Position numbers and translations under genes: made by a program | Notes under the pieces: model-generated | Database searches by the model: none | Seen by the model: the letters and a program-made list of their open reading frames with translations, nothing else | Told to the model about the DNA's origin: nothing | Part shown: one piece after another, positions 1 through 42,957 of the stretch | Numbering within the stretch: the stretch's first letter is position 1 | Layout of the letters: the number at the start of each line of letters is the position of its first letter | Origin: Verrucomicrobiota bacterium | GTDB taxonomy: Bacteria > Verrucomicrobiota > Verrucomicrobiia > Chthoniobacterales > SZAS-18 | NCBI GenBank assembly: GCA_019241085.1 | Contig: JAFAXH010000148.1 | Coordinates: 1-42,957 of the forward strand | Direction: 5' to 3' | DNA: 42,957 nt

Positions 1-1354
1 CGGCCCCGACGCGCTCGGCGAGAAAGACGCTCGACACGCCGGCGCGCCTGCGTCCGTGCGCCTCGTAGCGCAGCGTGTCCACGGTGAGATGCACCTCGTC
101 CGGGTGCGCCTTGAGGCTCGACGCAATCGAGTAGAGCCGCGGCTGGAGCTTGCGCAAAAGGCTGACAAATTCCTGCGGCTTGAGACCGAGCTTGGGCGAG
201 TCGAGGAGGAAGTCGATGATCTCGCGGCCGTAAAGATATTTGTCGAGTTCGGTGCGGAAATTCGGGTTGATTAAATCCTTCAAAAAAGCGTCCGCCTGGT
301 CGCGCGCGGCGAGGGCTTCGAAAAATTCCTTGTGCGGCGCGCGGATGGCGTAATCGCGCAAGAGCGCGAGCCGGATCGGCTTCGGCTGACCGTCCGCGCC
401 GGCGACTGCTTCCTCGCCGTCGCAGCCGAGCGCGCGCAGGATTTCATCGACGAGTTCCGGCGCGTTCGTCGGCCAAAGTCCGAGCGCGTCGCCGACTTCG
501 TAAGTCAGCCCGCTGCCGGCGAGGGAGATTTCGTAATGCCGTGTGTCCTTCGCCGATTCATCGCCGGTGAGTTTCTGGCTGCGGAGAAGTTTCGCGGGAA
601 AGGGATTCGTGCGCGACCACGCCGCCGCGGCCGGCGCGGAGACCGCGAGCGACGCCACGGCGACATCGCTGCGCATCGGCTGGTTCGCGGCGGCGAGGTC
701 TTTCGCGCCAGCGTCCATGTGCGCGCCTTCGTCGTGATGTCCCGCCGCCGGATCGAGCGCGGCGAGCGCGTCGAGCGCGGCGGCGAGCCATGCTTTCGCC
801 GGCGCGTCGTAGTCGGTGTCGCAATCGACCCGCGGCACGAGCCGGCGCGCGCCAAGCTCGGCGAGACGTTCATCGAACTTCCGGCCGCAGCCGCAAAAAT
901 CTTCGTAATTGCGGTCGCCGAGCGCGAGCACGGAGAAGGCGAGATTGCCGAGGCGCGGATGCTCGGCGGCGTGCAATTTTTCCCAAAATCCAGCGGCGTT
1001 ATCCGGCGGATCGCCTTCGCCCCAAGTGCTCGTCACGAGCAGCAGGTGCGATTCTTTTTGCAACTCTCCCGGCTCGACGGCGTCGAGCGCGTGCATCTTC
1101 GGCGCGAAGCCGCGTTTCTCGGCTTCGACGCGGCATTTTTTGGCGAGTCCTTCGGCGTTGCCGGTCTGGCTGCCGAACAGGATGAGCACCGTTTTTTTCT
1201 GCGTCGCCGGCGGCGCGGGCGCGGCGAGAGCGGCGCCGTTGCCTGGCGCGGGCGAGCCGGAAAACAGGCCGGCGAAAAAGCCGTTGAGCCATTGCCGTTG
1301 TTCTTCGGAAAACGGCGCGGTTTCGGGGATGAATGGAACGGCGGGAGACGTCAT
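1..1354 (-). CDS. CysJ-like diflavin reductase, partial (3' end outside window)
   Basis: Flavoprotein expected to pass electrons from NADPH through FAD and FMN to a partner enzyme, here probably the adjacent nitrate reductase. The visible 451 residues begin MTSPAVPFIPET. A flavodoxin domain covers about 55-200, with the FMN phosphate loop GSQTGNAE and the motif STWGEGDPPDN. A ferredoxin-reductase-type FAD domain follows, with the RLYSIASS motif near residue 420. The NADPH-binding domain lies beyond base 1. The ATG is 4 bases after the nasA stop, so the two genes are translationally close. In some bacteria a NasA-type protein and this reductase are one fused polypeptide; here they are separate and in different frames. 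The name 'sulfite reductase alpha subunit' would follow from homology, but no cysI is visible. Confidence 0.9.
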   Translation of the reverse strand, partial: MTSPAVPFIPETAPFSEEQRQWLNGFFAGLFSGSPAPGNGAALAAPAPPATQKKTVLILFGSQTGNAEGLAKKCRVEAEKRGFAPKMHALDAVEPGELQKESHLLLVTSTWGEGDPPDNAAGFWEKLHAAEHPRLGNLAFSVLALGDRNYEDFCGCGRKFDERLAELGARRLVPRVDCDTDYDAPAKAWLAAALDALAALDPAAGHHDEGAHMDAGAKDLAAANQPMRSDVAVASLAVSAPAAAAWSRTNPFPAKLLRSQKLTGDESAKDTRHYEISLAGSGLTYEVGDALGLWPTNAPELVDEILRALGCDGEEAVAGADGQPKPIRLALLRDYAIRAPHKEFFEALAARDQADAFLKDLINPNFRTELDKYLYGREIIDFLLDSPKLGLKPQEFVSLLRKLQPRLYSIASSLKAHPDEVHLTVDTLRYEAHGRRRAGVSSVFLAERVGA

Positions 1355-1358
1355 AAAA

Positions 1359-3530
1359 TTAAACAGTCGCGGGTTGTTGCGACGGAGCGGAAATGGCGGC
1401 GGAAACGCGCGCCAAACGCACGGCGCAAAATTTCAATTCCGGCTGGAGCGAAATTGGATCGGTCGCTTCGCTGGTGACGGCGTTGATCGACGCGCGCTCG
1501 GCCCAGTGAAACGGCGCCCAGCAGCAACCAACGCGGATGTCGGTGGAGACGCGCGCGGGCAATTCCGCGTCGCCGCGGCGCGAGGAAACTCGGACGAGGT
1601 CGCCAGTTTCCACACCGAGCGCGGCGGCGTCGGCGGGATGAATTTCGAGAAACGGCGCGGGGTTCAGTTTGTTGAGCGCGGAAACCTTGCCGGTCTTCGT
1701 GCGCGTGTGCCATTGGTGCGCGAGACGGCCGGTGGTGAGCACGAACGGAAACGCGTCGTCCGGCATTTCGGCGTCGGGCAAAAACGGCCGGGCAAGAAAT
1801 TGCGCGCGGCCGTTCGGCGTCGGAAAACGCAAATCGTTTGCAACAACGTAACGGCGCTTGGTTTCCACGGCGTCCGGCGCGGGCGCGAGCGGCCAGGTGA
1901 GCGCGCCGTCGCGGGCGAGCCGCGCGTGCGACATGCCGCGCAAATCGTAGCCAGTGCGCGGATTGTGCGAGCGGGCGATTTCGTCGAAAATTTCCGCCGC
2001 CGATTGAAACGCAAACGCCGCGCCAAAGCCGAGCCGGCGCGCGACTTCGCACACCAGTTGCCAGTCCGGCCGCGCGTCGGTCGGCGGCGCGACGGCGCGC
2101 GGCGCCAGCGTCACCATGCGCGACGAATTCACCATCGTGCCCGCGGCCTCGGCCCACAGCGCGCCGGGCAAAAGAATGTGCGCGTAACGCCCGGTCTCGG
2201 TCGGCTGATACGCGTCCTGCACAACGACGAATTCCGCGCGTTCGAGCGCGCGGCGCACGCGATCGCGATTCGGCATCGTCGCGAGCGGATTGGAGCCGAT
2301 GACCCACAGTGCGCGCACCGCGCCGGCTTCCATCGCCTTGAATAAATCCACCGCCGCGAGACCGGGCGTGGGTCGGATCGCGCCGGCGGGCAATTTCCAC
2401 AACGCTTCGGTCTCAGCCCGGTCGCGCGCGTCGGTCACGTTGCGTTGGCCGGGCAGGCCCGAGGCGAGGTAGCCGACCTCGCGTCCGCCCATCGCGTTCG
2501 GCTGGCCGGTGAGCGAGAATGGACCGCTGCCGGGTCGGCCGAAACGGCCGGTGGCGAGGTGCAGGTTGCAGATCGCGTTCGTGCTCCAGGTGCCGCGCGT
2601 GCTCTGGCAAATGCCCTGCGTCCAGAGGGTGAGAAAATTCGGCGCGGCGGCGAGCATTTCCGCCGCGCGATGGAGGTCGGCTTCCGGCAAATCGCAGAGC
2701 GCGGCGACGCGATCCGGCGGGTAGTCGGCGAGCAGTGCGGCGAGCGCGTCCCAGCCGTCGGTGCAGCGCGCGATGAAGTCGGGATCGACGGCGCCGTTTT
2801 TCAGCAAAAGATGCAGCAAGCCGTTGAGCAACGCGAGGTCGCTGCCGGGACGCAGCGGCAGAAAAAGCGTGGCTTCCGCCGCGGTCGCCGTGCGGCGCGG
2901 ATCGGCGACGATGAGCCGCGCGCGCGCGTCCGATTTCATGCGGCGGCGCAGGCGTTGAAAAAGGATTGGATGGCAGTCGGCCATGTTCGCGCCGAGGGCG
3001 AAAAACAGGTCGGCGTGCTCGAAGTCCTCGTAGTGTCCCGGCGGCGCGTCGGCGCCGAGCGAGGTCTTGTAACCAGCCGCCGCGCTGGCCATGCAGAGGC
3101 GCGAATTCGAGTCGATGTTGTTCGTGCCGAGAAAGCCTTTGACGAGCTTGTTGGCGACGTATTGCGCCTCGGTCGAAAGCTGGCCGCTGACGTAGAGCGC
3201 GACGGCATCCGGACCGTGCGCGGCGATGATTTTTTTGAAGCCGTCGGCCACCGCGTCGAGCGCGAAATCGACCGGCACGCGCTCGAACTCGCCGGGCGCG
3301 CCGCCAGCCCTTCGCCGGTGCGCATACGCGAGCCGGCCGGGGACGTGCAAGGTCTCGTGCACGGTGCTGCCCTTCGTGCAAAGCGCGCCAAAATTTGCCG
3401 GATGATTTTTGTCGCCCGACACGCCGACGACGCGCCCGCGCTCGACGCGCAGAATCATGCCGCAGCCGACGCCGCAATAAGGGCAGACGGTGCGGACGTG
3501 TTGGGTGGGCGTGTCGGTTTCGCCGGACAT
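1359..3530 (-). CDS. nasA: Assimilatory nitrate reductase, catalytic subunit
   Basis: Cytoplasmic molybdenum enzyme reducing nitrate to nitrite for nitrogen assimilation. The protein is 723 residues. The N-terminal [4Fe-4S] ligands are Cys16, Cys19, Cys23 and Cys51 (CPYCGVGC then LCTKG). SNSRLC places the likely molybdenum-ligand cysteine at 146. Molybdopterin-guanine dinucleotide binding motifs follow, and the C-terminal domain contains TTGRLAHQWHTRTKTGK and QPELKFCAVR. It lacks the BFD-like Fe-S tail found in some NasA proteins and stops soon after the QPELK segment. It lies last but one in the nrt operon, 21 bases after nrtD, with the flavoprotein reductase 4 bases downstream as its probable electron donor. 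No nitrite reductase is visible. Confidence 0.95.
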   Translation of the reverse strand: MSGETDTPTQHVRTVCPYCGVGCGMILRVERGRVVGVSGDKNHPANFGALCTKGSTVHETLHVPGRLAYAHRRRAGGAPGEFERVPVDFALDAVADGFKKIIAAHGPDAVALYVSGQLSTEAQYVANKLVKGFLGTNNIDSNSRLCMASAAAGYKTSLGADAPPGHYEDFEHADLFFALGANMADCHPILFQRLRRRMKSDARARLIVADPRRTATAAEATLFLPLRPGSDLALLNGLLHLLLKNGAVDPDFIARCTDGWDALAALLADYPPDRVAALCDLPEADLHRAAEMLAAAPNFLTLWTQGICQSTRGTWSTNAICNLHLATGRFGRPGSGPFSLTGQPNAMGGREVGYLASGLPGQRNVTDARDRAETEALWKLPAGAIRPTPGLAAVDLFKAMEAGAVRALWVIGSNPLATMPNRDRVRRALERAEFVVVQDAYQPTETGRYAHILLPGALWAEAAGTMVNSSRMVTLAPRAVAPPTDARPDWQLVCEVARRLGFGAAFAFQSAAEIFDEIARSHNPRTGYDLRGMSHARLARDGALTWPLAPAPDAVETKRRYVVANDLRFPTPNGRAQFLARPFLPDAEMPDDAFPFVLTTGRLAHQWHTRTKTGKVSALNKLNPAPFLEIHPADAAALGVETGDLVRVSSRRGDAELPARVSTDIRVGCCWAPFHWAERASINAVTSEATDPISLQPELKFCAVRLARVSAAISAPSQQPATV

Positions 3531-3551
3531 GATGGCGTCGGCGGTTGGTGG

Positions 3552-4424
3552 TTATCGGGAAATGAATTGCGGCTCGAAGGCGGGATCGCTCACCGCCAGC
3601 GCGGCGGCAGCGGCTTTTTGCGAGGCGACGCGGGCTTCGCCTTTGAGGTGCGAGCGTTCTTCGAGGAACGTGATGAGATGTTCGCGCAAGCGGTAGTAAT
3701 CCGGGTGCGCCATGACGGCCTGGCGTTCGCGCGGGCGCGGAAATTTGACTTCCAAAATGTCGCCGACTTCGGCCGCGGGACCGTTGGTCATCATCACGAT
3801 GCGGTCGGAAAGAAAGAGCGCTTCATCCACGTCGTGGGTCACCATCAGCGCGGTGCGTTTGTCGCGGCGCCAGAGTTCGATGAGCACCTGTTGCAGCTCG
3901 TAGCGCGTGAGCGAATCGAGCATGCCGAACGGCTCATCGAGCAGCAGCATTTTCGGGCTGAGCGCGAAGGCGCGCGCGATGCCGACGCGCTGGCGCATGC
4001 CCTGGCTCAGCTCGGCCGGTTTTTTGTGCATCGCGTCGGCGAGGCCGACGATGGCGAGGTAATATTCCACGATCTGCTGGCGCTCCAGTTTCGTGGCGGT
4101 GTAGAAAACCTGGTTGACGCCGAGCGCGACGTTTTCATATGCCGTGAGCCACGGCAGGAGCGAGGGCGACTGGAAGACGACGCCGCGATCCGGGCCGGCG
4201 CCGCGCACCTCTTTGCCGGCGAGAATCATCGCGCCGGTGGTCAGCTCGCTGAGGCCGGCGAGCATCGAGAGCACGGTCGATTTGCCGCAGCCGGAATGGC
4301 CGATGAGCGTGATGAATTCGCCGCGCTGAATTTCCAGGTCGAAGTCGCGCACGATGACCGCCGGACCTTTCGGCGTCGGGTAGGATTTTGTCAGCTTCGA
4401 GAGTTCGACGTAAGGGTGGGTCAT
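3552..4424 (-). CDS. nrtD: Nitrate ABC transporter ATP-binding protein
   Basis: ATPase subunit of a nitrate/sulfonate/taurine-class importer, on the cytoplasmic face with NrtB. It has 290 residues: Walker [10 protein letters not shown] near 44, Q-loop [11 protein letters not shown], signature [16 protein letters not shown] (LSQGM instead of LSGGQ), Walker [14 protein letters not shown] and switch histidine in [10 protein letters not shown]. The length matches NrtD without a fused binding domain. It lies 33 bases after the nrtC-like gene. Two different ATPases in one operon suggest a heteromeric ATPase pair, as in cyanobacterial NrtC/NrtD. Confidence 0.93.
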
Positions 4425-4457
4425 GGCTCGACGACAGGAGGAGGGTAAAAGAAAAAT

Positions 4458-5363
4458 TCAGGCGCCGATTTCGAGCGACTCGCGCTTCAGCTCGGAGCGA
4501 CGGAGCGCGGGACGCTGGACGCGTGCGCGGTCGAGGTCTTCGGGTTCGATTTCTGGCAGCGTGAGCTTGCGCTCGATGTGCGCCCGCGGCCGGGCGCCGG
4601 GGCCGAGCAGGAAGCTCAGCACTTCGGCGCGGATGGCCTGGAAACGCGGGTCGTGATTGATCGCTTTGCGGTCGCGCGGACGCGCGATGTCCACGGCCAC
4701 GGCCGGGCCGAGCGTGGCGTTGGGTCCGGCGGAAAGCGGGATGATGCGGTCGGCGAGGAGGATGCCTTCGTCCACGTCGTTCGTGATGAGGACGACGGTT
4801 TTTTTGTCGGCTTCCCAGATGCGTTCGATCTCGTCCTGCAACGTCGCGCGGGTGAGCGCATCGAGCGCGCCGAGCGGCTCGTCGAGCAACAAAATTTGCG
4901 GGTCCATCGCCAGCGCGCGGGCGACCGAGACGCGCTGCCTCATGCCGCCCGAAAGCTCGCGCGGGAGCTTGTCGCGGGCGGGCGCGAGGTTGACCATTTT
5001 GATGAATTTTTCGACGTGCTCCTTGCGCCGCTCCGCCGGCCAGTTCGGGTTCACCTGATTGACGGCGAGCGCGACGTTTTCAAAGACCGTGAGCCACGGC
5101 AGCAGCGAGTAATTTTGAAACACCACGCCGCGGTCCGGTCCGGGGCCGGCGATCCCGGTGCCATTGAGCAACGCCTGGCCCGAGTCCGGTCCGAGCAGGC
5201 CGGCGATGAGGTTGATGAGCGTCGTCTTGCCGGCGCCGGAATAGCCGACGATGGCGACGAATTCGCCGCGCTCGATCGTCAGGTTGATGTCGCGCAAAAC
5301 CTCCGTGCGCGCGCCGCGCGGACCGAAGCCTTTGCTGACGTTTTGGAGTTGAAGGAAAGGCAT
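4458..5363 (-). CDS. nrtC: Nitrate ABC transporter ATP-binding protein (NrtC-like, short form)
   Basis: Second ATPase of the nitrate importer. The likely protein is 301 residues starting [14 protein letters not shown]: Walker [10 protein letters not shown], signature [16 protein letters not shown], Walker [14 protein letters not shown] and [15 protein letters not shown], where the usual switch histidine is Asn (ITND rather than THD). It lacks the C-terminal NrtA-like domain of cyanobacterial NrtC. I chose the ATG at 5363 because an upstream in-frame extension would run through the cassette repeat into the opposite-strand GxxExxY gene. The start codon itself lies inside the inverted repeat that borders that cassette, so the cassette has replaced the native leader between nrtB and this gene. 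Confidence 0.9.
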
Positions 5364-5907
5364 CACACAAGGGCCACGAGGGGCACCAGGAAAGAGAAGG
5401 ATTGTTAAGTTAGAACGGGTTGCTCTAGGAATGGGCAAATGACGGAAAATGAGATTGCGAAGGTGGTAGTCGGAACAGCGATGCGCGTGCATACGGCGCT
5501 GGGGCCGGGCCTGCTGGAATCGGTGTATGAGATTGTGCTGGCGCGGGCGTTAGAGCGCGCTGGTTTGCGGATCGAGCGGCAGAAACCCATCTCAATTGTT
5601 TTTGAGGATTTAGTCTTCCAAGAAGCTTTTCGCGCGGATCTCTGGGTTGAGGACAAGGTGATCGTTGAACTCAAATCCGTAGAGTCGTTGCTGCCGGTGC
5701 ATTGCAAGCAAGTGCTCACCCAGCTCCGCTTGAGCGGACTCAAGCTCGGTTTGCTGCTGAATTTTGGTGAAGCGCGATTGAAGAACGGCTTGTATCGCAT
5801 CATCAACGGCAAGCTCACTGAATCCCCGGAGATTGATCCCGCCGAAATCATTTTATAGTTCTCTTCTGCCTCCGATCCCTTGTGCTCCTCGTGGCCCTTG
5901 TGTGATG
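5361..5907. mobile_element. Palindrome-bracketed cassette 1 (inverted repeats around a GxxExxY gene)
   Basis: Inverted repeats at 5361-5386 and 5882-5907 match at 25 of 26 positions (outer end CATCACACAAGGGCCACGAG). They enclose one gene and very little else. The outer edges abut the nrt genes: the left repeat contains the nrtC start codon and the right repeat ends 8 bases before the nrtB stop codon. No transposase is present and no target-site duplication is obvious. The arms are seen directly in the sequence; mobility is an inference from the tight fit inside an otherwise normal operon. Confidence 0.75.
5439..5858 (+). CDS. GxxExxY protein (PD-(D/E)XK nuclease-like)
   Basis: Small protein of 139 residues, named for Gly24-Glu27-Tyr30 (GLLESVY). 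A PD-(D/E)XK-type core is visible as Asp67 (FRADL), Glu77 and Lys79 (VELKS). The family is assigned to the PD-(D/E)XK nuclease superfamily (PDDEXK_3), but its biological role is not established. The gene is intact, has AGGAA 8-10 bases before the ATG, and points against the surrounding nrt operon. It fills the space between two inverted repeats. A related broken copy lies at 38993-39414, with the same N-terminal pattern MTE(N/D)EIA. Confidence 0.9.
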
Positions 5908-5914
5908 CTTTCCC

Positions 5915-6697
5915 TTAAGCCGTCTTAAAGCGCGATTCCGCGAGGCTCATCAGCTTGTCGAGCGCGAAGCCGACGAGGCCGATGACGAGGATGCAGAGGA
6001 TGATGTTTTCGTATTTCAAACTCTGGTAGCTGTCCCAGAGAAAGCCGCCGACGCCGGGCGTATTCGTGATCATTTCCGCGGCGACGATGACCAGCCAGGC
6101 GATGCCGAGGCTCAGCCGGAAACCGGTGAACATGTAGGGCAGCGTCGCGGGCAGCATGACCTTGAACAGCGTGGTCAGCGGCGAGAGGCGCAAGACTTTG
6201 GCCACGTTCAAATAATCCTGCGGAATGGCGCGCACGCCGACGGCGGTGTTGATGACCGTGGGCCACATCGAGCAGAGCGCGATGGTGAAGAGCGCGGCGG
6301 GCTGGTTCTTTTGAAAAAGCAATAATCCGAGCGGCAGCCAGGCGAGCGGCGAGACCGGGCGCAGGATTTGGATGAGCGGGTCGAACATCTTCGCGAAGAT
6401 CTTCGACGAGCCGAGCAGGAAGCCGAGCGGCGTGCCGAGAATGAGCGCGATGGCGTAGCCTTTGCAGACGAACCAGAGCGAATACGCGGTGAAACGGCCG
6501 ATGCCCTGATCCTGCTCGCCGCGCTTGGCAAACGGTTCCAGCAGGTAGGGCTTGCTGGCCTCCCAGGTCTGGCCCGGAGTGGGCAGATTTTTGAACGTCG
6601 GGATGCCTGGCAGCACGCGCCAGAGGATGAGCACGCAGAAGATGCCGACGAGCGGCAGCAGGAGCCAGTCGAATTTGAAAGCAACGGTTTTTTGCAT
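5915..6697 (-). CDS. nrtB: Nitrate ABC transporter permease
   Basis: Inner-membrane permease of the nitrate importer, 260 residues. A hydrophobic helix at about 9-28 (WLLLPLVGIFCVLILW) is followed by the binding-protein-dependent permease domain, with helices around YAIALILGTPLGFLLG, AALFTIALCSMWPTVINT and IAWLVIVAAEMI. The EAA-loop-like stretch DYLNVAKVLRLSPLTTLFKVMLP contacts the ATPases. I use the ATG at 6697; a TTG 12 bases upstream is possible. It is 22 bases after nrtA. The GxxExxY cassette separates it from the ATPase genes, so co-transcription of the distal genes depends on read-through of the cassette. Confidence 0.92.
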   Translation of the reverse strand: MQKTVAFKFDWLLLPLVGIFCVLILWRVLPGIPTFKNLPTPGQTWEASKPYLLEPFAKRGEQDQGIGRFTAYSLWFVCKGYAIALILGTPLGFLLGSSKIFAKMFDPLIQILRPVSPLAWLPLGLLLFQKNQPAALFTIALCSMWPTVINTAVGVRAIPQDYLNVAKVLRLSPLTTLFKVMLPATLPYMFTGFRLSLGIAWLVIVAAEMITNTPGVGGFLWDSYQSLKYENIILCILVIGLVGFALDKLMSLAESRFKTA

Positions 6698-6719
6698 AGT
6701 CAGTTGCAAATAATTTGCA

Positions 6720-8084
6720 TCAACCTTTCAGCGCGTGGACCTCGAAGGATTTCGCGTATTCCTCGGGCTTCGTTGGATCGAAAACTTTGCCGTCAAAGAG
6801 CGTCTCCGGCTCGTCGTTCGAGCCGCCGTGGGCGTAGCCGATCTCCTTCATCGCTTCTTCGTAAATGTCCGGGCGCAGCACTTTTTTTGGCACGCCTTCG
6901 TAGTCGGGCGCGCCGGTGACGAAGCCCCAGCGGCGGAATTGCGTGAGCCACCACTTGCCGTATTTGAGCTGCGGGTAGTTGCAGTTCCGCTTCGCGAAAG
7001 TCATGCAGTATTCCGTGTCTTCGAGCTTGCGGCCGTCGCCGTAGTCGAGGTGGCCGAGCATCCGGCCCAGGATGAGGTCAGCCGGGCAGTTGATGTAGGC
7101 CGGCTTGCTGACGATGTCGCAGGCTTCCTTGCGGTTGCCGAGGTCGGCGAGCCACTGGCTGGCCTTGTGCACGGCTTTGAGCGCGGCTTTCACCGCCTTC
7201 GGATTTTTCTCCGCGAACTCCGCGGAAAAGCCGAGCACCTTTTCCGGGTGGTCTTTCCACATGTCCTGCGTGGTGACGCTGGTGAAGCCGATGTCCTCGG
7301 CGATGCTCCGCGCGCCCCACGGCTCGCCCACGCAGAAGCCATCCATCTTGCCCACTTTCATCTGCACGACCATGTTCGGCGGCGGGATGGTGATGAGCGT
7401 CACGTCGGCGGCTTCGTTGTTCGGTCCGCCGGGCTGGATGCCGCCGACGCCGAGGTAATAACGCATCCACATCGCGTGCGTGCCGGGTGGGAAAGTCATC
7501 GCGAAGCTCAGCGGATTGCCGGCTTTTTTCGCTTCATCGACGAAGGGCTTCAGCGCCTTTGGGTCCGCGGCGACCTTGCCTTTGAGATCTTTTTTCAATG
7601 TGATCGCCTGGCCGTTGCGATTGAGCAGCCACGGGATAATCATCGGCTTCACCGCCGGCCCGAGCAGGCCCATCGTGGCGGCAAACGGGATGCCGAAAAG
7701 CAGGTGCGTCGCCTGGATGGCGCCGCCGTTGAGATTGTCGCGGATGACCGCCCAACTCGCGCCTTTGTCGATGGTCGAGTTGATGCCGACTTCCTTGAAC
7801 CAGCCCTTCTCGTGCGCGACGACCAGCGGCGCGCAATCGGTCAGCGCGATGATGCCGAAGCGCAGGTCAGCCGTTTCCGGCGCATCGCCCGCCGCGTAGG
7901 CGCCGCCGACCCAGCCGCGCGGCAATCCGGCCAGCAGCGCGGAGGCCGTCAGGCCGCCCAGCGAGGTCCGGATAAAGCGGCGCCGGCTGAAGTTTTTGGA
8001 AGGCGTCGAAGCGGTGGGAGCGGGGTCGGCAGACTGGCTGGGGAGTGACGCAGACATCGTGGAGAAAAATGACGAGGTGACCAT
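6720..8084 (-). CDS. nrtA: Nitrate ABC transporter substrate-binding protein, Tat-exported
   Basis: Periplasmic nitrate-binding component, 454 residues, first gene of the nas operon. The N terminus carries a twin-arginine signal (SRRRFIRTSLGG at about 33-44, then ASALLAGLPRG and a likely cleavage at AYAAGDA). The mature part resembles NrtA/SsuA-like proteins: LRFGIIALTDCAPLVVAHEKGWF and GWFKEVG near its start, and VGEPWGARSIAEDIG. An AGGAG six bases before the ATG at 8084 decides the start over an internal Met at 8057. The Tat signal suggests folded export. The upstream 274 bases are shared with a divergent gene and hold a hairpin at 8267-8293. Confidence 0.93.
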   Translation of the reverse strand: MVTSSFFSTMSASLPSQSADPAPTASTPSKNFSRRRFIRTSLGGLTASALLAGLPRGWVGGAYAAGDAPETADLRFGIIALTDCAPLVVAHEKGWFKEVGINSTIDKGASWAVIRDNLNGGAIQATHLLFGIPFAATMGLLGPAVKPMIIPWLLNRNGQAITLKKDLKGKVAADPKALKPFVDEAKKAGNPLSFAMTFPPGTHAMWMRYYLGVGGIQPGGPNNEAADVTLITIPPPNMVVQMKVGKMDGFCVGEPWGARSIAEDIGFTSVTTQDMWKDHPEKVLGFSAEFAEKNPKAVKAALKAVHKASQWLADLGNRKEACDIVSKPAYINCPADLILGRMLGHLDYGDGRKLEDTEYCMTFAKRNCNYPQLKYGKWWLTQFRRWGFVTGAPDYEGVPKKVLRPDIYEEAMKEIGYAHGGSNDEPETLFDGKVFDPTKPEEYAKSFEVHALKG

Positions 8085-8266
8085 TGCGGGCTCCTAGCAC
8101 GCGATATGCCACTGCACTGCGAGCGACCTCCGCAGCGAGTGTGCGCGGACGATGGAGCAGAGAGATAACGCCTTGGAGTCAGGCATCTTGGGGCGCGCAT
8201 GAATGCGGCCGGTGGGCGCGTTTTCAGCGCCGTGTCCCAGTGAGCTTGCGGCGCCTCCGCGTTGGT

Positions 8267-8293
8267 GGCTTTTTGTCAGTCTGCCAAAAAGCC
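8267..8293. repeat. Perfect hairpin in the divergent nrtA leader
   Basis: A perfect 9-base inverted repeat, GGCTTTTTG and CAAAAAGCC, with a 9-base loop. It lies about 185 bases upstream of the nrtA start and 66 bases upstream of the divergent gene. It could be an operator or an RNA stem in the nrt leader. The T-rich tract is inside the arm and no U tract follows, so it is not a standard terminator. Apart from this hairpin, I see no convincing sigma-54 or sigma-70 promoter in 8085-8358. Confidence 0.4.
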
Positions 8294-8358
8294 CGCACGC
8301 ACTGGTCGCAACGCACGGTTGTTTTTTCACCAGCCCGCGCGCAGACTCGTCCGCGCCA

Positions 8359-9399
8359 ATGGTTCCTCCTTCCCGCAAAAAAATTCCGTATCCCGTGCAG
8401 CCGGCGTTACGCTCGTATCTCGACGAATTTTCGCGCGGCATGGAGTTGCCCGTCGATTACGAACTGCTCACGAGCTGGCGCGAGGGTTTCCCGATTTACG
8501 ACGCGCACGGGCACGACACGCTCTGGCGCACGCTCACCTATTCGCCGACCGACATGCGCGAGCTTTCCATCGGCTTGCGCCAAATCTACGCGCTGCTCAA
8601 GGCGAGCGGCGACGTGTCGGTGATGGAGCACCTGCGGGTCAGCCGCATCGACTTCTGCGAGTTCGGCAACTCGCAGCCGTTTCGCATCCGCATCGTCAAC
8701 GCGCTCAACGACAATCAGGATTACTTTTACCTGAAAAAAGCCGACGCCTCGCGCATCTACGGCCTCGAGCTGGAGCATTTGCTGTCGCCGAATCGGATGC
8801 ACTTTTTCGTCTGGAAGGACACGCTCGTCGAGGAGCACATCGTCGGCATTCCGGGCGACGCGTTCATCGCCGAGCACTTGAACGACCCCGGCTTCAAGGG
8901 CGTGCGCATCGCTAAGGAATTTGTGAAGTTCAACGAGCGCTGCTTCATCCGGCTGCTCGGCGACATGCGCTCGTATAATTTCGTCGTTGATGCGACGCCG
9001 GATTTTGAAGAAGTGCAATACCGCATCCGCGCGATGGACTTCGACCAGCAGAGCTACGACGGGCGCGTGACCTTTTACAAGCCGCAGTATTTCAACGAAA
9101 ACACGGCGCTCATCGAGTTCGGCAAAAAGCACATGGACGTGCAATCCATGCGCCAGTATCAGGCCGAGGAACGGGCGCTCATCGCGTTGCGCATGAGAGT
9201 CGAGCGCGAACGGCTCGATCATCTGCTCGACGCGATGTGCGCCGAGCTGCTGGCGCCGGCGGAAAAGGTGCGGCAACTCGCCGCCGGGCTGACCGAACAT
9301 TACCACGAAAACGCCTTTCTGGAGTGCCGCACGATGGGCGAGCTTTTGCGCACGAGCCTGGAGCACCTGCCGCCACCGTCGCTGCCGGCGCACGCGTAA
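8359..9399 (+). CDS. Conserved-type protein with a possible kinase fold
   Basis: A 346-residue soluble protein that I do not recognise by name. Its order of motifs resembles atypical kinases: a candidate beta-3 lysine (YFYLKK, 126/127), a helix-C-like glutamate (LELEHLL, 137/139), a hinge-like acidic pair (158/159), then LGDMRSYNFVVD (Asp202, Asn207, Asp211) and AMDFD (Asp227-Phe-Asp229). GDxxxxN followed by DFD is the pattern of the catalytic and metal-binding loops in aminoglycoside-phosphotransferase or HipA-like folds. The C-terminal third is helical and charged. I chose the ATG at 8359 because translation upstream (from 8203) is low-quality and reads through the leader. It is divergent from nrtA; a link to nitrate use is not shown. 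Confidence 0.65.
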   Translation: MVPPSRKKIPYPVQPALRSYLDEFSRGMELPVDYELLTSWREGFPIYDAHGHDTLWRTLTYSPTDMRELSIGLRQIYALLKASGDVSVMEHLRVSRIDFCEFGNSQPFRIRIVNALNDNQDYFYLKKADASRIYGLELEHLLSPNRMHFFVWKDTLVEEHIVGIPGDAFIAEHLNDPGFKGVRIAKEFVKFNERCFIRLLGDMRSYNFVVDATPDFEEVQYRIRAMDFDQQSYDGRVTFYKPQYFNENTALIEFGKKHMDVQSMRQYQAEERALIALRMRVERERLDHLLDAMCAELLAPAEKVRQLAAGLTEHYHENAFLECRTMGELLRTSLEHLPPPSLPAHA

Positions 9400-9481
9400 G
9401 TCGAACGGGCCTCGCGTCAAGCAAGGGTAAGCAGTCTCTCAACCGAGTGAGTTGCGATTTATTTTTTGAAAAGAAAAAGCG

Positions 9482-10252
9482 ATGAACGCCGGTGCGAACC
9501 AATTCGACCTTTTCGCAGCTCCGGCGCCGGAAACTCTGGAAAACAAGCGCGCTTTGCTCGTCGAAGTCCACACGCGGCTCTGCGGCGCATACGGCTGCCC
9601 GGTGGCGCATTGGGCCGAGCTGGACCCGCTGAGCGAGCTGGTCTCCGCGCTGCTCAGCCATCGCACGCGCAACAAGGAAAGCGGCGCGGCGTTTGAAGCA
9701 TTGCGCCGCCGATTTTCGACTTGGGAAGCCGTGCGCGACGCGCCCACGGGCGAAGTGCGGGAAGCGATCAAAACGTGCAACTGGCCGGAGCAAAAAGCGC
9801 CGCGAATCCAGACAATTTTGCGCGCGATCACGCGGCGGCGCGGCGGCGAACTCTCGCTCGATTTTCTCGCCGAGCTCCCATCGCGCGCCGCGCGCGATTG
9901 GCTTGAACAAATGCCCGGCGTCGGACCAAAGACGAGCGCGGCCGTGCTCTCGTTCAGCCGGCTGCGGATGCGCGCGTTGCCGGTGGACAGCCATCACCAC
10001 CGCGTCGCACAACGGCTCGGACTCATCCCGCCAACGCTTGAGGTCGGCCCGGCGCACGCGGCGCTCGAAGCGCTGCTGCCGGCGGAGTGGGACGCGCAGA
10101 AAGTGTATGACGATCACGAACTGCTCATGTTCCACGGCCAACGCTGCTGCTTTTTCCGCCAGCCGGAATGCGCGCGTTGCGTCTTGCTCGATCTCTGCCC
10201 GACCGGCCAGGAGCGCACGCGCACCGCCGTCGCCGCGAGCCGAGCCGATTAG
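9482..10252 (+). CDS. nth: Endonuclease III-like DNA glycosylase
   Basis: Base-excision repair glycosylase/AP lyase-type protein, 256 residues. The helix-hairpin-helix MPGVGPKT carries the candidate catalytic Lys150, and VDSHHHRV carries the catalytic Asp169. The C-terminal [4Fe-4S] loop is canonical, C-x6-C-x2-C-x5-C (Cys223, 230, 233, 239). In place of the usual LLSAQT motif it has LLSHRTRN, seen in divergent Nth-like proteins, so substrate range could differ from Nth proper. A purine-rich stretch precedes the ATG. The next gene starts 8 bases after the stop, suggesting joint transcription. Confidence 0.88.
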   Translation: MNAGANQFDLFAAPAPETLENKRALLVEVHTRLCGAYGCPVAHWAELDPLSELVSALLSHRTRNKESGAAFEALRRRFSTWEAVRDAPTGEVREAIKTCNWPEQKAPRIQTILRAITRRRGGELSLDFLAELPSRAARDWLEQMPGVGPKTSAAVLSFSRLRMRALPVDSHHHRVAQRLGLIPPTLEVGPAHAALEALLPAEWDAQKVYDDHELLMFHGQRCCFFRQPECARCVLLDLCPTGQERTRTAVAASRAD

Positions 10253-10260
10253 ATTGCATC

Positions 10261-11292
10261 ATGGAATTCAGACAACTCGGCGGCGCGGGCTTCAAGGTGC
10301 CCGTCTTGAGCTTGGGCACGGGCACGTTTGGCGGCAGCAATGAATTTTTCAAAGCCTGGGGCGAGAGCGGCGTGGCCGAGGCGACGCGGCTGGTGGACAT
10401 TTGCCTCGAAGCCGGGTTGAACATGTTCGACTCCGCCGACATTTACTCCGACGGATTGGCCGAGGAAATTTTGGGCAAGGCGGTCAAAGGCCGGCGCGAG
10501 CAGGTCATCATTTCCACCAAGGCGACGTTTCGCATCGGGCCGGGCGACAACGATCTCGGCTCCTCGCGCCATCATCTCATCCGCTCGTGCGAAGCGAGTC
10601 TGCGCCGGCTCGGGACGGATTACATTGACCTTTATCAGATGCACGGCTTCGACGCGCTGACGCCGCCGGAGGAGACGCTGAACACGCTGGCCGACCTCGT
10701 GCGCGCGGGCAAGGTGCGCTACGTCGGCTGCTCGAATTATTCCGGCTGGCACTTGATGAAATCGCTGGCCGTGGCCGAGAAATACAACCTGCCGCGCATG
10801 GTCGCGCACCAGGCGTATTATTCGTTGATCGGGCGCGACTACGAATGGGAGCTGATGCCGCTCGGCCTCGATCAAAAAGTCGGCGCCGTGGTCTGGAGTC
10901 CGCTCGGTTGGGGACGGCTCACGGGCAGGATTCGCCGCGGCAGTCCGCTGCCCGCCGACAGCCGGTTGCACACGACCGCCGACATGGGGCCGCCGGTGGA
11001 GGACGAGTATCTTTTCCGCGTCGTGGATGCCATCGACGAGGTCGCCAAAGAGACGGGAAAAACGGTGCCGCAGATCGCGCTCAACTGGCTCTTGCAACGG
11101 CCCACCGTGGCCAACGTGATCGTCGGCGCGCGCAACGAGGAACAACTGCGCCAGAACCTCGGCGCCGTCGGCTGGAACCTCAGCGCCGACCAGGTCGCGC
11201 GGCTCGACGCGGCCAGCGCGCGCACGAAAATTTATCCCTACTGGCACCAGGCGAATTTCAAGGACCGCAATCCATTTCCGACCGCCGATTGA
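10261..11292 (+). CDS. Aldo/keto reductase
   Basis: Cytoplasmic NAD(P)H-dependent oxidoreductase, 343 residues, (beta/alpha)8 barrel. The catalytic tetrad is visible: Asp and Tyr in MFDSADIYSDG, Lys in IISTKATF and His in LYQMHGFD. WSPLGWGRLTG and VIVGARNEEQLRQNLGA match the cofactor-binding end of the barrel. It starts MEFRQLGGAGFKV, the usual N terminus of the family. The substrate cannot be read from sequence. It is followed by a Tat-exported paralogue 64 bases downstream. Confidence 0.92.
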   Translation: MEFRQLGGAGFKVPVLSLGTGTFGGSNEFFKAWGESGVAEATRLVDICLEAGLNMFDSADIYSDGLAEEILGKAVKGRREQVIISTKATFRIGPGDNDLGSSRHHLIRSCEASLRRLGTDYIDLYQMHGFDALTPPEETLNTLADLVRAGKVRYVGCSNYSGWHLMKSLAVAEKYNLPRMVAHQAYYSLIGRDYEWELMPLGLDQKVGAVVWSPLGWGRLTGRIRRGSPLPADSRLHTTADMGPPVEDEYLFRVVDAIDEVAKETGKTVPQIALNWLLQRPTVANVIVGARNEEQLRQNLGAVGWNLSADQVARLDAASARTKIYPYWHQANFKDRNPFPTAD

Positions 11293-11356
11293 AACGCGCA
11301 GTTTGCGCCGGCAAAAAGGAAACCTCGCCGCGCCCGCGCCGCGAATCGGTCGGACC

Positions 11357-12526
11357 ATGCACGACGCACCGAATTCCCCCCCGGCGGACGATCCTTCTGT
11401 AACGTCATCGTCCGCGCTCAACCGCCGCGATTTTTTCCAACGCACCGGGCTGGCCTGGGCCGGCGCCGCGCTCGGCGGGAGCCTGCTCGGCAGCGCGGAC
11501 GCGCGCGCGCAGGACCGCGAGGGTTATCCTGTTCCCAACGAAAATTCCAAGCAACCGCCGATGACCTTGACGCCGCTCGAAGAACGCCGCGAAAAAGGCC
11601 AGATCCCGCGCCGGAAATTCGGCAAGCACGACCTCTGGATCAGCGCCATCGGCGTGGGCGGATTTTCCATCGGCGGTGAAAAAGTGCCTGAGCAGGAAGG
11701 CATCGCCATCGTGCAGGAAGCGGTGGATCGCGGCGTCAATTTTTTTGACAACGCGTGGGAATACAACAAGCACGTCAGCGAGGAGCGCATGGGCAAGGCG
11801 CTGGCCGAGGGCGGGCGGCGCGACAAGGTGTTTCTGATGACGAAAGTCTGCACGCACGGACGCGACGCGCAGGTGGGCATGCAGCAGCTTGAGGAATCGC
11901 TCAAACGTCTGCGCACCGATCACCTCGATCTTTGGCAGATTCACGAGTGCGTTTATTGGAACGATCCCGAGCGGCACTTCATGAAAGGCGGCGTGATCGA
12001 GGCGCTGACGAAGGCGAAGGAGCAGGGCAAGGTGCGCTTCGTTGGCTTCACCGGGCACAAAGACCCGGCGATCCATCTGGCGATGCTGGCGTATGATTAT
12101 CCGTTCGACACCTGCCAGTTGCCGCTGAACGTCTTCGACGCGTCGTTCCATTCGTTTGAACAGCGCGTGCTGCCCGAGCTGCACCGGCGCGGCATCCTGC
12201 CCATCGGCATGAAGAGCCTCAACGGCAACGCGCGCGCGCAGCAGCAGCACGTCGTCAGCGTCGAAGAAGCGCTCGGCTACGCGATGAGCCTGCCGGTGTT
12301 GACGACCGTTTCCGGCATGGACACGCTGCCGATCCTGCGGGAAAACCTGCAAGTCGCTACTGACTTCCAGCGTTATCCCGCGGAAAAAATGGCGGCGCTG
12401 CGGCAGAAATTCGCCGACAACGTGGCCTCCGACGGGCGCTTCGAGCTTTACAAAACGACGAACGATTACGAAGCCTCCGAAGGCCGCGCGCAACACGGCT
12501 TCCCGCAGCAGCCGGTGAAGGCGTGA
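11357..12526 (+). CDS. Aldo/keto reductase with Tat signal peptide
   Basis: A 389-residue oxidoreductase predicted to be exported. The N terminus has NRRDFFQRTGLAWAGAALGG and a cleavage-like ADARAQ, a twin-arginine signal at about 20-50. The reductase domain follows (RRKFGKHDLWISAIGVGG), with tetrad residues Asp/Tyr in FFDNAWEYNKH, Lys in FLMTKVCTHG and His in WQIHECVYW. I use the ATG at 11357; an in-frame upstream start would add a Pro/Arg-rich stretch of 18 residues. Tat export fits a protein that folds around its nicotinamide cofactor in the cytoplasm. It converges with the thioesterase gene 4 bases downstream. Confidence 0.92.
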   Translation: MHDAPNSPPADDPSVTSSSALNRRDFFQRTGLAWAGAALGGSLLGSADARAQDREGYPVPNENSKQPPMTLTPLEERREKGQIPRRKFGKHDLWISAIGVGGFSIGGEKVPEQEGIAIVQEAVDRGVNFFDNAWEYNKHVSEERMGKALAEGGRRDKVFLMTKVCTHGRDAQVGMQQLEESLKRLRTDHLDLWQIHECVYWNDPERHFMKGGVIEALTKAKEQGKVRFVGFTGHKDPAIHLAMLAYDYPFDTCQLPLNVFDASFHSFEQRVLPELHRRGILPIGMKSLNGNARAQQQHVVSVEEALGYAMSLPVLTTVSGMDTLPILRENLQVATDFQRYPAEKMAALRQKFADNVASDGRFELYKTTNDYEASEGRAQHGFPQQPVKA

Positions 12527-12530
12527 GCGT

Positions 12531-13004
12531 TTATTTTTCGCTGCTGCCGCCGCTGTCCGCCACGGCGACGACCGGCTTGAAAAAATTCGTCACCCGCCCC
12601 ACGCTGAGCAAGCGTCCGGTTTCCTCGTGCGAGATGCGCACTTCGTGCACGACGAGCGAGCGTCCGCGGCTGACGACCGTGCCGACCGCGCGCACCCGGC
12701 CGCTGGCCGCCGAGCGCAGATGCGAGCCGTTGATCTCGATGCCGACGGGGACGGTCTTGGTTAAATCCAAACCCCAGCAGGCGTGCATGCTCGCCGCCGT
12801 CTCGGCCAGCACCATGCTCACCCCGCCGTGGAGCAGGCCCATCGGCTGGCGCGCGGCGTCGGTGATCGGCATGGTGAGCACGATGTGCGCGGCATCGACC
12901 TCGGCGACTTCGATGCCCAGGTGCGCCGCGGCGGTTTTCGGCAGGAGCTTGAGGAGGGCTTGAAAATTCTGCCGGGCAGTTTCCGCGGAGTCTTGCTTCG
13001 TCAT
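12531..13004 (-). CDS. PaaI-type hotdog thioesterase
   Basis: Probable acyl-CoA thioesterase, 157 residues, single hotdog domain. The family hallmark is MGLLHGGVSMVLAETAAS (HGG with the catalytic acidic residue on the following helix) at about 71-88, followed by VGIEINGSHLRSAASGRVRA. The chosen start is the ATG at 13004 (MTKQDSAETARQ). An upstream in-frame extension runs into the repeat at 13031. In the family such enzymes recycle CoA from aromatic or hydroxybenzoyl-CoA intermediates, but no such pathway is visible here. It is convergent with the preceding aldo/keto reductase. Confidence 0.88.
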   Translation of the reverse strand: MTKQDSAETARQNFQALLKLLPKTAAAHLGIEVAEVDAAHIVLTMPITDAARQPMGLLHGGVSMVLAETAASMHACWGLDLTKTVPVGIEINGSHLRSAASGRVRAVGTVVSRGRSLVVHEVRISHEETGRLLSVGRVTNFFKPVVAVADSGGSSEK

Positions 13005-13030
13005 GGTTGGGAGTTTCGAGTCGGAATGGG

Positions 13031-13188
13031 CCTCGCGCAAAGGGCGCAAAGCCGCAAAGGGAAGAAAGCGAGCAGAACCTTCACTCCACCCATCACCACG
13101 CGCTGCTGTCATGCTTCAAAGGCACTCAGCATGACAGCGAAATGATACATTCTCTCCTTCCTTTGTGGCTTTGCGCCTTTGCGTGAGG
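13031..13188. mobile_element. Inverted repeats of the cassette-2 type without a GxxExxY gene
   Basis: Left arm 13031-13064 and right arm 13157-13188 form an imperfect inverted repeat with the core CCTCRCGCAAAGG and repeated GCAAAG units. The arms match those of the cassette at 38950-39468 (CTCMCGCMAAGGCGC). The interior is only 92 bases and holds no reading frame. It contains an 11-base stem, GCTGTCATGCT at 13105-13115 pairing with 13128-13138 over a 12-base loop. This looks like an empty or deleted member of the same cassette family. It lies just upstream of both the thioesterase gene and the TolB-like gene. Confidence 0.65.
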
Positions 13189-13256
13189 TTCATGGCCGCT
13201 CAGCATTCACTCGCGGCGTGGACAGCCGCGATGATAAGCTATTATCCTGCTCAACC

Positions 13257-14231
13257 ATGCGCACCGTTCTTTGTTTGCTACTCCTCTGTTTGAACAACGC
13301 GATGGCTCGCGGCGCGTCAGAGATCGTTATCGCGATGCGCTACCTCCAAGCACAGGGCACGAGTCATGCACATCTCTATTTGTATCGCGACGACGGCAAA
13401 TTTTTGCGTCAGCTCACCAATGACCAGGCGAGCCAGGAAAGCGACCCGATCTTTGCGCCGGACGGCGAGACGATTGTCTTCACCCGCGAAGTCAGTGGCG
13501 GCGCGAAGCAATTCTGGTCGGTCGAACCGCGCGGCGGCAATTTGCGTCAGCTCCCCGCCGCGCCGGATTGGTATGCGCAAGCGCGCACGTCGCCGTTTTT
13601 CCTGTGGTGGTTTCCCGACGAAAAAACGTCGTCGCCGACCGACGCGCCCTTCGGTCAGCGCACGCAGCGTTTCACCGCGCCGGATGGCTCGGTGGAATTG
13701 ATCCTCGAAGAAAAGAAAGACGACGAGGACGATCAGATGAACGGCCCCGGGCACGGCAAGCATTACCGGCTGCATGATTTGAAAACGGGCGAGGAAACGC
13801 GGCTCGCCACGCTGCCCGGTTTCGAGGGCCTCGTCGATCCGCTGCGCCTCGGCAACGACGGCCCGTTTTTCTTTTTGCAACCGCCGTTGCGCCTTGTCTT
13901 CTTCGCCGTCCATCTCGACAGCACGGACGGCGACACCGACTATGCGCTCGACTTGAACGCGCCGCGCCGCCTCGTGCGGCTGTCGCCGAATTGGGCCGCG
14001 CCCTTTCCGCTGCCGGGCGAGCCGGCGTTTTTGACTCTGACCTCCGTGCGTTATTTGCCGATTCCCGGCAGCAAGAAAACGGCGAATTGCTCGTTCGTCG
14101 AACGCTGGGACGCCAAGTTGAACAAGGTCCGCTTCGCCCAGCTCGACTCCGCCGCCATCGTCTCTGGCGCGTCGATGTATCGCCCCGGCCGCACGCCGGC
14201 AGTGGTGACGATCCGCAAAGCGGGCGATTAA
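13257..14231 (+). CDS. Exported TolB/PD40-like beta-propeller fragment protein
   Basis: A 324-residue protein with a signal peptide (MRTVLCLLLLCLNNAMARGA). WD40-like PD40 segments are visible: QLTNDQASQESDPIFAPDGE is the typical LT....d..P.wSPDG pattern at about 51-70, and a second weaker one is FTAPDGSVELILEE. The middle contains an acidic run KKDDEDD and a His/Gly-rich stretch. PD40 repeats are found in periplasmic TolB-like proteins, but only about two repeats are clear, too few for a closed propeller. No enzymatic residues are recognised. The start at 13257 places the signal peptide at the N terminus. Confidence 0.7.
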   Translation: MRTVLCLLLLCLNNAMARGASEIVIAMRYLQAQGTSHAHLYLYRDDGKFLRQLTNDQASQESDPIFAPDGETIVFTREVSGGAKQFWSVEPRGGNLRQLPAAPDWYAQARTSPFFLWWFPDEKTSSPTDAPFGQRTQRFTAPDGSVELILEEKKDDEDDQMNGPGHGKHYRLHDLKTGEETRLATLPGFEGLVDPLRLGNDGPFFFLQPPLRLVFFAVHLDSTDGDTDYALDLNAPRRLVRLSPNWAAPFPLPGEPAFLTLTSVRYLPIPGSKKTANCSFVERWDAKLNKVRFAQLDSAAIVSGASMYRPGRTPAVVTIRKAGD

Positions 14232-14286
14232 CGACGCAGCAGGTGGATGACAATCCCCGACTGCCGCGCGACTTTTCATTCCGACG

Positions 14287-14381
14287 GCTTAATCCTAATC
14301 CCGCCGGAGGCACGCGCCGCCCGAGCGAGCGGACAGACAAACACCAGAAGATTAGGATTAGGATCAAGATTACGATTAGGC
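14287..14381. repeat. TTAATC-armed inverted repeat, copy A
   Basis: The left arm GCTTAATCCTAATC pairs imperfectly with the right-hand tract of GATTA-type hexamers ending GATTAGGC. The centre begins CCGCCGGAGGCACGC. Copies B (20360-20464) and C (29617-29720) share the arms and the CGCCGGAGGCA core. It is the most diverged of the three copies in its middle part. It lies in the gap between the TolB-like and DUF1460 genes. Confidence 0.75.
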
Positions 14382-14406
14382 TCAGAGCAGCGTAAAAATT
14401 TCGCCC

Positions 14407-15312
14407 ATGATTCGCCGTTCCACCTTGCTGCGCATCCTTCTTCTCCTGACCGCTGGCCTGCTGTTTTCAATAAGCCCGCGCGCGGCCGTCGCGCTGCCGT
14501 TCGACACCGTCTTCAAAGGCCGCGACCGCTTCGACCGGCTCGTCACCGAAGCCGCCGCCGGCAACTGGTCCGCGCTGCCCATCGGCGAACGCACCGCCAC
14601 CGTCGGCCGCGCGCTCACGGGCACGCCTTATCGCGGCTCCACGCTGGAGATCGACGACCGCGTCGAAGCGCCCAGCGCCAACCTGCTCGGACTCGATTGC
14701 TGGACATTTTTTGAAACCTCGCTTGCCTTCGCCCGCATGCTCGGCGAGCCGCGCGACAAGTGGACGCCCGAGACCTTGCTGCGCTATCTCGAACTCGACC
14801 GCTACCGCGGCGGCCATTGCACCGGCAGCTACCTCTCGCGCCTGCACTACCTCGAAGACTGGGCCGTCGACAACCAGCGGCGCGGCTTGGTCGAAGACCT
14901 CACCCGCTCGCTCGGCGGCGTCGCGTGGCCGCACAGCGCGCAGGAGATGTCGATCCTCTGGCGGCACTATCGCTACCTGCGCGCCGACCCGTCGCTGCTG
15001 CCGGAATTGCGGCAGATGGAAGATCGCGTTTCCACCATGCCGCTCTACGGCATCCCGGTGAGCCGCGTGGCGGGCATCGAAGGCCGCCTGCGCGACGGCG
15101 ACATCATCGGCATCATCACGCGCGATTCGCCCGGCGCCTATTCGACCTCGCACGTCGGCCTCGCCGTGCGCCAGCCCAACGGCACGCTCTGCTTCCTCCA
15201 CGCCAGCGCGCCGCACAATTACGGCCGCGTTTTAATAGAAAGCCGGCTGGCGAGCTACGTCCGCCATTACCGCACCGACGCCGCCATCATGGTCTTCCGT
15301 CCGGTGCGGTGA
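14407..15312 (+). CDS. DUF1460 (N-acetylmuramoyl-L-alanine amidase-like) protein
   Basis: Predicted exported cell-wall amidase-like protein of 301 residues. The signal peptide is about 1-30 (RILLLLTAGLLFSISPRAAVA). The DUF1460 domain is an NlpC/P60-related papain-like fold: the candidate nucleophile is the Cys in LGLDCWTFFE (about 98), and the candidate histidine is in STSHVGLAVR (about 251). RYRGGHCTGSYLSRLHYLEDW is also typical of the family. The likely role is trimming muropeptides in the periplasm. It is followed 124 bases later by the Septu pair, which has a different base composition. Confidence 0.87.
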   Translation: MIRRSTLLRILLLLTAGLLFSISPRAAVALPFDTVFKGRDRFDRLVTEAAAGNWSALPIGERTATVGRALTGTPYRGSTLEIDDRVEAPSANLLGLDCWTFFETSLAFARMLGEPRDKWTPETLLRYLELDRYRGGHCTGSYLSRLHYLEDWAVDNQRRGLVEDLTRSLGGVAWPHSAQEMSILWRHYRYLRADPSLLPELRQMEDRVSTMPLYGIPVSRVAGIEGRLRDGDIIGIITRDSPGAYSTSHVGLAVRQPNGTLCFLHASAPHNYGRVLIESRLASYVRHYRTDAAIMVFRPVR

Positions 15313-15436
15313 AGGAGAATGGGCGGTCCGCCACCCTTGCAATGTCGGCTCGTAGGTCTTTGGTTTGTCTGCACCGAGTCATGCAATTCATTTTTTCGAT
15401 GTCAGTTCACCGCTTTCTCAGGTAGGCTCATCGTCT

Positions 15437-16844
15437 GTGCCGAACGATTTCCGGTCTCACAAATTTTCTACTGAAGCGCGTCGTCCTGCGGCTACGCATA
15501 AGTCGGCGTATTTTTTGTCGCTCGCGGTGGAGAACGTCCGCTGTTTCAAGGGGCCGGTCACGCTGGATTTGTCCGACGGACACGGACGGCCAGCGCCGTG
15601 GACGATCTTGTTGGGAGATAACGGTGTGGGGAAAACCACCTTGCTGCAATGCTTGGCGGGAATGCGTCCAACAGAATGGAAGTCACCCCAGCAAGAAGCC
15701 TTTGTATTGGTGCCGCATTCGTTTGCCCGCGCGGTCGCAGGGAAGCAATCTCTCTTGATTAACGCCACGGCCTCTTCTGGTAGAATTGAATGCAAAGCTG
15801 CTTTCGGAACTCAATTGAAAGATTCAGAAAAAAATAATTTTACATGCTCCTTCTGGTTCGAGTTTCTAAAAAAATGGCGGTGCCACAGTTAATCATATTT
15901 CCGATTCAATTCGGAACCTCATTTGTTATGGTTACGGCGCCATGCGACGCCGTGGGGAAGGTTCGCTTTCTGAGAATCAACCTCGCGATCCTTGCGCTAC
16001 ATTATTTGATGATTCGGCAACGTTAACCAACGCTGAGGAGTGGCTACTCCAAGCTGACTATACGAGGAGCAAGACCAACGAACCTATAGCGAAAGAGCGT
16101 TACGAATCTGTCATCAAGATCCTCTTCGCCATGCTGCCAGAGGTGCATGACATCCGCGTGCAGCAGCCAAAAAATTTATCCCAGCCGCCGCAAGCTCTAG
16201 CACTGATGGAATATGGCTGGGTGCCTTTGCAAGCGCTCAGTTCTGGCTATCGCACGGTGACAGCTTGGATGGTCGATCTCGCCAGTCGGATGTTTGATCG
16301 TTATCCAGACGTAAAGAAACCGTTGGAGCAGCCGGCGATTGTGCTTGTCGATCAGATCGACTTACATCTACATCCGCGCTGGCAGCGGGAACTGATCGAC
16401 CAGTTGAGCAAGATTTTTAAGAACACCCAATTCATCGTTACCGCTCATAGTCCGCTCATCGTTCAGGCAGGTGCAGCGGTGGGAGCAAATGTCGTGGTGC
16501 TCCGCCGTGAAGGCGATCACGTTACCATCAACAATTCACCGACGGATGTGCGGGGGTGGCGGTTGGATCAAATCGTTTCCAGCGATCTCTTCGACGAGCA
16601 ACCGAGCCGTGACGAACCCACGGAGAAACGCTTGCAGGCACGCCGCACGTTGCTCGCCAAGGCCAAGCGGACGGCAGCGGAAAATAGGCGACTGGCACAA
16701 TTGGAAAAAGAGATCGGCCCGTTACCGACGGGAGAATCACGCGAGGATATCGAAGCGATGGCGCTCATCCGCCGCGCGGCGGACAAGCTGCGCCAAAGGC
16801 AGGCGGCAGAGAAGGAGCCATCTCAGCTTGCGGGGAAAGCATGA
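15437..16844 (+). pseudogene. ptuA: Septu system ATPase PtuA, frameshifted
   Basis: AAA/ABC-type ATPase of a Septu anti-phage pair. The N-terminal part reads SAYFLSLAVENVRCF and Walker A LLGDNGVGKTTLLQ. The C-terminal part has GYGAMRR, LFDDSATLTNAEEWLLQADY, the signature-like ALSSGYRT, Walker B IVLVDQIDLHLHP and TAHSPLIVQ. The halves are in different frames; losing one A from the A7 run at 15868-15874 would rejoin them into a protein of about 469 residues, a plausible length. Walker B has Gln where Glu is usual (DQID). The start is uncertain: a GTG at 15437 or an ATG at 15365. GC content is visibly lower than in the neighbours, suggesting transfer. It may be a dying gene, a sequencing indel or a slippage site. 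Confidence 0.8.
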
Positions 16845-17602
16845 TCCGCATCACGCGCACACAGCCTGCTCCAAGGGTTTTACAAACGAAGGGCAAGCAG
16901 AAAGCCAAGGCGCATTGTGCTGCTTACGCTCGGAACGCAGCGGATTACCACACTGGCAGACGGAGGTTCACCTTCGACGCTGCAATCTATGGTCACAGGG
17001 AGGTGAAGCAACGGCTGATTAAAATGCAGCATGACAAGTGCGCTTTCTGCGAATCGCAGGTAACCCACGTTGCTCATGGCGATGTGGAACACTTTCGGCC
17101 GAAGGGCGGTTGCCGTCAGAACGAGAGCGAACCGATGCAGAAGCCGGGTTATTATTGGTTGGCTTACACTTGGGAAAATTTGCTTTTCGCCTGCCAACTT
17201 TGTAACCAACGACACAAGGCGAACCTGTTTCCACTACAGGACGATTCGCGCCGAGCTCGCCAGCATAGTGCAGATGTGGCGCAAGAGGCACCGACGTTTA
17301 TCGATCCGTCAACCGAAGATCCCGAAGCTTTGATCGCTTTTGACAATACGGGCACACCATACGCCGTTGGCAACAATGCCCGCGCCGCTGAAACCATTCG
17401 CGCGCTCGGCTTAGATCGGCCTGAATTGAATATCCGCCGATTTGATCGGCTGGAGATTTTGAAAAGTTTGCGCGATTTGATTGTGCTTTTACCCAGAACT
17501 CCTGACGCTATAAAAGCTAAACGTCATTTGCACAAGCGGGTGCAATCATCTGCGGAATACGCTGCGATGACGCGAGGAGCTTTGCCGGAATATCGACGAT
17601 AG
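16841..17602 (+). CDS. ptuB: Septu system HNH endonuclease PtuB
   Basis: A 253-residue HNH nuclease of the TIGR02646/PtuB group, the effector partner of PtuA. The zinc-type cysteine pairs CAFCES and CQLCNQRHK frame the HNH core, with VEHFRPKG (catalytic His region), YYWLAYTWENLLFAC and ANLFPL, all hallmarks of the family. The ATG overlaps the ptuA stop by 4 bases (ATGA), the usual tight coupling. The reading frame is intact even though ptuA is shifted. In Septu systems PtuA and PtuB form a complex that cleaves nucleic acid during phage infection; that role here is by family. Low GC matches ptuA. Confidence 0.9.
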   Translation: MIRITRTQPAPRVLQTKGKQKAKAHCAAYARNAADYHTGRRRFTFDAAIYGHREVKQRLIKMQHDKCAFCESQVTHVAHGDVEHFRPKGGCRQNESEPMQKPGYYWLAYTWENLLFACQLCNQRHKANLFPLQDDSRRARQHSADVAQEAPTFIDPSTEDPEALIAFDNTGTPYAVGNNARAAETIRALGLDRPELNIRRFDRLEILKSLRDLIVLLPRTPDAIKAKRHLHKRVQSSAEYAAMTRGALPEYRR

Positions 17603-17603
17603 A

Positions 17604-19367
17604 TTAATACCCCGCCGCCTGCCCGTCCTTGCGGCTTTCACTCGCGCCGACATAGACGCGCTGGCCGTCGTTATGATGCTCGACTTTGATGGCTTGATAG
17701 CCGCCGTAGCCGCCGAGGTCGTAGCGCATGTCGTGGCCTTTTTTTCTTAACTCGCGCACCGTTTCCCACGGGATGCCGCTCTCGACTTCGAGGTAGCCGC
17801 CGGTCGGCGTCATCTTGTCATCGGTCGGTTCGTTGTCGCCTTCGTGCTGCCAGCGCGCGGCGTCGCCGGCTTCTTGCACGCCGAGGCCGAAGTCGATGAG
17901 GTTCGTCAAAATCTGCACGTGCCCTTGCGGCTGCATCCCGCCGCCCATGACGCCGAAGGCCAGCCACGGCTGATTATCTTTCATCACGAACGCCGGGATG
18001 ATCGTGTGAAAGGGCCGCTTGCCCGGTGCATAGACATTCGCGTGGCCGGGCTGCATGGAAAATAGCTCGCCGCGATCCTGGAACATGAAGCCCAAGCCCG
18101 GCACGACGATGCCGCTGCCCATGCCGCGATAGTTACTTTGAATAAGGCTAACCATGTTGCCTTCATCATCGGCGGTGCAAAGATAGATCGTGTCGCCATC
18201 CTTCAGCGCCGGATTGCCCGGCGCGACTTGCCGGGCGGCGTGTTGCGGGTCGATGAGCTTGCGGCGGTCGGCGGCGTATGGTTTCGAGAGCAAGCCGGCG
18301 ATGGGCATGTCTTTGGCAAAGTCTGGGTCGGCGTAAAACTTCGCGCGATCCGCCCAGGCGAGCTTCTTCGCTTCGACGAGCGTGTGCAGCGTCTGCGCGG
18401 ATTGAAATCCCATCGCGCACAGGTCGAAGCCTTCGAGAATATTGAGCATCTGCAACGCCGCGAGCCCCTGGCCGTTCGGCGGCAGTTCAAACACGTCGTA
18501 GCCGCGATAGTTCGTGCTCAGCGGCTCGACCCAATTGGAGTGGTGCCGCTCGAAATCGGCCTTGCGCAACCAGCCGCCGTTCGCCTGCATGAAGGCGTCG
18601 ATCTGGTCGGCGATCTTGCCTTTGTAAAAGGCATCGCGCCCGCCTTCGCCGATGGCGCGCAGCGTCCGGGCGAGCGCGGGATTTTTGAAAAGGTCGCCCT
18701 TGGCCGGCGCGCGGCCCTGGCCGTCGAGCGTGTAGGTTTCCAAGAACGCGCCTGGCTGGATGCGATAAAGCGGCACGCCGCGGCCCCAGTAGTAGGCGAT
18801 GAGTTCGGTGACGGGGAAACCTTCCTCCGCCGCCTGGATCGCGCCGGAAAGATCGTCGGCGAGCGAGAGCCAGCCGAAGTGCGCGTGCAACTCCGCCCAG
18901 CCATCGACACAGCCGGGCACCGAGATCGGCAACATGCCGAGCGGCGGGATGTTCGGGCGGTGGAGTTTTTCCAACTCCGCCTTCATGCCGTCGTAGGACA
19001 GCCCGAGCGGCGAGCGTCCACTGGCGTTGAGGCCGTAGAGCTTGTTGTCGCGCGCGGAATAAACGATGGCAAACAGATCGCCGCCAACGCCGTTGGAGAC
19101 CGGCTCCATGAGGCCGAGCGCCGCGTTGGCCGCGATGGCGGCATCGACCGCGCTGCCGCCGCGCTTGAGCACGTCGAGGCCGATCTGCGTCGCCGCCGGC
19201 ACGCTCGTGCAAACCATGCCGTGCCGCGCGAGCACTTCCGAGCGCGTGGCGAAGGGTTTGCCGGTGATGCGGTCCACTTGGGCGCGCGCGTGAGGAAGCG
19301 CGAGGAGCGCGCAGCAGCTCAGGAATAAAACGGCACGGCGGGTGGGGAAAGAAAAAGCGGGGTGCAT
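17604..19367 (-). CDS. ggt: Gamma-glutamyltransferase
   Basis: Periplasmic Ntn-hydrolase that cleaves the gamma-glutamyl bond of glutathione and related compounds, 587 residues. The signal peptide is about 1-30 (RRAVLFLSCCALLALPHARA). The large-subunit region has KRGGSAVDAAIAANAALGL and SNGVGGDLFA. The autoprocessing site is DGDTIYLCTADDEGNMVS, whose Thr would become the N-terminal nucleophile of the small subunit. GVMGGGMQPQGHVQ and the end part match the family. The stop codon is one base from that of ptuB, so the two genes converge with no terminator between them. Confidence 0.93.
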   Translation of the reverse strand: MHPAFSFPTRRAVLFLSCCALLALPHARAQVDRITGKPFATRSEVLARHGMVCTSVPAATQIGLDVLKRGGSAVDAAIAANAALGLMEPVSNGVGGDLFAIVYSARDNKLYGLNASGRSPLGLSYDGMKAELEKLHRPNIPPLGMLPISVPGCVDGWAELHAHFGWLSLADDLSGAIQAAEEGFPVTELIAYYWGRGVPLYRIQPGAFLETYTLDGQGRAPAKGDLFKNPALARTLRAIGEGGRDAFYKGKIADQIDAFMQANGGWLRKADFERHHSNWVEPLSTNYRGYDVFELPPNGQGLAALQMLNILEGFDLCAMGFQSAQTLHTLVEAKKLAWADRAKFYADPDFAKDMPIAGLLSKPYAADRRKLIDPQHAARQVAPGNPALKDGDTIYLCTADDEGNMVSLIQSNYRGMGSGIVVPGLGFMFQDRGELFSMQPGHANVYAPGKRPFHTIIPAFVMKDNQPWLAFGVMGGGMQPQGHVQILTNLIDFGLGVQEAGDAARWQHEGDNEPTDDKMTPTGGYLEVESGIPWETVRELRKKGHDMRYDLGGYGGYQAIKVEHHNDGQRVYVGASESRKDGQAAGY

Positions 19368-19447
19368 AATTGAATTGAAAAGAAAAGGAGGGCAGACGCC
19401 GCGGGAACGGTCCGGCGCCAGCGCCGGCTGCGATTCCCACCAGCAGG

Positions 19448-20341
19448 ATGAATCGTCGCGAGTTCCTCAAACGCTCGCTCCGCGCTACCGGCGGCAGCTT
19501 GGCGGCGACAACGCTGACGGCGTGGCCGCACGCACTCTTCGCTGCCGACAAGCCGAAGCTCGCCAGCGACCGCGTCACGCTCGGCAGCGGCCCTGCGCGG
19601 CTGCGCGTGAGCCGGCTCGCGATGGGCACCGGCAGCGGCGGTTGGAATCATCATTCCAACCAGACGCGCCAGCTCGGCGTGCGCGGCCTCGCCGACTTGC
19701 TGCGGCTCGCCTACGACCGCGGCGTGACGTTTTGGGATTCGGCCGATCAATACGGCAGCCACCCGCACTTGCGCGAAGCCCTGCGCACGGTGCCGCGCGA
19801 CCAGGTCACGATTTTAACCAAAACCCGCGCCACCACCGCGGCCGAAGCGCGCGCCGACCTCGACCGGTTTCGTCAGGAACTCGGCACCGATTATCTCGAC
19901 ATCCTGCTCCTGCACTGTTTGGAAGACGGCGACTGGCCGGAGAAATTGCGGCCCGTGATGGATGTCATCGGCGAAGCGCGCGAGCGCGGCCTCGTGCGCG
20001 CGCATGGTGTGAGCTGTCACACGCTGCCCGCCCTGCACGCCGCCGCGCGGTCGCCGTGGGTGCAGGTGAACCTCGCGCGCATCAACCCGGCGGGCGTCAT
20101 CATGGACGCCGACGTGCCCACCGTGCGCGGCGTGTTGCGGCAAATGAAAGCCGCCGGCAAAGGCGTCATCGGCATGAAAATCCTCGGCGCCGGCCAGCTC
20201 CGTGAGCATCGCGACGAGGCGCTGCAATACGCGTTGTCGTTAATGAACGACTGCGTCGATTGCTTCACCATCGGCAGCGAGAGCGCCGCCGAGTTCACCG
20301 ACCTGACGCAACGCATCGCCGCGGCGGGCGTGCGGGGTTGA
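19448..20341 (+). CDS. Aldo/keto reductase with Tat signal peptide
   Basis: Short exported oxidoreductase, 297 residues. The N terminus MNRREFLKRSLRATGGSLAA is a clear twin-arginine signal, with a cleavage-like region near ALFAADK. The barrel keeps the tetrad: Asp/Tyr in FWDSADQYGSH, Lys in ILTKTRAT and His in LLLHCLED. The end (NDCVDCFTIGSESAAEF) is shorter than in typical aldo/keto reductases. It is the third family member in the window and the second with a Tat signal. It is divergent from ggt across 80 bases. Confidence 0.9.
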   Translation: MNRREFLKRSLRATGGSLAATTLTAWPHALFAADKPKLASDRVTLGSGPARLRVSRLAMGTGSGGWNHHSNQTRQLGVRGLADLLRLAYDRGVTFWDSADQYGSHPHLREALRTVPRDQVTILTKTRATTAAEARADLDRFRQELGTDYLDILLLHCLEDGDWPEKLRPVMDVIGEARERGLVRAHGVSCHTLPALHAAARSPWVQVNLARINPAGVIMDADVPTVRGVLRQMKAAGKGVIGMKILGAGQLREHRDEALQYALSLMNDCVDCFTIGSESAAEFTDLTQRIAAAGVRG

Positions 20342-20359
20342 AAGCGAAAACTAGCGGCA

Positions 20360-20464
20360 CTTAACCTTGGTCTTAATCTTAATCTTACTCTCTGCCGCCG
20401 GAGGCAAGAGCTTGAGCCACGCGCTGCGAGCGCAGAAGGACTAGGATTAGGATTACGATTAAGC
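20360..20464. repeat. TTAATC-armed inverted repeat, copy B
   Basis: The left arm contains TCTTAATCTTAATCTTA and the right arm GGATTAGGATTACGATTAAGC. Between them lies CTCTGCCGCCGGAGGCA, a short spacer, then CGCGCTGCGAGCGCAGAAGG. It closely resembles copy C at 29617-29720. It lies between convergent genes, 18 bases after the aldo/keto reductase stop, so it could also act as a two-way terminator. Confidence 0.85.
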
Positions 20465-20485
20465 TTCGGCAGCCCGCTGCTGACC

Positions 20486-21529
20486 TCACCGCGCCGGCGT
20501 CGGCAGGCCGGCGGGGCGCTCGGAGAGGCGCGGCGCGCCGGGGAGCGAGCGCGACGTATCGCGCACGGGCAGGTCGCCCTCGGGCGCGCCGGACTCAACG
20601 GCGTTGCCGTCGGCGGGGGCGGCATTGGCGGCGACGCTGCTCGGCGCCTGCGGCGTGGCGTTTCTCACCACGACCTCGCCGGCGGGCGTCGCCACGAGGT
20701 TCGGGACGGCCTTGGAATCCTTCGTGAAGACCTGCCGCGCGACGCGTTCGCCGTTGAGCGAAAACTCGCTGTAAACATACGTGCGCGGCGCCGCCAGGTG
20801 CAGGACGTGCAGGTGATTCGCGCGGTCGAGCGCGACGCGCGGCTCCTCGCCGCCGGTCATGATGCGCCCGAGCGATTGCGTGGTGTAGGTGACGCCCGCC
20901 TTCACGTCGCGCACGCGGACGTAGAGCAACATGCGGTCGGGCAGCCGGTGCGCGAGGAGGGTGTATTGCCGCAGGCCGCTGCCGCCCGGCGCGTCGCCGC
21001 CGCGACCGGCGGGCACGCCGACGGTTTGCTGCCAGATCGTGCGGCCTTCCGTGAGGTCGAAGGCGACGGCGTTGGAGGAAAAGTAATGGTCGGCGTCGGC
21101 GAAATACAGGTTCGCCTTCAACCGGTAGCCGCCCGGCTCGCGCAGCGAGAAATGCGGCCCGATGTCAAACACCCGCTTCACCGTGGCGCCGGCGGGCACG
21201 GAGAGCGCCGGCAGGTGCCAATCGTTGTCCACCGGCTGCAACGGCACGCCCGATTCCTCGCCGCGCGCCGCCGCGGCCTGGTTGGCGGCGGAGGTCAATT
21301 CCACGTCGAGCCACTGCCGGCCGCCCGCGCCGTTTTCAAACACCAGGTCGCGCCCGGCGAGATTGGTGATGGCGAGGATGACTTCGACCGGCTCGTAGGG
21401 CACGAACGTAGAGCGGCGCAGCTTGATCTCGAACCGCACCTGCGCCCGCGCCGCCCCCGGCGCGAGCAACAACAGCAGCAAGAGCAAGAAGAGAAAAGGA
21501 GAACAACAAAGGCGACCACGGCTTCGCAT
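20486..21529 (-). CDS. Exported protein of unknown function
   Basis: A 347-residue protein with a strong signal peptide (SPFLFLLLLLLLLAPGAARA). The mature N-terminal half looks like a beta-sandwich of the kind found in extracellular adhesion or protease-inhibitor-like domains: IKLRRSTFVPYEPVEVILAI, AGRDLVFENGAGG and FDIGPHFSLREPGGYRLKA. The second half has YVRVRDVKAGVTYTTQSLG and ALDRANHLHVLHLA. The last 60 residues are Ala/Pro-rich and probably disordered. I do not recognise the family. Its start faces the toxin-antitoxin island; 21530-21687 holds nothing I can identify. Confidence 0.8.
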   Translation of the reverse strand: MRSRGRLCCSPFLFLLLLLLLLAPGAARAQVRFEIKLRRSTFVPYEPVEVILAITNLAGRDLVFENGAGGRQWLDVELTSAANQAAAARGEESGVPLQPVDNDWHLPALSVPAGATVKRVFDIGPHFSLREPGGYRLKANLYFADADHYFSSNAVAFDLTEGRTIWQQTVGVPAGRGGDAPGGSGLRQYTLLAHRLPDRMLLYVRVRDVKAGVTYTTQSLGRIMTGGEEPRVALDRANHLHVLHLAAPRTYVYSEFSLNGERVARQVFTKDSKAVPNLVATPAGEVVVRNATPQAPSSVAANAAPADGNAVESGAPEGDLPVRDTSRSLPGAPRLSERPAGLPTPAR

Positions 21530-21687
21530 GACGGCTGCCAGCTTAGCACACGCGCGCGAAGGGCGGCGCGCAGATTTTTTCCCGGCCTTTTCCGCGGGGA
21601 ATTACTTCGGCAAGGTGAGCCAGTTGAATCCGTCCTCGAGGCAGGCGGATCGAGCGGTGTCGGTCAAGATGCACATAGCGCTTGAGT

Positions 21688-22020
21688 TCAAGACAGGATG
21701 AGAATGGCTGCATTCGGATCCGCGTCGAATGCGGAAAGCATGGCAAACTCCGCGCGGAGAAGCTGAGTGATCCGGCTGGTTGGACCATTGCCCACGCGCA
21801 GAAAGATAAACTTCGGCGGCGCTCCGTGGACGAGACTGCGCTGGTGAAAATCTGCGTCCTTGGAAACAATGGCAAAACCGTGCTGCTGGGCGAAAGACCA
21901 GATCACGGCATCGTCAGTTCTGATGAGCTGATGCGCCTTGACGTGCGACGAGCCGGGATAAAGATCGAAAAGCTGAGGAACAATCCTGTCCGACAGATTC
22001 TCATCCAGCAGGAGCTTCAC
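21688..22020 (-). CDS. DUF5615 PIN-like protein (putative toxin)
   Basis: A 110-residue PIN-like protein. It has the family opening MKLLLDENLSDRIVPQL, with the conserved acidic DEN, and the second acidic cluster IVSKDADFHQRS, both expected near a metal-binding nuclease centre. It starts with GTG, overlapping the stop of the DUF433 gene by 4 bases. DUF433-DUF5615 pairs are common and are considered toxin-antitoxin-like modules with the PIN protein as the candidate RNase. That role is inferred from the pairing. Confidence 0.85.
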   Translation of the reverse strand: MKLLLDENLSDRIVPQLFDLYPGSSHVKAHQLIRTDDAVIWSFAQQHGFAIVSKDADFHQRSLVHGAPPKFIFLRVGNGPTSRITQLLRAEFAMLSAFDADPNAAILILS

Positions 22021-22244
22021 GCGGCAGCGGCAACAAAGAGTTTGCGCTCACGATCCGCGGCGAAGGCGAGGCAGGCACGGATGTCCTCGCGTGTCAGCTC
22101 GGAGAAATCCGCCAGAATTTCGTCCACGGTCATGCCACCCGCGAGATACTCCAACACATCCTGCACCGTGATGCGCAGCCCGCGGATGCAAGGTTTGCCG
22201 CTGCGCTTGCCTGGTTCAATGGTGATAATCTGGCGGTAATCCAC
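22017..22244 (-). CDS. DUF433 protein (putative antitoxin)
   Basis: A 75-residue protein starting with GTG: VDYRQIITIEPGKRSGKPCI, then RGLRITVQDVLEYLAGGMTVDEIL. This is the DUF433 winged-helix-like domain over its whole length. A second GTG at 22271 would add nine Arg-rich residues that the family does not have. It overlaps the downstream DUF5615 gene by 4 bases, and the order antitoxin-then-toxin is usual for the pair. The family has a helix-turn-helix-like fold, so autoregulation of the operon is plausible. Confidence 0.87.
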   Translation of the reverse strand: MDYRQIITIEPGKRSGKPCIRGLRITVQDVLEYLAGGMTVDEILADFSELTREDIRACLAFAADRERKLFVAAAA

Positions 22245-22285
22245 AGCAAAAGAGCGTAACCGGCGGCGCACCGGCGGTCAATCGC

Positions 22286-22315
22286 CTCGTTCCCAAGCGG
22301 CACTTTGGGAATGAG
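22286..22315. repeat. CTCGTTCCCAAG palindrome, copy 1
   Basis: An imperfect 30-base palindrome: left arm CTCGTTCCCAAG, right arm CTTTGGGAATGAG. A second copy is at 22943-22971. The two lie on either side of the MazE/MazF-like gene pair. The motif resembles a small repeat I have seen in many bacterial genomes, but its function is unknown to me. Confidence 0.7.
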
Positions 22316-22364
22316 CAAGCAACGGAGCAGCCGGAGCAGTTCGCTGCCGCGCCGGGTCAGACGC

Positions 22365-22693
22365 TTACTTAAAGACAGCGAGCACCGCGTCCCGAATTCT
22401 CTGGAACGCCTGCGGCTGGAGCCGTCCGACCTCGGCCGTGAAAAGGCTCTGGTGGGCTGTGAAGAGTTTCGCTGGCCGGGCGTAGCTGACGAGCCGCAGG
22501 CCGCCGGCGGCAAAATCGCCGGCCGCGAGTGGCTCGGAGTGCGCATCGCCGTAAGGCTGGCTGGTGACTTGGCACAGCACCCAATCCCCGCGGTCGGCGG
22601 AGGCCAGCACCACCGCCGGACGCAGCTTGGACTCGTGAGATCGGAGAACGGGAACGGGACGAGAACTACCGAGCCTGCTGAAGGTATGACCAT
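22365..22693 (-). pseudogene. mazF: MazF/PemK-like toxin, frameshifted
   Basis: Remnant of a MazF/PemK endoribonuclease. The first frame starts at the ATG at 22693 and gives VIPSAGSVVLVPFPFSDLT, the family's beta-1 segment. The rest lies one frame over: SKLRPAVVLASADRGDWVLC, QVTSQPYGD, VSYARPAKLFTAHQSLF and VGRLQPQAFQRIRDAV. A single missing base around 22632-22637 accounts for the break, between SDLT and SKLRPAVV. Restored, the protein would be about 110 residues, normal for the family. It overlaps its antitoxin gene by 28 bases. A sequencing error cannot be excluded. Confidence 0.8.
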
Positions 22694-22887
22694 GCCGCTT
22701 CCTCCTCCGGGCGATCCCAATCCTCCGCAAGCGCACGCTCGCTCAGCAGCGCCGTCTCGTGAACGCCCGCAGCCGGCTCCTCGTCGAGGATGGTGACAAG
22801 CGCCCGGTGGCTGCGCGCCACCCGCACAGGCTCCAAGAGTCGCACGCTCCCCCGCTCGTCAATTACGGCTTCCACCGTCTGCATCAT
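22666..22887 (-). CDS. MazF-associated antitoxin
   Basis: A 73-residue protein, MMQTVEAVIDERGSVRLLEP, followed by VRVARSHRALVTILDEEP and an acidic C-terminal tail (EDWDRPEEEAAWSYLQ). The short beta-rich N terminus with an acidic helical tail is the layout of small antitoxins that precede MazF/PemK genes. The Met-Met at 22887/22884 is the natural start; an upstream extension would run through the palindrome at 22943. It is intact, unlike the toxin. Confidence 0.75.
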   Translation of the reverse strand: MMQTVEAVIDERGSVRLLEPVRVARSHRALVTILDEEPAAGVHETALLSERALAEDWDRPEEEAAWSYLQQAR

Positions 22888-22942
22888 GAGGCTCAGCGTA
22901 GCTTTTTCGCGAGATGCGCGCAATCGCCGAACTATTGTTCGT

Positions 22943-22971
22943 CTCGTTCCTAAGTGCAACTTGGGAGCGAG
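22943..22971. repeat. CTCGTTCCCAAG palindrome, copy 2
   Basis: The 29-base palindrome has arms CTCGTTCCTAAGT and ACTTGGGAGCGAG, same family as 22286-22315 and in reverse orientation relative to it. It lies 56 bases upstream of the antitoxin start, so together the copies frame the MazE/MazF module. Confidence 0.7.
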
Positions 22972-22991
22972 GAGAACGGCGCGATTGATAA

Positions 22992-23546
22992 CTAGGAGGG
23001 GACGACTGCCCTAGGCGGCGCCGGGGCGTTTCTCTGAAGTTTGACGGAGCGTCGGAGGCACGCTGCCGCCGCAAAGGGCGGCGGCAGCCCTTTGTCATCC
23101 CGAGCGGAGTCGAGGGACCTCTTATTGATTGTCTGGCTCGCAGGACACCCGCTGCTAGCCAAGGCAAATAGCAAGAGGTCCCTCGACTTCGCTCGGGATG
23201 ACAGGAAGGAAAGCCCGGCGCGCAAGCGGCACCAGCGGGCGCCTGTGCGCTGGAGCGCGTGATAAGCCGCCGTCTGTTTGGTTGAAACCTCAAAACAATG
23301 ATAGGAACCGGCTACGGATATAGGGCGGACTTGAACAACCGAGTATGCAGTTCCTGTAACTAAGTTTTTTACCTGATCACCGGTCTTGATGGGAAACTCA
23401 TCCGAAAACTTGAATGTAGTAAGGCCAGTCTTACGGTCCTCCTTCATCAATGCCTTCCTAGTTTCGCCTCCTTGGCAATCTGTGCCAGCATCAGCAAGCG
23501 TATCGAGGAAAGCAGCACGAAAATCATCTCCAATTTCGTTACTCAT
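22992..23546 (-). CDS. Orphan protein whose 3' part is a repeat
   Basis: The reading frame is 184 residues, but only about the first 105 look like a genuine protein (MSNEIGDDFRAAFLDTLADA, then EFPIKTGDQVKNLVTGTAYS and SYHCFEVSTKQTAAYHALQ). I do not recognise it. From about residue 115 on, the translation (SSRAKSRDLL and RSLDSARDDKG) is simply the inverted repeat at 23093-23203 read through. So the native C terminus has probably been lost or replaced. Base composition in 23270-23640 is lower in GC than the surroundings, hinting at transferred DNA. The ATG at 23546 is the only reasonable start. Confidence 0.5.
   Translation of the reverse strand: MSNEIGDDFRAAFLDTLADAGTDCQGGETRKALMKEDRKTGLTTFKFSDEFPIKTGDQVKNLVTGTAYSVVQVRPISVAGSYHCFEVSTKQTAAYHALQRTGARWCRLRAGLSFLSSRAKSRDLLLFALASSGCPASQTINKRSLDSARDDKGLPPPFAAAACLRRSVKLQRNAPAPPRAVVPS
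23063..23087. repeat. GC-rich perfect hairpin
   Basis: CTGCCGCCGC and GCGGCGGCAG pair perfectly around a 5-base loop (AAAGG). It sits 5 bases from the 23093-23203 inverted repeat and may be part of the same element. No T tract follows on either strand, so a terminator is not supported. Confidence 0.6.
23093..23203. repeat. TGTCATCCCGAGCG inverted-repeat element
   Basis: Arms of 31 bases at 23093-23123 and 23173-23203 match at 30 positions (outer end TGTCATCCCGAGCGGAGTCG), enclosing 49 bases. I recognise this as a type of intergenic repeat that is common in many bacterial genomes and often mis-translated as SSRAKSRD or RSLDSARDDK. The element has interrupted the 3' end of the small gene at 23546. 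Confidence 0.9.
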
Positions 23547-23692
23547 ATTTGTTTGATCAAAGGGTGTTGTATAAACGGCATTCTGCTGAGTCTAACCTTA
23601 AATTAGGCCGAAGGAGTTTGCTTCCGCAACTGCGGCGTTTGTTCGCGTGACCCGCCGACAGCCCTCCTTATCCAGCGAAAGCCTCCACCGAC

Positions 23693-26134
23693 CTATTTCT
23701 TATCCCCACCCCCCGCCGGCGGCGCGTCGCCCACGGTGCGGAAGCCGATCTGCTCGCTGCTTTGCAACGTCATCAGGAAACCGGTCGTGCGCTTCGTCGT
23801 CTCGAAGCCGCGCGAGCCGTAGCTGCCGCCGCGGATGATCGGGTGCAGCTTGTCGGAAAAATCGGCGGTCCATTCGGCCACGTTGCCGGCCAGGTCCATG
23901 ACGCCATACGGGCTGCGGTCGCCGGTCATGGCATCGACGGGCGACCAGCGGTTGTAGCCATCGACCTCGCCTTTTTGGCGCGGGTCTTCGTGGTAGTCGG
24001 CGGCGGTGTTGACCTTGGTAATCGCCTGCGGGTCGTTGCCCCACGGGAAGCGCCGGCCATCGGTGCCGCGGGCGGCTTTTTCCCATTCCTTCTCGGTCGG
24101 CAGCCGCCGGCCGCGCCATTTCGCATAGGCGTAGGCGTCGAACCAATCGACGTAGAAGACGGGGCAGTTCAGGTCGAGCGGGGCGCCGTTGTAATTGCCG
24201 CCGCGCCGGGCGGCGGCGTAAAAAACGTCCCAGTGCGCGTCTTTATGGGATTTGCCCTTGGGCTGGTCGGGATGGTCGATGCGGGCGGCGAGGCTGGGGT
24301 CCTGGTCAAGGGCGGCGAGGAACTCGGCGTATTGGCCGATGGTAACTTCGTATTGGTCGATCCAGACGGGGTGGTCGAGCGTGGCGGTCTGGTTGTCCTG
24401 GTAGATGAAATCGCCGGCGGGAATCTCGATGGTGTGAGTGAAAGTCTTCGCCGCCGGGGCGCGCAAAAACTTCCACCAGATGACCGCGCCGACGAGCCAG
24501 AAGACGAGGAAGATGCCGAGGCCGCTGAGGACGAGGGCGCGCTGGCTGCGGCGCTTGGCTTCGGCGATGGCGGCCATCGCGCGGCGTTCCTGTTCGCCGA
24601 GGGCGCGGGCATCCTTCGGGGCGGCTTTGGGTTCGAGCGCCTTGACGGCTTGCAGCAGCGCGGCCCAGCTCAGGAAGCCGCTCTGGCCTTGGAGCGTCAT
24701 GCGGCTAAAGAGGGCGCGCACCTCGGGCGTGGCCGCCTGCCGCCCGGGCAGGCAATCGCTCACGGCTTGCGCGAGCCGGCGGATGTCGTCCTGCGGCGGC
24801 GGCGTGCCAGTGCCGGGCAGGTCGGCGAAGTTGTTCAGCCGCGGCCGGCCCTCGCGCCCGAGGTAGATGCCGCGGGCGGAGAGCGGCGCGCGGTCGATTT
24901 TATTTTGATTTAAATACGTGAGCGCCTCGGCGACGACGCGCACGACGCGCAGGGCGGCCGGGTCGTCGAGCGTGCGCCCCTGGGCATGGAGGTCGGCGAG
25001 GGTGTCGCCTTCGACAAATTCCCGCGCGTAGTAAATCCGGTCGTCGGACTGGCCGACTTCATACACGGCGAGGATGGAGGGATGCTGGACGTTGGCGCGG
25101 ACGCGGGCGCGGTCCAGGAATGTCTGCGCGGCGGCGGCGTCGCTGGCGGCGGCTGTCGCCAGCGTCTTCAGGGCCACCTTGCGGCCGACGGAGGTCTGCA
25201 CCGCCTCGAAAACTTCGCCTTCGTCGTCTTTGCCGAGCAGGCGGTTGAGCGCAAACGGCCCGAGGGTTTGTCCGGCCAATTCGCCTGCGCCGGCGGCGGC
25301 CTCCGACGCGGCGGCTTCCTCGGCGGCGCCGGCCCCCGCCTCGTCGCGCCGCCGGGCGCTTTCCATGAGGAGATGCTGCCAGCTTGCGTGGATGGTGCGC
25401 GCCTCGGGCTGGAGGCTGTCTTCAAAGGAAAACTGCCCGTTGGCCCAGCCGACGATGGCATAGACAGCGGCTTCGCCGGAATGCTCGCCCGCCACGGCGT
25501 GAACGATCTCGCCGTTGGCCAGATAGAGAATCCCGCGCTCGCGGGCGTTGCGGGAGACGACCATGCGGCCGGTGCGTTTGCCGAGGCAGCACATCTGCAC
25601 GATGTCGGCGAGGTCGAACTGCGCGAGCTGGCCGCTGAAGCCCGGCTTTTGCACGAGCGTGCGGATGCGCGCGGATTGGGATTGCGGCCGGCCGCCGCCG
25701 CTGCCGTCGTCGGGCAGCACGATGCTCGACGCGGTGCGCCTGCGGTCCAAGGGCGCGGCTTTTTCCGGCGCGAGATAGGGCGTGACCACCGGCGGCGGCA
25801 GGGCGGCCAGCACGGCGGCGGGGTCCGTCGGCTTCAGCAACACGGGGCTGCCGGCGGTGTAATCGGCGTAGGCGCTCAGGTCGTAGCCGGTCAGGTAGAT
25901 CGTGTGCAAGGCCGGTTGCGCGGCGCGCAGGCGTTCCCGCAGCCGGAAGCCGTCCATCTTTTCCATGACGACCTCGGTGATGAGCACGTCGGGCAGCCCC
26001 GCCTCGCCTTGCGCCAAGGCCAGCGCCTGCGCGCCGCCCGCCGCGGTGCGCACCTCGTGGGGCGTGGCGACGCGCAAGGCGTGCGCGAGCGACTCGGCGT
26101 TCTCCAGTTGCTCATCGACGATCAGGATTTTCAT
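23693..26134 (-). CDS. Receiver-DUF4388-pseudokinase-TM-FGE-like fusion protein
   Basis: An 813-residue signalling protein. Residues 1-115 are a response-regulator receiver in which the phospho-acceptor Asp is replaced by Glu54 (LITEVVMEKMDG), while Asp7/Glu8, Thr82 and Lys101 remain. Residues 165-240 are a DUF4388 domain (FDLADIVQMCCLGKRTG, ILYLANGEIVHA). Residues 290-500 are a protein-kinase fold that keeps the beta-3 lysine (VALK, Lys323) but has IDRAPLSARGIYL in place of HRDLKPxN and NFA in place of DFG, so it is a pseudokinase. Residues 533-554 are one membrane helix. Residues 565-805 are an FGE/SUMF1-type domain (LPTEKEWEKAARG, GNVAEW, RGGSYGSRG, IGFRTV) without the catalytic cysteine pair. 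The start at 26134 puts the receiver at the N terminus. The cytoplasmic part senses and the FGE-like part is outside; this is inference. Confidence 0.9.
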   Translation of the reverse strand: MKILIVDEQLENAESLAHALRVATPHEVRTAAGGAQALALAQGEAGLPDVLITEVVMEKMDGFRLRERLRAAQPALHTIYLTGYDLSAYADYTAGSPVLLKPTDPAAVLAALPPPVVTPYLAPEKAAPLDRRRTASSIVLPDDGSGGGRPQSQSARIRTLVQKPGFSGQLAQFDLADIVQMCCLGKRTGRMVVSRNARERGILYLANGEIVHAVAGEHSGEAAVYAIVGWANGQFSFEDSLQPEARTIHASWQHLLMESARRRDEAGAGAAEEAAASEAAAGAGELAGQTLGPFALNRLLGKDDEGEVFEAVQTSVGRKVALKTLATAAASDAAAAQTFLDRARVRANVQHPSILAVYEVGQSDDRIYYAREFVEGDTLADLHAQGRTLDDPAALRVVRVVAEALTYLNQNKIDRAPLSARGIYLGREGRPRLNNFADLPGTGTPPPQDDIRRLAQAVSDCLPGRQAATPEVRALFSRMTLQGQSGFLSWAALLQAVKALEPKAAPKDARALGEQERRAMAAIAEAKRRSQRALVLSGLGIFLVFWLVGAVIWWKFLRAPAAKTFTHTIEIPAGDFIYQDNQTATLDHPVWIDQYEVTIGQYAEFLAALDQDPSLAARIDHPDQPKGKSHKDAHWDVFYAAARRGGNYNGAPLDLNCPVFYVDWFDAYAYAKWRGRRLPTEKEWEKAARGTDGRRFPWGNDPQAITKVNTAADYHEDPRQKGEVDGYNRWSPVDAMTGDRSPYGVMDLAGNVAEWTADFSDKLHPIIRGGSYGSRGFETTKRTTGFLMTLQSSEQIGFRTVGDAPPAGGGDKK

Positions 26135-26267
26135 CTCACGAACCCAGAGGGGGAAATTATAGTTCAAAAAAAGATGCCGGACGCCTTGGCAGCACGACAG
26201 GGTTAAACCGTGCCACAAGACAAAGTTCGCCGCGTCTTGGCGAGCGAAAACGCGCCGCCGGGCGTTG

Positions 26268-27614
26268 CTACTGCTCCGCCGGCAGCGTGGGCGGGGGCGT
26301 GAACTTTTGGAGCAATTGCTCCGGCTCGGCTTTGCCATCCTGCAACTGGCGGTCGTAATACAGCCGCACGACGTAGCCGACATACGTGCGCGCGGGCGTC
26401 GCCGCCGCCGCCTCCGTTTGCGAAGGCAGCGGCGTGGCCGCCGCGTTCCGGCTGCTGTTGCCGCCGCGGCGGTTCCGTCCGCTGCCCGTGGCGGCGGGAA
26501 TCGGCGGCGGCGGGAGCAAGGGCGTCGTGCTGCTGTTGCTGTTGCCGCTTGCGCCCGCACCGCCGGCGCTGTCCTTGCGCCGCAGGTAGGTGACTTCCAG
26601 AATCTCCGAGGCGTCGTCGGCCCAATCGACCGGCGGCGTCAGCCATTGAAAGCCGGTCTCGGCGTCGGTTTGCACGAGGTCCTTGCCATCGACGAGGTCG
26701 TAGAATTCCGCAAAAACTTTCACCCGCCGCGGATCAATCGCGCTGCCCGGCCGGTTTTTAACCACGATGCGCACGGCGACTTTTTTCTCCGCGCTCGGGT
26801 CCGGGACTTCCTCCTGCTTGACCTCGACCAGCCGCAGCAGCGCGTTGGCCGCGTAGCCACCGCCGGCGGCAGCGGTCGGAGGACTCGCCGCCGCGGCAGT
26901 TTCGCCGGGGATGCCGCCACTCTGGCGGAGTTTCATCTGCGCGAGGTAATACGGCGCGCCGACCGATTCGCCGAGGTCGTAGAGCCGCTGCCACTGGAGC
27001 GTCGCGCGGTCGGGCAACTGCATCGCTTCATACGTCAGCGCCAGCTCGGCGATGACGAGCGGGTTGTCGGCGGAAAGGTTTTGCGCCTCGCGCAATTTGG
27101 CCAGCGCGCTCTGCGTGTCGCCGCGGCTGCGCAACACCTTGGCCTGCTCGACGAGGTCGGCCGGGTTGGCTTGGTAACGCGGCGCCGGCGTCGGCAACGC
27201 AAAGCCGCCCGAGCCGCCGGCCGCAGCTTCCGACCCGGTGGCGGCGGGAGCAGCGGTGCCCGGCGTCGGCAAAGCCGCCGCGGGCGTCGGCGCCGTGGGA
27301 GCCGACGGGAACTCGCCGGACGGCGCGGAGGCAAGGTCTCTGGGGGCCGGCGTTCCCGTCGTCGTGGCCGCCACGGCGCCGCCGCTGGAGTTGGTCGCCG
27401 GGCTGACTCCCACGCGCCGGGCGGTCGCCGCCGCTCCGCCGCGGGCGAGAAACCAGCCGAGCGCCAGCAATTGCGCCAGCGCCAATCCGCCCAGCACCAG
27501 GCTCGCCAGCGTTTGCGTGCGGCGACGGCCGGGCGGAGGCAGCCAGGCGGTGACGGGCGGAGGGAGCGTCGCGGGCATCTTCTGCGGCGAGGGAAAAACC
27601 AGCTTTCTCTGCAT
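26268..27614 (-). CDS. TPR-like membrane-anchored protein
   Basis: A 448-residue protein with one N-terminal membrane helix (LASLVLGGLALAQLLALGWF at about 36-55) after a basic cytoplasmic stretch. Next comes a Pro/Ala/Thr-rich linker, then helical repeats of TPR type (ADLVEQAKVLRSRGDTQSAL, NPLVIAELALTYEAMQLPDR). A beta-rich part follows (VAVRIVVKNRPG, VKVFAEFYDLVDGKDL), then a low-complexity Ser/Asn/Pro stretch and a final VGYVVRLYYDRQL. No enzyme motifs. The ATG at 27614 is preferred over a GTG 9 bases upstream. It is 133 bases upstream of the pseudokinase gene on the same strand, so the two are likely co-transcribed and may work together. Confidence 0.75.
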   Translation of the reverse strand: MQRKLVFPSPQKMPATLPPPVTAWLPPPGRRRTQTLASLVLGGLALAQLLALGWFLARGGAAATARRVGVSPATNSSGGAVAATTTGTPAPRDLASAPSGEFPSAPTAPTPAAALPTPGTAAPAATGSEAAAGGSGGFALPTPAPRYQANPADLVEQAKVLRSRGDTQSALAKLREAQNLSADNPLVIAELALTYEAMQLPDRATLQWQRLYDLGESVGAPYYLAQMKLRQSGGIPGETAAAASPPTAAAGGGYAANALLRLVEVKQEEVPDPSAEKKVAVRIVVKNRPGSAIDPRRVKVFAEFYDLVDGKDLVQTDAETGFQWLTPPVDWADDASEILEVTYLRRKDSAGGAGASGNSNSSTTPLLPPPPIPAATGSGRNRRGGNSSRNAAATPLPSQTEAAAATPARTYVGYVVRLYYDRQLQDGKAEPEQLLQKFTPPPTLPAEQ

Positions 27615-27811
27615 AACGGCCACCGCGGCGCGTTGTCAATCGCGCGACGGACGGGAAAAAGCCGTTTTGCGCGGGTGCGGATTGTCGCGGCGTTCGGGCT
27701 TGCGGCTCGCGGCGGCTTGGTTTCCAATAGCGGGCCTTTCGGAGAAAGGCGGGCGAGGTTTCTGAAAAACAGAAACGCGACCCCGGCTTTTCCCATCGCG
27801 CGCCGGCCTCC

Positions 27812-29587
27812 ATGAGCACATCTGAATCGCCCGTTTTGCAAGGTTTCATCCACGCGCTGGAGCAGGGGCGCTATCGGGTGATCGTGCAGTGGGCGCTGGT
27901 GGTCGTCATCGCCGTGGTGCTGGGGCTGTCGTATCTGGGCTTGATCGCGTTTTTGCCGTGGCAATTCCGCGGTTTTGCCAGCGCGGAGGCCATCGACCAG
28001 GCGCAGGTGGCGCGGGAGCTGGCGCGGGGGCATGGCTTTTCCACGTTGAACATCCGGCCGCTGGCGGTCGCGCAACTGGAACAGGGCGGCCTCCTGCCCG
28101 CGCCGGGCCAGGCGTTTCCCGACACGTTCAATGCCCCGCTGGGGCCGGCGGTGAACTCGGTGCTCCTGCGCGGCATCGCGAGCAAGGCGGCCAAGACGAC
28201 CTACGCGCCGGGCGAGTTTGTGCATCCAGCGGAGCGGGCGATCGCGGCGCTGTCGATGGTGTTTTTCGTGGTCGCCGTGTTGTTGCACTACCGGCTGGCG
28301 CGGCGGCTGTTCGACGGCCGGCTGGCGCTGCTGGCGGCGGGGCTGCTGCTGGTGTGCGACTTGCCTTGGCAATTTGCCGCGGCGGGGCTGCCGCAAAATT
28401 TGCTGCTCCTCATTTTCTCGGTGGCGCTGCTGGCGCTGGCGCGCGCGGTGGAGGCGCGGCGGGCGGGCGCGCCGGGCACGGCGCTGCTCTGGCTGGCGCT
28501 GGTCGGCGTGCTGCTCGGCGCCTTGGTGCTGGGGCATGGCGTGGCGGTGGGCATTTTCCTCGGCGCGCTGGCGTTCTCGACGATCTATTTCCGCCCGCGC
28601 CTGCTGGCGATCCTGGCGCTGACGGTGCCGTTCCTCCTCGTGGTGTCGCCGTGGCTGGCGCGGAATTATCGGGTGAGTAAAAATCCGTTTGGCATCGCGG
28701 GCTACGCGCTTTACGAGGGCGTCAGCAGCACGACGGCGCACCGGATGCGCGCGTTTGAGACGAGCGTGCGCAACACGCCGCCGTTGTTCTTCCGGGGGAA
28801 GGTCCAAAGCGGCGTCGCCGCGCAACTCCAGGATCCTTCCCGCTTCCTCGGCGCGGGCCTGCTGACGGTGGCGTTCTTCGTCGGTCTGCTCTATCCCTTC
28901 CGCCGACCGGAGACCGATGTCTTTCGCTGGGCGGTGCTGACGATGTGGCTGGGGCTGGTGGCGAGCACGGCCGTGCTGGGGATCAACCAGCCTGAAGAAT
29001 GGCCCGTCGCGCCGGGCAATCTGCACGTCCTGTTTCTGCCGGTCGTGCTCGCCTTCGGGCTGGCGCTGGTGCTGGTGCTCTTCAGCCGGCTAGCCATCGG
29101 CACCGTGCCGCTGTGGCGGACGGCGTTTTTCACCGGTCTCTTTATCTTCATCGCCATGCCGATGGTGAACACGCTCATGACGAAGACCAGCGTGGTGCAG
29201 TTCCCGCCGTATTTTCCCGCTGCCATCGCGCGGTTGAACGTCTGGACCAATCCAAACGAGGTGATCGGCTCCGACATGCCGTGGGCCGTCGGCTGGTATG
29301 CCGACCGGCACAGCGTCTGGCTGCCGCTGAAGATGAAAGAGCTGGTGGACTTGGGCGATCAAAACAAGCTGCCCGGTCCGCTGGCGGGCGTCTTCCTGTC
29401 GCCCGTGAGCCGCAACGTGCCGTTCTACACCGACCTCCTGCGCGGCGACTATCAGGACTGGACGGAGCTGATCTTTGGCAGCACCACGCTGCGCGATTTT
29501 CCCTTCCGCGAAGCCGTGCCCGTGGGCGATCCGAGCATGACGTTTTACAGCGACGTGAAACGCTGGGAGATCGGTCCGCCGCGCTGA
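27812..29587 (+). CDS. GT39/ArnT-like membrane glycosyltransferase
   Basis: A 591-residue polytopic membrane protein, about 10-12 helices, with a cytoplasmic start (MSTSESPVLQGF). Clear helices are VVVIAVVLGLSYLGLIAFL, AIAALSMVFFVVAVLLH, LLWLALVGVLLGALVLGHGV and LLAILALTVPFLLVVS. The periplasmic loop after helix 1 has DQAQVARELARGHGFSTLNI, the position where GT39-type enzymes carry acidic catalytic residues; here Glu/Asp are seen but the usual DE pair is not clear. It would transfer a sugar from a lipid carrier to a lipid or protein; substrate unknown. It is divergent from the TPR-like gene. Confidence 0.72.
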   Translation: MSTSESPVLQGFIHALEQGRYRVIVQWALVVVIAVVLGLSYLGLIAFLPWQFRGFASAEAIDQAQVARELARGHGFSTLNIRPLAVAQLEQGGLLPAPGQAFPDTFNAPLGPAVNSVLLRGIASKAAKTTYAPGEFVHPAERAIAALSMVFFVVAVLLHYRLARRLFDGRLALLAAGLLLVCDLPWQFAAAGLPQNLLLLIFSVALLALARAVEARRAGAPGTALLWLALVGVLLGALVLGHGVAVGIFLGALAFSTIYFRPRLLAILALTVPFLLVVSPWLARNYRVSKNPFGIAGYALYEGVSSTTAHRMRAFETSVRNTPPLFFRGKVQSGVAAQLQDPSRFLGAGLLTVAFFVGLLYPFRRPETDVFRWAVLTMWLGLVASTAVLGINQPEEWPVAPGNLHVLFLPVVLAFGLALVLVLFSRLAIGTVPLWRTAFFTGLFIFIAMPMVNTLMTKTSVVQFPPYFPAAIARLNVWTNPNEVIGSDMPWAVGWYADRHSVWLPLKMKELVDLGDQNKLPGPLAGVFLSPVSRNVPFYTDLLRGDYQDWTELIFGSTTLRDFPFREAVPVGDPSMTFYSDVKRWEIGPPR

Positions 29588-29616
29588 CGAAGAGCTGCTG
29601 GGCTATTGGTTTGTCA

Positions 29617-29720
29617 GCTTAATCGTAATCGTAATCCTAATCTTAATCTCTGCCGCCGGAGGCACGCTTGCGCGACGCGCTGCGAGCGCAGAAGGATTAG
29701 AATTAAGATTACGATTAAGC
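29617..29720. repeat. TTAATC-armed inverted repeat, copy C
   Basis: The left arm is GCTTAATCGTAATCGTAATC with further TTAATC units, and the right arm ends AAGATTACGATTAAGC. The centre reads CTCTGCCGCCGGAGGCACGC and GCGCTGCGAGCGCAGAAGG, nearly as in copy B. It begins 29 bases after the glycosyltransferase stop and ends about 100 bases before xseB. Confidence 0.85.
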
Positions 29721-29824
29721 CTAGCGGAGCCGACGTCCAAGGGCGCTCCCTTTGGATTTGCGCTTTGCACGCGGGCAGGGCTGTGTTTTGTTGTCGGCTG
29801 CCCCGTTGCCTGCCGCTGCTGCCG

Positions 29825-30301
29825 ATGTCTCGTCCCGACGAATCCCACCCGCCCGCTGTCGTCGCGGCTGCCAGCGACCAGCCGACGACGACGGTGGCGC
29901 CGGACAGTTTTGAAAGCGCGCTGGAACGGCTCGAAGCCATCGTCGCCCGCATGGAAGGCGAACGCTTGCCGCTGGAGGAACTCCTGGCTTGCTACGAGCA
30001 AGGCACGCGGCTCCTGCAAACGTGCGGCGATTTCCTGCAAGCCGCCGAACAACGCATCGAGCTGATCACCCGCGGCGAAAACGGCCAGCCGCAAGCCGCC
30101 GATTTCCCCCCATCCTCGCCAGGCGTCACCGCCGCGCCCCCCGCGGAAAACCAGCCGTCCACCGCGCAGCCTGCAAATCCAACGCCGAAAGCCGCCGGCA
30201 AAACCAGCGCCGCCGCCGCTGCTGCTCCCGGCAGCCGCGGCAGTAGCAGCAATCCGCCCTCTTCCTCCAACCGCAAGAACCATGAAGTCAGCCTCTTCTG
30301 A
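29825..30301 (+). CDS. xseB: Exodeoxyribonuclease VII small subunit with extended tail
   Basis: Small subunit of exonuclease VII, needed to make an active complex with XseA. The family core is residues 27-80: FESALERLEAIVARMEGERL, PLEELLACYEQGTRLLQTC and AEQRIELI. The protein is 158 residues, about twice the usual 60-80; the last 75 residues are Pro/Ala/Ser-rich, low in complexity and probably disordered. The ATG at 29825 is preferred over upstream in-frame starts that run back into repeat copy C. The gene overlaps dxs by 20 bases. The xseB-dxs neighbourhood is also known elsewhere, with ispA often between; ispA is missing here. No xseA is in the window. Confidence 0.87.
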   Translation: MSRPDESHPPAVVAAASDQPTTTVAPDSFESALERLEAIVARMEGERLPLEELLACYEQGTRLLQTCGDFLQAAEQRIELITRGENGQPQAADFPPSSPGVTAAPPAENQPSTAQPANPTPKAAGKTSAAAAAAPGSRGSSSNPPSSSNRKNHEVSLF

Positions 30302-32219
30302 ACCCGTTGCCGCGCAGGCTCCGCCCACGCCCGAGCCGAAACTCCGTCTGCTCGATAAAATCCACTCGCCGGCGGACGTGAAGGCGTTGCCCGAGGAGCA
30401 GCTCGGCCAGCTCGCGCAGGAAATCCGCGACGACCTCATCTACGCGATGAGCGAGAGCAACCCGAACTCCGTCGGCGGCCACCTCGGGCCGAACCTCGGC
30501 GTGGTGGAACTGACTCTCGCGATGCACCGCGTTTTTTCCACGCCGAAGGACAAGATTCTCTTCGACGTGAGCCATCAGGTCTATGTCCACAAAATGCTCA
30601 CCGGCCGCGCGGACCGGATGCACACGATGCGGCAATACGAGGGGCTGAATGGCTTCATGCTGCGCACCGAGAGCGCGCACGATTGCTACGGCGCCGGGCA
30701 CGCGGGCACGGCTTTGAGCGCCGGTCTCGGCATGGCGGCGGCGCGCGATTTGCGCGGGAGCGACGAGCATGTCGTCGTGGTCGCGGGCGACGCGGCGTTC
30801 ACCTGCGGCGTGAGTTACGAGGCGCTGAACAACGTCGCGGAAACGACGAAAAAATTCATCGTCGTGCTCAACGACAACGAGTGGTCGATCGCGAAAAACG
30901 TCGGCTCCATCGCGAGCTATTTCAACAAGATCGCCACCAACCCGACCTACCAGCACTTGCACGAAAAAGCCGCGCGCTTTGTCGAATCCGTCGCCGGCCG
31001 CGGCGTCGTCGAACTCGCGCACCGCGTCGAGAGCGGCATGAAAAACCTGCTCCTGCCCAGCGTGCTCTTCGAGGATTTCGGCTTCCGCTATTACGGGCCC
31101 ATCGACGGTCACGACACGGCGGCGCTCACGCGGACGTTCGAGTTCTTGAAGGAACAAAACGAACCGGTGCTCCTGCACGTGCTCACCAAGAAGGGCAAAG
31201 GCTACCCGCCCGCGCTCGCGCAGCCCGACAAATTCCACGGCCTCGGCAAATACAATCACGCCACCGGCGAAACGGCCAAATCGACCGTGGTGACGTTTTC
31301 CGAAGTCCTGGGCAAGACGCTCGCCGACTTCGCCGACCGCGACGACAAGATCACCGCTATCACCGGCGCGATGCCGACCGGCACCGGCTTGATTCATTTC
31401 CAAAAACGGCACCCGAAAAAATACTTCGACGTCGGCATCGCCGAGGAGCACGCCGCGCTGTTCGCCTGCGGCCTTGCGGTGCAGGAACTCAAGCCGTTCC
31501 TGACGATCTACTCGACCTTCATGCAGCGCGCGTATGACATGATCATCCACGACATCGCGCTGCAAAACCTGCCCGTGCGCCTGTGCATGGACCGCGCCGG
31601 TCTCAGCGGCGACGACGGCCCGACGCACCACGGCCTCTTCGACATCGCCTACCTGCGCGGCGTGCCCAACGTCGTCCACATGCAGCCGAAGGACGAGGAA
31701 GAATTCGCCGACATGCTTTGGACGATGGCCGACTACGACAAAGGCCCCATCGCCATCCGCTACCCGCGCGGCGCCGGCACCGGCGCGAAGCCGAAGTCGC
31801 AGCCGCAGCTCATGGAAATCGGCAAGAGCGAAGTCCTGCGCCAAGGCAAGCGCGTCGCGCTCTTCGCGCTCGGCAACATGTGCGAAGTCGCGCTGAAAGC
31901 TGCCGATTTGCTGGAAAAAGAAGGCATCTCCACCGCCGTCATCAACGCCCGCTGGATCAAGCCGCTGGACACCGACACGCTGGAGATTTTTGCCGGCGGC
32001 GTCGAAGTCCTCGCCACGCTCGAAGACCACGTCCTGCACAACGGCTACGGCTGCGCCGTGATGGAACACCTCGCCGAAAAACGCCTCACCGTCCCAGTCG
32101 TGCGCCTCGGCTGGCCGGATGAATTCATCGAGCACGGCAGCATTCCCATCCTGCGCAAAAAACACGGCCTGACGGCGGAGGCGTTGATTGAGAAGATCAA
32201 AGCGGCGTTGAAGAAATAA
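30282..32219 (+). CDS. dxs: 1-deoxy-D-xylulose-5-phosphate synthase
   Basis: Thiamine-diphosphate enzyme joining pyruvate and glyceraldehyde 3-phosphate in the first step of the MEP isoprenoid pathway, 645 residues. The N-terminal domain has SVGGHLGPNLGVVELTLAMH, DVSHQVYVHKML, and the ThDP/Mg motif GDAAFTCG with VVLNDNEWSI, each with small departures from the usual GDGA and NDNEMSI. The transketolase pyrimidine domain has DVGIAEEHAALFACGLA and AGLSGDDGPTHHGLFDIAYL. The C-terminal domain has VINARWIKPLD and EDHVLHNGYG. An unusual 20-residue Ala/Pro N terminus precedes LRLLDKIHSPAD. It overlaps xseB. Confidence 0.93.
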   Translation: MKSASSEPVAAQAPPTPEPKLRLLDKIHSPADVKALPEEQLGQLAQEIRDDLIYAMSESNPNSVGGHLGPNLGVVELTLAMHRVFSTPKDKILFDVSHQVYVHKMLTGRADRMHTMRQYEGLNGFMLRTESAHDCYGAGHAGTALSAGLGMAAARDLRGSDEHVVVVAGDAAFTCGVSYEALNNVAETTKKFIVVLNDNEWSIAKNVGSIASYFNKIATNPTYQHLHEKAARFVESVAGRGVVELAHRVESGMKNLLLPSVLFEDFGFRYYGPIDGHDTAALTRTFEFLKEQNEPVLLHVLTKKGKGYPPALAQPDKFHGLGKYNHATGETAKSTVVTFSEVLGKTLADFADRDDKITAITGAMPTGTGLIHFQKRHPKKYFDVGIAEEHAALFACGLAVQELKPFLTIYSTFMQRAYDMIIHDIALQNLPVRLCMDRAGLSGDDGPTHHGLFDIAYLRGVPNVVHMQPKDEEEFADMLWTMADYDKGPIAIRYPRGAGTGAKPKSQPQLMEIGKSEVLRQGKRVALFALGNMCEVALKAADLLEKEGISTAVINARWIKPLDTDTLEIFAGGVEVLATLEDHVLHNGYGCAVMEHLAEKRLTVPVVRLGWPDEFIEHGSIPILRKKHGLTAEALIEKIKAALKK

Positions 32220-32244
32220 GCGTCTGCGCCGTTGGCATCGCGCC

Positions 32245-32830
32245 ATGCCCCGGCTCCTCATCCTTGGATGACCCAACGGCGCAGGAAAAACGACGGCGGC
32301 CAAGGCGCCGCTACCGGAGCGGCTGGACATCGGCGAGTTCGTCAACGCGGACGCCATTGCTTCCGGCCTGCCGCCGCTGCATCCCGAGCGCATGGCCATT
32401 CGCGCCGGCCGTTTGATGCTGGCGCGGCTGGACGAACTCCTCGCCGCACGGGAGAGCTTTGTTTACGAATCGACGCTTTCCACCCGCAGCTTCGCTGCCG
32501 TTTCTGCGACACTGCCGCGAAGTCGATTACGAAATCGGCGTGCTCTTTGTCTGGCTCGACAGTCCCGAACTCGCTTTGGAACGGGTGGAAAATCGCGTGC
32601 GCGCCGGCGGCCATCGCGTCCCCGCAGCAGACGTGCGCCGCCGCTATCACCGCGCGCGGCGCAATCTGCTGGAAATTTACCTGCCGTTGATGGATCATTG
32701 GACGGTTTGCAATAACTCCGGCGACCGTCTGCTCGTGCTCGCGCGACGGCTTGTTCAGGGTCCGGTCGAAATTTTGGATGCAGAGCGCTGGGAGCGATTT
32801 CAAGCAGAGGCGAGAAATGAAAACGATTAA
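32245..32830 (+). pseudogene. Zeta-toxin-like P-loop kinase, broken
   Basis: Remnant of a small ATPase related to zeta-type kinases. Starting from ATG at 32245 the frame gives MPRLLILG, then a TGA at 32269, then PNGAGKTTAAKAPLPERLDI, so the stop falls inside the Walker A loop (expected LGGPNGAGKTT). Further on are FVNADAIASGL, ERMAIRAGRLMLARLDELL and SFVYESTLSTRSFAA. A one-base shift near 32500 then moves to another frame: FLRHCREVDYEIGVLFVWLD, RVENRVRAGGHRVPAADVRR, LLEIYLPLMDHWTVCNNSG. Two lesions make a sequencing artefact unlikely. It overlaps its small partner gene by 14 bases. Confidence 0.82.
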
Positions 32831-33044
32831 GACCCACCCGTTGCACGAAGTCATCGAAGAAGGCATCCGCGACGGCATCGCTGCCGCGCTCAAGCGCCAC
32901 CGGCTGCTCGGCGAAAAAGTCGCCGTCTGGAAAGATGGCCGCGTGCAGGTTCTCTCCGTGGACGAACTCGACCTCGACGAAAACGGCTACCCGCGCCACG
33001 CAAACGGTGCCAACAATGGCAGCCCCGCCACTGACAACTGTTAG
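32817..33044 (+). CDS. Small partner of the zeta-like gene (putative antitoxin)
   Basis: A 75-residue protein, MKTIKTHPLHEVIEEGIRDG, IAAALKRHRLLGEKVAVWKD and GRVQVLSVDELDLDENG. A helical first half is followed by a short beta segment. The start overlaps the 3' end of the zeta-like kinase pseudogene by 14 bases, suggesting a toxin-antitoxin-like pair in toxin-first order. It is intact. I recognise the pairing by its layout only, not the protein by family. Confidence 0.65.
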   Translation: MKTIKTHPLHEVIEEGIRDGIAAALKRHRLLGEKVAVWKDGRVQVLSVDELDLDENGYPRHANGANNGSPATDNC

Positions 33045-33250
33045 CTAACCCCGACTGGCTCGCTGCAAAAAAATCTTTGTGCCGTCTGTCGGTTGGTGCC
33101 CCTATCCCGCGTATCCTATTGACGATCCCCGCTACGATCTCGATAAAGTTGAGCCGGGAGCGAGAGGACAATTCGCCGTGAATATGCCTGGTCTCAGTTG
33201 CGGCGACCTGCTGAAACTGGGGCGTGCCTGCGAACTGAAGCAGCAGTTGC

Positions 33251-33673
33251 TTGGAAAACGGAGCACACCGCGATCGCGGGCGCTCGTCATGGCATGACGG
33301 CTTTCGAGGAAAGTTCTCACAAGGTGAGCAAGGGAGGTTGAAGGTAGCTTGCGTCACTACTCACTTCGAGTTTGATGAAGCCCTTTATCGGCGTGCATGC
33401 GAGTTGCTCACTCAAGGCGAAGCTATCGATGCCGTAGTGATATGGTCTGGACACGCTCCAACGGGCCGGCAACTAACTCGGGTTTCGACCGAGCAAAGTG
33501 TGAATGACATTCTGAACGACCGGCTAACTCCAGTGCCCTACGAAGAAGCAGCGAAAGTCCTGCTGGTAGAGCACGCGGGGAGAAATTCCGATGAACAACG
33601 GGTGGTTACGTTGGAGGAAGCAATCTCACACTTTATGAAGTTGGCGCGTTCAGAGGACACCGATTTAAAGTGA
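33251..33673 (+). CDS. Orphan ORF, uncertain
   Basis: A frame of up to 140 residues from a TTG at 33251. The better-looking part begins near 33338, where a TTG is directly preceded by GGAGG: LKVACVTTHFEFDEALYRRA, CELLTQGEAIDAVVIWSGHA, DRLTPVPYEEAAKVLLVEHA and RVVTLEEAISHFMKLA. The composition is protein-like but I know no family. A shorter frame at 33079-33297 (DPRYDLDKVEPGARGQFAVN) may be a separate decayed gene. The stretch 33045-33250 otherwise holds nothing recognisable. GC is lower than in flanking housekeeping genes. Confidence 0.4.
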   Translation: MENGAHRDRGRSSWHDGFRGKFSQGEQGRLKVACVTTHFEFDEALYRRACELLTQGEAIDAVVIWSGHAPTGRQLTRVSTEQSVNDILNDRLTPVPYEEAAKVLLVEHAGRNSDEQRVVTLEEAISHFMKLARSEDTDLK

Positions 33674-33738
33674 TGGCATCACTGCCCTATTAGCATGGCT
33701 GCAAGCGAGCGTAAGGAGGGCTGCCTGCGATTAATTAA

Positions 33739-34077
33739 TCAAAGTTTGCGTGGCTGCTGCTGCCTCAGCATCGCGGCGTCCATCGCGTCGAGGAGTTGAC
33801 GCAGCGTGGAAAGATAGTCACCGAGCGCGCGCCGGCCGGTGGTCGTCAATTTGTAGGACGTTTTCGGCCGGCGACCGACGAACTCTTTGGTCATCGCCAC
33901 ATAGCCTTCCTCTTCCAAGCGGCGGAGGTGCATCGCCAGGCTGCCATCGGCGGTGTCGAGCCGCGACTTGAGCGTGGAGAAATCGAGCGTGCCGTCGAGT
34001 TGCAGCGACGTGAGCACGCCGAGCCGCAGCGGTCCATGCACCGCGGCGTTGAGTCCGTTGAAATCAATCGGCAACAT
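33739..34077 (-). CDS. Winged-helix transcriptional regulator
   Basis: A 112-residue DNA-binding protein of the MarR/PadR-like 'transcriptional regulator' type (PF13601-like). MLPIDFNGLNAAVHGPLRLG, VLTSLQLDGTLDFSTLKSRL and DTADGSLAMHLRRLEEEGYV form the helix-turn-helix, and GRRPKTSYKLTTTGRRAL is the wing. The start at 34077 (MLPID) fits the family. It overlaps by 14 bases the 3' end of the upstream membrane-protein gene, so they form one transcription unit, and the regulator may control it. Confidence 0.85.
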   Translation of the reverse strand: MLPIDFNGLNAAVHGPLRLGVLTSLQLDGTLDFSTLKSRLDTADGSLAMHLRRLEEEGYVAMTKEFVGRRPKTSYKLTTTGRRALGDYLSTLRQLLDAMDAAMLRQQQPRKL

Positions 34078-34759
34078 GATCGGCGCGTTCCACGGAAGCG
34101 TCCCCGCAGCCACAGCCGCCGTCGCCTTGGCGCGTTCGCCGACTCAGGAGCGCCGCCGCCGACAGCCCGCCGGCGCAAAACGCCAGCCCGAAAGCGCTGT
34201 TCCACAATCCCGCCGGCAGCGTCGGCCACACCAGCCCGAGCACGGTCAGCGAGCCGCCGAGACCGAGCCACGCGCGCCGCGTGCGATCCCACGCGCCCGC
34301 CAGCGTGCATAGCGCGCCCAAGCCAACAAACCCCGCGCCGAACGCCACGCGCGGCGACACGCCTGCGCCGTGCGCCCACGACGCGAGCGCGCCCGCCAGC
34401 ACGCACAGCGCAAGGGTCGCGGCCCACGGCAGCAAGGCTGTCTTTGCCGCGCCGGTGGCAGCGGGTGGTGATGGCAGTGGCGCGGTGTCAGCCGACCCAT
34501 TGTTCGTCCAGGCGCACCAGCCGGCGGTGCCAAGACAGATGGTGAAAAAGAGCGTCAACTCCCCAAGCTCGACCGTCGGCGAAGGCCGCACAAAATGGCA
34601 CAGCGGGAGCACCAGCCCCGTCAATCCCAGCGCGACAAACGCCCGCGCTTCACCGCCTTGCCGCCGCTGCCGCGCCGGCCGACGCACCTCCCGCACCGCC
34701 GCGACGACCTTGGAAAAATCCAGATCAGCGGCCGATTGGGCGAGAACAGGACTAGGCAT
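34064..34759 (-). CDS. Small polytopic membrane protein linked to a regulator
   Basis: A 231-residue protein with about six membrane helices: FVALGLTGLVLPLCHFV, GELTLFFTICLGTAGWCA, LLPWAATLALCVLAGALAS, VAFGAGFVGLGALCTLAG, WLGLGGSLTVLGLVWPTL and AFGLAFCAGGLSAAALL. The N-terminal 45 residues are soluble, basic and helical (VVAAVREVRRPARQRRQGGE). The C terminus has GCGCG. The ATG at 34759 is preferred over a TTG just upstream. The stop lies inside the start of the winged-helix gene. A similar membrane-protein/regulator layout is widespread, but its role is unknown to me. Confidence 0.75.
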   Translation of the reverse strand: MPSPVLAQSAADLDFSKVVAAVREVRRPARQRRQGGEARAFVALGLTGLVLPLCHFVRPSPTVELGELTLFFTICLGTAGWCAWTNNGSADTAPLPSPPAATGAAKTALLPWAATLALCVLAGALASWAHGAGVSPRVAFGAGFVGLGALCTLAGAWDRTRRAWLGLGGSLTVLGLVWPTLPAGLWNSAFGLAFCAGGLSAAALLSRRTRQGDGGCGCGDASVERADHVAD

Positions 34760-34922
34760 AAAAAGCAAGTGGTTAAAAAATTTGACTGCTTTATTTATTC
34801 AAGTTCTTAAAAAAATAGTCAACTCAAAAAATTTAAGTGAATTTCGGCGCGCGATTCGGAGAGAGCGAAACCAGCCGGCGCACCGCGCGGCCCGCGATTG
34901 ATTTCCTGAGAGATGAGCCGCG

Positions 34923-35933
34923 ATGAATGACGCGACCTCCGCTGCGACCACGCCACCTGCTCCCCGCATCCTCGTCATCCGCGGCGGAGCCATCGGGGAT
35001 TTCATTTTGACGCTGCCGGCCATCGCGTTGCTGCGGGAAAATTTTCCGGAGGCGCGGCTGGAAATTCTTGGCTATCCGCACGTCGCGGCGCTGGCGGTCA
35101 GCGCGGGATTGGCGGACTCCGTGCGGGCGTTGGAGTCGGGAGCGCTGGCGCGGTTTTTCATCAATCCACGCAAGTCGCCGGCGCTCGATCCGGAACTGAG
35201 CGAGTGGCTGGCGGGCTTCGGGCAAATCGTCAGTTATCTCTATGATCCCGACGGTTTTTTCGCGACCAACCTGCGCAGCGCGGGCGTGCGGAATTTGCTC
35301 GTCGGGCCGGGGAAAATCGAGGTCGGCGCGGGCGAACACGCGGTCCAGCAACTTGCGCGTCCGCTGGAGCAACTGGCATTGTTTCTGGAAAACGACGCGC
35401 TCGGCATCAAGCTCGGCCTCGACGGCGCGGACGCGGCGGCATTCTCGGAGGCAATGCCGGGGAACCCGGACCTGCTCGTGGCCATTCATCCCGGCAGCGG
35501 TGGGGGCGAGCGCAAGAACTGGCCGGCGGAACGCTGGCTGGCGGTGGCGCGACGCCTGTTGGAAAGCGGGCGCGGCGGCGGTCTGCGTTTGCTGCTCGTC
35601 GGCGGCGAGGCCGACGCGGCGGCGCTGGCGACATTAACGGCTGGATTGCCGCCGGCGGCGTTCCGGTGCGCGCGCAATTTGCCGTTGCCCCGGCTCGGGG
35701 CGCTGCTGGCGCGCTGCCGGTTGTTCCTTGGCCACGACAGCGGCGTGTCGCACCTCGCCGCGGTGGTCGGTTGTCCGAGCGTGCTGTTGTTTGGCCCAAC
35801 CGATCCGGCGATCTGGGCGCCGCCGCACCGGCACGTGCGCGTGCTGCGCGCGCCGGGCGGCCGGCTGACGGACCTCGCCATCGACGAGGTGGCCGCCGCG
35901 GCGGAGTCGGCGCTGGCCGATTTTCCGCGGTGA
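34923..35933 (+). CDS. GT9 heptosyltransferase-family glycosyltransferase
   Basis: Cytoplasmic glycosyltransferase of family 9, usually acting on the lipopolysaccharide core, 336 residues. The N-terminal Rossmann part has PRILVIRGGAIGDFILTLPA (the RxGxxGDxxxT motif). The C-terminal nucleotide-sugar part has VAIHPGSGGGERKNWPAERW and LFLGHDSGVSHLAAVVGCPS, then VLLFGPTDPAIWAP. These are the defining ADP-heptose-type motifs. It supports a Gram-negative host. 34760-34922 upstream is AT-rich, the only such stretch here, and probably holds promoters for both divergent units. Confidence 0.88.
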   Translation: MNDATSAATTPPAPRILVIRGGAIGDFILTLPAIALLRENFPEARLEILGYPHVAALAVSAGLADSVRALESGALARFFINPRKSPALDPELSEWLAGFGQIVSYLYDPDGFFATNLRSAGVRNLLVGPGKIEVGAGEHAVQQLARPLEQLALFLENDALGIKLGLDGADAAAFSEAMPGNPDLLVAIHPGSGGGERKNWPAERWLAVARRLLESGRGGGLRLLLVGGEADAAALATLTAGLPPAAFRCARNLPLPRLGALLARCRLFLGHDSGVSHLAAVVGCPSVLLFGPTDPAIWAPPHRHVRVLRAPGGRLTDLAIDEVAAAAESALADFPR

Positions 35934-36001
35934 ATTGGAGGGCGCGGGGCCGCGACTTTTAGACTTTTGTCGAGGCAAACTTTGGGCTTAAGCTGCCGTT
36001 C

Positions 36002-36802
36002 ATGCCCCCCCGAGCTATCTCCCCCCAAAAATCATCCACTGCCGCTGCCGAGGCCGAGACGCCCGCGCCGCCCGACCGTTATCACACCTACCTCATCTTT
36101 GGCGCGCCCGGCGCGGGCAAGGGCACGCAGGGCAAGGTGCTCGGCAACGTGCCGCGTTTTTTTCATGTGGCCTGCGGCGATGTCTTTCGCTCGCTCGATA
36201 CACGCACGAAATTAGGCAAGGCATTCTTCGAGTATTCCAGCCGCGGCGAGCTGGTGCCCGACGTGTTGACGATCGAGCTTTGGCAGGAATTCATCGACAG
36301 CCAAGTCAATGCCGACCGCTTCAAGCCCGATCTCGATTCGCTCGTGCTCGACGGCATCCCACGCAACGTCGAGCAGGCGCGGCTGATGGAAAATCTCATC
36401 AACGTGCGCCGCGTTTTTCACCTCTCCTGTCCGGATCGCGATGAACTCGTGCGCCGCTTGCGCAAGCGCGCGCTCAAGGACAATCGCTACGACGACGCGA
36501 GCGAAACGGTCATTCGCAAACGCCTCGCCACCTACGAGGCCGAGACCAAGCCGGTGTTGGAATACTACGGCGACGACCGCGTGCAGACCATCGACGCCAC
36601 GCAATCGCCCGCCCGCGTGCTCTGGGAAATCCTCGGCGCCGTCACCGCGCTGGGCGATGGCGAAGACCCGACCGCGCACCCTCTGAAAGCTGGCAACCAT
36701 AACGCCGCCCAGCCCGGCCCAGGCCGCGACCACGCCGCGCGGGCGGATTTGACCGCCTTCGCGGCGGGCGCGCGCGACCACGCCATTCCGATTCAAGGAT
36801 AG
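36002..36802 (+). CDS. adk: Adenylate kinase, short-LID type with terminal extensions
   Basis: AMP + ATP to 2 ADP phosphotransferase, 266 residues. P-loop GAPGAGKGTQ at about 34-43, AMP-binding segment ACGDVFRSL and DGIPRNVEQARLME, then LVRRLRKRALKDNRYDDASE and VIRKRLATYEAETKPVLEYY. The LID is the short form without zinc cysteines. The N-terminal 25 residues (PPRAISPQKSSTAAAEAETP) and the last 40 are extra compared with the family and are low-complexity. The latter end in HAIPIQG. Confidence 0.88.
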   Translation: MPPRAISPQKSSTAAAEAETPAPPDRYHTYLIFGAPGAGKGTQGKVLGNVPRFFHVACGDVFRSLDTRTKLGKAFFEYSSRGELVPDVLTIELWQEFIDSQVNADRFKPDLDSLVLDGIPRNVEQARLMENLINVRRVFHLSCPDRDELVRRLRKRALKDNRYDDASETVIRKRLATYEAETKPVLEYYGDDRVQTIDATQSPARVLWEILGAVTALGDGEDPTAHPLKAGNHNAAQPGPGRDHAARADLTAFAAGARDHAIPIQG

Positions 36803-36836
36803 GTCGGCAGTTGTCAGTTGGCGTGGGGAGGTTACA

Positions 36837-37139
36837 TTGGCGACCGTTCCTATGCCGCCGTCGTCTTCGCCTTCACCGTTTCCGCCGTCCGCCGCTGCAC
36901 CGCGACCGCCGCAGTCGCGCCGCAACGGGCAGTTCAGCAGCCTGCGCGCGAGCAGTCTTTATTGTAACAAATGCCGCGCCGCGATGCCGGTGCGCGAACG
37001 GCTGCTGCTCGTGCTGCCGGGCAAGGAAATCTACGATTATCTTTGCACCGGCTGCGCTTCGTCCGTGGGCCAGCGCGAGGTGACCGCGGCGGCAAAATCC
37101 GGCAGCGGCAACGGCGCGTCCTCCCTGCTCGTGCCGTGA
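36837..37139 (+). CDS. Small zinc-ribbon protein
   Basis: A 100-residue protein: a Pro/Ser-rich start of about 30 residues, then a two-knuckle zinc ribbon, YCNKCRAAMPVRERLLLVLP, GKEIYDYLCTGCASSVGQ (CxxC at about 43-46 and 70-73), then a Ser/Gly tail. It starts with TTG at 36837; GGGGAGG ends 5 bases before it, which decides this over an ATG at 36852. It overlaps fmt by 4 bases (GTGA), so the two are co-translated. Function is unknown; a role in translation or RNA binding is a guess from location only. Confidence 0.78.
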   Translation: MATVPMPPSSSPSPFPPSAAAPRPPQSRRNGQFSSLRASSLYCNKCRAAMPVRERLLLVLPGKEIYDYLCTGCASSVGQREVTAAAKSGSGNGASSLLVP

Positions 37140-38161
37140 GCGGCGGCAACGACGCGCTGGCGACTGCGGCGGCGCCATTGCGCGTGGTCTATCTCGGCAG
37201 CGGCGACATCGGGCTGCCGACGTTGAAATGGCTCGCGCGCAGTGCTCCGCAAACGCAAGTCGTCGGCGTCGTGACGCAACCCGACCGGCCCGCCGGCCGG
37301 CACCAGACGCTGACGCCGCCAGCGGTGAAAATCCTAGCGCAACGGCTCCTGCCCGGCGTGCCGATTTTGCAACCGGAACGCCTGCGCCGGCCCGAGGCGG
37401 TGGAAAGCTTGCGCGCGCTCGCGCCCGATGTGCTCGTCGTCTTTGCCTACGGCCAGATTTTACCAAAAACCGTGCTCGCTTTGCCGCGCATCCCCGGCGC
37501 CTGCCTGAACATCCACGCCTCGCTCCTGCCGCGCTGGCGCGGCGCCGCGCCCATCCAGGCGGCGCTGCTCGCCGGCGATACTGAGTCGGGCTTGACGATC
37601 ATGTGGATGGACGCAGGTCTCGACACCGGCGACATCCTGCTCGCGCGTCCGTTGCCGCTCGGTCCCGACGAAACCGCGGGCACCTTGCACGACCGCCTGG
37701 CCGCGCTGGCGCCGGCGGCTTTGGCGGAAGCCCTCGCGCTCGTCGCCGCGGGCCGCGCGCCGCGCACGCCGCAGGATGCCGCGCGCGCCACGCACGCGCC
37801 GAAGCTCGACCGCCGCAGCGGCCTGCTCGATTGGGCGCGCGAAGACGCCGCGACGCTCGCACGGCGGGTGCGCGCGTTGCACCCGTGGCCGGGCGCGTTC
37901 ACGACGCTGCCGGGCGGCACGGGTGAAACGTTAAAAATCTATCCGCCGGCGACGGCGCTGGCGGCTGCGGAGCGCAAGGGCGAGCCGGGCGAAGTTTTGA
38001 TCGCCGATCCCCGCGAAGGCATCCTGCAAGTGGCTGCCGCCGGCGGCAGCGCGTTGCGTTTGCACGAGGTGCAGCTCGCCGGCAAACGCCGCCTGAGCGC
38101 GGCGGAGTTTCTGCGCGGTCATCCGCTGACGCCCGGCAGCGTGCTGGGCAAAACGCCTTGA
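37136..38161 (+). CDS. fmt: Methionyl-tRNA formyltransferase
   Basis: Formylates initiator Met-tRNA from 10-formyltetrahydrofolate, 341 residues. VVYLGSGDIGLPTLKWLA is the Rossmann start, LVVFAYGQILPKTVL and NIHASLLPRWRGAAPIQAAL carry the catalytic Asn and His, and MDAGLDTGDIL carries the catalytic Asp. The C-terminal OB-fold part has VRALHPWPGAFTTL and LSAAEFLRGHPLTPGSVLG. The start is a GTG at 37136 that overlaps the zinc-ribbon stop; an earlier in-frame start would give an Arg-rich extension. No def is nearby. Confidence 0.93.
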   Translation: MSGGNDALATAAAPLRVVYLGSGDIGLPTLKWLARSAPQTQVVGVVTQPDRPAGRHQTLTPPAVKILAQRLLPGVPILQPERLRRPEAVESLRALAPDVLVVFAYGQILPKTVLALPRIPGACLNIHASLLPRWRGAAPIQAALLAGDTESGLTIMWMDAGLDTGDILLARPLPLGPDETAGTLHDRLAALAPAALAEALALVAAGRAPRTPQDAARATHAPKLDRRSGLLDWAREDAATLARRVRALHPWPGAFTTLPGGTGETLKIYPPATALAAAERKGEPGEVLIADPREGILQVAAAGGSALRLHEVQLAGKRRLSAAEFLRGHPLTPGSVLGKTP

Positions 38162-38287
38162 AGGCGCGGCGATTTGCACTTGCGCGCCCGCCCGGCGTCG
38201 GCATATTCGCTGCCCTGCAAAGCCCGGCTCGGCAAGTTCATCGAGCGAGTCGCGCGCAGACGACTTTTCCTTCCTCGCTAAATTTTT

Positions 38288-38608
38288 ATGGCCTACGCAA
38301 TTCTCAAAACCGGTGGCAAGCAATACCGCGTCACCGAGGGCGACGTGATCGACGTGGAAAAGCTCGACGCGGAAGCTGGCGCGGAGATGACCTTTGACGA
38401 AGTGCTCTTCCACGCGGACGGCGACAGCCTGACGCACGGCGGGCCGGCCATCAAGGGCGCCACGGTCGTCGGCGAAGTCGTCGAGCAGCGCAAGGCGGAC
38501 AAAGTCATCGCCTTCAAATATCGCCGCCGCAAAGGCTACCACCGCACCGTCGGCCATCGCCGCAAACTGACGCGGGTGAAAATCAAGAGCATCACGCTTG
38601 GCTCCTGA
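38288..38608 (+). CDS. rplU: 50S ribosomal protein L21
   Basis: Large-subunit ribosomal protein binding 23S rRNA, 106 residues, normal length. [20 protein letters not shown] at the start and [20 protein letters not shown] near the end match L21. The leader 38162-38287 has no recognisable RNA element. rpmA follows 73 bases later, as usual. Confidence 0.96.
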
Positions 38609-38644
38609 TTTATCATCGTCGTCGTTCGATGCGGCAGCTCCGGC

Positions 38645-38676
38645 TCTCAACTTTCAACTAACAACTCTCAACTTTC
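38645..38676. repeat. Direct repeat TCTCAACTTTC before rpmA
   Basis: TCTCAACTTTC occurs at 38645-38655 and again at 38666-38676, with AACTAACAAC between. It occupies the leader just before the rpmA start, where it would lie around the ribosome-binding site. It may be a simple intergenic repeat; no secondary structure is obvious. Confidence 0.5.
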
Positions 38677-38681
38677 CCCAC

Positions 38682-38948
38682 ATGGCTCATAAAAAAGGTC
38701 AAGGCAGCGTCAAGAACGGTCGCGACAGCGTGTCGAAGCGGCTGGGCGTCAAAAAATTCGGCAGCGAAGTCGTCGTCGCCGGCAACATCATCGTGCGCCA
38801 GCGCGGCACGAAATTTCAGCCCGGCCGCAACGTCGGTCTCGGCCGAGACTACACGATTTTCGCGCTCGTCGATGGCACCGTGAAATTCGACCGCGGCGGC
38901 CGGCGGGTGAACGTCGAGGCGAACGCAGCGGCGGCAGCAGCGGAATAA
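38682..38948 (+). CDS. rpmA: 50S ribosomal protein L27
   Basis: Ribosomal protein near the peptidyl-transferase centre, 88 residues. [40 protein letters not shown] and [20 protein letters not shown] are typical L27. The mature N terminus is direct, with no extra cleaved leader. The C terminus ends in an Ala run. Cassette 2 begins 2 bases after the stop. Confidence 0.96.
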
Positions 38949-38949
38949 G

Positions 38950-39468
38950 TCTCCCGCCAAGGCGCAAAGACGCCAAGTGGCGAAGATGGAGAATGACGGA
39001 AGATGAGATCGCCAGCGTGGTGGTTGATGCGGCGATCAAGATGCACCGGACGCTGGGACCGGGGTTGTTGGAATCGGTCTATGAAACCGTGCTGGCTTTT
39101 GAACTGACGAGGCGCGGCTTGCAGGTGCAGCGGCAGGTGTCCGTGCCGATTATCTATGAAGGTGCGACCTTGGAAGAAGGTTTTCGCGCCGATCTGCTGG
39201 TGGAAGATAAGCTCCTCGTGGAATTAAAATCCGTCGAGGCTCTGCTGGTTCATCCCAAGCAACTGCGCACGTATCTGCGGCGGCAAATCTCCGTCTTGGC
39301 CTCCTGTTGAACTTCAACACCGCCTTGATGCGAGAAGGAATCAAACGCGTCGTCAACGGCCTCCCTGAGCTTGGCCGCTCATCTCGCCCATCCGCTGCGC
39401 CGCCGTCTTTTTAGTTCAAAGGAAAAACCCTCTTCTATTCCTTTGCGCCTTGGCGTCTTGGCGGGAGA
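38950..39468. mobile_element. Palindrome-bracketed cassette 2 (inverted repeats around a broken GxxExxY gene)
   Basis: Arms at 38950-38977 and 39441-39468 match at 24 of 28 positions (outer end TCTCCCGCCAAG, with repeated CGCMAAG units). They enclose one GxxExxY gene. The left arm starts 2 bases after the rpmA stop and the right arm ends 9 bases before the trmL start, so the cassette fills the whole space between two housekeeping genes. The arm sequence differs from that of cassette 1 but matches the arms at 13031-13188. Confidence 0.75.
38993..39414 (+). pseudogene. GxxExxY protein, frameshifted copy
   Basis: [38 protein letters not shown] (the GxxExxY motif) and FRADLLVEDKLLVELKSVEA (PD-(D/E)XK core) are intact. 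Near 39278 the frame breaks after KQLRTYLR and would stop at 39310. The other frame continues ANLRLGLLLNFNTALMREGI, KRVVNGLPEL, to a stop at 39414, which is the C-terminal half seen in the intact copy at 5439. One missing base explains it. The nuclease core remains encoded in the first part, but the fold would be incomplete. Confidence 0.85.
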
Positions 39469-39477
39469 ATCCTTCTG

Positions 39478-39942
39478 GTGTTCCACGTCGTCCTTGTCGA
39501 GCCGGAAATCCCGCCGAACACCGGCAACATCGCCCGGCTCTGCCTGGCCACGGGCGCGCACCTGCACCTCGTCGGGCCGCTCGGCTTTTCGCTCGACGAC
39601 CGGCAGCTCCGCCGCGCGGGGCTGGACTATTGGCCGCAAGTGCAAAAGACGGTTTGGGCAAGCTGGGGCGAGTTCTGGCAACCGCCGCGCTCGACTCCGC
39701 CAGCCAGGCGCGCATTTTTTCTGACGACCAAAGCGACGCGGCCGTATCACGCCGTGGGTTTTCAGCGCGGCGATTTTCTCATCTTCGGACGGGAAACCCG
39801 CGGGCTGCCCGAGGGCCTGCTCGCGGCGCAACCGGCGGAAGCGCGCCTGACCATCCCGATGCTTCCCGAGGCGCGCAGTCTGAACCTGGCGACGGCCGTG
39901 GCCATCGTGCTCTTTGAAGCCGTGCGGCAGGTGACTGCGTGA
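39478..39942 (+). CDS. trmL: tRNA (cytidine(34)-2'-O)-methyltransferase
   Basis: SPOUT-class methyltransferase that 2'-O-methylates the wobble base of some leucine tRNAs, 154 residues. FHVVLVEPEIPPNTGNIARL at the start, FGRETRGLPEGLL and IPMLPEARSLNLATAVAIVL form the trefoil-knot S-adenosylmethionine site. The start is a GTG at 39478, 9 bases after the cassette arm; its leader is therefore cassette DNA. Confidence 0.93.
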   Translation: MFHVVLVEPEIPPNTGNIARLCLATGAHLHLVGPLGFSLDDRQLRRAGLDYWPQVQKTVWASWGEFWQPPRSTPPARRAFFLTTKATRPYHAVGFQRGDFLIFGRETRGLPEGLLAAQPAEARLTIPMLPEARSLNLATAVAIVLFEAVRQVTA

Positions 39943-40041
39943 GCGGTCCAGCCCCGCCGTCAGTCGCAGACAGCCTCCGTCGTGGCGGCGGGCGAATCGT
40001 TGTTTGCGTTCCCCCATTTTTTCTCCCTCTTCGCTGCCGCA

Positions 40042-41352
40042 ATGCCTCTTTCCCTCGCCTGGCTCGATACTCGTTTTTGGAAACTTCCCCTGCGTTCCTG
40101 GCTCGGTCTCGTCCTCGCGCTCTTTGCGCTGGGCGCGGTCGGCGGGGCCTTTTTCCTCCATCGGCGCATCGTGCAGCACCGGCCGGAGCATACGTTCGGC
40201 GTGCGCGACCCGGCGTTCTTTGGCTCGGCCCACGCGCTGTCCGATCCGGTGCCGGTGGCGGGCAACAAGATTGAATTGCTCCAGAACGGCGACGCCATTT
40301 TCCCGGCGATGCTCGGGGCGCTGCGGGCGGCGAAAAAGACGATCAACTTCGAGGCTTACATCTTTTTCTCCGACGGCACCGGCCGGCAGTTTCGCGACGT
40401 GCTCTGCGAACGCGCCCGCGCCGGTTTGGAAGTGCGCGTGATCCTCGACGGCATCGGCTCCGGCTCGAAGCTCGCCAACTCGGACGTGAAGATGTTGCGC
40501 GACGCCGGCTGCCGGTTTGCCTACTTTCATCCCGTGCGCTCGTGGCGCGCCGACCGGCTCGACCATCGCTCGCACCGGCGCGTGTGCGTCATCGACGGCC
40601 GGCTCGCCTTCGTCGGCAGCGCCGGCTTTGCCGATCCGTGGAGCGGTCACGCACAAGATCAAGACCATTGGCGCGACCTGCACGCCCGCGTCGAAGGGCC
40701 GCTCGTCGCCAAGCTCCAGGCGGCGTTTCAAGATCACTGGATGCAGTGCCGCGGCGAGGTCTTGAGCGGGCCCGACCAGTTCCCAGCCCTGCCGCCAGCG
40801 GGCGCGTTGCAGGCGCAGACGGTGAGTTCGCATTCCTTCAGCGTCGCCACGGTGCCGCTCGTGCAAGCCCAGGCCATCGCCGCGGCGGAACGCTCCATCT
40901 GCATCACCAACGCCTACTTCACCCCGACGCCCGATCAGGTCGATCTGTTACTCAAAGCCGTGCAGCGGCAGGTCGAGGTCCGCATCCTCCTGCCGGGAGA
41001 ACACAACGACCAGCCGGCGACGAAATCGGCCGGCCGCACCGCCTACGGCAAACTGCTGGAAGGCGGCGTGAAAATCTACGAATACCAGCCGACGATGATC
41101 CATCAAAAAACACTCGTCGTGGATGGCATGTTCGCCATGCTCGGCTCGTCGAACCTCGATTCCCGCTCGTCGCAGCTCAACGACGAACTGGACGTGACGG
41201 TGTATGACGAAGCCTTCGGCAAACAAATGGAAACCGTGTTCGAGAACGACCTCCGCTCGGCGCGGCTTTACACGCTGGAGGAATTCAAAAAACGCGGCCT
41301 GTGGGAACGCTTCACCGAGTGGCTGGTGATCCCGTTCCGCTCGCAGCTCTGA
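40042..41352 (+). CDS. cls: Cardiolipin synthase-like phospholipase D protein
   Basis: A 436-residue membrane-associated phospholipase D-family enzyme. One N-terminal helix (LRSWLGLVLALFALGAVGGA), then two PLD domains. The first active-site motif is HRRVCVIDGRLAFVGSAGF, an HxR rather than HxK. The second is the canonical HQKTLVVDGMFAMLGSSNLD. The spacing and the ends fit ClsA/B-type enzymes. The ATG at 40042 is chosen; a GTG 60 bases upstream is possible. It is 99 bases after trmL. Confidence 0.85.
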   Translation: MPLSLAWLDTRFWKLPLRSWLGLVLALFALGAVGGAFFLHRRIVQHRPEHTFGVRDPAFFGSAHALSDPVPVAGNKIELLQNGDAIFPAMLGALRAAKKTINFEAYIFFSDGTGRQFRDVLCERARAGLEVRVILDGIGSGSKLANSDVKMLRDAGCRFAYFHPVRSWRADRLDHRSHRRVCVIDGRLAFVGSAGFADPWSGHAQDQDHWRDLHARVEGPLVAKLQAAFQDHWMQCRGEVLSGPDQFPALPPAGALQAQTVSSHSFSVATVPLVQAQAIAAAERSICITNAYFTPTPDQVDLLLKAVQRQVEVRILLPGEHNDQPATKSAGRTAYGKLLEGGVKIYEYQPTMIHQKTLVVDGMFAMLGSSNLDSRSSQLNDELDVTVYDEAFGKQMETVFENDLRSARLYTLEEFKKRGLWERFTEWLVIPFRSQL

Positions 41353-41442
41353 GCTTACCGTCGTTGACCACCTTGCCGCGGAATTTGAATCCTCGCTCTC
41401 AAGCCCACGCCGCCCCTTAACGAACGCAGCGCTCGGACTGGG

Positions 41443-41515
41443 GAAAATTGCGCTCCGGCGGGCGTTCGCAAGGCTTCGACCGGCGAAATTTGCGCTGCGG
41501 CGGGCGAACGGAGCG
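41443..41515. repeat. Imperfect direct repeat downstream of cls
   Basis: Two units of about 30 bases, GAAAATTGCGCTCCGGCGGG at 41443 and GAAATTTGCGCTGCGGCGGG at 41484, each followed by CGTTCG or CGAACG. A third partial unit may lie at 41422. It is the only structure I see in the 188-base gap between the convergent cls and Uma2 genes. Confidence 0.5.
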
Positions 41516-41540
41516 ATCTGGCGGTCACGTGAAATCTGGC

Positions 41541-42134
41541 TCAAGCGCCGAAGAGCTGAGCCAGCTCGACGCGGAGCGATGGCAGAGTAGTTGAGGCAAG
41601 CGTCTCGCCGCGGGCGAAGACTTGGCGGTGCGTGTAGAGGCCGTCGCGGGGGACGGTGTGGACTTCGATGAGGCCGCGTGCGGGGAGCACGAGCCAGTAT
41701 TCGGCGATGCCGGCTTCGGCGTAGAGGACAGCCTTGGCGCGGTCGAGTTCTTCGCTGGTGAAAGCAATTTCGATTACGAGCAGCGCGGTGGCAGGGTGCG
41801 CGTCGGCGTAGTCTCCCAAGTCGCCGGCAACCACCGCGATGTCCGGCTCTGGCTCGGAGTCAACCAAGGTGAGAGGCTGCTCCGGCCGGGCGTGCCTGCC
41901 GGCATCAAGAGCGGCCCGGATGATTTCGAGCAGTCGGAGCAGCAGGAAGGCATGGCGTGGGGATTTGCTGATTTTTTCGATGATGAAGCCACGGAGCAAT
42001 TCCGTGCGCCGACCATTTTCGTTGAACTCGCTCAGGCGATGATACTCCTCGACGCTGAGCGGGGAGGCGTGCCGGCGGATGCTGGGTAGTTCGAGGATGG
42101 AAGTAGTCGGCGGAGCAGCAGCGGGCGGCGTCAT
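41541..42134 (-). CDS. Uma2-family endonuclease-like protein
   Basis: A 197-residue member of the Uma2/DUF820 family, a PD-(D/E)XK nuclease fold. Family landmarks are PLSVEEYHRLSEFNENGRRT, ELLRGFIIEKISKSPRHAFL, VDSEPEPDIAVVAGDLGDYA, LLVIEIAFTSEELDRAKAVL and YAEAGIAEYWLVLPARGLIE. The PDIAVV Asp and VIEIAF Glu are the candidate metal ligands; the usual lysine of ExK is replaced in IEIA. These genes are frequent, often in many copies; their role is not established. Confidence 0.88.
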   Translation of the reverse strand: MTPPAAAPPTTSILELPSIRRHASPLSVEEYHRLSEFNENGRRTELLRGFIIEKISKSPRHAFLLLRLLEIIRAALDAGRHARPEQPLTLVDSEPEPDIAVVAGDLGDYADAHPATALLVIEIAFTSEELDRAKAVLYAEAGIAEYWLVLPARGLIEVHTVPRDGLYTHRQVFARGETLASTTLPSLRVELAQLFGA

Positions 42135-42228
42135 GGCGGCGATAATTTAGCTTGGCGGCTCGGAGGGGGCAACGGCGAAGCGGGTTGGACGGCGCGGGGC
42201 GAAGCGTGTCTAGTAGGCGCTTTCTTCG

Positions 42229-42957
42229 ATGACGCCTGAGATTGTTGAACAGAAGGTTGCTGAGGCTGCGGCTGCGGTCGTGACCGCATCGCCGCCGTTG
42301 CTGCGGGCGCGGGAGTTGCGGCAGAGTTTCCCGCTGGGCGGCGGGCGGAAGCTGGAAGTGCTGAAGGGCATCTCGCTGGACGTGGCGGTAGGCGAGGCGG
42401 TGTTCCTCGTCGGCGCGTCGGGGGCGGGGAAATCGACGTTGCTTTACACGCTCGCCGGATTGGAAAAGCCGACGGGCGGGACGATTGAATTTGAAGGGCA
42501 ATCGCTCCATGCGCTGAGCCTCAAAGCCCAAGCGCGAGTGCGCAATCGGCGCATGGGCTTTGTGTTCCAAAGCTATTGCCTGCTGCCGGAATTGAGCGCG
42601 CTGGAAAACGTGCGGCTGCCGCTGATGCTCGCGGGTAGCGGCTCGCCGGCGGAGCGGGAGGCGCGGGCGGTGGCGTTGCTGACCGAAGTCGGCCTGGCGG
42701 AGCGGTTGCACCATGCGCCGCTGGAACTCTCCGGCGGCGAGCAACAGCGGGTGGCCATCGCGCGGGCGCTGGCGAACGATCCGGCGATCCTGTTCGCGGA
42801 CGAACCGACGGGCAATCTGGATTCCAAGGCGGGTGGGGCGGTGATGGATTTGCTGTTGGCGCTGGTGCGCGAAAAGCGCAAGACGCTGGTGGTGGTGACG
42901 CACGATCTGCGGCTGGCCGAGCGCGGGGACCGCCGGCTGGAGATGCGCGATGGGTTG
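42229..42957 (+). CDS. LolD/MacB-type ABC transporter ATP-binding protein, partial
   Basis: ATPase of a lipoprotein-release or macrolide-export-type ABC complex, at the inner membrane. The visible 243 residues contain Walker A LVGASGAGKSTLLYTLAGLE, Q-loop GFVFQSYCLLPELSALENVR, signature ELSGGEQQRVAIARALANDP, Walker B AILFADEPTGNLDS and the switch histidine VVTHDLRLAERGD. This is the LolD pattern. The window ends before a stop codon, but the length is nearly complete. The permease is expected upstream or downstream outside the window. Confidence 0.9.
   Translation, partial: MTPEIVEQKVAEAAAAVVTASPPLLRARELRQSFPLGGGRKLEVLKGISLDVAVGEAVFLVGASGAGKSTLLYTLAGLEKPTGGTIEFEGQSLHALSLKAQARVRNRRMGFVFQSYCLLPELSALENVRLPLMLAGSGSPAEREARAVALLTEVGLAERLHHAPLELSGGEQQRVAIARALANDPAILFADEPTGNLDSKAGGAVMDLLLALVREKRKTLVVVTHDLRLAERGDRRLEMRDGL

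Follow-up and report, generated by a model that had tools for sequence, protein, structure and literature searches.

A putative non-catalytic transmembrane pseudokinase scaffold in a conserved gene neighbourhood of Verrucomicrobiota

One open reading frame of a Verrucomicrobiota bacterium (Chthoniobacterales; SZAS-18) was predicted to join a receiver, a DUF4388 domain, a pseudokinase, a membrane helix and a domain resembling formylglycine-generating enzyme (FGE) in one chain with every catalytic centre disabled, which raises the questions of whether this protein, hereafter F0, is a decayed copy of an active enzyme or a member of a non-catalytic family, and what such a family would do. Bacterial pseudokinases have been little studied experimentally. 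The frame lies in the window, i.e., the whole stretch of 42,957 nt that was analysed (contig JAFAXH010000148.1 of assembly GCA_019241085.1), and the genome assemblies used for comparison were mostly MAGs.

The F0 gene (23693..26134, minus strand), delimited by its open frame and by full-length homologues, is stop-free over 813 codons from 26134 to 23693. Pfam models were matched in the order Response_reg, DUF4388, Pkinase and FGE-sulfatase, with one transmembrane helix between the last two. On the minus strand these correspond to a receiver domain at aa 3-107 (25814..26128; PF00072, 6e-12; AlphaFold2 pLDDT about 85), a PATAN-type DUF4388 domain at aa 167-266 (25337..25636; PF14332, 8e-22, with 77.9 bits against a gathering score of 25), a pseudokinase domain at aa 289-505 (24620..25270; Pfam, Foldseek and alignment), a helix at aa 537-557 preceded by Lys/Arg (24464..24526; hydropathy and AlphaFold2) and an FGE-like domain at aa 567-801 (23732..24436; PF03781, 1e-37). 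Structure prediction, which had been proposed as a check, recovered the receiver and kinase folds confidently (pLDDT about 80-90), as well as the helix and the N-terminal half of the FGE domain. Confidence was low for DUF4388 and for the C-terminal end of the FGE domain in this model, which was built from an alignment only 10 sequences deep. The domain chain was thus borne out by Pfam, AlphaFold2 and hydropathy, and from hydropathy and the one moderate AlphaFold2 model the N-terminus is predicted to be inside and the FGE domain outside the cytoplasm.

This order of domains had been thought to be unseen elsewhere, yet all five domains occur in the same order in four other genomes (L002, L004, L005, L006). 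The majority of the other relatives have a receiver-kinase-transmembrane-FGE arrangement without DUF4388, often with an Ala/Pro-rich linker in its place. Full-length relatives, with 31-53% identity across the chain, were found in the same order (Chthoniobacterales) and in Verrucomicrobiales, including Chthoniobacter, Chthoniobacteraceae, Spartobacteria and Verrucomicrobiaceae. Of the 57 genomes of the order covered by profile searches, 34 carry F0, and it is also present in other families of the class (f15, f18). Two loci carry an extra frame of the F0 sequence cluster elsewhere in the locus (L121:11240-13117 and L124:2-1411). No paper on the F0 family was found in the literature covered, which leaves out most subscription journals.

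The kinase-like fold of F0 is recognised by PF00069 and PF07714 and by Foldseek, which returned PknA, PknB and Aurora kinases with E about 1e-13; the Pkinase match (aa 296-413, 9e-13) spans just positions 3-119 of the 263 of the profile. Where HRDLKPxN would be expected F0 has IDRAPLSARGIYL (aa 412-424), with R-A-P at the HRD position itself (aa 415-417, 24884..24892, minus strand), and at the DFG position it has N-F-A (aa 435-437, 24824..24832, minus strand). Among 43 kinase-domain sequences aligned, the HRD Asp is absent in 42, the site reading H or R, then a mixed position, then P, A or L. The DFG Asp is likewise replaced by Asn (N435 in F0) in 42/43, most of them with an N-x-A motif. N435 and helix F are separated by only 11-13 residues in 43/43 sequences, which means that the activation segment is deleted in every one of them. 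The FGE-like domain is the best-conserved part of F0 (48-62% identity), and a PDB sequence search placed human SUMF2 first (1y4j, 8e-20), followed by FGE-type enzymes; the active-site cysteine pair is absent at its expected position from the window protein and from all 41 aligned FGE domains. All residues singled out in the original prediction (Glu54, Lys323, IDRAPLSARGIYL, NFA at 435-437 and the missing cysteine pair) were found where it had placed them. Since the motif losses of the kinase and the FGE domain are family-wide, both domains were dead already at the root of the family, and the losses are ancestral. Judged from sequence, the window pseudokinase should not transfer phosphate, as it lacks the HRD Asp, the DFG Asp and the activation segment.

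For the receiver the picture is different, and here the claim that all catalytic centres are disabled holds for the kinase and FGE domains only. The phospho-acceptor position of the window receiver is Glu54 (codon 25973..25975, minus strand), and the rest of the active site is kept (acidic pair D7/E8, T82, K101). Position 54 is Asp in 18 and Glu in 12 of about 36 receivers, a count that includes one (L134) that is probably no real receiver, with A, Q or N in others; the complete active site is present in 16 of about 36 homologues. In the window's family (f1) the acceptor site is Glu wherever seen (L001, L002, L007, L018, L160). On a tree built from the kinase and FGE columns, with the receiver excluded, the change between Asp and non-Asp occurred at least seven times. 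Glu54 need not mimic phosphorylation, and a phospho-like lock of the receiver is one possibility. DUF4388 is limited to the close clade L001-L006 (plus L018) and to separate receiver-DUF4388 proteins of another family (f8).

Clustering of the flanking frames identified two partners of F0, F2 upstream and F3 downstream. F2 (P0002; 26268..27614, minus strand) has an N-terminal transmembrane segment, a Pro/Ala-rich linker, TPR and a C-terminal beta region; its TPR match is weak and it matched no other Pfam or NCBIfam family. It corresponds to the TPR-like membrane protein said to follow F0: it is on the same strand, but comes after F0 only in plus-strand coordinates and is upstream (5') by transcription. 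F3 (21529..20486, minus strand), which was absent from the original prediction, has a signal peptide and two beta domains and matched no Pfam or NCBIfam family. Using profile searches in the 57 relatives with positions read from coordinates, F2 was found immediately 5' of F0 in 29 of the 34 F0-carrying genomes of the order (two, G005 and G020, stop at contig ends) and F3 immediately 3' in 30 of the 34. The linkage of F0 and F3 is lost in G004, G006 and G019, where F3 lies elsewhere; in the window F3 is on the same contig 2.2 kb away, separated by an insert. The three genes lie on one strand, usually touching or with a few tens of bases between them, and F2 and F3 are adjacent even where F0 is lacking (f7, f13; genomes G028, G038, G045, G056 and G013). 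The window insert carries a PemK/MazF-like toxin gene outside the F2-F0-F3 system (22365..22736, minus strand; PF02452, 3e-5, barely above cut-off) and a frame at 22992-23546 that matched no Pfam family. At about 22860-23300 there are frames with CHPERSRGTS- and SSRAKSRDLL-type peptides, which resemble dispersed palindromic repeats and may mark an insertion.

The gene between F2 and F3 varies in its modules. In f8 a frame of 230-370 aa encoding a receiver-DUF4388 protein occupies this place in 5/6 genomes, and in f15 the middle gene encodes a pseudokinase-transmembrane-FGE protein that lacks the receiver and in some cases has a degenerate FGE part. One and the same locus can therefore host receiver-DUF4388, receiver-pseudokinase-transmembrane-FGE, pseudokinase-transmembrane-FGE or, as in the window, all of these modules. 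As the f8 middle gene encodes a receiver-DUF4388 protein, the window F0 combines in one chain modules that occur at a single locus across families. The f8 proteins (L151, L167, L168, L169, L170) have Gln at the acceptor site, which makes them pseudo-receivers.

Parts of this architecture have counterparts in known systems. The pseudokinases EssB/YukC, a structural part of the type VIIb secretion system (T7SSb; PMC12599244), resemble F0 in having a cytoplasmic dead kinase fold, one transmembrane helix and an extracytoplasmic part, a likeness drawn from descriptions (PMC12599244 and general knowledge); unlike F0 they have no receiver, DUF4388 or FGE domain, and none of the genes around F0 was recognised as belonging to a T7SS. 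The FGE domain had been presented as a notable disabled enzyme. FGE folds without the cysteine pair are, however, known elsewhere, e.g., from PorK, GldK and GldJ, that of PorK serving as a docking hub (PMC12421860). SUMF2 and formylglycine-generating enzyme differ from F0, in which the FGE domain is fused to a membrane pseudokinase and has no such pair. PorK, GldK and GldJ, which belong to type IX secretion (T9SS) and gliding, share with F0 the cysteine-free fold outside the cytoplasm, yet they are lipoproteins from another phylum with no kinase or receiver, and F0 scored 47.3 bits with the NCBIfam GldK model TIGR03525, below its cut-off of 350. The cyanobacterial PATAN/DUF4388 regulators PatA, PixG, PilG and TaxP2 also join a receiver to DUF4388 (PMC10519157, PMC7380572), which the stand-alone receiver-DUF4388 gene of f8 resembles; in F0 DUF4388 comes after rather than before the receiver and is fused to pseudokinase, membrane helix and FGE domain in a membrane-bound protein. 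Seven bacterial pseudokinase families have been annotated (ActPs1-3, GLW, CP1, DYD, DLHK), five of which, like F0, are divergent in all three catalytic motifs and often membrane-linked (PMC12599244). By the definitions of that review GLW replaces HRD in the GLW family, where F0 has a different HRD site, and CP1 has no transmembrane segment and a linked COG3899 domain, where F0 has the helix 537-557 and other domains; the N-x-A motif and the deleted activation segment are absent from the descriptions of GLW and CP1 consulted. The terms Verrucomicrobi-, FGE/sulfatase, receiver and DUF4388 do not occur in the review (PMC12599244). F0 would thus belong to a known kind, the transmembrane pseudokinase scaffold, in a combination with FGE, receiver and DUF4388 that is absent from the review.

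Our preferred reading, to which we assign a probability of roughly 55%, is that F0 is a non-catalytic transmembrane scaffold and the middle member of a conserved F2-F0-F3 envelope module. The linking of cytoplasm and exterior by a non-catalytic scaffold had been part of the original prediction and is supported; the loss of HRD and DFG across homologues shows that the window copy is no decayed active kinase. F2 and the secreted F3 may be partners in a complex on the outer side of the cytoplasmic membrane. This is the simplest reading, as F3 is exported and both F2 and the FGE-like domain are predicted to be extracytoplasmic. The FGE-like domain would dock onto this complex as the cysteine-free FGE fold of PorK docks PorN, and the pseudokinase would provide a binding platform in the cytoplasm. 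The receiver, whose active site is intact in many relatives, may have been the original on/off input, which the replacement of Asp54 by Glu in the window's family would fix, perhaps in a phospho-like state. DUF4388 may add a further protein-binding surface, and receiver and DUF4388 would act as exchangeable inputs; we infer the physical complex, the docking, the fixed state of the receiver and any direction of signalling.

Three other explanations were weighed against the scaffold. That the window F0 is merely a decayed kinase and response regulator could appeal to Glu54 at the acceptor site and to the insert with the PemK-like gene that disturbs the locus, and it had been proposed that canonical residues in homologues would point to decay. 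Such residues were found in the receiver (Asp in 18 homologues) and not at the HRD and DFG sites of the kinase, and among the 43 homologues none was seen in which HRD, DFG and receiver Asp are intact together at the F0 locus. Identical motif losses throughout the class, the strong sequence conservation and the intact 813-codon frame make decay very improbable, and we rejected it on the family-wide loss; the homologue search that had been suggested shows that F0 is not an isolated case and has not decayed in this genome, its kinase losses recurring in 42 or all of the 43 homologues. A more serious proposal is that the pseudokinase binds ATP and acts as a nucleotide-dependent conformational switch instead of a passive scaffold, the receiver being insulated from it. 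The window's clade retains the beta-3 lysine (Lys323 in F0; 25166..25168, minus strand, from the alignment) and some of the glycine loop, and the window F0 may therefore still bind nucleotide. Against this the DFG Asp is Asn and the helix-C Glu is absent from the window protein, and the lysine occurs in 10/43 sequences, all of one clade, the other 33 having another residue. In the majority of relatives this site is occupied by H, V, Y or E while the gene neighbourhood is unchanged. What the F0 family conserves is therefore something other than ATP binding, and we regard the switch as unlikely.

We hold it equally doubtful that the FGE-like domain is an extracytoplasmic, lectin-like ligand sensor which signals inward via the pseudokinase to a receiver and DUF4388 controlling, e.g., type IV pili. 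Such a receptor would agree with the conservation of the FGE-like domain as the best-conserved part of F0, with the binding of PATAN domains to the pilus motor PilB in cyanobacteria, as cited in PMC10519157, and with the interaction of PatA with divisome proteins (PMC7380572). Most F0 proteins, however, lack DUF4388, none of the conserved neighbours was recognised as a pilus gene, and the adjacency of F2 and F3 suggests a complex outside the cell membrane, as the scaffold reading supposes. With a class-wide pseudokinase family, a uniform pattern of losses and fixed gene partners, the role of F0 is open to genetic testing.

The three genes differ in their distribution. Matches to the F0 model were obtained in 250 of 289 genomes of the phylum, but a phylum-wide F0 was rejected, as among the other-class matches listed only model positions of about 2-170 were covered, and ordinary kinases in 25 genomes reached via non-verrucomicrobial loci also match only there; true F0 members cover the model beyond position 205 and were seen in the class only. 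F2 was found in 71/289 phylum genomes, mostly within the class. F3 was present in 199/289 (about 69%), nearly always in single copy, and is a candidate core envelope component of Verrucomicrobiota. In the 25 genomes reached via non-verrucomicrobial loci it gave one marginal match (6e-4), which was not taken as an occurrence of F3. A wider and more tentative reading, somewhat less probable than the scaffold itself, is that F2-F0-F3 may constitute an undescribed envelope machine of Verrucomicrobiota with near-universal F3, in which F0 would be a new transmembrane pseudokinase family whose receiver, DUF4388 and pseudokinase modules are swapped at a single locus as cytoplasmic inputs. The AlphaFold2 model of F3 (pLDDT 75) gave only partial PDB fold matches (best TM about 0.25-0.28), from which no fold identity was accepted, and relationships to arrestin or ForT were dismissed since the profile matches were not significant. 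By inspection of sequence, F3 adjoins a phosphoesterase and a heptosyltransferase-like gene in other classes. An N-acetylmuramoyl-L-alanine amidase (Amidase_3) gene lies 3' of F3 in L111, L112, L113, L117 and L125, followed in four of these five loci by an NAD(P)H-hydrate dehydratase (YjeF) gene, and in L118, L119, L123, L126 and L127 an HtrA/DegP-like protease gene, as read from its sequence, lies 5' of F2.
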